A stretch of DNA of 45,240 nt from Desulfurobacteriaceae bacterium (lineage in GTDB: Bacteria > Aquificota > Aquificia > Desulfurobacteriales > Desulfurobacteriaceae), in NCBI GenBank assembly GCA_027063785.1, contig JAMORC010000010.1:1-45240 (forward strand). The letters run 5' to 3'. The notes beneath the pieces are model-generated. The model saw only the letters and a program-made list of their open reading frames with translations. It made no database searches and was not told where the DNA came from. Position numbers and translations under genes: made by a program. Shown one piece after another: positions 1 to 45,240 of this stretch. The stretch's first letter is position 1; the number at the start of each line of letters is the position of its first letter.

Positions 1-220
1 TCTCAAGGAATCCTGTAACGCGGGCTACTACTGTTACTTGTTGAGGGCTTTTTAACCTTGCAGGGTAGATTAGGGTTACCGGTAGTTTCTCTATTACTTT
101 AACCTTGTAAACGTCAACTTCCGGAGGAGGTAATTTGTGGTTTTCTTGTCCGTAAGCTGCTAAAAGCCTGAGCTGTAGCACAACGATTAGGAAAGGAAGA
201 AAAAGTCGAAAGTATTTCAT
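1..220 (-). CDS. RND efflux periplasmic adaptor (MFP), N-terminal part only
   Basis: About 73 N-terminal residues are visible; the gene runs off the left edge. The start is ATG at 220-218, overlapping the TGA stop of the upstream tetR gene (ATGA), so the two are translationally coupled. Residues 1-23 form a signal peptide (KYFRLF, then a hydrophobic run ending LLAAYG). The mature start contains PPPEVDVYKVKV and later YPARLKSPQQVTVVARVTGF, the usual opening of the AcrA/MexA-type membrane-fusion proteins that link an inner-membrane RND pump to an outer-membrane channel. The pump and channel genes are presumably to the left. Autorepression by the TetR protein would control it. The family call is inferred from a short fragment. 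Confidence 0.72.
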   Translation of the reverse strand, partial: MKYFRLFLPFLIVVLQLRLLAAYGQENHKLPPPEVDVYKVKVIEKLPVTLIYPARLKSPQQVTVVARVTGFLE

Positions 221-813
221 TTGTTTCCCTCCTTTTTTATTCCTTCGAAAAGTATATTGACAAACGTGTTGATGGTTTCTTCTATTTCTTGTTCTGAAAG
301 CTCCTTTTTTAGGAAAATTTCATTTGTCTGAAAAAATGCAAAAAGCATGCAGTGGAAACCTCTAACTGCAAGTTGTAGGTTTAAGTTTTCTTTTAGTTCT
401 ATCTTTTCTTTTTTCTGCTCAAAAATTTTTAAAAGCATAGAATCAATTCTGGCAAGGAATTTGTTGTAAATTTCAGTTATTTCGTTCGGATGATTTGTGA
501 TTTCAGATAAGATAATCCTAATTAATTTTTTCTTTTTCCGTAAAGTTAAATAGATGCGTTTTGCTATATGCTTTATGGTTTCCTCAATGTTTTTATCGTT
601 ATTCTCGGAAGCGATTTTCTTTAAATCGCTCAGAATAGAATAACGGTTGATGACGGCTTCAAAAAGGGCGGCTTTTGTTCTAAAGTACCTGAAAAGAGTG
701 ATTTCAGAAACTCCGGCCGTTTTAGCGATTTCTCTTGTTGTTGTTCCGATATAACCTTTTTCTGCAAAGCAGGAATAAGCCGCTTCGATAATTTTCTCTT
801 TAGTTGCCGTCAA
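217..813 (-). CDS. TetR/AcrR family transcriptional repressor
   Basis: This 198-residue protein has the normal length for TetR regulators. The N-terminal helix-turn-helix is clear: KEKIIEAAYSCFAEKGYIG followed by TTREIAKTAGVSEITLFRYF (about residues 24-43) and the usual F-x-K-x-x-L-F-E-A-V helix. The rest is an alpha-helical ligand-binding domain with no recognised ligand. The start is TTG at 813-811, with GGGAGGA just upstream. It overlaps the efflux adaptor gene by 4 nt and lies just downstream of a TAGTAAG inverted repeat, so it most likely represses its own efflux operon and is relieved by a pump substrate. That role is inferred from context. Confidence 0.9.
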   Translation of the reverse strand: MTATKEKIIEAAYSCFAEKGYIGTTTREIAKTAGVSEITLFRYFRTKAALFEAVINRYSILSDLKKIASENNDKNIEETIKHIAKRIYLTLRKKKKLIRIILSEITNHPNEITEIYNKFLARIDSMLLKIFEQKKEKIELKENLNLQLAVRGFHCMLFAFFQTNEIFLKKELSEQEIEETINTFVNILFEGIKKEGNK

Positions 814-830
814 AAGTCCTCCCTTTTAGA

Positions 831-884
831 TAGTAAGTGCTTACTAACAGTTAATAAAGGTAGTTAAACTAGCAGAATTGTCAA
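831..884 (-). promoter_or_regulatory. Promoter and TetR operator of the efflux operon
   Basis: A near-perfect palindrome lies at 831-846: TAGTAAG, two central bases (TG), CTTACTA. On the minus strand a TTGACA box (884-879) precedes it, with only a weak -10 (TACCTT-like) about 16 bp further on. An operator placed between the -10 and the TTG start of tetR is the usual arrangement for TetR autorepression. The palindrome is directly visible; its use as operator is inference. Confidence 0.6.
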
Positions 885-885
885 G

Positions 886-925
886 TTCCTTAAGCTAAGG
901 AAGGGTGCCGGCCGAAAGGCCGGCA
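886..925 (-). terminator. Two tandem hairpins downstream of acs
   Basis: Two strong inverted repeats follow the acs stop codon. TGCCGGCC at 906-913 pairs with GGCCGGCA at 918-925 around a 4-nt loop. TTCCTTA at 886-892 pairs with TAAGGAA at 896-902 around 3 nt. Neither is followed by a long T run on the minus strand, so they may act as a transcript-stabilising 3' end or a weak terminator. They separate the acetate operon from the tetR promoter. Confidence 0.5.
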
Positions 926-930
926 GTAGA

Positions 931-2826
931 TTAGTCTTCGAGGGTGGAAAGGTCTCCGGGATCCATCCCGAGTTCTTTGGCTTTGAGAACCCTCCTCATT
1001 ATCTTTCCGCTTCTTGTTTTGGGGAGCTTATCGACGAACTCAATCTCCGAAGGAACGGCAAGTGCACCGAGTTCCATTCTGACGTGGTATTTGAGGTCTT
1101 CAACCAGCTTTTCCGAAGCAGAGTAGCCCTCTTTGAGGATTACGAAGGCTTTGATTGTTTCACCCTTAACCGGGTCGGGTTTTCCTATTACGGCAGCTTC
1201 GGCAACTGCCGGGTGGGAAACAAGGGCAGACTCAACCTCCATCGTTCCTATTCTGTGGCCGGAAACGTTAATTACGTCGTCGGCACGGCCGAGGATCATT
1301 ATGTATCCGTCGTCATCCTTAACTGCAACGTCACCTGCCGTGTAGCAGTTGGGGATGGTGTTCCAGTACTGTTCGTAGCGTTCGGGGTTCTTCCAGATTG
1401 TCCTCATCATTGATGGCCAGGGGTGCTTGATTACGAGGAATCCACCCTTGTTCGGTTCGACAGGGTTTCCTTCCTTATCTACAACATCGGCAATAACTCC
1501 CGGAACGGGCTTTCCTGCTTTACCTGGTTTCATCGGGAGGCCGTCAATCGTTGTAATCATTACGGCTCCGGTTTCTGTCTGCCACCAGGTATCGACTATG
1601 GGACACTTCTCTTTGCCAATTACCCTGTAGTACCAGAGCCATGCTTCGGGGTTAATGGGTTCGCCGACTGAACCGAGAAGCCTCAAAGATGAAAGGTCAT
1701 ACTTGTTGGGCCACTCTTCACCTGCCCTCATAAACATCCTTATAGCTGTTGGGGCGGTGTAGAAGATGTTAACTCCATATTTTTCAACGATTTTCCACCA
1801 CCTTCCAAAATCGGGATAGTTGGGAGCACCTTCTGCAATTACCTGAGTAGCTCCTGCAACAAGAGGACCGTAAACGATGTAGCTGTGTCCCGTAATCCAT
1901 CCGGGGTCTGCCGTACACCAGTAAACATCGTCCTCTTTCAGGTCAAATATGGCCTTCATCGAGTAATAAGTTCCGACCATGTATCCGCCGGTTGTGTGGA
2001 GGACACCCTTGGGCTTACCGGTTGAACCAGAAGTGTAGAGGATAAAGAGGGGATCTTCTGAGTCCATAACTTCGGGCTCGCAGTAGTCAAGGTGGCCGTC
2101 CATAAACTCGTAGAAGTCAACTTCCTTTTCTCCTATGAGGTCAACTTTAGGCTCAAGTCTCCTGAGAACTATTACCTGCTCTACAAAGGGCAGGTCGAGG
2201 ATTGCCTCATCAACAATCCTCTTTAGAGGAATAGCCCTTCCTCTTCTTATCGTTACGTCTGCTGTAATCACTATCTTTGCTTCGGCATCTTCGATTCTGT
2301 GCCTGAGGGCCGGAACGCTGAAGCCTGCGTAAACTACCGAGTGGATAGCCCCGATGCGGGCACAGGCAAGCATTGCAACGATTTGTTCGATAACGAGGGG
2401 CATGTAGATTACAACCCTGTCTCCTTTCTTAACACCGGCAGCTTTTAGGGCGTTTGCGAACTTGTTTACCAGCCTGTAAAGTTCTCCGTAGGTGACAACT
2501 CTTTCGTTCCCGAGTTCGTCTTCCCAGAAGAAAGCTACCTTGTTGCGCTTGCCGTTCTTAACGTGGCGGTCAAGAGCATTAACGGTAATGTTTGTCTTTC
2601 CTCCGACAAACCACTTTGCGTAAGGGTGGTTCCACTCAAGAACTTTTTTCCACTTCTCGTACCAAAACAGCTCCTCTGCCACGCTTGCCCAGAACTTTTC
2701 CGGGTCTTCCAGGAAACGCTTGTACTCTGCTTCGTAGTCCTTGATGTTGGCTTTTTCCACGAAATCTTTGGGGGGATGAATAACCGTTTCCTTTTGAAGC
2801 AGGTGGTCGAGTTTCTCTTCTGCCAT
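931..2826 (-). CDS. acs: Acetyl-CoA synthetase (AMP-forming)
   Basis: Activates acetate to acetyl-CoA with ATP through an acetyl-adenylate. The protein has 631 residues, close to the usual 630-660. Seen in order: an N-terminal ACAS region (residues 30-90, [15 protein letters not shown]), the P-loop-like [11 protein letters not shown] (264-274), WWQTETG (414-420), the hinge region [15 protein letters not shown] (513-527), and [11 protein letters not shown] with the conserved lysine K608, which is acetylated to switch the enzyme off in well-studied homologues. The start ATG has AAGGAGGT upstream. It is the last gene of the acetate operon, 22 bp after the exonuclease gene. An AcuC-like deacetylase at 43181 could act on K608; that link is inference. 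Confidence 0.97.
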
Positions 2827-2848
2827 CTTTACCTCCTTATATGGGATT

Positions 2849-3490
2849 TTATTGATGTAATGCTTTCTTCCATTCAGCTCCCTTTTTTACTAACGTTAAG
2901 AACAGAAAAGCTGTTAAAAGGCTGTCACCGTAAGCGTCGTGTCTATCTTCAATACTTATACTAAACTCCTTTGCCATTTCGTCTAAACTCTTTTCTCCGC
3001 TTTCTCTATGGGAGAGATATCTGCTCTTAATCCTTTGTCTGTAAAGATTACCAACTTCGACAAAAGGATGGAAGAGAGGGAATCCCCAAAAATTTTTCGT
3101 ATACCGTGATATGACTGCAATATCAAACTGAACGAAATAACCTATTAAAATTGTTCCTTTGGCAAAATTGAGAAACAGTTCAATAGCCTCTTTTGGAGAA
3201 AGGGCGTTTTCGAGTTCACTTTCTCTAATCCCGTGGATTAGAATACTTTCTTTGGGAATTTCCCTTTCGGGTTTTACAAGAACTTTCAACTTCTGGGAAA
3301 AATCAACTTTATAATCAACTATTTTTATTGCACCGATAGATAATACTTCATCTTCCTTGGGGTTGAGCCCGGTAGTCTCAAGGTCAAACGAGCAGAAAAC
3401 GGGATTCTCAAAGTCAGGTTCGGAATAGAAACGCCTAAAATTTTCATTCTTGCTAAGGAATTTAAGCTTTAACCTCCTTAAAATTCCCAT
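2849..3490 (-). CDS. DnaQ-like DEDDh 3'-5' exonuclease
   Basis: This 213-residue protein carries the DEDDh exonuclease motifs: FDLETTG (D36, E38), [15 protein letters not shown] (D123) and HDAYGDS (H184, D189). These bind two metals and hydrolyse DNA or RNA from the 3' end. It has neither a polymerase nor a BRCT domain, so it is a stand-alone epsilon/RNase T-like enzyme. Its ATG overlaps the stop of the CNB-CBS-DUF294 gene by one base. Exonucleases of this type recur beside CBS-DUF294 proteins and acetate permeases in other bacteria, but their role there is not known to me. The substrate is unknown; a replication proofreading role is unlikely given the operon. Confidence 0.85.
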
Positions 3491-5310
3491 CAGACCCTCA
3501 GCCTAAAGTGGACACCGAGGAGTTCCTGAAATCTACCAACAACCTTAAAGGCATCTTTTAACAGGTCTCTTTCAAACTTTGTTAACTTGTTAGGATTAAC
3601 GAAGTTATCGGGTTCTACTCCTGACTTCATCTTCTCAATCTGGTTTTTAAGTCTGATTGTCTGAAGAAGTTTAAAAGCCTCTATTAATTCTTCCGTAAAT
3701 TTTTCCCCGATTTTCTCTTTTAAGAACTTTAACCTTTCGATTGTATTAGTTTCAGACAACCCCGATTCGAGAGCAAGAACTCTAACTCCTTGAGTAATGG
3801 GGAAAATGCCTCCTTTCTTGATGTCAAGCTCCCCTTTATGTTCTCCGCTCTTTTCAAGGACAAATCTGTGGAAGAGGTTAATCGGCGGATCAATTTCTAA
3901 AACCTTTAAAGTCATTGCTACAAGAAAGTTTCGGTAGTTTTTAGCGAGGGAATTCACCATATTACGAAGTTTTTTCTCAAGCTCTAACTCTCCCACAATA
4001 CCTCTAAAATCTACAAAGACGCTTGCTTTTAAAAGGTTTTCAGCTCCGGGTTTTGAAAACCACTCTTCTAAGGTGTAACGCCACTCTTGAAGGGTTTTAA
4101 TCCACTCAGGATTACTTGCCATTACTCCGCCGGGGCATTCGGGAAAACCAATATCAAGGAGAATTTGTGTAGCTTTCTTTCCTAACTTCAGGAAGTATTC
4201 TCTATCTTTCTCCTGAACATAAACAATTCCGTTGTCTATATCTGTTTTTATCGTTTGTTCCTTTCGGCCTTCGCTGCCCATAGCAAGGAAAAGGAAGGGC
4301 GAAGGAGGTTGTCCGATTTCAGATATAGCCATTGAAACGGCTTTTTTTATAAAGCGGTCATTTATTTCGCTGATGAAGCGCTGTAAAACTGAAATTTCCC
4401 TGCCAGAAGAAAGAAGGTTTACAACGGCATCCTGAACCCAATAATAGAGGTTTTTGAGGGTTTTTATGTCTTTTGCTGCTTCAATTTCTGCTGCCAGAAA
4501 GATAAAGTTTTTTGATTGTTGAATAAAGATTGTTCTATCTTCAAGGATTCCTATTATTTTATTGTCTTCAACTACGGGGAGCCTTTTTATGTTGTTGCTT
4601 ACCATTTTAAGAATTGCATTAAATAAAGGTTCTTCGGCTTGAGCAGTTATTACAGGTTTTGAAGCGGTTTTATAAAGTTTTACTTCAGATGGATTTTTTC
4701 CTTCTGCTACTACTTTTTTAATGTCTTTGTCGGTGAAAATTGCAAGCTGGCCGTTTTCATTTAGTAAGCACACAGAGCTTCCCTTTTCATACATTTCCTT
4801 TGCTGCTTCCTGAACGCTAACATCAGGGGGTAGGAAAAGGGGCGGCTGAAGGCGGAGTTCTTTAACGGGAATGAGAACGAAAGAATCCTCAACATTCCCG
4901 GTAAAGTGTTGATATCCCTCCGCAAGTTTTTCGACCAACTCTTTAGTCAAAGCTTCCCTTATTTCCGGATTTTCTCTGGAGAGATTTTCAATAGCATCTT
5001 TAGGAAGTAAATAAACTATGCAATCCTCAAGGGCTTTAACCGAAAAGTTGGCCGGCTTATCCAGGATAAGTTCATATGCTCCGAAAACATCCCCTCTTCC
5101 AAGTATATCTATTACCTTATCTTCCTTTTTGACAGCACAGGAACCTTTAACAATTAGGTAGAGATATAAAGTTTTTTGCCCTTCTTTGAGAATTTCCTCG
5201 TCCTTTTTGTAGACTTCTCCTTTCAATTTGGAAGCTAAAAACTCAATTTCTCTATCGGGCAACCGGTTGAAGGGTGGAACTTCCTTTAAGAGCTTTTCGG
5301 GCTGCAACAT
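3490..5310 (-). CDS. CNB-CBS-CBS-DUF294 nucleotidyltransferase-like regulator
   Basis: This 606-residue soluble protein has four parts: a cyclic-nucleotide-binding-like domain (about 15-125), a CBS pair (about 150-265), a DUF294 nucleotidyltransferase domain with GSEGRKEQTIKTDIDN (345-360; G-S and D-x-D metal-binding pattern as in GlnD), and a C-terminal helical domain. The architecture resembles a GlnD-type uridylyltransferase fused to small-molecule sensors, so it probably modifies or senses something linked to energy or nucleotide state. It lies between actP and the exonuclease gene, a grouping known for acetate permease loci. A terminator-like stem lies ahead of it, so its dosage may be lower than that of actP. 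Substrate unknown. Confidence 0.85.
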   Translation of the reverse strand: MLQPEKLLKEVPPFNRLPDREIEFLASKLKGEVYKKDEEILKEGQKTLYLYLIVKGSCAVKKEDKVIDILGRGDVFGAYELILDKPANFSVKALEDCIVYLLPKDAIENLSRENPEIREALTKELVEKLAEGYQHFTGNVEDSFVLIPVKELRLQPPLFLPPDVSVQEAAKEMYEKGSSVCLLNENGQLAIFTDKDIKKVVAEGKNPSEVKLYKTASKPVITAQAEEPLFNAILKMVSNNIKRLPVVEDNKIIGILEDRTIFIQQSKNFIFLAAEIEAAKDIKTLKNLYYWVQDAVVNLLSSGREISVLQRFISEINDRFIKKAVSMAISEIGQPPSPFLFLAMGSEGRKEQTIKTDIDNGIVYVQEKDREYFLKLGKKATQILLDIGFPECPGGVMASNPEWIKTLQEWRYTLEEWFSKPGAENLLKASVFVDFRGIVGELELEKKLRNMVNSLAKNYRNFLVAMTLKVLEIDPPINLFHRFVLEKSGEHKGELDIKKGGIFPITQGVRVLALESGLSETNTIERLKFLKEKIGEKFTEELIEAFKLLQTIRLKNQIEKMKSGVEPDNFVNPNKLTKFERDLLKDAFKVVGRFQELLGVHFRLRV

Positions 5311-5321
5311 ACTGTTTTTCT

Positions 5322-5359
5322 CCTTTTCTTTTCAAGAAAAGGGGGAGGTGCCGCCCCCC
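5322..5359 (-). terminator. Attenuator-like pair of overlapping hairpins between actP and the CNB-CBS gene
   Basis: On the minus strand, reading away from actP, GGGGG (5358-5354 region) pairs with CCCCC (5345-5341) across a short inner GG/CC stem, followed by TTTTCTT: a compact intrinsic terminator. The next inverted repeat, CCTTTTCTT (5322-5330) with AAGAAAAGG (5334-5342), has perfect 9-bp arms. It shares bases 5341-5342 with the terminator and covers the ribosome-binding region of the next gene. The two structures are mutually exclusive, which suggests partial termination or translational control. Confidence 0.5.
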
Positions 5360-5364
5360 AAAAA

Positions 5365-6963
5365 TTACTCAGCACCGATTCCGAGGTACTTTCTGACCTT
5401 CATCTCTTCAAACTTCTCCTCAGCCTCGGGTTCTTGCGTCATCAAGGAAACGATAATTCCCACTATAAACGCCGCTGTCATTGAAACAATTGCCGGGTTC
5501 TTGTACGGGAAGATGGGAGCAGAGTTTCCGAGTATGTCCACCCAGACGGTCTTGCTCAGGATAATGAGAATAACAGAGAGAACAAGCCCGGTAATCATGC
5601 TGGCAACCGCACCGGCAGTAGTAAACTTCTTCCAGGAGATTGACATAAGGAGAGCCGGGAAGTTTGTGCTTGCTGCAATTGCGAAAGCGAGACCGACGAC
5701 AAAAGCAATGTTCTGGTCTTTAAATGCAATTCCAAGAACAATAGCAATGATACCGAGAACTAAAACAGCGATCCTTGTAATTTTAATTTCCTGCTCTTCT
5801 GAAGATTCTCCCTTCCTTATAACTCCGACGTAAAGGTCGTGGGATAGGGCACTCGCACCAGCAAGGGTTAAACCTGCAACGACAGCAAGGATTGTTGCAA
5901 AGGCAACTGCAGCAATAAACCCAAGGAAAGCATCTCCGCCGAGAGCTTGGGCAAGGAGGGGAGCAGCCATGTTTCCACCTTTACCGATGGAAAGAATCTT
6001 ATCGAGTCCGACCAGAACAACGGCTCCAAAACCGATAACGAAAGTTAAGATGTAGAAGTAGCCGATAAAGCCCGTTGCGTAGAAAACGGACTTTCTTGCT
6101 TCTTTAGAGTCTGGAACCGTAAAAAATCTCATTAAGATATGGGGAAGTCCCGCAGTTCCGAACATAAGAGCAAGACCGAGGGAAATTGCGTCAATTGGGT
6201 TCTTAACAAGTCCTCCGGGCTGAAGCCATTTTTCTCCTGCGGTCTGTTTAACGGCCTGAAAGAGGTTTTCCGGGTTAAATCCGAACTTTGCCAGCGTCCA
6301 TAAAACCATAATCGTTGCACCTGAAAGAAGAAGAACAGCCTTAATAATCTGAACCCATGTTGTTGCAAGCATTCCGCCGAAGAGAACGTAAGTAATCATA
6401 AGAGCGCCGATTATTACTACGGCGATTTCGTAGGGAATTCCAAAAACGAGCTGAATTAGCTTACCCGAACCGACCATTTGTGCGATGAGATAAAGAATAA
6501 CAACGGCAATAGACCCAAGGGCTGCAAGAATCTTTATAGGGCGAAGTTGAAGTCTGTAAGCTACAACGTCTGCGAAGGTATATTTACCGAGGTTTCTGAG
6601 GGGTTCTGCAAGAAGGAACATAATAATCGGCCAGCCGACGAGGAATCCGATTGAGTAAATTAAACCGTCGTACCCTTTTGTTGCTACCATTCCTGCAATA
6701 CCGAGGAATGAAGCAGCACTCATGTAGTCTCCGGCTATTGCTAGTCCGTTTTGGAAACCTGAAATGCTCCTACCGGCAGCATAGAACTCCGCTGCTGTTG
6801 ATGAGCGTTTAGCAGCCCAGTAAGTAATTCCAAGAGTTAGAGCTATGAAAACAATAAAGAAGCCAACTGCAACCGGGTTCATACCGACTATGGCTTCTCC
6901 TTTTCCGGCCAGAGCAGGAACAGGCAGTAAAGCTCCAGCTAAGCTCAACTTCAAGCTTTTCAT
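5365..6963 (-). CDS. actP: Acetate/monocarboxylate:cation symporter (SSS family, ActP-like)
   Basis: An inner-membrane permease of 532 residues, the usual SSS length, with about 13 hydrophobic segments. A cleavable-looking N-terminal segment ([15 protein letters not shown]) is followed by [17 protein letters not shown] and the family signatures [27 protein letters not shown]-type (split here as EFYAAGR and [12 protein letters not shown]) and [15 protein letters not shown]. These match ActP of E. coli and related acetate/glycolate permeases, which use a cation gradient. It is preceded by a DUF485 gene 2 bp away, a classical yjcH-actP pair, and followed by an acs-containing operon. Together these support acetate uptake as the substrate, although pyruvate or propionate cannot be excluded. 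Confidence 0.92.
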
Positions 6964-6965
6964 TG

Positions 6966-7277
6966 TTACCTCCTGAACTTTTCCCTTAGTTTTCTTACGA
7001 CCGGGTCATAGTTGGTGTTTGCCCACCAGATATAGGCTCCCGTAATGAGCCAGGAAAAGATGATGATTCCAATACCGATTACAATTCCGTAATTGGTGGC
7101 ACAGCCTTCACATATCGGAGTGGAGAGAAAACTTTTTGCGTATGCAAGCATAAGGATAAATGAGTAGTAAACAACCATCATAACGACTGCAAAGGAAAGA
7201 GAAACTGCAGTTACTTTCTTGATTAACTCTTGAAACTCCGGGTCTTTCAATATTTGGTAGATTTCCTCTTTTTTCAT
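6966..7277 (-). CDS. DUF485 (YjcH-like) small membrane protein
   Basis: A 103-residue protein with two transmembrane helices (about 23-48, [20 protein letters not shown], and 64-88, [21 protein letters not shown]) flanked by charged ends. The N-terminus ([16 protein letters not shown]) and the C-terminal W-x-x-N-x-x-D-P are typical of DUF485. Such proteins are encoded directly upstream of ActP-type symporters and are assumed to be accessory subunits. Here the pair is separated by 2 bp. A Cys-rich loop (CEGC) sits between the helices, an uncommon detail that could bind metal or form a disulfide. Confidence 0.88.
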
Positions 7278-7286
7278 GATTGCCTC

Positions 7287-8546
7287 CTACCATACGTAGA
7301 TTGCTGAAGCCATTAGCCTGTTTCCGTGTTCAACATCGCCTTTGTAAAGGCTTTCCTGGTGGTCAAGCTCAAGGCCGAAGGTTACGCCGGGAGCAAACTT
7401 GTAGAGGACGTTTCCGAATGCCCTCCAGTTTTTCTCGTAAGTTCCGAGTGCATCTGCCCCGTCGTTATCGGGGTCGTTCATACCGGCTCCGAAATTAAAT
7501 GCAACCTTTTTAAAGGGCTTCATTGATAGCTGAACAAATCCGCCTTTGGTTTCAAGCTCTTTTACCTCATTTTTATCCAGGTAGTGGGGAGCTGTGAAAA
7601 CGAGGAAGTCCCTTGTGGTTAATCCCTGACCGTAGTAGGCTTCTCCTTTAATACCCATCGGGATAAAAAGGTTAAATGGAATATTCCACTCAACGGCTAC
7701 AAGGTAGTCACTAACATCATCTTTATACCACTTGTCCGCTTTTTTATCATCATTTGTATCAACACCTATTTCGTCGCTTCCCTGCCTGTAAGCTCCGCCG
7801 AGGGCGATGTAGAGGGGCTTGCCTGTTCCGAAAATGTCGCCCTTATAGAATGCTTTTGCTCCTATCCACGGCATTCTCATATCAACGCCGTCGGTGGTTG
7901 AGGCACTCTTCCATACAGTTCCGAGAATTCCGAAGCCGTTGCTAAAAGTTTGGGTTACGGTTACCTGAGGAACCCTGTCCCAGAGGTTACCGGAAGCTCC
8001 CATACTCAGGAAGTCGAGGGTTGAAGCCATTTGAGAAGCAATCGGAATGTAGTCCTGACCGATTCTGATATTTGTTCCCTGACCGTTATTCAAGTTAATG
8101 TAGGATAGCCTGATTCTGAAGGCACCGTTGTCATCCCCGCCTTTGCCGTAGAAGTCGCTCTCAATCCTTCCTGTAACCTTCCAGCCGTTAACTTCGGGAC
8201 CGTCAATGATGAAGCCGAGGCGCGTATCCTTCATGTTGAAAGTAGATTTGTCCTCACCCGCTCCTTTCGGCAGGTAGGTGATGAACTGATCTTTACCCAT
8301 GTTGTGGGTGTCGTAGATTGCGTCCAGTTTCACCTTTCCGTAGATTTTGATTGCGCTCTTAGCACCCGTTACGGCTTTTGCTCCCTTTCCCTGCTTGGCT
8401 TCAAGCTCCACGAGCCTTGCCCGGAGCTTTGCCATCTGCTCCTGAAGCTGTTTAATCTGCTCTTTGAGCTGTTCTACCTCGTCTTGAGCCGCCGCCGGTG
8501 AGAGCGCCAGCAGGGCAACCGTTCCTGCCGTCAAGACTCTCCTCAT
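7287..8546 (-). CDS. Outer-membrane porin, DcaP-like
   Basis: A 419-residue beta-barrel candidate. I chose the ATG at 8546 because it has AGGAGG 4 bp upstream and begins a proper signal peptide (RRVLTAGTVALLALSPAAA); the upstream extension in the same frame is not signal-like. After cleavage comes a coiled coil (about residues 25-55, EQLKEQIKQLQEQMAKL), then alternating amphipathic strands with many Gly/Tyr and aromatic ends, finishing in MASAIYVW, a C-terminal aromatic typical of barrel assembly. The coiled coil plus barrel arrangement matches DcaP-type trimeric porins. As first gene of the acetate operon it probably lets short organic acids across the outer membrane; the substrate is inference. 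Confidence 0.78.
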   Translation of the reverse strand: MRRVLTAGTVALLALSPAAAQDEVEQLKEQIKQLQEQMAKLRARLVELEAKQGKGAKAVTGAKSAIKIYGKVKLDAIYDTHNMGKDQFITYLPKGAGEDKSTFNMKDTRLGFIIDGPEVNGWKVTGRIESDFYGKGGDDNGAFRIRLSYINLNNGQGTNIRIGQDYIPIASQMASTLDFLSMGASGNLWDRVPQVTVTQTFSNGFGILGTVWKSASTTDGVDMRMPWIGAKAFYKGDIFGTGKPLYIALGGAYRQGSDEIGVDTNDDKKADKWYKDDVSDYLVAVEWNIPFNLFIPMGIKGEAYYGQGLTTRDFLVFTAPHYLDKNEVKELETKGGFVQLSMKPFKKVAFNFGAGMNDPDNDGADALGTYEKNWRAFGNVLYKFAPGVTFGLELDHQESLYKGDVEHGNRLMASAIYVW

Positions 8547-8631
8547 GTTTCCTCCTTTTACAGAGTGTTGCCAGCATTTTAACAAGATTTTAAAATTCCC
8601 TTGTACAAAGTGCACAAGACACCAACTTTTG

Positions 8632-8656
8632 TTAAGTAAATGTTACAAAAATTTTA
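8632..8656. promoter_or_regulatory. Three TTA boxes at exact 11-bp spacing (candidate response-regulator site)
   Basis: Between the divergent porin and response-regulator genes, TTA occurs at 8632, 8643 and 8654, an exact 11-bp period, within GTTAAGTAA / TGTTACAAA / TTTAACGG. Tandem half-sites one helical turn apart are the binding mode of OmpR/PhoB-family regulators. The adjacent gene encodes such a protein. The spacing is seen directly; binding is inferred. Confidence 0.45.
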
Positions 8657-8674
8657 ACGGGATGTAAATAGACT

Positions 8675-9334
8675 ATGAAGATACTGCTGATAGAGGATGA
8701 CAAAGACTTGGCAAGGGAAATTTACGAAGTTTTTACTGATTACGGGCTTGACGTAATCATAGGAAGCAGTTGGGAAAAGCGCTTTGACTACGCTGACTAC
8801 CAGTTCTTGATTTTTGACCTTATGCTTTTGGGAAGTCAGGGACTCGAGATATGCAAAAAGCTCAAGAAGCAGAAGGGAATACCGATAATCGTCATGAGTT
8901 CTGTCTGCGATGTTAACACGAAGGTCAAGTGGTTTAGAATGGGAGTTGATGACTTTCTGGTTAAACCCTTCAGCACCAGGGAACTCCTTGCCAGAACTCT
9001 GGCCATAATGAGGCGTTACAAAGACAGGTTAAAGAACGTTCTCCAGTTTGACGATATAGTTCTTAAAAAGAAAGAGGGGCGTGTCTTTGTCGGAGACAAG
9101 GCCGTTGAGCTTACAAAAATAGAGCTGGAGCTTCTCGAGCTTTTAATAAAGCACCAAGAAGAAGTTTTACCAAAGGAATACTTGTTGGAAAAGGTGTGGG
9201 GAGGAAAGAAAGAAAGGAAAAATTCAAGAACTCTGGATGTTTACATATACAGGCTCAGAAAAAAGCTGGGAGATAAAGGTAAGCACTTAAAGACCCTGAC
9301 GAACGTCGGTTACATACTTACCAGGAACGTTTAG
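8675..9334 (+). CDS. OmpR/PhoB-family response regulator
   Basis: This 219-residue protein has a receiver domain (1-115: acidic pocket E7-D8-D9, phosphoacceptor D48 in LIFDLML, K97 in VKPF) and a C-terminal winged-helix DNA-binding domain (about 125-217: FDDIVLKKKEGRVFVG, ELTKIELELLELL, SRTLDVYIYRLRKKL, TLTNVGYIL). No histidine kinase gene lies beside it, so the partner is elsewhere. It is divergent from the acetate operon with 128 bp between the two starts and three 11-bp-spaced boxes in that gap. Regulation of acetate uptake, and of itself, is therefore likely but inferred. Confidence 0.93.
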   Translation: MKILLIEDDKDLAREIYEVFTDYGLDVIIGSSWEKRFDYADYQFLIFDLMLLGSQGLEICKKLKKQKGIPIIVMSSVCDVNTKVKWFRMGVDDFLVKPFSTRELLARTLAIMRRYKDRLKNVLQFDDIVLKKKEGRVFVGDKAVELTKIELELLELLIKHQEEVLPKEYLLEKVWGGKKERKNSRTLDVYIYRLRKKLGDKGKHLKTLTNVGYILTRNV

Positions 9335-9359
9335 AACCTGCCGGTTTTTGAGACGTGGA

Positions 9360-9620
9360 GTACCACTCGAAGGAATATGGAACTTTATGATATTCAGCAT
9401 AAACCTGCCTAAGCGGGAGAGTTCCGTGATGATTAGAACGTCCCCCCTGACGAAGCTCCTCAACCGGCTTTCCTATTTTTCTCTCCTTTCAACTTTTCTT
9501 GGCTGATGCAGTTTCCTTTACACTACCCAACTTGTTATCGTTGGCGTACTTGAGAATTTCAAACTTATGCTTCCTAAACTCTTGTCTGCCCGTGGAAGCT
9601 CTAAGGTAAGCGTAGGTTAT
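9360..9620 (-). pseudogene. Broken serine recombinase (resolvase/invertase family)
   Basis: Read on the minus strand, this segment encodes a disrupted serine-recombinase catalytic domain. TYAYLRAST (catalytic Ser in the R-x-S-T motif) is followed by a helix ending KYANDNKLGSV, then ETASAKKS and an in-frame TGA (9491-9489) where intact relatives usually have Trp. KERKIGKPVEELRQG follows, then a frameshift in a six-G run (9447-9442). Beyond that, in the new frame, come GDVLIITELSRLGRFMLNI, the hallmark G-D-x-L-x-x-x-x-x-S-R-L-G-R motif. The start codon is lost (ATA), though AGGAGG remains at 9629-9624. The C-terminal half is missing and the end runs into the response-regulator gene. It is clearly dead. 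Confidence 0.75.
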
Positions 9621-9969
9621 TATCCTCCTCTAAGCTCATCAAAATATTTGTAATCTCTTCTTTTAAAGCGGGAATTGACCTGTTAACTACATTCCATACC
9701 AGCTCATAATCGACCCCAAAGTACTCGTGGATAAGTATGTCCCTCATTCCTGCAATTTTCTTCCAGGGAACTCGTGGATAGTTATCTCTAAATTCCTTTG
9801 GGAGATTCTTAACGGCTTCTCCTATCACCTCCAAACTTCTGACAAAAGCCCTTTGGAGAACCGGGTCGTTTATAAAAGCTTCTTGGCTCAGTTTTGAAGC
9901 GTTACTGATTAAGAAATCGCACTCTTGAAGAATATGTTTTAGAAAAACCTTCGGATATGCCGGTTTCAC
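9601..9969 (-). CDS. hepT: HepT-type HEPN toxin (DUF86)
   Basis: This 122-residue all-helical protein carries the HEPN RNase motif R-x4-H-x-Y as RDILIHEYF near residues 77-85. DUF86/HepT proteins are RNases held inactive by their cognate MNT partner, which AMPylates the Tyr of this motif. The start is GTG at 9969-9967, overlapping the mntA stop (TAGTG). Its 3' end overlaps the decayed recombinase, so this pair was probably brought in with a mobile element. Function in phage defence or plasmid-like stabilisation is inferred from the family. Confidence 0.9.
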
Positions 9970-10298
9970 TAGAAAACCTCTACTATGTTTTTTTCTATGT
10001 ACGGTTTAAGGAATGGGCTCATTCCTCTATCGGATACAAGATCAACAGGTAGTCTTGTAATTTCCTCAAGATAGAATTTCAACTCTACGAATTCTAACAA
10101 GTCAACTTTTCCGTTTAACGAAACAAGTATGTCCAGGTCACTGTTTTCTTTCTGTTCATTCCGGGCGTAAGAACCAAAAATTTTTATATGTTTGACGCCG
10201 TATTCTTTGCGAAGCTCCTCTTTATGCTTTTGAAGGAGGTTTATTATCTCCGAGAGGCTTTTAACAGTATTATATGTTCGCTTTTTGGCAGTTCTCAT
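9969..10298 (-). CDS. mntA: MntA-type minimal nucleotidyltransferase antitoxin
   Basis: A 109-residue minimal nucleotidyltransferase with [18 protein letters not shown], an exact G-S-x10-D-x-D motif, preceded by KHIKIFGS. MntA antitoxins transfer AMP groups from ATP to the Tyr of HepT and so neutralise it. The ATG at 10298 has AAGGAG upstream. It overlaps the remains of a second MNT gene by 29 bp at its 5' end and hepT by one base at its 3' end, so the toxin-antitoxin pair is transcribed together, antitoxin first. Confidence 0.9.
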
Positions 10299-10443
10299 TG
10301 CTTACTCCTTCAATCAGAATATCAATAGCACTATTTCCTGTATTGTCTCCCGGGGCAACAGAGCCGGAGAGTCCAAGCTTAGTAATACCGTGCTTCTGCT
10401 TTAGTATAGGTTCTAGCTCTCTTAATTTTTCTAAGCAAGCCAT
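10270..10443 (-). pseudogene. Truncated second MNT nucleotidyltransferase
   Basis: A 57-codon reading frame directly upstream of mntA reads MACLEKLRELEPILKQKHGI and then KLGLSGSVAPGDNTGNSAIDI. This matches the N-terminal half of an MNT domain (helix, then strand, then G-S-x10-D-x-D), but the first Asp of the D-x-D is Ala and the protein stops soon after. The C-terminal half is absent. Its last codons overlap the start of intact mntA in another frame. It is probably a relic of a former MNT gene whose replacement now occupies the locus. A functional micro-protein is possible but unlikely given the lost metal ligand. Confidence 0.6.
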
Positions 10444-10722
10444 TCGGTTTCCTTAAATACAGTTTCTACAAAAACTTATACCATAAAATATCTGTGGAAA
10501 CGTGCGATTAATTTTAATTTAATAAAACCTTTCGTAGTTTCATTTTTTACCTCCTGGGGTTGGAGTATTTCGGAGTTGTTCCCCGGGAAGTTACTTCATT
10601 CTTCAGCTTGCAAAAATATCGTACACTATCCCAGGTTACCTCAGAAAAGCAGTCGACTGTGAGTAGATAACACAAGTGTCCCTTGAGCTAGTGGCTATAA
10701 CAACAAACATTTGCTTTTTAGT

Positions 10723-12714
10723 TCACGCCGGCAGGAGAAGCTTCCTCAGCTCCTTTATTCTGTCCCTTAATTCGGCGGCTTTCTCAAACTCCCAGTTCTT
10801 TGCTGCTTCCTTCATCTCCTTCTCGAGCCTTGCTATCTCTTCCAGGACTTCCTCTTCGGTTTTCGGAAGCCTTTCACCTTTATTGACCTTTATCTTATAA
10901 AAGGTGGTGAGGCCGGCGTCTTCCAGAATCGATGTTTCGAGGTTTCTCTTTACCGTTTGGGGAGTTATGCCGTGCTTCTTGTTGTACTCTTCCTGAATCT
11001 TCCTCCTCCTTTCCGTCTCTTCTATTGCCTTTTGCATAGAAGGGGTAATTCTGTCGGCAAAGAGTATTACCTTTCCGTTAACGTTCCTCGCTGCTCTTCC
11101 GATTGTCTGGATAAGAGAAGTCGTCGAACGGAGGAATCCTTCCTTGTCCGCGTCGAGTATCGCAACAAGGGAAACTTCCGGAAGGTCTAAACCTTCTCTC
11201 AACAGGTTAACTCCGACAAGGACGTCAAACTCCCCCTGCCTCAGCTCTCTTATAAGCTCCACCCTCTCGACTGAATCTATCTCCGAGTGAAGGTATTTTG
11301 CCCTTATTCCCTTTTCCAGTAGATATTCGGTAAGCTCTTCGGCGCTTCTTTTCGTAAGGGTTGTAACGAGAACCCTTTCGTTCCTCTTTATCCTCTCCCT
11401 TATCTCCGACAGAAGGTAGTCTATCTGACCTTCGGTAGGCTTCACTTCAACGACAGGGTCGAGGAGTCCCGTAGGTCTTATTATCTGCTCGACAACCTTT
11501 TCGGAGACCGAAAGCTCGAACTCGCCGGGAGTTGCCGAAACGAATATGGCCTGGGGAACTCTTTCGAGGAACTCTTCAAAGTTTAACGGCCTGTTGTCGT
11601 AAGCCGACGGGAGCCTGAAGCCGTGTTCGACAAGGTTATACTTCCTCGCCCTATCTCCCCTCCACATCGCCTTAATCTGGGGAATCGTTACGTGAGATTC
11701 ATCGATGATTACCAGGAAGTCATCGGGGAAGTAGTCGAGGAGCGTGAAGGGCGGTTCCCCCGGCTTTCTGCCGTCAAGGTGCCTTGAGTAGTTCTCTATC
11801 CCTTTGCAGTGACCGATTTCCAGGAGAAGCTCCATGTCATAACGGGTTCTCTGTTCCAGCCTCCTTGCCTCAAGCTCTTTCCCTTCCCTCAGGAAAAACT
11901 CTATCCTCTCCTCAAGCTCCTTTTCTATTGACTCTACCGCCCTTACAATCCTTGAGTAGGGAGTGGCGTAGTGGGATGCCGGATAGACGGTATAGGAGTC
12001 AAAGGTTTTTAGTACTTTTTGATTAAAGTAATCAAGCATAACTATCGAGTCAACTTCATCTCCGAAAAGCTCAACTCTTATAAAGTGGTCTTCAACGTCT
12101 GCGGGGAAGATGTCGATAACGTCTCCCCTTACTTTGAAAATCCCCGGCCTCAGGTCGTATTCGCTTCTCTCGTATCCGAGGGTAACCAACTTCCTTATTA
12201 CTTCATCTCTCTCTACAGCTTCTCCGAGGTCAAATCTGAGGGAAAGGTTCCTGTAATGCTCGGGAGAACCGAGACCGTAAATGCAGGAGACGGAAGCGAC
12301 GACGATGGTGTCGGGACGGGTTAGGAGAGAAACGGTTGCCGAGTGGCGCATCCTGTCGATAACCGGGTTTATCGAGCAGTCCTTCTCTATGTAGAGGTCC
12401 CTGCTGGGAATGTAGGCTTCCGGCTGATAGTAGTCGTAGTAACTGATAAAGTACTCGACCGCGTTGTCCGGGAAGAAGTTCTTCAGCTCGTGGTAGAGCT
12501 GGGCGGCAAGAACCTTATTGTGGGAGATTACAAGTGTCGGCTTTTGGACTTCTTCTATTACCTTTGCAATCGTAAAGGTTTTACCGCTTCCCGTTATTCC
12601 GAGGAGGGTCTGAAACCTGAGTCCTTCTTTTATCCCTTCCGAAAGTTCTCTTATGGCTTTCGGTTGATCGCCCTTCGGAGTAAAAGGGGATTTGACCTTA
12701 AAAAGTTTCTCCAT
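10723..12714 (-). CDS. uvrB: Excinuclease ABC subunit B
   Basis: The DNA-damage-verifying helicase-like subunit of nucleotide excision repair. The 663-residue length is normal. Visible motifs are the Walker A GITGSGKT (39-46), the beta-hairpin with [12 protein letters not shown] near residue 92, DESHVTIPQ (motif II), [10 protein letters not shown], the motif V/VI region ([23 protein letters not shown] split by family convention, then QTIGRAARN) and a C-terminal UVR motif (about 625-660, [22 protein letters not shown]-type) that contacts UvrA/UvrC. It is monocistronic on the minus strand. The 279 bp downstream hold no convincing gene. Confidence 0.98.
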
Positions 12715-12830
12715 ACCGCCTTCTTGATAGAGTTTTTGACCGGAAATTCAATTTATTTTTTCGAGCTTTGAGGGCAACTTTGGCGGTAAGCCGGGAATAT
12801 CTTGACTAGCGGGAAACTTCCGGGAAGCTG

Positions 12831-12980
12831 TTGGCGGCCGTTCCTTTTGGTAAAAGAACTTGCATAGCCCTTGTCCGTCAGGAGCGGAAAGGAGAAATTA
12901 GGAATATCGAAGAGAGTATAATCTTATTAAACCGGGATTCTGTTGAGTTCCTGCTTAAAGCGCTGAAAATCGTAAGGTAA
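12831..12980 (+). CDS. Possible small protein upstream of the TPR gene
   Basis: A 49-codon frame beginning at TTG 12831 reads like protein: KRTCIALVRQERKGEIRN, then ESIILLNRDSVEFLLKALK. The composition and the helix ending FLLKALKIV look coding, and it ends 13 bp before the TPR gene. The ribosome-binding site is weak and the upstream part of the frame is closed by TAG at about 12807. It vaguely resembles the small PC4-like strand-helix proteins, but I cannot assign a family. It could also be the tail of a degraded gene. Confidence 0.3.
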   Translation: MAAVPFGKRTCIALVRQERKGEIRNIEESIILLNRDSVEFLLKALKIVR

Positions 12981-12993
12981 ACGGAGTTATCAG

Positions 12994-15729
12994 ATGAGAG
13001 TCTTTCTTTTCCTTTTAACTGTTTTCCTCTCCTGCAGAGCTTTTGGGGCGGACTTTCAGTTCGGAGTGAAGCTTTTTAGGGACGGACTTTACAGGCTCTC
13101 TGCAAAAACTTTTGAAGAAGGTCTTCCCTCCATATCTGAAGAGGATTTTAAGAAATACTATCGGTTTATTTACCTGTCGTTTTTAAAATCAAAAGATTAC
13201 AAGGCCTTGGGGAATCTTGTGAAGCTCTGGGACTCCAAGTTTCCCGATTTTCACAGGGGAGAACTTTCTGCCCTCAAAGTTCTGCTTTTCCTTAGAGAGG
13301 GAAAGAAACCCGAAGAAGCATTTAGTGCTGTTCCTATTTCTTCTCTTTCCATACCGGAGAAAATAGAGTTTTTCAAAGTTCTTTCACAGGTTGAACTGCC
13401 TCCGGAGGCCTTTTACTGTGCTGTATCTATTGCCTCAAAGGATACAGAGCTGAAAGGGGCTATAAGAGACAGCGGATTCCTGAAAAAAGCTCTGGAGTTT
13501 GCATCTGAAAGGGAAGACTACCAGCTTGTTGACCTGATATTTGACAGCTTCGGCAGATGGTTCAGCTCCCCCGAGGAGAGACTTCAGTTTGTCAAATACC
13601 TGGAAAGGAAAAAGAGGCTGAAGGATGCGCTTGTCGAGGCAGAAAATCTCTATAAAGAAAGCCCCTCAGAAGAGGTAAGGTTTGAACTTGCGAGGGTTTA
13701 CTACCTCAACGGGAAGTTCGATAAAGCCGTTGAACTCCTCAAAAGTCCGAAGACAGAGAAGGAAAAATACCTTTTAGCCTGGAGTTACTACAAGCTCGGA
13801 AAGCCGAGAGAGATAGTGAAAGTTTTAAACTTGAAGGTCGATAAACCTTCAATGCCCGAGAAGTTAAAAGCTCTTCTCGACTTTTATTCTGCCCGGTTTG
13901 ACTATGAACTTCTAAAAACTTACTACCCCGACCTTTACGTAAAAGCCCTTCTTTTTTCTTTCGACAGTGAGATTCCGGAAAGGGAGGTGGGCTCCCCTCA
14001 CGACCGTGGTTATCTCTTTTATGAGGCCGGGTTTTATGAAAAGGCTTCGGATACGTTAGAGAAGGCCGTTCAGAATGTTGTCAGAGACCAGAGAATGGCC
14101 AGGACTCTCTACCTTTTAGGTAAACTGGGAACGCTTAACCTGCAGGTCGGCAGTGTTGTTTACAACCAGCTTTTGAACGGTTATCAGGATACTCCCTACT
14201 ACAGGGAGTCTGTCGTTGATGCGGCCAGGATATACCTCTTTTCAGGGAATCCGGTTCTTGCGGGTAAGCTTCTGTCTTTTGCCTATTCTCAGCTCGGGAT
14301 AAAGAGTGATGAGGTAAAGCGCCTCATTGCCAAATCCTATATGAACAGGGGTAACTACGAGAAAGCCGTTAAGTTTTTCTCTTCCATTCACCGAAAAAAC
14401 GGGGAGGACTATACATTTCTGGCTTTATCCCTTTACAAGGCCGGCCGGAAAAAGGAAGCTTACGGTGTATTAAGGGAGGAGCTTGAAAAGGAGGGACTTT
14501 TCCCCGAAGTGAACGGAGGAAGGTTTATCTTCCTCTCAAAGGAGCTGAACAGGGATAAAGCTCTTGCCGGGTTTTCTTCTCCTGTTCCTCTGGTTAACGT
14601 GATGGCTGCGATTGTTTCGGAAGACCTGAAAAGGGCCGAAAAAATGCTTAATGCTGTCCCTTACAGGGAAAGATTAGTCCTTGCCCTGTTTCTCGGTACT
14701 CGCTACGGGGAGAGGAATCCGGTAAAGGCTGAAGAGTTTTTTTCCCTTCTTTTTAATCTTTCTCCCGATGAGGAAATTTCCCGTTTTGCCGGGCAGTATG
14801 TTAATTACCTTGCTTACAGTTCTGGTAACTTTGAACCTCTCCTTTTCAACGATCCGAAGTTTATTGCTTACAATCCGGAGAATAGTTTGACGGATCTTGA
14901 AGCTCTTGTTTCCAAGGCTGAGGATTATAAAGCGCAGGGTGAGTATGGAAAAGCCTACGGTCTTCTGAAGCTTGCTCTCGAGAGAACTTCTTTTGACAAC
15001 TTGAGGAGGAAAATTGTTCGGGAGCTGGTGGAGATAGATCTTGATCAGAAAAACTACGGAAGGGCTTTGAAGGATGTTAAGCTGCTTTCCGAAGAGAAAG
15101 GGAATGATAGAGACTTGAAGAATTACCTGCTCTTTAAAATTTACCTTGCGCAGGGAAAGCTCGTTGATGCCTATGATGCTGCGAAAAGCGTTGAGGATGT
15201 TTCAAACGTTCCTCCGGATGAAAGGGAGAGCTTCATTGCCAAGCTTGCCGGCTACTACAAGCTTACCGGGAATAAGGAGAAGGCACTTGAACTTGTCAAA
15301 GAACTTTTAAAAAGAGGAACGCTGCAGAAGGTAAGTTACGACGACCTTGTCAACCTGGCGATTTTCGCTCAAGACCGGGGAGAGCTGGAGATTGCAGAAA
15401 GGCTTATCAACGAGGCTTTGAAAAAGGCTGTTAGTAAAAAGCAGAAGGCCGAGTCTTTATTCTGGAAGGCTTCCGTGGAAGCTCAGTCGGGCAGGCTCGA
15501 CCGGGCTATCATGGACTATCTGAAAGTTGCCTATGAGTTTCCCGGAGAAGAACCGTGGGCTTCAACGGCCCTTTACAGGGCTGCAGGGCTTTTTGAAGAA
15601 AAAGGGGATTTGCATCAGGCCCTCAAGCTTTATAAAAGAGTCGCCCGGGTGAAAAGAGGGACAAAGGAAGGAGAGGCGGCCGCTAAAAAGGTAAAATCTC
15701 TTCTGCAAAGATTGAATAAGGAGGAATAA
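12994..15729 (+). CDS. Exported TPR-repeat protein
   Basis: A 911-residue protein beginning with a signal peptide (RVFLFLLTVFLSCRAFGA). The rest is almost entirely helical TPR/Sel1-like hairpins. Recognisable units include FELARVYYLNGKFDKAVELL, YKAQGEYGKAYGLLKLALE, KLAGYYKLTGNKEKALELV and, near the C-terminus, YRAAGLFEEKGDLHQALKLY. No catalytic domain is seen. Large periplasmic TPR proteins scaffold envelope assembly or cell-surface machines. It is followed without a gap (TAA then ATG) by the DUF507 gene, suggesting an operon with the DUF507 and FtsB-like genes. Its exact job is unknown. Confidence 0.85.
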   Translation: MRVFLFLLTVFLSCRAFGADFQFGVKLFRDGLYRLSAKTFEEGLPSISEEDFKKYYRFIYLSFLKSKDYKALGNLVKLWDSKFPDFHRGELSALKVLLFLREGKKPEEAFSAVPISSLSIPEKIEFFKVLSQVELPPEAFYCAVSIASKDTELKGAIRDSGFLKKALEFASEREDYQLVDLIFDSFGRWFSSPEERLQFVKYLERKKRLKDALVEAENLYKESPSEEVRFELARVYYLNGKFDKAVELLKSPKTEKEKYLLAWSYYKLGKPREIVKVLNLKVDKPSMPEKLKALLDFYSARFDYELLKTYYPDLYVKALLFSFDSEIPEREVGSPHDRGYLFYEAGFYEKASDTLEKAVQNVVRDQRMARTLYLLGKLGTLNLQVGSVVYNQLLNGYQDTPYYRESVVDAARIYLFSGNPVLAGKLLSFAYSQLGIKSDEVKRLIAKSYMNRGNYEKAVKFFSSIHRKNGEDYTFLALSLYKAGRKKEAYGVLREELEKEGLFPEVNGGRFIFLSKELNRDKALAGFSSPVPLVNVMAAIVSEDLKRAEKMLNAVPYRERLVLALFLGTRYGERNPVKAEEFFSLLFNLSPDEEISRFAGQYVNYLAYSSGNFEPLLFNDPKFIAYNPENSLTDLEALVSKAEDYKAQGEYGKAYGLLKLALERTSFDNLRRKIVRELVEIDLDQKNYGRALKDVKLLSEEKGNDRDLKNYLLFKIYLAQGKLVDAYDAAKSVEDVSNVPPDERESFIAKLAGYYKLTGNKEKALELVKELLKRGTLQKVSYDDLVNLAIFAQDRGELEIAERLINEALKKAVSKKQKAESLFWKASVEAQSGRLDRAIMDYLKVAYEFPGEEPWASTALYRAAGLFEEKGDLHQALKLYKRVARVKRGTKEGEAAAKKVKSLLQRLNKEE

Positions 15730-16308
15730 ATGGCGACCCGAAACAGGTTCCTTAAACTTCTTGCCGACAGGATTGTTAACAACCTTCTTAGTCAGGAACT
15801 TGTAATAGCTGACAATCCCGATGAGTTTAAGGAAAAGGTGTTTCAGATTATCTATCAGGATTACCAGACTGAAAAAGAACTCGAAGAAGAGGCTGAAAGG
15901 ATAATACAAGAAAACAGTGAAGAGGTTCTTTACCGAGGAGTTTCTCTTTACAAAGCGAGGAAAATGATAAAGGAAAAACTTGCAAAGGAAAGAGGAATTC
16001 CGGTAATAGGTAGCGTATTTTCTCGGGATAAGGCCAATTACCTTGCCGGAAAAATACTTAAACTCATACTGACTGATGATACTCTTGACTACACGGAGGA
16101 AAGAGGAGTAATAAGGAATGCCATAGTTAGGACTTTTGAAGAAGTTGCCAGGTTAAGGAAAGAGATAGATGAGAAAGTAAGGGAGAGGATAGCCTCTCAC
16201 TCAAGGCCTATTTACGAAGGAACTCCCGAGTGGTATGCTCTTTACCGTCGTTACTATAACGAAGAGTTAATAGAGAGGGGGCTTATTGAGCCGGAATCGG
16301 AAGTGTAG
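15730..16308 (+). CDS. DUF507 family protein
   Basis: A 192-residue soluble, charged helical protein with two related halves. The first begins NRFLKLLADRIVNNLLSQELV, the second begins DKANYLAGKILKLILTDD, each followed by an acidic helix; this duplicated layout is the DUF507 pattern found in Aquificota and a few related phyla. The C-terminus contains SHSRPIYEGTPEWYALYRRYY, also conserved in the family. The function is not known. It abuts the TPR gene and overlaps the start of the FtsB-like gene by 23 nt, so it is co-translated with a probable divisome protein. Confidence 0.85.
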   Translation: MATRNRFLKLLADRIVNNLLSQELVIADNPDEFKEKVFQIIYQDYQTEKELEEEAERIIQENSEEVLYRGVSLYKARKMIKEKLAKERGIPVIGSVFSRDKANYLAGKILKLILTDDTLDYTEERGVIRNAIVRTFEEVARLRKEIDEKVRERIASHSRPIYEGTPEWYALYRRYYNEELIERGLIEPESEV

Positions 16309-16582
16309 GTTTTCCCCTCTTCTTATATTTTGGCTTCTTTTTATCCCTTGGGTAGTCTACAGTTACTTCTTCGGAGAAAACTCTTCAGTTACCCTTTCTG
16401 AGTTAAAAATTACAGAAGAAAAGTTGAAAAAAGAGAGGGATTACTGGAAGGAGAGAAACGAGCTTATGGAGGAAAGACTTTCGGCTATTAAGAGTAATGA
16501 GAAGTTTTATTACGAGAAACTTGCACGGGAAATGTTCGTAAAAGGGAAAAGTGGAGAAGAAGTCATCTTGTTTGTTAAGTAA
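16286..16582 (+). CDS. FtsB/DivIC-like septum formation protein
   Basis: A 98-residue bitopic membrane protein: a short basic N-terminus, one transmembrane helix (about 9-28, PLLIFWLLFIPWVVYSYFF), a coiled coil (about 35-75, LSELKITEEKLKKERDYW) and the C-terminal YYEKLAREMFVKGKSGEEV, which matches the A-R-E-x-(x)n-G-E-E ending of FtsB/DivIC proteins. These link FtsL and FtsQ in the divisome. The start is TTG at 16286, inside the end of the DUF507 gene, after a purine-rich stretch (GAGAGGGGG). It overlaps the next gene by 32 nt. The identification rests on architecture and ending, not on an alignment. Confidence 0.75.
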   Translation: MSRNRKCRFSPLLIFWLLFIPWVVYSYFFGENSSVTLSELKITEEKLKKERDYWKERNELMEERLSAIKSNEKFYYEKLAREMFVKGKSGEEVILFVK

Positions 16583-16994
16583 ACTCAGAACTTATTTTCA
16601 ACGCCTTGGTTGCTGGTATGAACCTTACGGTGATTATCTTTTCTACGGAAAAGTTAAAATTACTACGGTTCACACTACCTTCTTTATAGAGGATTACCGG
16701 TTTCACGATTACCTGTACCTTTTCGGAAAAAATACGGAGAAGTTCAATGGTTTAGAAGAGCTTAAAGAACTGTCGGATAGACTGATTAATACTTCCGGAG
16801 ATCACAGAACTTCAACTTTTGTTCTTCTCCTTTTCGGCAAAAAAAAACTGGATGTTCAAAGTTTATATCTGGAAAAGAGTATTTTGTTCGGCTTTAAAGG
16901 TAAAAAGAGGCTGGGAGTCTGCCTTTTATCGGACGAAATAGAATGTCCCGGTGAGCTGGATGATGTTAAAAGTTTTCTTCTCAATTTGCTTTGA
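16551..16994 (+). CDS. Protein of unknown function (147 aa)
   Basis: I do not recognise this family. The 147-residue frame starts at GTG 16551 within the FtsB-like gene (32-nt overlap) and is soluble, with mixed strand and helix. It has a Tyr/Phe-rich first half (RLGCWYEPYGDYLFYGKVKI, then FFIEDYRFHDYLYLFG) and a hydrophobic second half. There are no obvious catalytic motifs; four Cys are scattered. Its stop codon lies inside the long inverted repeat that precedes the CRISPR locus. Position and overlap make it the last gene of the TPR-DUF507-FtsB unit. Confidence 0.65.
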   Translation: MEKKSSCLLSKLRTYFQRLGCWYEPYGDYLFYGKVKITTVHTTFFIEDYRFHDYLYLFGKNTEKFNGLEELKELSDRLINTSGDHRTSTFVLLLFGKKKLDVQSLYLEKSILFGFKGKKRLGVCLLSDEIECPGELDDVKSFLLNLL

Positions 16995-17023
16995 TTTTTG
17001 TTAAAATGTTTAACAACATCAAA
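16989..17023. promoter_or_regulatory. Long inverted repeat at the head of the CRISPR-Cas locus
   Basis: The core is TTGTTAAA (16998-17005), ATG, TTTAACAA (17009-17016): perfect 8-bp arms. Outer arms CTTTGAT (16989-16995) and ATCAAAG (17017-17023) extend the symmetry with a 2-nt/1-nt offset (exact outer boundary within a base). There is no T run, so it is a poor intrinsic terminator. Its place 50 bp before the cas10 start suggests an operator for a dimeric repressor, or a bidirectional mRNA hairpin. Confidence 0.55.
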
Positions 17024-17075
17024 GATTGGGGAATTGGCGGACTTTTCTTGCTTTTAGTTTAGGAGGAGGGTCTAG

Positions 17076-17201
17076 ATGTCAGAGTACCTCGGCGTTATAA
17101 CCCTTGCAGCCCTTCTGCACGATATAGGAAAAGTCAAGCAGAGGGCTGAAAAGAAGAAAACCTATGAGAACCCGTTTACTAATGGTTTTATCCGGAGATA
17201 A
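17076..17201 (+). pseudogene. cas10: cas10/csm1 remnant: HD-domain start only
   Basis: After AGGAGGAGG the ATG at 17076 opens a 41-codon frame: MSEYLGVITLAALLHDIGKV, then KQRAEKKKTYENP. The L-A-A-L-L-H-D-I-G-K-x-x-Q-R-A block is the N-terminal HD nuclease motif of Cas10 from type III systems (normally about 750-850 residues). The frame stops at TAA 17199-17201 shortly after the motif. The palm domain with G-G-D-D, which makes cyclic oligoadenylate, is absent. The start and Shine-Dalgarno sequence remain perfect, so the deletion looks recent. The 3' part overlaps the out-of-frame RAMP remnant, marking the deletion junction near 17165-17200. Confidence 0.8.
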
Positions 17202-17442
17202 TAGGAAGAAGCAGTTCGTTTTAGATGGTGTGGGACTGTCGAGTTCCGGCAGGGATTTGCGTAAGAGTTCTTTGAAGCTCGATTTCTGTCCCGGAGCTTT
17301 TTCAAAAACGGTAGGGGAGGATCATTTGCGTGTTGTCAATGTTAGGAAGAATAAGCGTTATAAGAGCTTCCCGGCTTCCGTTTGGTTGCTGAATAAGATG
17401 CCGATGGGATGCTGTTTGATTGAGGTGGAGAAGTGCCGGTAA
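17164..17442 (+). pseudogene. C-terminal remnant of a RAMP gene (Csm5-like)
   Basis: A 92-codon frame starts arbitrarily at an ATG inside the cas10 remnant and ends at TAA 17442, overlapping the cas6 GTG by 10 nt. The end, KRYKSFPASVWLLNKMPMGCC and then LIEVE, resembles the C-terminal P-x-S/T-x-x-x-x-x-x-x-x-P-x-G-x-x-x-x-E of Csm5-like RAMPs, and FSKTVG resembles their S-K-T-V segment. All upstream RAMP sequence, and presumably csm2-csm4, is gone. Its placement directly before cas6, tail intact, fits an internal deletion from cas10 to the last RAMP gene. Assignment to Csm5 rather than another RAMP is tentative. Confidence 0.55.
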
Positions 17443-18182
17443 AAGTCCTTCTCAAGTTTTGCTTGGACGGAGAAGTTAAAGCAAAGGAGTTAACTCCTAA
17501 GGTAGTTCACGGTCTCTTTTTTTCGCTTTTTAGCAACAGAGAAATTGGAGAAAAGTTTCACTCGTCGAGCGTTAAACCGTTTTCTCTCTTCTTTCCGCTT
17601 TACTTTCGCTCCCCTGAAAGGGTGGTTAAAAGCTTTTCTCTGGAAGTTAATGTTTTAAACAATGCGCTCTACCCCTTGTTTGCAGGAGAACTTCTGGGCA
17701 GGATTAGAGAGGGGGTTGAGTTCAAGGTAGGGAAAGTCAAACTTTATCTGAAAGATTTTAGAGGCCTCGAAGTTGCTACTTATGAGAAATTCCTTGAGGA
17801 AAAGGGGGAGAGGGACTATGTTTTGGATTTCTTAACTCCCACTGCTTTTAAAAAGGGGAATTACGATTATCCTCTTCCCGATCCTTATCTGCTGGTTAAA
17901 AACCTGATCGGTCGCTGGAACGTCTGGTCTCCTTTTAAATTTTCCCAAGAAGAACTGAAGTCCCTTTGTCACTCCCTCGTATTGTCGGGTTGCTGGATAA
18001 AGACGAAGAAGGTGGAAATCTCTCCCGAGGCAAAATTTACCGGTTTTTCGGGAAGGGTTTACTTCTACTGTTCGGATGTTGAATTTCGGGAAAAAGTGGC
18101 AGCTCTTTTGAAATTTGCCGAGTTTGCCGGTGTCGGCAGGAAGACGACAATGGGTTTCGGGAAAGTGAAATGTTTAAGGTAA
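17433..18182 (+). CDS. cas6: Cas6 CRISPR RNA endoribonuclease
   Basis: Processes the pre-crRNA at the repeat. The 249-residue protein has two RAMP/ferredoxin-like halves. The C-terminus carries the glycine-rich signature: FTGFSGRVYFYC, then FAEFAGVGRKTTMGFGKVK. The N-terminal region has the usual LTPKVVHGLFFSLF segment, with H26 a candidate catalytic His. The start is GTG at 17433 and overlaps the RAMP remnant. It is followed by the CARF nuclease with a 13-nt overlap. It could still mature transcripts from both arrays in the window even though the local effector complex is gone. Confidence 0.92.
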   Translation: MPVKVLLKFCLDGEVKAKELTPKVVHGLFFSLFSNREIGEKFHSSSVKPFSLFFPLYFRSPERVVKSFSLEVNVLNNALYPLFAGELLGRIREGVEFKVGKVKLYLKDFRGLEVATYEKFLEEKGERDYVLDFLTPTAFKKGNYDYPLPDPYLLVKNLIGRWNVWSPFKFSQEELKSLCHSLVLSGCWIKTKKVEISPEAKFTGFSGRVYFYCSDVEFREKVAALLKFAEFAGVGRKTTMGFGKVKCLR

Positions 18183-19252
18183 TGGTGTCTCCGGTCTCTA
18201 CGCAGGTTTTCCCGGTCGTGGTTACTGCTTTGACTGTAAAACCTGAAAAGGTCGTTCTTCTTACTACTCCGAGGGTTGACGTCTTTGCCGGTCTGATAGA
18301 AAGGGCTTTGAAATTTTCCGGAATCGGGATTGAAAAGCGGTATATTGACCCGTACTCTTTCGATTCGATTTCCTCGACAGTTTCGGATCTTGAAAACCCT
18401 TTCTGCTTGCTAAACTGCGGTACGAAATTTACGGCAATCAGCCTTTTCAGAATTTTCGGTGTTAAGAGAACTTGCTACTACCTGCCCGACGGAAGGGTTG
18501 TCGATTTTGACGGAAATGAAATTGTAAAAGTATCAGATAAGCTCGTTGATGTTGATCTTCACTCTCAGATGTACGGCTTTGAAATTGTTGAAGAGAGGGA
18601 AGACGTTGAGAGAATAAGGTTTAGAGAAGAGCTTACTCGCTATATTGCAAGAAGGCCTATTTTGTTGGCTATTCTTGTAAAGCTTTTCCAGCGGGGTTTT
18701 GTCCGTTCTCTTCCCGGTGATTTTGCGGAGTTGGCGAAGAAAAAAGGAGTTTTGGCTTATAAAGGTGGGAGATTTATAGCCCTTGATAGGGAATATCTGG
18801 GAGGAAAGTGGCTTGAGGAATTTGTTTTCCTGGAGCTTTTGGACAAGGGATTTTACGATGTAAGCATAGGGGTAAAGGTGAAGTGGTATGGAGAGGATGT
18901 AATAAACGAGATAGATGTAATAGCGACCAAGAATAACCGGCTTTATATCTTTTCCTGCAAGACCGGGAAACACTTAAGGGACATATTAAAGCATCTCTAT
19001 GAATTGGAGGAGCTGACCGAGAGAATCGGAGGTGATTTCGGAAGGAGTTTCCTTGTAATACCGGAAAACCTTTATAGTCCTTTTCCGCCGAATGAGAAAG
19101 AATTGCGAAATACTTACGGTTCAAACTACTTTAAGTTCTACAAAAGAGAGCTGAGCAAGCACAAGAGTTTTAGAAACTTATCAAAAAGAGCCAAACTTCT
19201 GGGTATAGAAATATTAACTCCGAAGGTTCTGGAGGGGAAGAAATGGCTTTAA
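18170..19252 (+). CDS. Card1/Can2-like CARF-PD-(D/E)XK nuclease (DUF1887)
   Basis: A 360-residue ancillary type III effector. The N-terminal CARF domain (about 1-145) shows VSPVSTQVFPVVV, KVVLLTT and LLNCGTKFTAIS, the ligand-binding G-T-K loop. A linker/winged region follows. The C-terminal nuclease domain (about 210-310) shows WLEEFVFLELL, NEIDVIATKNN and YIFSCKTG, the E / E-x-D / x-C-K-T motifs of Card1 and Can2. These enzymes bind cyclic tetra-adenylate and cut single-stranded DNA/RNA or nick DNA. The residue two before the active-site Lys is Ser rather than Glu; I think other DUF1887 proteins share this, but I cannot check. It overlaps the next gene by 10 nt. Confidence 0.88.
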   Translation: MFKVMVSPVSTQVFPVVVTALTVKPEKVVLLTTPRVDVFAGLIERALKFSGIGIEKRYIDPYSFDSISSTVSDLENPFCLLNCGTKFTAISLFRIFGVKRTCYYLPDGRVVDFDGNEIVKVSDKLVDVDLHSQMYGFEIVEEREDVERIRFREELTRYIARRPILLAILVKLFQRGFVRSLPGDFAELAKKKGVLAYKGGRFIALDREYLGGKWLEEFVFLELLDKGFYDVSIGVKVKWYGEDVINEIDVIATKNNRLYIFSCKTGKHLRDILKHLYELEELTERIGGDFGRSFLVIPENLYSPFPPNEKELRNTYGSNYFKFYKRELSKHKSFRNLSKRAKLLGIEILTPKVLEGKKWL

Positions 19253-20094
19253 AAACAGGATTTAAGCAGGCATTTATATCTCAAGTAGGCTTTTTCTTTA
19301 AAGATAAAGTTGCCGGTTTTTCGACTTTTTTAATAATCCTAGCCCTTTCGGTTGTTACCGGATGGTTTCCCGATGGTCTTGGTGTTGCGGTTTTTGATGG
19401 GGAGTGGAAAAGAGGATTGATAATGATGTTGGTTTCTTGTTTTATAGTTGCATTCTTTGTTTATGTCGGTGTGAAATATTACAGCGACCTTGAGTTCGAT
19501 GTTGAAGAGAAGAAACCCGACAAGAAAAAAGCTTTGCTTTTCTTTTTAAGTAATATCGTGATAAGTAAAACCTGCGATCTTGAAAGCTTTTTGGAAGATT
19601 TTCTGAAGGAAAATGAGGGCAAAAGTTTAAGTGAAATTAAATCTCGCATTAATGAATCTCCCGTGTCTCGCTGGAGGATGGCTTTGGAAGCCGTAGAGTA
19701 TCACTTGCCGGAACTTAAAAAGTTGGTGCTTTTAGTTTCAAGAGAGTCTTTTCCTCAAGTTCCGTACTTTGAGAAGTTTTTCAAGTCTGTCCTGCCGCAG
19801 GCTTCTGAAGTTGAAGTGAGGATTTTTAAGGTTGATGATTTTGATGATGTTGAAAAAGTGTTTGATGCACTGAAAACTGCTTATCGAGAGCTTTATTCCG
19901 AAAGGTTAAAGGATAGAGACGTTATCATTGATGTTACGGGTGGCAGAAAGCCGGTTTCGATTGCAGGTGCTTTAATGACCGTTGCTCATCCCAATAGGGA
20001 ATTTCAATATGTTTCTTACCGTAAGGAGAACGGGAAGGATGTTTATGAAGTTAAATCTTACGATGTGAGGTTGATAAGCCGTGATAACGTTTAA
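19243..20094 (+). CDS. Two-TM CARF-like membrane protein (candidate type III membrane effector)
   Basis: A 283-residue protein with two transmembrane helices near the N-terminus (about 24-41, FSTFLIILALSVVTGWF, and 57-80, LIMMLVSCFIVAFFVYVG) and a large cytosolic domain. The latter begins KKALLFFLSN and contains LKKLVLLVSRESF and VIIDVTGGRKPVSIAGAL, the D-x-T-G-G-x-K/R loop of CARF-type cyclic-oligonucleotide sensors. No nuclease motif is seen. Known parallels are Cam1 and other TM-CARF proteins that perturb the membrane on cyclic oligoadenylate binding. This one differs by having two helices. It sits between Card1 and csx3 with overlaps of 10 and 14 nt, so all are made together. Effector function is inferred. 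Confidence 0.72.
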   Translation: MALKTGFKQAFISQVGFFFKDKVAGFSTFLIILALSVVTGWFPDGLGVAVFDGEWKRGLIMMLVSCFIVAFFVYVGVKYYSDLEFDVEEKKPDKKKALLFFLSNIVISKTCDLESFLEDFLKENEGKSLSEIKSRINESPVSRWRMALEAVEYHLPELKKLVLLVSRESFPQVPYFEKFFKSVLPQASEVEVRIFKVDDFDDVEKVFDALKTAYRELYSERLKDRDVIIDVTGGRKPVSIAGALMTVAHPNREFQYVSYRKENGKDVYEVKSYDVRLISRDNV

Positions 20095-20383
20095 TGTTTC
20101 TGAAGTTTTAGGTGGAGAAGCTCTTTTGGTTGAATTTGAAATAGAAGGTGGCGTCACTACACCGAAGGAAGCCTTTAGCGTTGAACTGCCTCCCGTTCCT
20201 TACGGAAAGGGAGTAATTTTAAGCGGTAGAGGTCCTATCTGGCTTTACGGCAGACTGCTGCACCACTTTCATCCTGCAAAGTGGGTGGCCGTTTTCGACC
20301 CCAGATTGGGGGCAGTTGTTGTTCAGTCACATACCAGAGAAGTCAAGGAGGGAGATGTAATAGAGATTGGAGAGGGGGAATGA
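20081..20383 (+). CDS. csx3: Csx3/Crn3 ring nuclease
   Basis: This 100-residue protein matches Csx3 along its whole length: VILSGRGPIWLYGRLLHH, then FHPAKWVAVFDPRLGAVVV and SHTREVKEGDVIEI. Csx3 (Crn3) degrades cyclic tetra-adenylate and so shuts down type III signalling. It starts at GTG 20081, inside the 3' end of the membrane CARF gene, and overlaps the cas1 start (ATGA). Its presence beside two CARF proteins implies cA4 as their shared ligand, which is inference from the known specificity of the family. Confidence 0.92.
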   Translation: MITFNVSEVLGGEALLVEFEIEGGVTTPKEAFSVELPPVPYGKGVILSGRGPIWLYGRLLHHFHPAKWVAVFDPRLGAVVVQSHTREVKEGDVIEIGEGE

Positions 20384-21318
20384 AGGGGTATCTTTTTGTA
20401 ACGATTCCCGGAGCGAGTATTTCGAGGAAAGGAAATGTTCTAATAGTAGAAACAAAAGAAAGGAAAGTGCAGGTACCGGTAGGAGTTATAAAGCACGTCT
20501 TTCTTTTCGGTATGGTTAACATAACAGTCCCGGCTATAAGGCTTTTATCCTCTCGCGGTAAGTTTGTTTTTCTCCTGAACCGTTACGGCAGGCTCGTGAG
20601 CGTTGTTTATCCGGAGTTTTTCGGCAGTGATAATAACATCAGAATGAATCAGTACTTGGCTTTTAATGACGAGGAAAGGAAGGTAGGAATAACAAAGGAA
20701 CTCCTTACCAGAAAACTTGAGGTTGCTAAACTTGTTATCTACAACCTATATGTTTCCAGAAATTTAAGACCGGAAAACCTGAACGAGTGGGCAGAAGGAG
20801 TAAAAGCTTCTATCCTCTCTGCCGATAGCCTCCAGTCTCTTCTGGGAGTTGATGGCAGTATAAGCAAGTACCTTTACGGAAAGTTTTCGTCTTTTAACGA
20901 AAGTCCTTTTTACTTTGAGAGGAGGGAATATTATCCGCCGCCGGATCCTGTCAATGCTTTGCTCAGCTTGAGTTTTTCGATCTTCTATTCGATCATGCAT
21001 CCTCTGGTGTTGTCTTTTGGTTTTGACCCTTATCTCGGTTTTTTTCACGTAAGAAGGGGCAGACACGCTGCTCTCTGTTCTGATGTTATGGAGATAGTGA
21101 GGCCGCGTATTGCTGAGTTTGTATTTAATGCTTTAAATGATGAGTTTTTTACGCCGGAAGATTTTTCTCACGATAAGGGCGGTGTTTTTCTTAAATCCGA
21201 AGCTCTTAAGTCTTTCGTAAGGCTGTTTTCTGATGTGGTAATTCACGGGAAGAGAGAGCTTTTTATATCAGAGATGTCGGGATTTCTTAACTGGCTCAAA
21301 GAAGAGGTTAAAAAGTGA
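20380..21318 (+). CDS. cas1: Cas1 integrase, with Asp at the usual first Glu
   Basis: A 312-residue Cas1. ATG 20380 is the start; a longer in-frame extension to 20281 lies wholly inside csx3 and is not protein-like. Family features are an N-terminal beta domain (LFVTIPGASISRKGN-type), FVFLLNRYGR, DPVNALLSLSFSIFYSIM, GFDPYLGFFHVRRGRHAALCSDVMEIVRP (split by blocks) with the metal-binding His and Asp. At the position usually occupied by the catalytic Glu (G-x-E-G-x-x-x-x-x-Y) it reads LLGVDGSISKYLYGKF, an Asp. With cas2 it should insert spacers into the arrays; the substitution may lower activity or simply be tolerated. Confidence 0.93.
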   Translation: MKGYLFVTIPGASISRKGNVLIVETKERKVQVPVGVIKHVFLFGMVNITVPAIRLLSSRGKFVFLLNRYGRLVSVVYPEFFGSDNNIRMNQYLAFNDEERKVGITKELLTRKLEVAKLVIYNLYVSRNLRPENLNEWAEGVKASILSADSLQSLLGVDGSISKYLYGKFSSFNESPFYFERREYYPPPDPVNALLSLSFSIFYSIMHPLVLSFGFDPYLGFFHVRRGRHAALCSDVMEIVRPRIAEFVFNALNDEFFTPEDFSHDKGGVFLKSEALKSFVRLFSDVVIHGKRELFISEMSGFLNWLKEEVKK

Positions 21319-21587
21319 GGTATTTAGTTGCTTATGATATTTCGGACGACGCCGTAAGGAATAAGCTCGTTAAGCTTTTAAATGATTTCGGCAGAAGAGT
21401 TCAGTTCAGCTGTTTTGAGATAGAGATAACCCGAACTGACCTTGAAGAGTTGATAAACAGGGTAAACTATTTAATAAATAGCGAAACAGATAAAGTATTT
21501 TTCTTCCCGATTAGTGAATATGCTGCGCCATTTGTAAAGAAGTTGGGAAGAAAAGACGGAGAAGATAACTCCAATATGGTGTTATAA
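21315..21587 (+). CDS. cas2: Cas2, first of two
   Basis: A 90-residue ferredoxin-fold protein starting at GTG 21315 and overlapping the cas1 stop (GTGA). It has YLVAYDISDDAVRNKLVKLL at the N-terminus (the conserved Y-D-I), FGRRVQFSCFEIEIT and TDKVFFFPIS, the normal Cas2 layout. It would form the dimeric bridge of the Cas1-Cas2 integrase. A second, distinct Cas2 begins 3 bp after its stop. Confidence 0.92.
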   Translation: MRYLVAYDISDDAVRNKLVKLLNDFGRRVQFSCFEIEITRTDLEELINRVNYLINSETDKVFFFPISEYAAPFVKKLGRKDGEDNSNMVL

Positions 21588-21589
21588 GT

Positions 21590-21907
21590 ATGCCTAAGAG
21601 GATTAAAAGGTTTGTAGTTGCTTATGATATTTGCGTAAAGGATGATTCTTATATTGAAAAAAGAAGCTCGGTGAAGAGAAGAACGAAGGTAATGAGAGTC
21701 CTTTACGACTACGGTATCAGAACTCAGCTCAGTGTTTTTGAAGTGATGCTTGAAGGAAAGCAGTACGACCTTTTAATCGAAAGGTTTGAAAAGATTTTGA
21801 GAGAAGAGACAGATAAGATTTACATTTATCCGATAGATTCGGGGAGTGAGAGAAAAATAGTTCGTTTGGGGAAAGAAGCCGACGTCCTTGGAGACATTTT
21901 TCTGTGA
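21590..21907 (+). CDS. cas2: Second Cas2, divergent paralogue
   Basis: A 105-residue Cas2-family protein: KRFVVAYDICVKDDSYIEKR, then VMRVLYDYGIRTQLSVFEVML and TDKIYIYPIDSG. Compared with the first Cas2 it has a longer N-terminal loop after the Y-D-I and a longer C-terminus ending DVLGDIFL. It keeps the core strands, so it should be folded. Either it partners Cas1 alternatively or it forms a heterodimer with its neighbour. It is the last cas gene before the array 1 leader. Confidence 0.88.
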   Translation: MPKRIKRFVVAYDICVKDDSYIEKRSSVKRRTKVMRVLYDYGIRTQLSVFEVMLEGKQYDLLIERFEKILREETDKIYIYPIDSGSERKIVRLGKEADVLGDIFL

Positions 21908-22123
21908 TATAATAGGAGTGGAAAGATCCTTGAAAGTTGAATAAGGAAAGCGTTAAATTCCTCTAATTATTAGTTTATTCTAAAAACCGGATGTATTACC
22001 CTTTGTGTTTCAATGCTTTAAAGGGTGTTTGGCGAAAACCTTTGTTGGACAATGAGTTTTAGAAGATTATAAAACACCTTCGTATTTTAAGCCCTTTGAA
22101 ATCAATCTTTAAAAATCGGTGCT
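21908..22123 (+). promoter_or_regulatory. Array 1 leader
   Basis: This 216-bp AT-rich gap between cas2 and the first repeat contains TTAGTTTATTCTAAAA (21970-21985), almost identical to 44161-44176 before array 2. It also has a hairpin, ACCCTTT / AAAGGGT (about 21998-22026), and GTTTTA...TAAAAC (about 22054-22073). The leader motif lies 153 bp before the first repeat here but only 67 bp before it in array 2. I see no gene in it. Its place next to cas2 and the perfect leader-side repeats make this the acquisition end. Confidence 0.6.
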
Positions 22124-22548
22124 GTTGAAATGCCCGAAAAAGTGGACGGGATTGCGACTCAGCTTCACCCTCAACGACTGCAACGTCTTTGTTGATAGTT
22201 GAAATGCCCGAAAAAGTGGACGGGATTGCGACACTTGGATAGCATTTCAACAATGTTTTTGTTCTCACAACTTTTTGTTGAAATGCCCGAAAAAGTGGAC
22301 GGGATTGCGACAAGTTAGAAAGAAACCTATATTTCCCTCTAAACCTAAGAATCTTGTTGAAATGCCCGAAAAAGTGGACGGGATTGCGACAAGCCAAGGG
22401 ATCATTAATTCTGGAATATCTTTGAGTTCTTCTTGTTGAAATGCCCGAAAAAGTGGACGGGATTGCGACATTTTAATAAGGTCTGAAAGTATACGTCTGA
22501 GTTGCTTATCATAGTTGAAATGCCCGAAAAAGCGGACGGGATTGCAGC
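22124..22548 (+). CRISPR. CRISPR array 1: six 35-bp repeats
   Basis: Repeats begin at 22124, 22198, 22277, 22356, 22435 and 22514. The unit starts GTTGAAATGCCCG, has a short CCCG/CGGG stem, and ends GGGATTGCGAC, so the crRNA handle would be AUUGCGAC, as in some Thermus type III repeats. Spacers are 39, 44, 44, 44 and 44 bp. The first five repeats are identical. The last (22514-22548) has GCGG for GTGG and ends GCAGC instead of GCGAC, marking the trailer end. The array lies downstream of, and on the same strand as, the cas genes. Confidence 0.97.
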
Positions 22549-22968
22549 CTTAAGCCAGAAGGGTTTTGCAAATAAAGAGTGGACGGATAAGCTCGGAGAA
22601 GACGGAATACTGAAATCCGTCGGCTTCCGCCGGTCCAATTCTTCCTATCTTGAAACCGTATTCAACACCTTAGATAAAATCAAATACCTCGAATACGTTG
22701 TGATAGACGACGACAGGACAACGCCGATATGCAGGAGGCTCGGCGGAACAAAACTCCCCCGACCCTTCTGTGCAACCTACACTCCCCCAACCACTTCAAC
22801 TGCCGCTCAACTGTCCGTGCAATATTCAAAAGCTTCCGTGAGGCAAAAACCGCAAGAAAGCGAAAGCCCGAAGACGTTTAGCCTGTCTCCAAAAGGTTTA
22901 ACGCAAGCCCGCTGGATAGCTGGTGGAAGTTAACCGACTCTCTGGTAAAAAGAGCTGTCAATTCATAG
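22549..22968 (+). pseudogene. Decayed phage MuF-like (SPP1 gp7/Mu F) head morphogenesis gene, copy 1
   Basis: Directly after the terminal repeat the sequence reads as a disrupted minor head protein: LSQKGFANKEWTDKLGEDGI, then SVGFRRSN and YLETVF (a 6-bp deletion relative to copy 2 removes the following R-T-N). Next comes VVIDDDRTTPICRRLGGTKL, then a frameshift, then LHSPNHFNCRSTVRAIF, a premature TAG after KRKPEDV, and finally RFNASPLDSWWKLTDSLVKR to TAG 22966-22968. The D-x-R-T-x-x-x-C and P-x-H-x-N-C-R motifs are diagnostic for the Mu F/gp7 family. It has at least two frameshifts and cannot make the full protein. Confidence 0.8.
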
Positions 22969-22969
22969 G

Positions 22970-23535
22970 ATTCACGGAAAAATTCTTGAGAAGGCTAAAA
23001 GACTTTGTCAGAGTAACTTTGCCGACGAATGCCCGGAATGGAGGGAAGTAAAAAAGTTGATTGAAAAGTGGAAGTTACAACAGGAAATTAAAGAACGATT
23101 CTTAAAAAGACTGGAATCCTTTGAATGGAACAGTAAGAAACAGATTAAAGCAAACTTTCCAAAGCTTTGGGAAACAGAAGAAAAATACAGATGGCATGTC
23201 GGCAAGAGGATTAGGGACGGGCATGTTTCTTCGGAAGAAGAATACATAAAGAGGATTTTTGAAACGCTCTCAGAGCATACCTCTGTGGTTATCTATGAGG
23301 CTCCAAAGTGGAAAAGTGAAGAACATTGGCATAGAATTTTTATAGCAGGAAGTGCAGTTGGATTGTTATTGTTAGCGAAAAAGGGTCAATTTTGAGTGCA
23401 TTCAAGGTTGAAGAAGGCAAGTTTTCTAAATCGCTCAAAGGGTTAAAGGATGCAGGCTACAAAGCTTACAGAGGAAAAGAAAATACGCAAATTAAAGAGA
23501 TTGCTAAAAGAATACTACGCAGGCTTGATAGATAG
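22970..23535 (+). pseudogene. Frameshifted C-terminal domain of the phage protein, possible PBECR-type nuclease
   Basis: The frame opened at about 22955 continues LEKAKRLCQSNFADECPEWR through 23057-23395 (from a TTG, 112 codons), with WHVGKRIRDGHVSSEEEYIK and VVIYEAPKWKSEEHWHRIF. It stops after LLLLAKKGQF in an A5 run. Shifting one base there restores GSILSAFKVEEGKFSKSLKG up to a stop at 23533-23535. The layout (H-x-x-x-R, E-E-Y, then a strand pair and S-A-F) resembles phage nuclease domains of the barnase-EndoU-ColicinE5/D-RelE-like group fused to MuF proteins. The toxin identity is inference; the fusion to the MuF remnant is suggested by uninterrupted protein-like sequence across 22960. Confidence 0.5.
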
Positions 23536-23776
23536 TGCTAACGGTTTTGAAACGGATGTGTTTGAAATTATTGTTTGGAGCACCTATAGAGAGGATATAG
23601 GTAAGTATGCTCATCTCCTTTCCGAAGAAGAGAAACTAAAAGTTGTGGAAGCAGACGAAATAGCCCAAAGGCTTGCTAAAGAAAAGAAAGGAACGGAAGC
23701 AGGTTTAGGATTTGAACAGATTGTAAAGGTAATCAAGCAATATCCTATTTTTAGGACTGCTAAAACTATTACCTAG
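23450..23776 (+). CDS. Unknown small protein; candidate immunity protein of the MuF toxin
   Basis: A 108-residue, helix-rich, acidic-basic protein: RLLKEYYAGLIDSANGFETD, then VFEIIVWSTYREDIGKYAHL and EEEKLKVVEADEIAQRLAKE. No family is recognised. ATG 23450 follows a TAA by 3 bp. It overlaps the restored 3' end of the putative nuclease domain by 86 nt in another frame. It is intact although its neighbour is broken. The position just after a toxin-like domain is where immunity genes of polymorphic and MuF toxins sit, which is the only basis for the guess. Confidence 0.5.
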   Translation: MQATKLTEEKKIRKLKRLLKEYYAGLIDSANGFETDVFEIIVWSTYREDIGKYAHLLSEEEKLKVVEADEIAQRLAKEKKGTEAGLGFEQIVKVIKQYPIFRTAKTIT

Positions 23777-24008
23777 CTGTAATTCTTGACCGGCTTCCTT
23801 ACTTTTGTTTCAAAATTTCCACCAACTAAAAAACGCAACGTTCCTATACATTTCTTTTTTGGTCTTACTCTCAATCAAAAGCCCGCTGAAAGCGCACTTT
23901 GATGATAAAGCATATCAAAACTGCCGGCCGGAGCGGTCAAACCTCACCGATGCACGACTAAAGCGGATAGAAAAAACTTAAAATAAAAATCTCTACTGTT
24001 TGGAATAC

Positions 24009-25319
24009 TTAAAGCCTCCAGAGGAGGCAGTCTTTAAATTTTTCTCTGTCGTAAATTCCTTTGACATCAACTATTATAGGTCTTGAGACTGAGATTCTTT
24101 TAAAGAATTCGGGTTGGAGCCTCTTGAACGGATCGTGTTTAACAGCTACGATAACAGCGTCGTATGGCTGTTCATCTTCCGGCTTATTGAGCAGTTTTAT
24201 TCCGTATTCTCTTTCTACTTCTTCCGAGTCTGCAAAAGGATCATAAATAAAAGGCTTTACTCCGTATGAAACGAGTTCCTCGTATATATCAACAACCCTT
24301 GTGTTTCTTATGTCCCGTATGTTTTCTTTGAATGTAAGCCCCATTATCAGGACTTTTGAGTTAAGTACCTGCTTTCCCTCTTTTATCATTAACTTTACCG
24401 TGTTTTCTGCGACAAACTTCCCCATAGAATCGTTAATCCTTCTACCTGCCAGTATCACTTCTGGATGGTAGCCGAGTTCCTGAGCTTTGAAAGTTAGATA
24501 ATAAGGGTCAACTCCTATGCAGTGTCCCCCTACCAATCCCGGTTCAAACTTAAGGAAGTTCCACTTTGTTCCCGCTGCCTCAAGCACATCTCTCGTATCT
24601 ATTCCCATCTTATGGAATATCAGGGCAAGTTCATTCATAAGGGCTATGTTCAAATCCCTCTGGGTGTTTTCTATCACCTTTGCCGCTTCTGCCGTCTTTA
24701 TATCGGGAGCTTCATGAACTCCCGCCTCAATAACCGAGCCGTAAACAGCCGAAAGGAGCTTCAAAGTCTCCTCATCACAACCGGCAACCACTTTTACTAT
24801 TTTCTCTATTGTGTGTTTTTTGTCCCCGGGATTAACCCTTTCGGGGGAATATCCTACCTTGAACTCTTCCATATATTTTAGCCCCGATTCTTCTTGAAGA
24901 ATGGGAACGCATATTTCCTCTGTGACTCCCGGATAAACGGTCGACTCGTAAACAACGGTCGTGCCCGGTTTCATTACCCTGGCAACAGTTCTCGTTGCCG
25001 CCTTTACCGGCCTTAAATCGGGGATTTTGTGTTCGTCAATAGGAGTGGGAACTGTAACTATTATGAGTTTGCACTCCGAAAGCTTTTCCGGAGACGCCGT
25101 ATACTCTACTTCCCTTTCCTTTAAAACTTGGGCGTCAACCTCTCCCGTCCTGTCAAAACCTGACTTGAGTTCACTGATTCTTTTACTGTCGATGTCAAAT
25201 CCCACCACATTAAACTCTTTGGCAAGAAGGACGGCAAGGGGAAGTCCTACATAACCGAGCCCTACAACTCCGATTTTTTCTCTTCCTTCCTTAAAGTCCT
25301 CGAAAGTCGGAAATATCAT
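24009..25319 (-). CDS. Nucleotide-sugar dehydrogenase (UDP-HexNAc 6-dehydrogenase, WbpA/TviB-like)
   Basis: A 436-residue NAD-dependent enzyme that oxidises a UDP-sugar at C6 to the uronic acid. Seen: N-terminal Rossmann motif GVVGLGYVGLPLA, VTVPTPIDEH, the hinge with AEAAKVIENTQRDLNIALMN (two blocks), the catalytic-Cys loop GGHCIGVDPYYLT and C-terminal GLTFKENIRDIRNTRVVDI. The GLVGGHCIGVDPYYL form and the RDLNIALMNE form are closer to the N-acetyl-hexosamine dehydrogenases (WbpA, TviB) than to UDP-glucose dehydrogenase. It overlaps the next gene by 4 nt and ends the minus-strand part of the polysaccharide cluster. Confidence 0.9.
   Translation of the reverse strand: MIFPTFEDFKEGREKIGVVGLGYVGLPLAVLLAKEFNVVGFDIDSKRISELKSGFDRTGEVDAQVLKEREVEYTASPEKLSECKLIIVTVPTPIDEHKIPDLRPVKAATRTVARVMKPGTTVVYESTVYPGVTEEICVPILQEESGLKYMEEFKVGYSPERVNPGDKKHTIEKIVKVVAGCDEETLKLLSAVYGSVIEAGVHEAPDIKTAEAAKVIENTQRDLNIALMNELALIFHKMGIDTRDVLEAAGTKWNFLKFEPGLVGGHCIGVDPYYLTFKAQELGYHPEVILAGRRINDSMGKFVAENTVKLMIKEGKQVLNSKVLIMGLTFKENIRDIRNTRVVDIYEELVSYGVKPFIYDPFADSEEVEREYGIKLLNKPEDEQPYDAVIVAVKHDPFKRLQPEFFKRISVSRPIIVDVKGIYDREKFKDCLLWRL
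24014..24028 (-). terminator. Hairpin spanning the dehydrogenase stop region
   Basis: GCCTCC (24014-24019) and GGAGGC (24023-24028) form a perfect 6-bp stem with a 3-nt loop, just inside the stop codon of the dehydrogenase gene. TTTAAG follows on the minus strand, then further AT-rich sequence. It is a plausible but weak intrinsic terminator for the polysaccharide operon. Confidence 0.4.
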
Positions 25320-26389
25320 TCCAAAAGCTCCTCGTAGAAGTTTATTGTCTCTTTTGCGACTCTATTTATATCAAATCTTTCTGCCGTTTTTCTCGCCTCT
25401 TTCTTCATTCTTTCATTATGAAGGTTTTCTATTCCCCTCAAAATTCCTTTAAAAAGACTTTCAACATCTCCCGGCCTTACTGCTATGCCGTTGATTCCGT
25501 CCTTCAAGTAACTTTTTATTCCTCCGGTGTAAGAAGCTACAACTACTTTCTCCATAGCCATTGCTTGAAGGAGAGAACCAGCGATTCCTTCGTTAAGGGA
25601 CGGAAAAACAAACAGATCTGCTGCCTTTAAAATTTCCGGAACATCCCTGCGAAATCCCAAGGTGTAAATTTTTCCCTTGAGTCCGAATTTCTCTATAAGT
25701 TCTTGAGCTTCTCGGGATTCCGTATCTCTGCCGACTAAAAGGAGGTTCGCATCCACTTTGGAATCGAAGAGCTTCTTAAAAGCCGGTATCAAAACATGGT
25801 GTCCTTTGACTTCTGAAAAATTCCCCACGTTTACAATGAGTAATTTTCCTTCCGGAATTCCAAGCTCTTTCCTCACTTTTGATTTAATGCCGGGAGAAAA
25901 TCGATTAAGCTCGACGCCAGAAGGGATAAAGCGAACTTTTTTCCCCACAAAAGGCTTTCTTTTTAATAAATTCTCAATCTCCGGAGATACCGCTATAATC
26001 CCGTCAGTCCACAAGTTGTACTTGGTAAGCAGAGAAACCGTGGAAACAGGATAGGGAACTCTCCTTGAATAGACTATTACCGGTTTTCTTTTTGCAAAAG
26101 GAACTGCACTCCATACAAACCAGTGAGCTTTCGATATGTGAGTATTTACCACGTCATATTCTTCAATTATCCCGGCAAGCCTTCGGGCTTCCCTTAAACT
26201 GAACTTTTTGGTATTTGGAAAGTAACGAACTCTGATGTTCAATTTTTTTGCTCTCTTCTCAAGTTCTGTTCCGGGAAGGGCCAGTATATCAGTCTCGTGT
26301 CCCAGCTTGTTCATATAAAAAGCTAATAAAAGCGCTTGTTCAGTTCCGCCGCTCCAGCCTCTTGCAGTAGTTGCTTGTAAAATCTTCAT
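25316..26389 (-). CDS. Glycosyltransferase family 4
   Basis: A 357-residue GT-B enzyme: an N-terminal acceptor domain with GWSGGTEQALLLAFYM and a C-terminal donor-binding domain with VNVGNFSEVKGHHVLIPAF, then LFVFPSLNEGIAGSLLQAMA (E-x7-E-type motif). GT4 enzymes transfer sugars from nucleotide donors with retention. It overlaps the dehydrogenase by 4 nt and the ArnT-like gene by 4 nt, so it belongs to the same operon. Acceptor and sugar cannot be told from sequence. Confidence 0.9.
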   Translation of the reverse strand: MKILQATTARGWSGGTEQALLLAFYMNKLGHETDILALPGTELEKRAKKLNIRVRYFPNTKKFSLREARRLAGIIEEYDVVNTHISKAHWFVWSAVPFAKRKPVIVYSRRVPYPVSTVSLLTKYNLWTDGIIAVSPEIENLLKRKPFVGKKVRFIPSGVELNRFSPGIKSKVRKELGIPEGKLLIVNVGNFSEVKGHHVLIPAFKKLFDSKVDANLLLVGRDTESREAQELIEKFGLKGKIYTLGFRRDVPEILKAADLFVFPSLNEGIAGSLLQAMAMEKVVVASYTGGIKSYLKDGINGIAVRPGDVESLFKGILRGIENLHNERMKKEARKTAERFDINRVAKETINFYEELLE

Positions 26390-27726
26390 CTTTCTATTTT
26401 CCTGAATATACAGTATTTGTCGTATTTAATTAGAACATCTTTGCGGTCATTACACCTGCCTAAAAGAAACTTCGGATTTTCTACGTCAAGTTCATCAAAA
26501 TAAAAAAGTAAAGCATAGGCTTTTAACCTGTCTATGCTTTTATCTATTCCTAGGTGCTGAAAATTCTTTAAACCCACTTCTACAATGGGACGTATGTCTT
26601 TCAATTTATCCTTATGGAAAGTGCACGGACAGCTTAAAGCCACCAGGCAATAAAGAGTGCTGATAGATAAAGAATAGAAAATGCTCCACTTGAAAAATTT
26701 GCCTTTGCTGGCGGTATTTGCGACGAAAAAGGCAAGAAAGGGATACAAGTAATAAGAATATCTCGTAAATTTAAGAGACACGAAATGAAGTGGAATATAA
26801 GTAATTAAAAACATAGTTAAGAAGGAAAGCCATAAACGCTTATTTTTGATATTAAATAAAATTTCCTTTCTGAGGATTTTATAAAGACCAATCAGTAAAA
26901 AGACATTCCAAATCCAAAAGTGCTTTAGTATTATTCTTTCGTAGAAATAAAACGGTCGTGGAGTTCCTTCATTAAGGATGCCGGTAAACCTACCGAGTAT
27001 CTGGTTTCCAAAGAATTCCGATAAAAACTGTGGATATCTTTGCCACATGTATAGTAGATAAGTTCCGAAAATTATTAGTCCGAAGACTAAAGCAGCTAAA
27101 GCGTATTTAAAACTTTTAAAATCCTTTGTTAGAAGTGAAGTTATTAAAACTGCTGTTACTCCCAAAAGAGAAAATGGCCCTTTAGTTAAAAGTCCGGCTC
27201 CTATCAGAAAACCTAATGCGATTCCTTTAACAAGGCTCGGTTTTTGTAGTAAGACTATTGAAGTTAAATTTACAAAAAGTAAAAAACTTTCAAACCTGAC
27301 GGTGGTAGAAATTCTGATAACTTCGAAGTTAATTATAAAAGCAAGGGAAGTTAAAAGGGCTATTCTGTTGCTTTTTGATATGTCTTTGGAAATTTTGAAA
27401 AGTAAAAGGGTATCTAATATTGCAAAAATTGCAGACGGCAATCTCGCTGAAAACTCATTTACACCAAAAATTTTGAAGAAAAATGCTATAATCCAGAAAA
27501 AGAAAGGCGGTTTTTTATAGTATTCATCTATAACAAGGGAAGGAGTAAGATATTCTCCTGATTTGAGCATAGTCTTTGCTATTAACCCGTACTTTGCAGC
27601 ATCTCCGCTCAAAGAAGGTTCGTAAAGTCTTGACAGGAAAAATACGGTTGAAATTAAAAAAATACCTAAAGCTATGTATTTTTCGTCAGTTTGCTCTATG
27701 CTGTTGATTAACTTTCTTAGTGGCAT
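26386..27726 (-). CDS. ArnT/PMT-like polytopic glycosyltransferase (GT83/GT39 superfamily)
   Basis: A 446-residue integral membrane protein with about 10-12 hydrophobic segments. The first periplasmic loop contains LYEPSLSGDAAKYGLIAK and YYKKPPFFFWIIAFFFKIFG, the D-x-x and K-P-P-x-x-x-W features of the ArnT/PMT_2 family, which use polyprenyl-phosphate sugars to modify lipid A or proteins. I prefer ATG 27726 (AAGGG six bases upstream) over the TTG two codons earlier. It is divergent from the GT9 gene, with 53 bp between. A lipid A or O-chain modification role is likely but inferred. Confidence 0.83.
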   Translation of the reverse strand: MPLRKLINSIEQTDEKYIALGIFLISTVFFLSRLYEPSLSGDAAKYGLIAKTMLKSGEYLTPSLVIDEYYKKPPFFFWIIAFFFKIFGVNEFSARLPSAIFAILDTLLLFKISKDISKSNRIALLTSLAFIINFEVIRISTTVRFESFLLFVNLTSIVLLQKPSLVKGIALGFLIGAGLLTKGPFSLLGVTAVLITSLLTKDFKSFKYALAALVFGLIIFGTYLLYMWQRYPQFLSEFFGNQILGRFTGILNEGTPRPFYFYERIILKHFWIWNVFLLIGLYKILRKEILFNIKNKRLWLSFLTMFLITYIPLHFVSLKFTRYSYYLYPFLAFFVANTASKGKFFKWSIFYSLSISTLYCLVALSCPCTFHKDKLKDIRPIVEVGLKNFQHLGIDKSIDRLKAYALLFYFDELDVENPKFLLGRCNDRKDVLIKYDKYCIFRKIER

Positions 27727-27779
27727 ACCCAACCCTTTCGCCTAAATTTGCAAAGTAAATTTACCAAAGGGGAGAAAAG

Positions 27780-28703
27780 TTGAAAGTCCTCATAGTTCAA
27801 TTAAGGCAGCTCGGAGATGTTCTCCTTTCTGCACCACTGGCAAAGGCGCTAAAGGACAGCCTCCCTTCCGTTGAAGTACATTTCTTAACATCTCCTTTAG
27901 GGAAAGAAATACTGCTCGGTAATCCGTATATAGATGAAATTCTTGTTCTAAAAGATGGAATCAAAGGAGAATTAGAAATAATTTTTAACGTTTTAAAGAA
28001 TCGTTATGATGTTGTTGTCGATGTTCAGAGAACGGGTAGGTCAAAAAGAATAACATTTTTATCGGGAGCAAAGAGGCGAATAGCTTTCAGAAAAAAAGGA
28101 AATGAGCCTTTTTATAATGAACTTGTTAATTGGGAAAATAGAGACTATACCGTTTGGGAGAGACTGCTTTTGATAGAACAAATAGTTGGAAAAATCAATT
28201 ATCGAGATTATTTGCCGGAAGTCTATTTTGAATTTGAAAGTGTTCAGCTTATGGAGCTTCTTTCTGATAAACCCTATGTTTTATTTGTTCCTACGGCAAG
28301 GAAGGTCGAGAAGATATGGCCTATAGAAAATGTTGCTGCTTTAATTAACTGGTTAAGGTCCAAGGATATTCTTTCCGTAGTTTGCTATGCTCCCGGAGAA
28401 GAGAAAATAATAGAAAAACTTAAATCTGAAGCCGAGTTTTATTGTCCGGAAAAGCCTTTGAGATTTTCTCAGCTTTCAGCGTTGATGAAGAATTCTTTGT
28501 TTTTTCTGGGGAATAACTCTTTTGCTTCACACCTGTCCGTTGCTTTAAAGAAAAAAACTGTTGTGATTGACAAAAAGAAATCAGGATGGTTCCCGCCTGT
28601 GGATTGGGTAGTAGAGATTCACAATAACGGAAATTTTCCGGATTTTGAGCAAGTAAAATCCGAGGTAGAAAAATTATTGAAATCTAATCCTAATTTAGTT
28701 TGA
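27780..28703 (+). CDS. Heptosyltransferase-like GT9 enzyme
   Basis: This 307-residue protein begins with KVLIVQLRQLGDVLLSAPLA, the GT9 N-terminal signature, followed by YDVVVDVQRTGRS and a C-terminal donor domain with KPYVLFVPTARKVEKIWPIE and LFFLGNNSFASHLSVAL, where LPS heptosyltransferases have a D-S-G-x-x-H. Here the Asp is Asn and the His is kept. GT9 enzymes add heptoses to the LPS inner core. The start is TTG 27780 after GGGGAG. It converges on, and overlaps by 14 nt, the MsbA-like gene. Confidence 0.85.
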   Translation: MKVLIVQLRQLGDVLLSAPLAKALKDSLPSVEVHFLTSPLGKEILLGNPYIDEILVLKDGIKGELEIIFNVLKNRYDVVVDVQRTGRSKRITFLSGAKRRIAFRKKGNEPFYNELVNWENRDYTVWERLLLIEQIVGKINYRDYLPEVYFEFESVQLMELLSDKPYVLFVPTARKVEKIWPIENVAALINWLRSKDILSVVCYAPGEEKIIEKLKSEAEFYCPEKPLRFSQLSALMKNSLFFLGNNSFASHLSVALKKKTVVIDKKKSGWFPPVDWVVEIHNNGNFPDFEQVKSEVEKLLKSNPNLV

Positions 28704-30420
28704 ATTGGGCATCGCATAGGTGTCGATATTGGGCAAGACTTTTGTAAAGTTCGTTGTGTTTACCTTTGCCTTTTACTCTTCCGTCTTCCAGAAAAATTAT
28801 TTCGTCACTATTTATTATGGTGGAGAGTCTGTGAGCTATTGCTATCATTATTCTATTTTTGAAAATAGCATCTAATGCTTCCTGAACTCTTTTTTCTGTT
28901 TCAGAGTCTAAGGCACTCGTTGCCTCGTCCAGAATAAGAACGTCGGGGTTTTTCAGGATTGCTCTTGCTATTGCAATTCTTTGCCTCTGTCCTCCGGAAA
29001 GTTGAATTCCCCCTTCACCAATAAGGGTGTTGTAGCCTTCGGGAAGGGAGATTATAAAGTCGTGGATTGCAGCTAATTTTGCGGCTTCCATTATTTCCTC
29101 GTAGGATGCTTCCGGATTTCCTACTGCTATGTTTTCAAGCAGTGTTCCTTTAAACAGGACAATTTCCTGGCTTACTACTCCGATTTTTTTCCTTAGGTCG
29201 GCTAACTTAAAGTTCCTTATATCTGAACCGTTTATTTCAATTTTACCCTCTGTTGGATCGTAGAACCTGGGTATTAAACTTACCAGAGTGCTCTTTCCGC
29301 TTCCCGTTTTACCGACAATTGCGTATTTCTTTCCTTTGGTAAATTCAAGATTTATTCCCTCCAATATGATTCTTTTTGTTCCCGGATATATAAACCTGAC
29401 GTTTCTGAAGGTTATTTGTTTTATCGGTTCTTTAAGATTTTCTTTTCCGTCCTTTAGCTGATACTCATCTGGTTCATCAAGAAGTTTTTTTATCCTTTCG
29501 GCCACTGCTATTGATTGTTGTATTTTATTGTAGTTTTGTCCTAATTTCCTTATGGGTTCATAAGCCATTATTAAAGCTATTATGAAAGAAAAAAAAGCGC
29601 CCGGTGATAATTCATCATTCAGTATCTTCCTTCCGCCGTAGAAAATTAGAAATCCTACAACCAGTGCTCCTGTTAGTTCTACTATAGGCGGATATATTCC
29701 TTCGATTTTTTTGATTTTCATAAACTCTCTTACATACTTGTTGTTGTCCTCTTTAAAGAGCTTTGTGAGTTTCCTTTCCAGAAGGAAAAGTTTAATTTCT
29801 CGTATATTTTTTATGCTTTCGAAGAGATGTCCTGTTACGTTTGCAAGTCTGTCCTGCGTTCTATTTGTATATTTTTTTATTCTTTTCCCGATTTTTGAAA
29901 TGATATATCCTATAAGCGGAAGGGCTGTAAAGCCGATAACGGCCAGTTTGAAATCCTGATAGAAAACAACTCCGATAAGGCCTACGGCAGTTAGCAGATT
30001 TCTCAAGAACGTTGCGATTTGGCGCGTTGTAAAATCCTGGAGTATGGCGGTATCGTTAATGATTCTGGAGATAAAGGTTCCCGGAGATTCTTTTAAAAAC
30101 CTTTCTATAGAAAGCTTAATCGTTTTTTCATAAAGATCGTTTCTCAGAAGCGCTATGACTCTCTGGCCGATGTAGGACATTGTGTAATAGTTTATGAAGA
30201 AAACTATTCCCTTTAAGAATACCAGTCCGAAGAGTATAAAGGGAATTAGCCGAATCATTTTCTCATTTTTAGTTACAAAGACTGTATTAACGATTACCTT
30301 TACGAAGTATGCGAGAAATGAAGTAATTCCGGCGTTAAGTAGTAGGGTTATGATGGATAGGATAACCAGTATTTCCATTCCTTTAAGATAACTGAAAATC
30401 CACCAGGGAAACCGCTTCAT
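28690..30420 (-). CDS. MsbA-like lipid A / polysaccharide ABC exporter
   Basis: A 576-residue half-transporter with six transmembrane helices in the first 330 residues and an ATPase domain with Walker A GKTGSGKST, Q-loop VVSQEIVLFKG, signature LSGGQRQR, Walker B VLILDEATSALDS and the H-loop IAHRLST. ATG 30420 (start MKRFPWWIF, with TAGGAGAG upstream) is chosen; the longer frame starting at 30465 overlaps the deacetylase gene and is not protein-like. Context among LPS genes points to lipid-linked core or lipid A flipping. Drug export is an alternative for this family. Confidence 0.9.
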   Translation of the reverse strand: MKRFPWWIFSYLKGMEILVILSIITLLLNAGITSFLAYFVKVIVNTVFVTKNEKMIRLIPFILFGLVFLKGIVFFINYYTMSYIGQRVIALLRNDLYEKTIKLSIERFLKESPGTFISRIINDTAILQDFTTRQIATFLRNLLTAVGLIGVVFYQDFKLAVIGFTALPLIGYIISKIGKRIKKYTNRTQDRLANVTGHLFESIKNIREIKLFLLERKLTKLFKEDNNKYVREFMKIKKIEGIYPPIVELTGALVVGFLIFYGGRKILNDELSPGAFFSFIIALIMAYEPIRKLGQNYNKIQQSIAVAERIKKLLDEPDEYQLKDGKENLKEPIKQITFRNVRFIYPGTKRIILEGINLEFTKGKKYAIVGKTGSGKSTLVSLIPRFYDPTEGKIEINGSDIRNFKLADLRKKIGVVSQEIVLFKGTLLENIAVGNPEASYEEIMEAAKLAAIHDFIISLPEGYNTLIGEGGIQLSGGQRQRIAIARAILKNPDVLILDEATSALDSETEKRVQEALDAIFKNRIMIAIAHRLSTIINSDEIIFLEDGRVKGKGKHNELYKSLAQYRHLCDAQFKLN

Positions 30421-30428
30421 TTTCTCTC

Positions 30429-31208
30429 CTAAAGTGCATAGATTATGGAGCGTGTTACGAACCAAAACATATTTTTCTTTTCACTAACGCTAAGGCGTTT
30501 GATTTTACAGTCTTTTCTTCTGTTCCATCCTCTTTCTGTCGTGAAGCAATATTTATAGCCTGTAGCTTTTGCAATTTCTATTAGATTGTCGTTGTAAATT
30601 CCCCATGGAAATGCAATTGAGTTTACAGATTTGCCGAGTTTTTTTTCTATTATTTCCTTTGACTCTTTCAGTTCTCTTTCCGCTTCCTCATAATTTGTTA
30701 CCAGTATGCTTGTGAGTTCTGTTCCTTCTTTTACTTTTGCCCGTTCCTCTTCGGTTAAAGAACAAATTCTCCAATCCCCTTTTTTGTAGGGATGGCCTTT
30801 GCCGATTGAAGCCCTGTGAGTTAAACCGTGAGATTGAACATCTACAATATCAGAGACTGCTTTTAATTCTCCCCAGGATAAGAAGGCAGAATTATCATTC
30901 TTTAAAAATGAATTGCAGAAAGCAGTAGATGTGCTGATTCTTGTCAACTCAGCATTATACCTTATATCTTCGCTGTTTAAAATTCTTTCAGGAGAAATAA
31001 AAATAACTGCATTAAGTTCGAATTCTTTTAAAATAGGGTAAGCATAAAAGAAAAAATCGTAAAATCCATCATCGAATGTTATAAGAAATTGATCTTTAGA
31101 TAACAATCTCTTTAAGATTTTAATCTGCTTTTTGAAGACTTCTGGTTTTATGCCAAAATTTGGGTTAATTCTATGGTATAGTAGGACGAGCTTAGGTTTG
31201 AAAATCAT
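30429..31208 (-). CDS. NodB-type polysaccharide deacetylase
   Basis: A 259-residue carbohydrate esterase family 4 protein: LVLLYHRINP at the N-terminus, FLITFDDGFYDF (catalytic Asp pair T-F-D-D-G), VDVQSHGLTHRAS (metal-binding H-x3-H), and SIAFPWGIYNDN. CE4 enzymes remove N- or O-acetyl groups from glycans. No signal peptide is seen, so it probably acts in the cytosol on a lipid-linked sugar. The ATG overlaps the stop of the upstream GT4 gene by 4 nt, and the gene lies 8 bp before the MsbA-like start. Confidence 0.9.
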   Translation of the reverse strand: MIFKPKLVLLYHRINPNFGIKPEVFKKQIKILKRLLSKDQFLITFDDGFYDFFFYAYPILKEFELNAVIFISPERILNSEDIRYNAELTRISTSTAFCNSFLKNDNSAFLSWGELKAVSDIVDVQSHGLTHRASIGKGHPYKKGDWRICSLTEEERAKVKEGTELTSILVTNYEEAERELKESKEIIEKKLGKSVNSIAFPWGIYNDNLIEIAKATGYKYCFTTERGWNRRKDCKIKRLSVSEKKNMFWFVTRSIIYAL

Positions 31209-32296
31209 AAAGTTTTCTCCATTAAAAGTTTTTCGTAGAGTAGTAGTAGTTTATCTACATAGCTTTCAATTGAATATTTTTCTGCAATTCTTTGGGCTTT
31301 TTTAGCCATTTCTATATAAAAATTTTCATTTTTGAATAGTTTTTCAATGGCCATTGCAATTTTTTGGGGTTCTATTGGCGAAATTATACTACATTCTGAA
31401 GCGATTTCTTTCGAGGGAACGTTAGGGGAAATAATTGCCGGTAATCCTATATACATTGCCTCTAGGTGAGCTATTCCGAATCCCTCATATGAAGAGGGTA
31501 ATAAAAAGATCCCGGCTTTTGTTAAGAATTTGCCTACGTTTTTCTGGTATCCTAAAAATTTAATACTATCCTTTAAGTTAAGCTCTGAAGTTAATTTTTC
31601 CAAGTTTGTTCTTTCTTTTCCTTCTCCTACAATCCAGAGATGGCTTTGATGCCATTTTTTTCGGAGAATGGCTAAAGCTTTTATCAAAATATCAATGTTC
31701 TTTTGAGGGAACAGTCTTCCCACGAAAATAAGTTTAAATCTGTCTTTACCGTTGATTTTGCTTTTCCTGTAGGGCTTAAGTTTTTCAAAGTTCACGCCGT
31801 TATATAAAATTATATTTTCTCTTTTTGAAATGTTGTGATATTTATTAACATAGTTTTTAACAGCTACTGAAACGGATATAAATGTATCAGTTCTAAAGGA
31901 TAGAATTCTGTTAAAAATTCTTCTTTCAAATCTTTTTTCCTTTTTTATGTTATGTATATGCGTTACAACTTTAACCGGTAGACCAATACTTGCTATTCTT
32001 CCAAAGTAATCGCCGCTAAACTGCATAGTGTGAACGATATCTGGCCGATATTCTTGGATTAGTTTTCTTAATTTTAAAGCCGTTTTAAGCTTATATGTTT
32101 TAATATCTTTTTTTGATCTTCCCAGATTGATTACAGGCAAGCCGGACTCAAGGAATTCTCTTACCTTTTCGCCTTCTCCTGATAGGTTAACGATTTTATG
32201 GTCTATTCCTCTTTTTTTGAGTTCGACAGATATATCGAACATTAAATTTTCTATACCGCCAAACGGAAGACCGCCGAGGACGTATAGAATTTTCAA
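31205..32296 (-). CDS. Glycosyltransferase family 4 (second)
   Basis: A 363-residue GT-B enzyme: KILYVLGGLPFGGIENLMFD with the nucleotide-sugar-side G-G-x-x motif, HTMQFSGDYFGR, then RFKLIFVGRLFPQKNIDILI, and IFLLPSSYEGFGIAHLEAMY (E-G-F-G-x-x-x-x-E-A-M). It starts at TTG 32296 (GGGAGGT 5 bp upstream), 30 bp from the divergent GT4 gene. The shared short gap leaves little room for two independent promoters. AT-rich codon use, with many AAA and ATA codons, sets it apart from flanking genes and may indicate transfer. Confidence 0.9.
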   Translation of the reverse strand: MKILYVLGGLPFGGIENLMFDISVELKKRGIDHKIVNLSGEGEKVREFLESGLPVINLGRSKKDIKTYKLKTALKLRKLIQEYRPDIVHTMQFSGDYFGRIASIGLPVKVVTHIHNIKKEKRFERRIFNRILSFRTDTFISVSVAVKNYVNKYHNISKRENIILYNGVNFEKLKPYRKSKINGKDRFKLIFVGRLFPQKNIDILIKALAILRKKWHQSHLWIVGEGKERTNLEKLTSELNLKDSIKFLGYQKNVGKFLTKAGIFLLPSSYEGFGIAHLEAMYIGLPAIISPNVPSKEIASECSIISPIEPQKIAMAIEKLFKNENFYIEMAKKAQRIAEKYSIESYVDKLLLLYEKLLMEKTL

Positions 32297-32326
32297 TCAG
32301 ACCTCCCGGCAATATATTTCTCAACT

Positions 32327-33415
32327 ATGAGAGTCAGGGTAATTATAAGAAAGTTTAGTCGCTATGGCGGTGCGGAGTTTATGGCATACAGGTTTGTCAA
32401 GTTTTTACAAAAAGAAGGTTTTCTAGAAGAAGTGGTGTGCAGTTCTGTTGAAATTGAAAATAGGGATTCTTTCAAGTTAGTTAGGCTTCCTCGAGTCAGA
32501 GGGAACAGGTTTTTAAAAACTTATTTGTTTAATAAATTTGTCCAAAGATACTTAAGGGAGAGGGAAGGTGACGGGGTTATTAATTTTGCGTTCTCAAAGG
32601 TTGAAAACTGCCATGTTTACCGCAACGGAGGAGGAACACATCTTGGATTTTTAATTACTTCCATTAAGGGATATTCCGGGATTTCAAAAGTCCGAAAAGT
32701 TGTGTCAAGACTGTTTAATCCTATTAATTATTACAATCCTTATCTTGAGAAGAGAATATTTTTGTCCTCAAGGAGAATAATAGCAATTTCAACGAAAGTT
32801 AAGCAGGAAATTCTGAGATACTACAAGAACTGTCCGGAGGAAAAGATATCGGTTATTCCTAACAGTGTAGACCTCGAAAAATTCAAACCGATTGAACGCA
32901 GAAAGGATAAAAACCGGTTTGTTTTGGGTTTTGCTTCTTCCAATTTCCAACTGAAGGGTCTGCCGCACTTGATCAAAGCACTATCTTACTTACCTGTCCA
33001 CGTTGAACTTCTGGTTGCGGGGGGAAGGAATTCCCGGAAGTATAAAAAGCTTGCCGGAAAACTTGGGGTGGCCGATAGGGTTTTTTTTCTCGGGAAGGTC
33101 AGCAATATGGTCGATTTCTACTCACAAATAGACTGCCTGGTTCACCCTTCTTTTTACGATACGTTTGCTAATGTAGTTTCCGAAGCCCTGGCAGTTCATA
33201 GGCCGGTAATCGTTTCGCTTGAAACCGGAGCAAAGGATCTTGTAGTAGAAGGAAAGAACGGTTTCATATTAAAGGCTGTAACACCTGAAGAGATAGCTTC
33301 CAAAGTGAAGTTAGCCATGAAGACGGAGTTTGACTTTTCAGTTAACCGGCTTCTGTCTGATGAAGAGGTGTTTTCCCGTTACCTTGCCGAAGCAGAGCTA
33401 AGTTTATGCCGATAA
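32327..33415 (+). CDS. Glycosyltransferase family 4 (third), WaaG-like
   Basis: A 362-residue GT-B enzyme with RVIIRKFSRYGGAEFMAYRF, NCHVYRNGGGTHLGF and, in the donor domain, FVLGFASSNFQLKGLPHLIK and DCLVHPSFYDTFANVVSEAL. The V-Y-R-N-G-G-G-T-H loop and the H-P-(x)n-Y-D-x-x-x-N-V-x-x-E-A ending are similar to the LPS core glucosyltransferase WaaG group. Its last 74 bp overlap the convergent O-antigen ligase gene. The ribosome-binding site is weak. Confidence 0.88.
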   Translation: MRVRVIIRKFSRYGGAEFMAYRFVKFLQKEGFLEEVVCSSVEIENRDSFKLVRLPRVRGNRFLKTYLFNKFVQRYLREREGDGVINFAFSKVENCHVYRNGGGTHLGFLITSIKGYSGISKVRKVVSRLFNPINYYNPYLEKRIFLSSRRIIAISTKVKQEILRYYKNCPEEKISVIPNSVDLEKFKPIERRKDKNRFVLGFASSNFQLKGLPHLIKALSYLPVHVELLVAGGRNSRKYKKLAGKLGVADRVFFLGKVSNMVDFYSQIDCLVHPSFYDTFANVVSEALAVHRPVIVSLETGAKDLVVEGKNGFILKAVTPEEIASKVKLAMKTEFDFSVNRLLSDEEVFSRYLAEAELSLCR

Positions 33416-34622
33416 TGTACCACAAAGCCATTTGAATTTCTGCGTCGGTAAAGTTGTTCTCAAAGATACCTGCAATCATGAAACCCAAGTATCCCAGGAC
33501 TATGGAGTAGTTCCATAACTCTTTTGCAGAGATGTTAAGGTATATCATGTAAGCCCAAAACAGCAAGTAACCGAGTAACCCCAGAATTCCGTACTTTGTC
33601 AGGAATTTGAGGTAGATATTGTGGGCTTCTCCTGAGTGGAAGTGGACTTTTATGTTTGATTCAGAAAAGTTTTTGACTGTTGGGAAGTTTTCGGAGAAAT
33701 CCCGTTTAAAGTAGTGCCAGCAAAGTTTTGAAGCCTCTTCTGTTCCCGCTCCTATGATTTTTTGAAGAAGAGAGTATTCGTTTGTATAGGCTTTTAGGTG
33801 AGATTTCCACAGGCTTAATCTGTCTAAGTTGCTGTAGTTATTTTTTGTGTTCGTGATGCTTTCAAGCCTATTTTTTAGAATAGGAAATCCGGCAATACTG
33901 GCCGTGAAAAGAGCGATTAGGGCAACGGTTCCTGCTAAAAAGTTCTTCCTGTTTCCTGACTTTATCAGTAGCAACAGCAGTACAGAAGTTGAGAAAAATA
34001 AAGTTGCCAGCCAGTAGGAACGGCTCTGTGTGAAGATGATTCCTAGAAGGGCTGTAATTGAGAAAAACAAATAGCGTTTTTTGAAAGTCTTGATGTAGAA
34101 AGTGATGAACAGGATCAAGAGAAGGTAGAAAACACCTGAGGTGGTTAGAGGGTTGTTAAGAAGTCCCACAGCCCTTGTGGGAGATGAATGAAAAGAAATA
34201 GTATGCAGGTTTAAGTGCTTTACGTTTTGTCCGGTAAAGGCTTCGAAAATAACAGCGACTACAGATATCGTTAGTGATGCTCCCAAAATATTAAGAGCTG
34301 TTCTAAGCCTGCTTTCTTCCCGAGATGAGTAAAAAGATATGAAGTACGCGAAGAGATGGTGATTGATGTCGGACTTTTTGAATAATCTGGAAATTCCTGT
34401 TACTGCGTGATGGATAAGCTCCGGAATGGCAATGGGGAGTATGGGTTTTAGTGGAACTGTCTTTAACTTCTCTCGGCTAAACAGGAGAGAAAGGATAAGT
34501 CCGATTCCTCCAACGGCAACTGCTATGTTATCTCCGGCTATTGACAGGGGAATTGTAAGTGCAAGCAAGTAAAAAGAAAGAATGACGGCTTTTTCTCCTA
34601 AGTTCCGGAGTTTTTCAGACAT
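33342..34622 (-). CDS. O-antigen ligase / polymerase (WaaL family)
   Basis: A 426-residue membrane protein with roughly ten to twelve helices. The conserved Wzy/WaaL region is visible: a long periplasmic loop with LQKIIGAGTEEASK and FHSGEAHNIYLKFLTKYGIL (H-N-x-Y-L), preceded by FTQSRSYWLATLFF with the key Arg. WaaL joins undecaprenyl-linked O-chains to the lipid A core in the periplasm. Its 3' end overlaps the end of the convergent WaaG-like gene by 74 bp, and its 5' end overlaps thiE by 8 nt. Confidence 0.85.
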   Translation of the reverse strand: MSEKLRNLGEKAVILSFYLLALTIPLSIAGDNIAVAVGGIGLILSLLFSREKLKTVPLKPILPIAIPELIHHAVTGISRLFKKSDINHHLFAYFISFYSSREESRLRTALNILGASLTISVVAVIFEAFTGQNVKHLNLHTISFHSSPTRAVGLLNNPLTTSGVFYLLLILFITFYIKTFKKRYLFFSITALLGIIFTQSRSYWLATLFFSTSVLLLLLIKSGNRKNFLAGTVALIALFTASIAGFPILKNRLESITNTKNNYSNLDRLSLWKSHLKAYTNEYSLLQKIIGAGTEEASKLCWHYFKRDFSENFPTVKNFSESNIKVHFHSGEAHNIYLKFLTKYGILGLLGYLLFWAYMIYLNISAKELWNYSIVLGYLGFMIAGIFENNFTDAEIQMALWYIIGINLALLRQGNGKTPLHQTEAG

Positions 34623-35253
34623 TCAGTTTCTCCTTGAGAGCCTTAACGTTTAAATAAGGATTTCCGTTTTCGAATGCTGCCCTTACTACAGCCACACCGG
34701 CCGGTCTGCAACTTATTACGGGTTCAATATTTTCTTTACTTATTCCGCCGATTGCTACTATCGGGATTTTTGATTCTTTTACCGCACTACACAGAGCTTC
34801 GATCCCCGTAACAGGGTCCGGATTTTCCTTCGTTGTCGTGGGGAAAATTGGCCCAAATCCCAGGTAGTCGGTGATTCCTTTCTTGTTGGCCTCCCGCACC
34901 TGATTGATGTTGTGGGTGGACAGACCGACTATGAACTCTTCTCCTACCAGTTTCCTAATTACCTCGACAGGGAGGTCTTCCTGTCCCACGTGGACGCCGT
35001 CTGCTTTTACTGCCAGTGCAAGGTCAAGCCTGTCGTTTACTATAAACGGAATGTTGTAGCGTCTTGTAATCTCTCTAACCAAAAGAGCTTCCTGATACAT
35101 CTCCTTTGTAGTTTTTTTCTTCGCCCTGTACTGAACAACAGTAGCACCGCCGAGGATTGCCTTTTCTACGGCTTCACAGATGTTGGAGGAGTCTAAAAAT
35201 CTTTCATCCGTGATTACGTAGAGGGAAAGGTCTATGGAGTTTTTTTTATTCAT
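34615..35253 (-). CDS. thiE: Thiamine-phosphate synthase
   Basis: Condenses HMP-pyrophosphate with thiazole phosphate to give thiamine phosphate. The 212-residue TIM barrel shows LYVITDERFL, TVVQYRAKKKTTKEM, FIVNDRLDLALAVKADGVHV, VGLSTHNINQVREA and the phosphate loop YLGFGPIFPT followed by IPIVAIGGIS. ATG 35253 has GGAGAA upstream. No TPP riboswitch is apparent in the 25 bp before it; a tRNA gene lies immediately upstream. The gene overlaps the ligase gene by 8 nt, probably by chance adjacency. Confidence 0.96.
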   Translation of the reverse strand: MNKKNSIDLSLYVITDERFLDSSNICEAVEKAILGGATVVQYRAKKKTTKEMYQEALLVREITRRYNIPFIVNDRLDLALAVKADGVHVGQEDLPVEVIRKLVGEEFIVGLSTHNINQVREANKKGITDYLGFGPIFPTTTKENPDPVTGIEALCSAVKESKIPIVAIGGISKENIEPVISCRPAGVAVVRAAFENGNPYLNVKALKEKLNV

Positions 35254-35278
35254 TTTATTTATTCTCCACGGGTAGTAA

Positions 35279-35353
35279 TGGTAGGGCCGAGGGGTTTCGA
35301 ACCCCTGACCTCCACCGCGTCAAGGTGGCGCTCTCCCACTGAGCTACGGCCCT
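35279..35353 (-). tRNA. tRNA-Val (GAC)
   Basis: On the minus strand a full cloverleaf can be folded: acceptor AGGGCCG / CGGCCCT, D-arm beginning TAGCTCAG, anticodon stem CCACC / GGTGG around loop TTGACGC (anticodon GAC), T-arm with GGTTCGAACC, discriminator A and an encoded CCA end. The length is 75 nt including CCA. It is transcribed toward thiE. Confidence 0.95.
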
Positions 35354-35391
35354 ACTGGACGGTCAATAATATATCCTTACCTTAGGAAATT

Positions 35392-35676
35392 TCAAGCCTG
35401 GGCTGCGAGTTCTTTCTCAAGCTTTGCAACCGCAGATGCTATTCTGGACTGCCTTCTGGCCGCTTCGTTCTTGTGAATGGCTCCCCTTGCAGCAGCCCTT
35501 TGAATCCACTTCATAGCAACTTTAAGCTGTTCTTTTGCAAGCTCAAGGTTCTTTTCTTCAACAGCTTTAAGAACTTTCTTGGCTTCTGTTTTCATCCTTC
35601 TTACGTAATATCTGTTCCTTTCCCTTCTCTTTATGTTCTGGCGAAGCCTCTTCTTAGCAGATTTCGTATTGGGCAT
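35392..35676 (-). CDS. rpsT: 30S ribosomal protein S20
   Basis: A 94-residue, very basic helical protein: PNTKSAKKRLRQNIKRRERN at the N-terminus and GAIHKNEAARRQSRIAS near the C-terminus, both invariant S20 features. It binds 16S rRNA early in 30S assembly. The start is ATG 35676 with GGAGGAAGG upstream; the longer upstream frame is not conserved-looking. It is divergent from the peroxiredoxin gene. Confidence 0.97.
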   Translation of the reverse strand: MPNTKSAKKRLRQNIKRRERNRYYVRRMKTEAKKVLKAVEEKNLELAKEQLKVAMKWIQRAAARGAIHKNEAARRQSRIASAVAKLEKELAAQA

Positions 35677-35715
35677 TGCCTTCCTCCGCTTCTTTCCGGT
35701 TTTGCGCTGGTGAAG

Positions 35716-35764
35716 TTTATAGCAATGGCAGTTAAAAGGCAAGGGGTACCGCTTCGGATATAAT
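35716..35764. promoter_or_regulatory. Candidate divergent promoters of rpsT and the peroxiredoxin gene
   Basis: On the minus strand TATAAA (35721-35716) with TTGCCT (35742-35737) at 15-bp spacing could drive rpsT. On the plus strand a consensus TATAAT (35759-35764) lies 25 bp before the peroxiredoxin ATG, with no good -35 box. Both are read from consensus only. Confidence 0.35.
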
Positions 35765-35788
35765 TACCGAAAATTGCCGGAGGATAGT

Positions 35789-36268
35789 ATGTACGTAGAA
35801 GTAGGGGAAAAGGCTCCCGACTTCTGCCTTCCTGACGATAGCGGAAAGGAGATTTGCCTGAAAGACTTAAAAGGCAAGTGGGTGGTTCTTTACTTCTATC
35901 CTAAGGATAATACTCCCGGATGCACCAAAGAAGCTCAAGATTTTTCGGAAAAACTTGAAGAATTTGAAAAGCTCGGAGCTGTTGTTCTCGGGGTAAGTCC
36001 CGATTCCGTCGAAAGCCACAGGAAGTTTAAGGAGAAAAGGGGATTGAAAGTTACGCTTCTCAGCGATGTAAATAAGGAAATAGTTCAGAATTACGGCGTT
36101 TGGCAGAAAAAGAAGATGTGCGGGAGAGAATATTTTGGGGTTGTTAGAACAACCTACCTCATAGATCCGCAGGGAAACGTTGTTCACGTTTGGAAAAGGG
36201 TAAGGGTTAAAGGTCATGTTGATAAAGTCTTGGAGAAGATCAAGGAACTATCCGGGGTAGATCAATGA
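35789..36268 (+). CDS. bcp: Thioredoxin-dependent peroxiredoxin (Bcp/PrxQ type)
   Basis: A 159-residue thiol peroxidase reducing peroxides with a peroxidatic Cys in PKDNTPGCTKEAQDF. The second Cys usually found five residues later in PrxQ is Gln here, so a different resolving Cys (perhaps the one in KKMCGREYFG) or a 1-Cys mechanism is used. GVSPDSVESHRKF and VRTTYLIDPQGNVVHVW complete the family pattern. The start is ATG 35789 with GGAGGATAGT upstream, not the earlier in-frame TTG. It overlaps the aminotransferase gene (ATGA). Confidence 0.93.
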   Translation: MYVEVGEKAPDFCLPDDSGKEICLKDLKGKWVVLYFYPKDNTPGCTKEAQDFSEKLEEFEKLGAVVLGVSPDSVESHRKFKEKRGLKVTLLSDVNKEIVQNYGVWQKKKMCGREYFGVVRTTYLIDPQGNVVHVWKRVRVKGHVDKVLEKIKELSGVDQ

Positions 36269-37428
36269 ACAGCAGGATCAGAAATCTTAAGGCCTATCCC
36301 ATGGATAGGCTTGTAAGGGCAAAGGAGGAAATAAAGAGGAAAGGTTTGAAGCTCTTTGATTTTGGAACGGGGGATCCCAAAGAGCCGACCGACGAGAGAA
36401 TAAGGAAAGCTCTTGTAGAGGCAGTTCCCAGAGTAAGTCAGTACCCGACAGTTAAAGGTAGAAAGGAGCTTCGTGAGGCAATAGCAAAATGGTTAAAAGG
36501 GCGTTTCGGAGTTTCTCTGAATCCGGAAACGGAGATTATTCCGACTGCCGGGTCAAAAGAAGCGATATTCCATTTTCCCCTGGTTTTCATAGACACGGAT
36601 TCTGAAAAGAGGAAAGTTATCTTCGGAACGCCGGCCTATCCGGTTTATGAAAGGGGAACCCTTTTTGCCGGTGGAGAGCCTGTCTCCGTCGAACTTAAAT
36701 ATGAAGACAGGTTTCTCCTGAGGCTTGACAGGCTTCCGAAATCCCTCCTTGAGGAAACGGCAATCGTTTGGATTAACTATCCCCACAACCCTACCGGTGC
36801 GGTTGCTCCCCTCTCCTACCTTGAAGAGGTTTACGGGATATGCAGGGAAAATGGGATAATCCTGTGTTCCGATGAGTGTTACACGGAAATTTACTTTGAA
36901 ACTCCTCCTCACTCGATTCTTGAAGTGGGGAAAGAAGGAGCTGTTGCTTTCCATTCCCTCTCTAAAAGAAGCGGGATGACCGGTTACCGTTCGGGTTTTG
37001 TTGCCGGTGACGAAAAGGTAGTTTCCGAATACTTAAAGTACCGCTCCTCTTTCGGCGTTGCCTCTCAGGAATTTGTCCAGAAAGCTGCCGAGGTGGCCTG
37101 GTCGGACGAAAAGCATGTTGAGGAGAGAAGGAGGATTTTTAAGGAAAAGAAAGAGATTTTTGAAGAATTCTTTAAAGAGATAGGCCTTGAGCACCTTCCT
37201 GTGGAGGCTACTTTTTACTTCTGGGTAAAGCTTCCGTCCGGTATTAGCTCCGAAGCATACGCTCTTCACCTGTTAAAATACGGCATAGTTATTTCTCCCG
37301 GAGAGTTTTTCGGAAAAGGCGGAGAGGGCTTTTTCAGGATTGCTTTAGTTCCCACCGTCGAGGAATGTAAGGAAGCGGTTAAGGTGTGGAAGAAAGCTCA
37401 CGAAGAGTTTATGGAGAAAGCAGGTTGA
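36265..37428 (+). CDS. PLP-dependent aminotransferase, DapC-like
   Basis: A 387-residue class I/II aminotransferase. It shows FDFGTGDPKEPT at the N-terminus, YPTVKGRKELREAIAKWL, the NYPHNPTGAV block, the SDECYTEIYF metal/PLP Asp region and SLSKRSGMTGYRSGFVAGD with the PLP-binding Lys. The S-L-S-K-R-S-x-M-T-G-Y-R-S-G form is typical of succinyl-diaminopimelate transaminases (DapC) for lysine/peptidoglycan synthesis, though related alanine or aspartate transaminases are possible. It overlaps the peroxiredoxin by 4 nt and the ExbD gene by 4 nt. Confidence 0.88.
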   Translation: MNSRIRNLKAYPMDRLVRAKEEIKRKGLKLFDFGTGDPKEPTDERIRKALVEAVPRVSQYPTVKGRKELREAIAKWLKGRFGVSLNPETEIIPTAGSKEAIFHFPLVFIDTDSEKRKVIFGTPAYPVYERGTLFAGGEPVSVELKYEDRFLLRLDRLPKSLLEETAIVWINYPHNPTGAVAPLSYLEEVYGICRENGIILCSDECYTEIYFETPPHSILEVGKEGAVAFHSLSKRSGMTGYRSGFVAGDEKVVSEYLKYRSSFGVASQEFVQKAAEVAWSDEKHVEERRRIFKEKKEIFEEFFKEIGLEHLPVEATFYFWVKLPSGISSEAYALHLLKYGIVISPGEFFGKGGEGFFRIALVPTVEECKEAVKVWKKAHEEFMEKAG

Positions 37429-37806
37429 GAATAAGGAATAGCAAGAAGGGGCTGATATCGGATATAAACCTTTCTCCCATTCTTGATCTGTCCTTGATGC
37501 TTGTCATATTCCTTGCTGTTACTACCGAATTTATTTCGGGAGGAGAGATAAAAGTTCAGGTTCCGAAGGGGGGAGCTGCCGTTCAGGCTTCAAGTGAAAT
37601 TGTGAAAGTGGTAGTCGATAAGCGGGGGAAGTTTTACTACGGAGGAAAGGTTTACAGCGATCCCCTAGAGCTTGTCAGGGCCCTTCCCAAGGAGAAGAGG
37701 GTTTTTGTAAAAGCAGATAGGGAAACACCTTACGTTTACGTGTTTACGCTTCTTGATACTCTGAGGAAGTGCGGGATAAAGAGAGTTTCCCTCGTGGGGC
37801 AAAGGG

Positions 37807-37814
<8 letters not shown>
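37425..37814 (+). CDS. ExbD/TolR family protein
   Basis: A 129-residue single-pass membrane protein. The start is TTG 37425, overlapping the aminotransferase stop (TTGA); a longer frame from 37386 would lie inside that gene. It has ISDINLSPILDLSLMLVIFL (the conserved proton-conducting Asp in the TM segment, residue about 19) and a periplasmic domain with KRGKFYYGGKVYSD and VFVKADRETPYVYVFTLLDT. ExbD/TolR works with ExbB/TolQ to harvest proton motive force. No ExbB/TolQ gene is next to it here. Confidence 0.88.
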
Positions 37815-39550
<1,736 letters not shown>

Positions 39551-39561
39551 GCCGAAAGCCG

Positions 39562-39586
39562 AGCCCCCTCCGGGGGCTTTTCTTTT
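39562..39586 (+). terminator. Intrinsic terminator after eno
   Basis: AGCCCCC (39562-39568) pairs with GGGGGCT (39572-39578) around the 3-nt loop TCC, and the T-rich tract TTTTCTTTT follows. It is a textbook Rho-independent terminator and closes the eno operon. Confidence 0.93.
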
Positions 39587-39665
39587 CCCGGGAATTCCCC
39601 CGGCGCCGTTGCACCTTCCGGTTTCCTTTTCTAAGTTTTCCCTGACCGACTCCGGAGGTAAACCC

Positions 39666-39734
39666 GTGGGAGCTGTTGAAGACCGTTACCGAGAAACAAT
39701 CGTTAAACTCTTTTCGGTCATCAGTTCGGGATGA
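39666..39734 (+). CDS. Possible 22-aa leader peptide before the Gate-domain gene
   Basis: GGAGGTAAACCC precedes a GTG at 39666 that opens a 22-codon frame, GAVEDRYRETIVKLFSVISS, with its TGA overlapping the ATG of the next gene (ATGA). The strong ribosome-binding site and the overlap suggest that the short frame is translated to couple or tune expression of the membrane protein, which itself lacks an obvious ribosome-binding site. Confidence 0.45.
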   Translation: MGAVEDRYRETIVKLFSVISSG

Positions 39735-40651
39735 ACTTCTTTCACCTTTATATCTTAATAGTTTCGGCAATAGCTTTTGGTTATGTCCTGGCAGGATTGC
39801 TTGTGGAAACCGGAGTCGCCAACTGGCTGGGGCTGAAAAGTTTAAAGCTTTCCCGCTTCGGGATTCATCCCCTTTTAACGAACGTTCCCGTGATTTACCT
39901 TGTTTCCCCCCGGGCAGCTCACATAGCGGCGTCGAAGCTCTTAAAGGAAGGCAAAATTGAGCCGATGGATCTCTACCTTGCCATACTGGCGTCGAATTTC
40001 CCTATGAGGCTGATGTTCCTGTACCGCTACTACTTCCCCGTGCTTTTCCCGCTTATAGGTTTCCTCGCCGTCTATTACGGGCTTTTGAGGCTTGCCTTTG
40101 ATGCCCTTGTCCTGATGGCGGTTACCGTTTACGGCAGGTTGAGATATCGGGAAGTTGAGAAAACCCGGGCGGATTACGGGAATGTTGCCCTCAGGTTTGA
40201 ACTTTCAGTCCTGGCAGCCGCAGTATGGAAGGGATTAAAGGAAGCCGTTTCATTTACTCTCAAGTTTACCCCTCTCTTCCTCCTGGTGGTTTTTCTCATA
40301 AAGGCGGGTGTAATGGAGTGGCTTACTAAGGTGCTTAAGCCTTACCTGGGAGGCCTCGGCTTTAACTCTCTGGAGATAACCTACATAACTACGGCGGCGA
40401 TAAGTCCTCCCGTGGCTTACGGCTTAATAAACGTTATGGTTAAAGAGGGGATTCCGGTTTCTGACATTTTGGGAACGATGGCCGTCGGAAACGCGATGTT
40501 TTCTCTCCTGAGAAGCTGGTGGGCGTATCTCCTTCCCTACTACTTGGGTCTTTATCCCTTGAGGGTTGTTGCAGTTCTCCTGCTGCTCCAGGCCGGGTTT
40601 CCGATAGTTTACAATCTTACGGTGGGAGTTTTACTCGTTAAGTTCTTTTAG
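39731..40651 (+). CDS. Nucleoside-recognition (Gate) domain membrane protein
   Basis: A 306-residue polytopic protein with about eight transmembrane helices in two Gate-like repeats. The first contains GIHPLLTNVPVIYLVSPRAA and the second GFNSLEITYITTAAISPPVA, each followed by a small-residue helix. Gate domains occur in nucleoside transporters, FeoB and SpoIIIA/SpmA-like proteins. The two-repeat form without extra domains is widespread in Aquificota and Thermotogota and has no assigned substrate. It overlaps nothing downstream, but the Toprim gene begins 10 bp later. Confidence 0.83.
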   Translation: MNFFHLYILIVSAIAFGYVLAGLLVETGVANWLGLKSLKLSRFGIHPLLTNVPVIYLVSPRAAHIAASKLLKEGKIEPMDLYLAILASNFPMRLMFLYRYYFPVLFPLIGFLAVYYGLLRLAFDALVLMAVTVYGRLRYREVEKTRADYGNVALRFELSVLAAAVWKGLKEAVSFTLKFTPLFLLVVFLIKAGVMEWLTKVLKPYLGGLGFNSLEITYITTAAISPPVAYGLINVMVKEGIPVSDILGTMAVGNAMFSLLRSWWAYLLPYYLGLYPLRVVAVLLLLQAGFPIVYNLTVGVLLVKFF

Positions 40652-40660
40652 GAGAGGGAA

Positions 40661-41035
40661 TTGGAAAGGGACTTGAAAAGCGTTCTTTCCTTTCTCGCAG
40701 ACTTCATTGATAGAAATGAGGAAACCGTCGTGCTGGTAGAGGGGAAAAGGGATAAAGCTGCCCTTGAAAGGTTCGGTATTGAAAGGGTCGTGGAGCTTAA
40801 AGGTAAGCGGTACCACGATGTTGCGGAAGAGCTTGCCGAAAGTTACTCTGTTGTTGTCCTGCTTACAGATTTTGATCCGGAGGGAGAGGAGATCTTTAGG
40901 AAGCTTTCCAGAGTTCTTTCGAGCTACGGCCTTAAGGTTGACTCTTCCGTGAGGGAGGCGTTGAGGGAAACGGGGATTAAGTTTGTCGAGAAAATTCCCT
41001 ATGAAGTTTTGAGGAGGAGAAATGGAGGAGTTTGA
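40661..41035 (+). CDS. Small Toprim-domain protein (RNase M5-like)
   Basis: A 124-residue protein that is essentially one Toprim domain: VVLVEGKRDKAALERFG (catalytic Glu) and VVLLTDFDPEGEEIF (D-x-D). Stand-alone Toprim proteins include RNase M5 (5S rRNA maturation) and related archaeal DnaG-like nucleases; the V-E-G-K-x-D start is like RNase M5, but the usual C-terminal part is short. It begins at TTG 40661 and overlaps rnr by 14 nt, which fits a joint RNA-processing role. Confidence 0.82.
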   Translation: MERDLKSVLSFLADFIDRNEETVVLVEGKRDKAALERFGIERVVELKGKRYHDVAEELAESYSVVVLLTDFDPEGEEIFRKLSRVLSSYGLKVDSSVREALRETGIKFVEKIPYEVLRRRNGGV

Positions 41036-43184
41036 GCTTCCAAACAGGGAAGAGGAAAAGAGGCTGGAGGAGGGAATATTTGAAGCTCTCCGTAGGTTTA
41101 ACAAGCCCCTTAAGGCGAGGGAGATAGCCAAGTATCTGGGAATACCGGCCGAAGAGAGGCAGAGGCTTAGGGAGAAGCTTAAGGAGCTTGCGAAGAAGGG
41201 GAAGCTCGTTAAGCTGAAGGGAGCGAAGTATGCCCTTCCGGAAAAGCTTAACCTGATAGTCGGGAAGCTCTGCGTTTACAGAGAGGGATTCGGTTTTGTC
41301 GATCCCGTAGAGGGCGGGAAAGGAGTTTTCGTCCCCGGAAGGAGTATGGCCGGTGCAATGAACGGGGATATCGTTGCGGTTGAAGTGGTGAAGGAAGGAA
41401 GGGATGGAAGGAGAGAGGGGAAAATCGTTTCAATTATTGAGAGGGCGGTAAAGAAGGTTGTCGGAAGGGTTGAGAAGCACAAAAGGCACTGTTTTGTGGT
41501 ACCCGAAGATAAGAGGATACGCTACGACATTATCCTGTCTCCGGAAGATTGTGAAAACGTAGAGGAAGGGGACTACGTTGTAGTTGAAATAATTTCCTAC
41601 CCTTCGGAAACGAGGGGCCCCGTAGGAAAACTTGTTGAAAACCTCGGGAAAACAGGGCCGAAGCTCGATATAGAGCTGATAATAAGGAAGTACGACCTGC
41701 CGACGGAATTTCCGAAAGAAGTCCTTGAAGAGGCTGAAAATATACCTTTGGAAGTTTCGGAAGAGGAAATTGAAGGAAGGGTAGACCTGAGGGGACAGCT
41801 ATGCTTTACGATAGACGGTGAGAACGCGAGGGATTTTGACGATGCCGTAGCGATTGAGAGGCTTCCGAACGGAAACTTCAAGCTTTTTGTTCACATCGCA
41901 GACGTTTCCCACTACGTTAAGCCCGGCAGTGCCCTCGACAGGGAAGCCTACAAGAGGGGCACGAGTGTTTACTTTCCCGACCGCTGCATTCCGATGCTTC
42001 CGGAGAGGCTTTCTAACGGCATCTGTTCCCTTAACCCCGACGTTGACAGGCTTACCTTCACCTGCGAAATGGAGATAAACAAAAAGGGATTTGTCGTTGA
42101 CTACAAAATCTACGAAAGCGTCATTCACAGTAAGGCCAGACTTACCTACACTATAGCCCAGAGAATAATAGACGGAGATCCGGAAGCAGTTGAAAAGTTC
42201 CCTCACGTTGTTGATTCTCTCAAGGAGATGTATGAGCTTGCCCAAATTCTTCACAAAAAACGCTATAAGAGGGGATCTCTGGACTTTGACCTTCCCGAAC
42301 CGGTTGTCGTTTTAAACGCAGAAGGAGAACCGATAGACATCTACAAGGCGGAAAGGCTTTGGAGCCACAGGCTCATCGAGGAGTTCATGATTGTTGCAAA
42401 TGAAACCGTTGCGGAGTATATGTTCTGGACGGATTATCCCAGCATTTACAGGGTTCACGAATCTCCCGACAGGGATAAGCTTCACGAATTCTTAAACTTT
42501 GTCCGTTCCCTCGGTATAAGGGTGCCTTCTGTTAAAAATGACATTCAGCCCAAACTTCTTCAGAAAATCCTCGAGCAGGTTGAAGGAAAACCGGAGGAGA
42601 AACTGATTAATTACCTGATGCTGAGGACAATGGCAAGGGCTAAGTATTCTCCCGACAATATCGGCCACTTCGGGCTTGCTTCTACTCACTACACTCACTT
42701 TACCTCCCCTATAAGGCGGTATGCCGACCTTCAGCTCCACAGGCTTATAAAAATGGCGCAGAAAGGGCTTTTCACTCCGGAGTCTATTCCGGCGTGGGAG
42801 GAGAAGCTCGAGATCATCTGCAAACACGTTACCGAAAGGTCTATACTCGCCGATGAAGCCGAAAGGGATGTAATAGAGCTGAAGAAGCTCCAGTATGCTA
42901 TGAACCACGTGGGTGAGGTATTTGAGGCTATAGTTACCGGCGTTTCGGAACAGGGACTATACGTTGAAACGGTAGAACAGGTGATTCCCGGATTTGTTCA
43001 CGTTACAAATTTGAAAAATGACTACTACATATGTGTTCCGAAACAGTACTGCCTTGTGGGAGAAAAGACGGGGACAGTTTTCAGGATAGGGGATAGAGTT
43101 CTGGTGAGGCTTCTTTCTGTCGATATCGAGAACAGAAAGGCCGATTTTGAAGTTGTTAAAAAGTTAAAGGCGAGAAAAGAGTGA
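41022..43184 (+). CDS. rnr: Ribonuclease R
   Basis: A 3'-5' processive exoribonuclease of 720 residues. Order: N-terminal winged helix (about 15-70, ALRRFNKPLKAREIAKYLGI), two cold-shock domains, the RNB catalytic domain with CFTIDGENARDFDDAVAIE (catalytic Asp cluster) and HYTHFTSPIRRYADLQLHR, and a C-terminal S1 domain ending IENRKADFEVV. RBS GAGGAGGAGAA precedes the ATG. It overlaps the deacetylase gene by 4 nt (GTGA). Confidence 0.97.
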   Translation: MEEFELPNREEEKRLEEGIFEALRRFNKPLKAREIAKYLGIPAEERQRLREKLKELAKKGKLVKLKGAKYALPEKLNLIVGKLCVYREGFGFVDPVEGGKGVFVPGRSMAGAMNGDIVAVEVVKEGRDGRREGKIVSIIERAVKKVVGRVEKHKRHCFVVPEDKRIRYDIILSPEDCENVEEGDYVVVEIISYPSETRGPVGKLVENLGKTGPKLDIELIIRKYDLPTEFPKEVLEEAENIPLEVSEEEIEGRVDLRGQLCFTIDGENARDFDDAVAIERLPNGNFKLFVHIADVSHYVKPGSALDREAYKRGTSVYFPDRCIPMLPERLSNGICSLNPDVDRLTFTCEMEINKKGFVVDYKIYESVIHSKARLTYTIAQRIIDGDPEAVEKFPHVVDSLKEMYELAQILHKKRYKRGSLDFDLPEPVVVLNAEGEPIDIYKAERLWSHRLIEEFMIVANETVAEYMFWTDYPSIYRVHESPDRDKLHEFLNFVRSLGIRVPSVKNDIQPKLLQKILEQVEGKPEEKLINYLMLRTMARAKYSPDNIGHFGLASTHYTHFTSPIRRYADLQLHRLIKMAQKGLFTPESIPAWEEKLEIICKHVTERSILADEAERDVIELKKLQYAMNHVGEVFEAIVTGVSEQGLYVETVEQVIPGFVHVTNLKNDYYICVPKQYCLVGEKTGTVFRIGDRVLVRLLSVDIENRKADFEVVKKLKARKE

Positions 43185-44086
43185 AGGCCGGAATTTTGTA
43201 CGATGAAATTTTTCTGAAGCACGATCTTCCCGGGCATCCCGAAAACGCCTTGAGGCTGAAATATTTCCTGCGGTCGATGAGCGAATATCCTGTAAAAGTT
43301 GTAAAGCCCGGACCCGTAAGTTACGACATCTTAAGAGCTGTTCACGATGAAACTTACATAGAAGAAGTAAAAATTTCCTGCCGTGAAAATGCCCCAGGCT
43401 TCTTCGACCCCGATACCTACTATAACGCTTATACCTTTGACGCAGCGGTTATGGCGGCCGGTGCCTGTGAGCTGGGGGTTGAGCTGCTTCTCTCCGGAGA
43501 ATTTGAGGCCGTTTTCTGTGCAGTCCGTCCTCCGGGGCACCATGCCGAGAGGAACAGGGCTATGGGATTCTGTATATTTAACAACGCGGCCGTTGCCGCC
43601 GTAAAAGCGCTGAATTCGGGGGTTAGAAAGGTTTTCATAGCCGATTTTGACGCCCACCACGGAAACGGCACCCAGCACATCTTTGAAAGCGACGATAGGG
43701 TCTTTTACTTCTCCACACACCAGTATCCGTTTTACCCCGGGACTGGAGGAATTTCCGAGAACAGCGACCACGTTCTGAACATTCCCCTTCCCGAAGGTTC
43801 CGGGGATGCTGAAATAAAGAAAGCTTACGGTCGGACGTTCAAGGAAGCTTTCGAAAGCTTTTCTCCCGAGATTCTCATTGTTTCCGCCGGTTACGACCTC
43901 CACGCCGACGATCCCCTGACGGGGCTTGAGGTGAGCGATGAGGGAGTAAGGTTTGTCGTTTCGACCCTTGTTAGGAGTGCAAAAGAGGCGGGAATACCGA
44001 TTCTCTTCACTCTCGAAGGCGGTTACAACCTTTACGCCCTTGAAAGGTGCGGGAGGATAACCTTTGAGGAGATGGTGAAAAACTGA
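43181..44086 (+). CDS. Histone-deacetylase-family protein (AcuC-like)
   Basis: A 301-residue zinc-dependent deacetylase. It has RPPGHHAERNRAMGFC (active-site His pair), VFIADFDAHHGNGTQHIF (zinc ligands D, H), YFSTHQYPFYPGTG and SAGYDLHADDPLTG. It may be AcuC-like, acting on acetylated lysines such as that of acetyl-CoA synthetase, or an acetylpolyamine amidohydrolase; the sequence alone does not decide. It starts at GTG 43181 overlapping rnr and ends 142 bp before array 2. Confidence 0.9.
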   Translation: MKAGILYDEIFLKHDLPGHPENALRLKYFLRSMSEYPVKVVKPGPVSYDILRAVHDETYIEEVKISCRENAPGFFDPDTYYNAYTFDAAVMAAGACELGVELLLSGEFEAVFCAVRPPGHHAERNRAMGFCIFNNAAVAAVKALNSGVRKVFIADFDAHHGNGTQHIFESDDRVFYFSTHQYPFYPGTGGISENSDHVLNIPLPEGSGDAEIKKAYGRTFKEAFESFSPEILIVSAGYDLHADDPLTGLEVSDEGVRFVVSTLVRSAKEAGIPILFTLEGGYNLYALERCGRITFEEMVKN

Positions 44087-44228
44087 TTGATGGAATTTGC
44101 TAAAATTGAAAAAACAGGTCTTTTAAAACTGAATACGGAATGCCTGTCTTTCGGGTACTTTTAGTCTATTCTAAAACTCCGATTAAAGAAGCCTTGTGTA
44201 ACAACGGCTTGAGAGCTGTTTGCCCCGA
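44087..44228 (+). promoter_or_regulatory. Array 2 leader
   Basis: A 142-bp AT-rich gap between the deacetylase stop and the first repeat. It contains TTAGTCTATTCTAAAA (44161-44176), matching the array 1 leader motif with one mismatch, 67 bp before the first repeat. I see no cas gene or other gene here. Array 2 probably depends on the distant cas1-cas2 genes for new spacers. Confidence 0.55.
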
Positions 44229-44891
44229 CTTGAAATGCCCGAAAAAGTGGACGGGATTGCGACTAATTGAGCTTTGCGACTTCTTCCGAAATAGTCCCTT
44301 GTCCCTTGAAATGCCCGAAAAAGTGGACGGGATTGCGACTCTTCTTCCTCTTCCTCCTCTTCTTCCTCGTCAAATTCCTCCTCTTGAAATGCCCGAAAAA
44401 GTGGACGGGATTGCGACTAAATCCTTATGAGATCATTAAGAATTCTACGAAGTTGTTTAGCTTGAAATGCCCGAAAAAGTGGACGGGATTGCGACTCTTC
44501 TTCCTCTTCCTCCTCTTCTTCCTCGTCAAATTCCTCCTCTTGAAATGCCCGAAAAAGTGGACGGGATTGCGACTACTCTACCCTGAGCGCAGGGCGTCTG
44601 CTGACTGTGAAACATACTCTTGAAATGCCCGAAAAAGTGGACGGGATTGCGACAGGAGGGAGAAGATGGAGTTTCAGTCTCTTCCTCTTCTACCTCTTCT
44701 TGAAATGCCCGAAAAAGTGGACGGGATTGCGACCCGGCAGAACAACCCACCCCAGTAGGGATAGGGGTGGTAACGCCCATCTTGAAATGCCCGAAAAAGC
44801 GGACGGGATTGCGACACTTCAGCTCGTCACCCCTCTGTTTCCAGTAGTCCCCCAGACTTGAAATGCCCGGAAAAGCGGACGGGATTGCAGC
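44229..44891 (+). CRISPR. CRISPR array 2: nine 35-bp repeats
   Basis: Repeats begin at 44229, 44305, 44383, 44461, 44539, 44619, 44699, 44781 and 44857. They equal the array 1 repeat except that the first base is C not G. Spacers are 41, 43, 43, 43, 45, 45, 47 and 41 bp. Spacers 2 (44340-44382) and 4 (44496-44538) are identical, a pyrimidine-rich sequence. The eighth repeat has GCGG for GTGG. The ninth (44857-44891) also has CCCGG for CCCGA and ends GCAGC, like the terminal repeat of array 1. Confidence 0.97.
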
Positions 44892-45240
44892 CTTAAGCCA
44901 GAAGGGTTTTACAAATAAAGAGTGGACGGATAAGCTCGGAGAAGACGGAATACTGAAATCCGTCGGCTTTCGCCAGTCCAATCCTTCCTATCTTGAAACC
45001 GTATTCAGAACGAACACCTTAGATAAAATCAAATACCTCAAATACGTTGCGATAGACGACAACGCCGATATGCAGGGGGCTCGACGGAGCAAAACTCTCC
45101 CGACCCTTCTGTGCAACCTACACTCCCCTAACCACTTCAACTGCCGTTCAATATTCAGAAGCTCCCGTGAGGCAAAAACCGCAGGAAAGCGAAAACCAAA
45201 GGGCATTCCGCCACTTCCCGAAGGATTTAACGCAAGCCCG
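44892..45240 (+). pseudogene. Decayed phage MuF-like head morphogenesis gene, copy 2 (runs off window)
   Basis: Immediately after the terminal repeat: LSQKGFTNKEWTDKLGEDGI, SVGFRQSN, then YLETVFRTNTLDK with the R-T-N typical of this family intact. A deletion relative to copy 1 (about 8 bp, near 45060) removes the D-R-T part and shifts the frame, giving NADMQGARRSKTLPTLLCNL, then HSPNHFNCRSIFRSSREAKT and GIPPLPEGFNASP. It is thus broken at different points from copy 1. The end lies beyond 45240. Confidence 0.8.

Follow-up and report, generated by a model that had tools for sequence, protein, structure and literature searches.

Fragments of a phage MuF region with putative immunity genes joined to CRISPR array tails in the Desulfurobacteriaceae

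Introduction

What might explain why two CRISPR arrays on one contig of a Desulfurobacteriaceae bacterium end in the same altered repeat, and why a broken piece of the same phage MuF gene follows that repeat in both? The window analyzed here is the entire contig C10, 45240 bp long, from a draft genome of 1.57 Mb in which one 35-nt repeat is common to four arrays: A1 and A2 in the window, A3 on contig C34 and A4 on contig C53. In temperate phages, MuF genes are known to encode polymorphic toxins (PMC5576092). As in those systems, the source gene here encodes a MuF minor-capsid protein of phages whose C-terminal part varies, and a small gene follows it; unlike in those systems, the modules described below are 5'-truncated at array ends, with a decayed core and an open small gene. 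The word CRISPR is absent from the text of that paper (PMC5576092).

Results

Two arrays in the window share a broken MuF unit

The window arrays show direct repeats, regular unique spacers, a conserved leader and cas genes close by, the latter a type III-associated module (Table 1). The A2 leader lacks its repeat-proximal part, and with about 85 nt missing there A2 is probably no longer active in acquisition. A low-complexity A2 spacer made of CTTCTTCCTC-like repeats occurs twice, from 44340 and from 44496 (window 44340-44538). In A3 the first two spacers are identical (L042 3385-3501), which suggests a recent spacer-repeat duplication.

The DNA 3' of the A1 and A2 terminal repeats is the same MuF-derived sequence, with 89.3% identity over 431 aligned columns, as the sequence-only reading of this locus had proposed from the same altered repeat and the sequence after it. 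BLASTN of A1 against A2, with A2 extended into contig C3, gives 83% over 496 columns with gaps (E 1e-152). The differing indels described in that reading are also present: A1 alone lacks AGAACG (6 nt), and A2 alone lacks the 8-nt D-D-R-T stretch, together with a further 12 nt. Its view that a common trailer unit was duplicated and then decayed separately agrees with the single junction and the private lesions, but the unit was not "intact or nearly so" at that time: compared with four intact MuF genes, both copies have deletions of 45, 6 and 1 nt in common and both have lost the 5' part of MuF, which shows that the duplicated unit was already a broken MuF gene. The comparison supports one common unit that was duplicated, or copied from array to array, with each copy then gaining its private lesions. 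Duplication of an intact MuF trailer followed by decay of each copy, and nothing more general, would account for the common junction and the private indels; the common deletions, and the comparable junctions at A3 and across five other genomes, make it scarcely credible as the whole explanation. The repeat-MuF junction was also thought to be ancestral to both arrays. It is indeed common to A1 and A2, but A3, which has the same leader type and a GCGG repeat, is joined to different, reversed phage DNA, and past about 400 bp the A1 and A2 copies diverge into different toxin tails, different immunity-type genes and different downstream genes.

The GCGG and GCAGC changes in the terminal repeats were considered as proof of a common MuF trailer and rejected: GCGG is present in the terminal repeats of all four arrays of the source genome (4/4), including A3 and A4 with their different trailers, and an array in another genus (G008, L086) has the GCAGC repeat end although no MuF sequence adjoins it. 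According to a review (PMC8047081), 3'-end changes of leader-distal repeats are common in CRISPR arrays generally and the trailer end is stable; A1-A4 resemble this description in both respects, whereas the passages of the review that were consulted mention neither captured genes nor kilobase-long spacers. We also considered the repeat as a native part of MuF, and rejected this too, because intact MuF genes have no repeat at that place.

The A2 copy reaches the end of the window. The last 127 bases of C10 are identical to the end of contig C3. Contigs that are neighbours usually overlap in this way, and the A2 copy very probably runs on into C3, where intact toxin-like and immunity-like ORFs follow (Table 1); the immunity-like ORF is linked to A2 solely through this overlap.

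Table 1. Features of the window and of the C3 continuation of A2, with the array tails joined to DNA of the MuF region
Feature	Location	Strand	Description
cas module adjoining A1	17433..21907	+	Cas6, CARF-PDDEXK nuclease (Card1-like), CARF-TM protein, Csx3, Cas1, Cas2
A1 leader	21970..22123	+	79% identity to A3 leader, 154 nt up to first repeat
CRISPR array A1	22124..22548	+	Six repeats (pattern scan; 0 expected by chance)
A1 terminal repeat	22514..22548	+	GCGG and GCAGC changes
A1 fragment, probably captured	22549..22965	+	MuF core pseudogene; three deletions common with A2
A1 toxin part of MuF (predicted)	22966..23520	+	Closest to C28 prophage copy, 84% DNA identity; frame shift near end
A1 putative immunity gene	23450..23776	+	Intact 108-aa ORF directly 3' of toxin; weak similarity to immunity protein of phage L127, E 6e-4
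A2 leader remnant	44151..44222	+	Matches distal part of A3 leader, 78% over 72 nt
CRISPR array A2	44229..44891	+	Nine repeats of GTTGAAATGCCCGAAAAAGTGGACGGGATTGCGAC type, first base C; last two with GCGG (pattern scan; 0 expected in shuffles)
A2 terminal (leader-distal) repeat	44857-44891	+	CTTGAAATGCCCGGAAAAGCGGACGGGATTGCAGC; GCGG and GCAGC changes
A2 fragment, probably captured	44892..45240	+	MuF core pseudogene from about codon 75; 45-, 8-, 6-, 12- and 1-nt deletions
A2 tail in C3, toxin-like ORF	L044 2476-3063		Intact; PBECR3-like, below cut-off
A2 tail in C3, immunity-like ORF	L044 2111-2464		Intact, 117 aa; then peroxiredoxin
Tails i-ii	A1, A2		Terminal repeat, then MuF-derived DNA
Tail iii	A3		Terminal repeat, then reversed DNA: protease start back through immunity gene, toxin and deleted MuF core
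Tail iv	G008		Different repeat, then reversed decayed protease, immunity gene, complete MuF
Tail v	G016		Repeat, 320 bp, repeat, 1629 bp MuF-toxin-immunity-protease, degenerate repeat
Tail vi	G012		Repeat, 573 bp, degenerate repeat, 1236 bp MuF-toxin-immunity, degenerate repeat
Tail vii	G006:C36		Terminal repeat, then portal from codon 270
Tail viii	G006:C25		Repeat, 522 bp, repeat, 364 bp, repeat, at most 95 nt, open immunity ORF
Tail ix	G013:C23		Array tail with open immunity ORF

Intact relatives of the fragments are found in phages: L127 (a 42.9-kb viral contig), L128 and L129, plus the prophage on contig C28 of the source genome. The gene order of L127 is large terminase, portal, MuF with a variable tail, small immunity-type gene, protease and capsid, and its MuF protein matches Phage_Mu_F (1.3e-22) and TIGR01641 (4.2e-19). 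The Phage_Mu_F profile gives E 0.08 for the A1 fragment, below the cut-off, and no match for A2; both nonetheless align to intact MuF. Among the toxin tails that of A2 resembles PBECR3 (E 0.0013, below the curated cut-off) and the others match nothing, and comparison of the immunity protein fold with the PDB gave no significant match. The MuF gene of the C28 prophage (L041) is interrupted by an intein-like insert with HFN/C...N/C boundaries, which is absent from the A1, A2, G012 and G016 copies. A genome-contig search for distant MuF relatives with arrays returned remote gut relatives only, one of them with an array about 4 kb away. The phages themselves might have carried or seeded the arrays, either by bearing a mini-array or because a leader-repeat unit had entered a MuF cassette, and the multiple arrays with common leaders in single genomes of this family would fit such an origin. 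However, the stretches examined of L127-L129 and of the C28 prophage have no array or clear repeat near MuF, and the array fragments begin at different points, which makes a phage origin of the arrays very improbable.

Nine array tails are joined to the MuF region of phages

We searched 22 genomes of the family for MuF, portal, protease, capsid and immunity genes and read their surroundings. At least nine array tails, with three repeat types and in several genera of the Desulfurobacteriaceae, are joined to the MuF phage region (Table 1); the search was directed at genes of the MuF region and would miss tails with other phage parts. The starting points of the fragments differ: codon 270 of the portal gene, MuF codons of about 57, 75 and 170, or a reversed protease gene. 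Where both ends are known the fragments measure 0.3-1.6 kb; they start at repeats, in three arrays they also end at repeats, and they are always leader-distal, the R3-type conserved leaders of G006 and G012 lying at the end opposite to the inserts. No far-end repeats were found for A1, A2, A3 or G008. Spacers are uniformly short inside A1 and A2, but not at the tails of G006:C25, G012 and G016, with their inserts of 320-1629 bp. The A3, G008 and G016 fragments face the other way, so transcription from the array leader is no general explanation.

The other arrays of R1 type have no giant downstream inserts, with the exception of one in G014 that measures 388 bp; G005 has a gap of 3995 bp, which seems to separate two arrays. 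The G014 insert (G014:C53, L204, minus strand) lies between R1-type repeats and contains a decayed ORF without a family match. The 320- and 364-bp inserts between repeats of G016 (L079 4802-5121) and G006:C25 (21745-22108, L184) are homologous to each other and conserved on both strands, with a small membrane ORF one way and a 40-aa ORF the other way; no native source was found for them.

The joints lie at the edges of repeats

At 12 of the 15 fragment ends, native homology reaches to within 0-12 nt of a repeat; the alignments score 73-270, far above the maxima of 43-52 for shuffled sequences. The ends without a significant DNA-level junction alignment are those of G008 and G013:C23 and one end in G012. 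In G006:C36 homology to the portal gene begins at the base right after the repeat, in G006:C25 homology to a HEPN gene ends exactly at a repeat, and several inserts are directly bounded by a repeat at either end, with no intervening sequence. The degenerate repeats that bound some inserts score 15-28, compared with shuffle maxima of 11 and with scores no higher than 13 across about 41 kb of DNA from phages. Three repeat types, differing breakpoints, both orientations and several genera speak for independent origins of the joints, although one array has the same host neighbourhood in G006 and in G012 (a gene next to ndk), so that their captures of gene A, described below, may not be independent.

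Could such joints arise by ordinary decay of prophages or islands beside arrays, with deletions running up to a repeat and A1 and A2 related by local duplication? MuF remnants are common in the family, those of G011, G015 and G013:C211 lie away from arrays, and the A3 and G008 fragments are near tRNA-like sequence, as a prophage site would be. Decay of this kind would nevertheless have to produce nine tails on three repeat types with offsets of 0-12 nt and with repeats on both sides of several inserts, and we estimate chance proximity of this kind to be on the order of 1e-4 per fragment, from about ten arrays per 1.6 Mb. We consider this explanation improbable.

Precise joints at repeat edges are also what would be expected if homologous recombination between a spacer and its match in an infecting phage or a resident prophage had replaced the array tail with phage DNA, the spacer being the crossover site. 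The immunity genes would then be there without selection, only because their region is a hot spot for spacers or recombination, and the distal repeats, once displaced, would no longer be expressed and would degenerate, as the repeats R* of G012 and G016 have done. Against this, none of the 230 spacers (0/230) matches phage or element sequences at spacer length, and the joint in A1-A4 lies behind the original terminal repeat, with GCGG in all four, rather than at an internal spacer. It also leaves unexplained the intact immunity ORF at every locus and the truncation of the HEPN gene beside a complete gene A. Unselected replacement by recombination is thus an unlikely reading, if a less improbable one than decay.

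Putative immunity genes are open where neighbouring genes are broken

The putative immunity ORF is open at all seven array loci scored (7/7), and G013:C23 has an eighth open ORF. The MuF core is broken in five of the six fragments that include it (A1, A2, A3, G012 and G016). The toxin part is absent in G006:C25 and broken in A1 and G012, the G012 lesions being less certain since the repeats of G012 have single-base losses that are possibly sequencing errors. The toxin and immunity roles are predicted from position, conservation and family. Because the MuF copies are pseudogenes, dN/dS was computed on the immunity genes in place of a rebuilt MuF gene. Pairwise values are 0.04-0.34 (0.04 for A3-G012, 0.26 for G011-G015), with synonymous sites saturated in most pairs, G011-G015 alone being free of saturation, and with evolution inside phages included in the values.

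A second gene, here called gene A, is carried by the 522- and 573-bp inserts and by the DNA after the last G012 repeat. In its native setting gene A overlaps a HEPN gene (PF05168, 2.7e-7) by 4 nt, next to a lytic transglycosylase gene; in the arrays gene A is complete and the HEPN gene is cut after a few codons. The overlapping arrangement suggests that HEPN and gene A could be a toxin-antitoxin pair. Gene A was not recognized as an MNT-type antitoxin and matches no Pfam family; its structural model has a beta-alpha-beta-beta-alpha-beta fold without a significant match in the PDB, and it was not found in annotated phages. A GC-rich hairpin element with CGGTGGT...ACCACCG ends is found repeatedly, preceding gene A as well as close to another Mu-like prophage (L082 3610-3740, L209 1-100, L109, L105); an Rfam search with the element before gene A gave nothing above threshold.

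Outside the phage copies, portal, protease and capsid pieces are found at arrays only together with the MuF-immunity region. The tails of 19 other arrays adjoin mostly host genes. Three of these tails are followed, directly or within 0.5 kb, by toxin-antitoxin-type genes for AbiEii (PF08843) or MNT nucleotidyltransferase (PF01909): L199 (G011:C38), L197 (G004:C2) and L200 (G015:C5). The MuF copy of G013:C211 has no repeat on its 5' side. In G011:C6 and G015:C13, which represent one orthologous host locus, a decayed toxin tail accompanies an intact immunity gene with no array within 1.5 kb. Retention of an immunity gene therefore needs no array, and location at arrays is frequent, not exclusive. 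These two solitary immunity copies and the MuF-directed search are the main cautions for what follows.

Discussion

At a probability of roughly 0.5, our reading is that fragments of mobile elements entered these arrays at repeat boundaries and persist by supplying antidotes; the junctions are observed, and the capture route, the antidote function and selection for it are inferred. Element DNA would enter an array at the edge of a repeat. The adaptation machinery could have inserted it there as an over-long "spacer", or a spacer with a match in the element could have served for recombination. The inserts with repeats on two sides favour an integration-like event and the 0/230 spacer matches lend no support to recombination at a spacer, yet the data appear compatible with both integration and recombination. 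Once in place, a fragment might stay for two reasons: arrays are stable at their trailer end, and the immunity or antitoxin gene of the fragment would protect the cell from the toxin of the element. Such protection could be useful when neighbouring cells release phage, and equally if a toxin-bearing element within the cell is destroyed by CRISPR. For A1 and A2, a single captured unit may have been copied between the arrays after its MuF part had decayed.

The broader form of this proposal is more tentative. It would have CRISPR arrays acquire stretches of phage and mobile-element DNA as long as genes between their repeats, through the adaptation machinery or recombination at repeat edges, so that the array tail in the Desulfurobacteriaceae could be viewed as a cassette store of immunity and antitoxin genes against the toxins of elements attacked by CRISPR. 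This is reminiscent of integron cassette arrays, in which promoterless gene-sized units, some of them with antitoxins, lie between short recombination sites. Gene-sized units bounded by short sites are common to both, but the bounding sites here are CRISPR repeats, and neither attC sites nor an integron integrase were noticed in the regions read. In CreTA, an RNA antitoxin derived from degenerate repeats guides Cascade to repress an RNA toxin (PMC9458426). There too, degenerate CRISPR repeats adjoin a unit of toxin-antitoxin type, whereas the units described here are protein-coding and derived from phages or mobile elements, and no RNA resembling a crRNA between two degenerate repeats is evident in them.

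That selection for antidotes keeps the fragments is suggested by their content and, by analogy, by an experiment in which a chromosomal antitoxin relieved the cost of CRISPR immunity against an addictive plasmid, in E. coli with ccdA and an engineered CRISPR locus (PMC6478593). In both cases a genomic antitoxin would offset the cost of CRISPR against a toxin-bearing element. The experimental system was engineered; the MuF immunity genes and the neighbour of HEPN are proposed as its natural counterpart, and if this is correct, cells in nature would likewise be able to afford CRISPR immunity thanks to an antitoxin gene in their own chromosome. Our literature search, which had partial coverage, found no paper whose text connects CRISPR arrays with MuF toxins or with anti-addiction. 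Spacers are usually thought of as short guides; here, whole genes lie between or after repeats, antidote-like where they can be read. If the proposal holds, arrays would keep two memories, of whom to cut and of how to survive the poison left by the element that was cut, and capture of long DNA by Cas1-Cas2 becomes a testable question. As a further observation on array ends, a trailer like ggggggagtctgaggggggat...atccccc is common to many arrays of G004 and one array of G018 (L087-L098).
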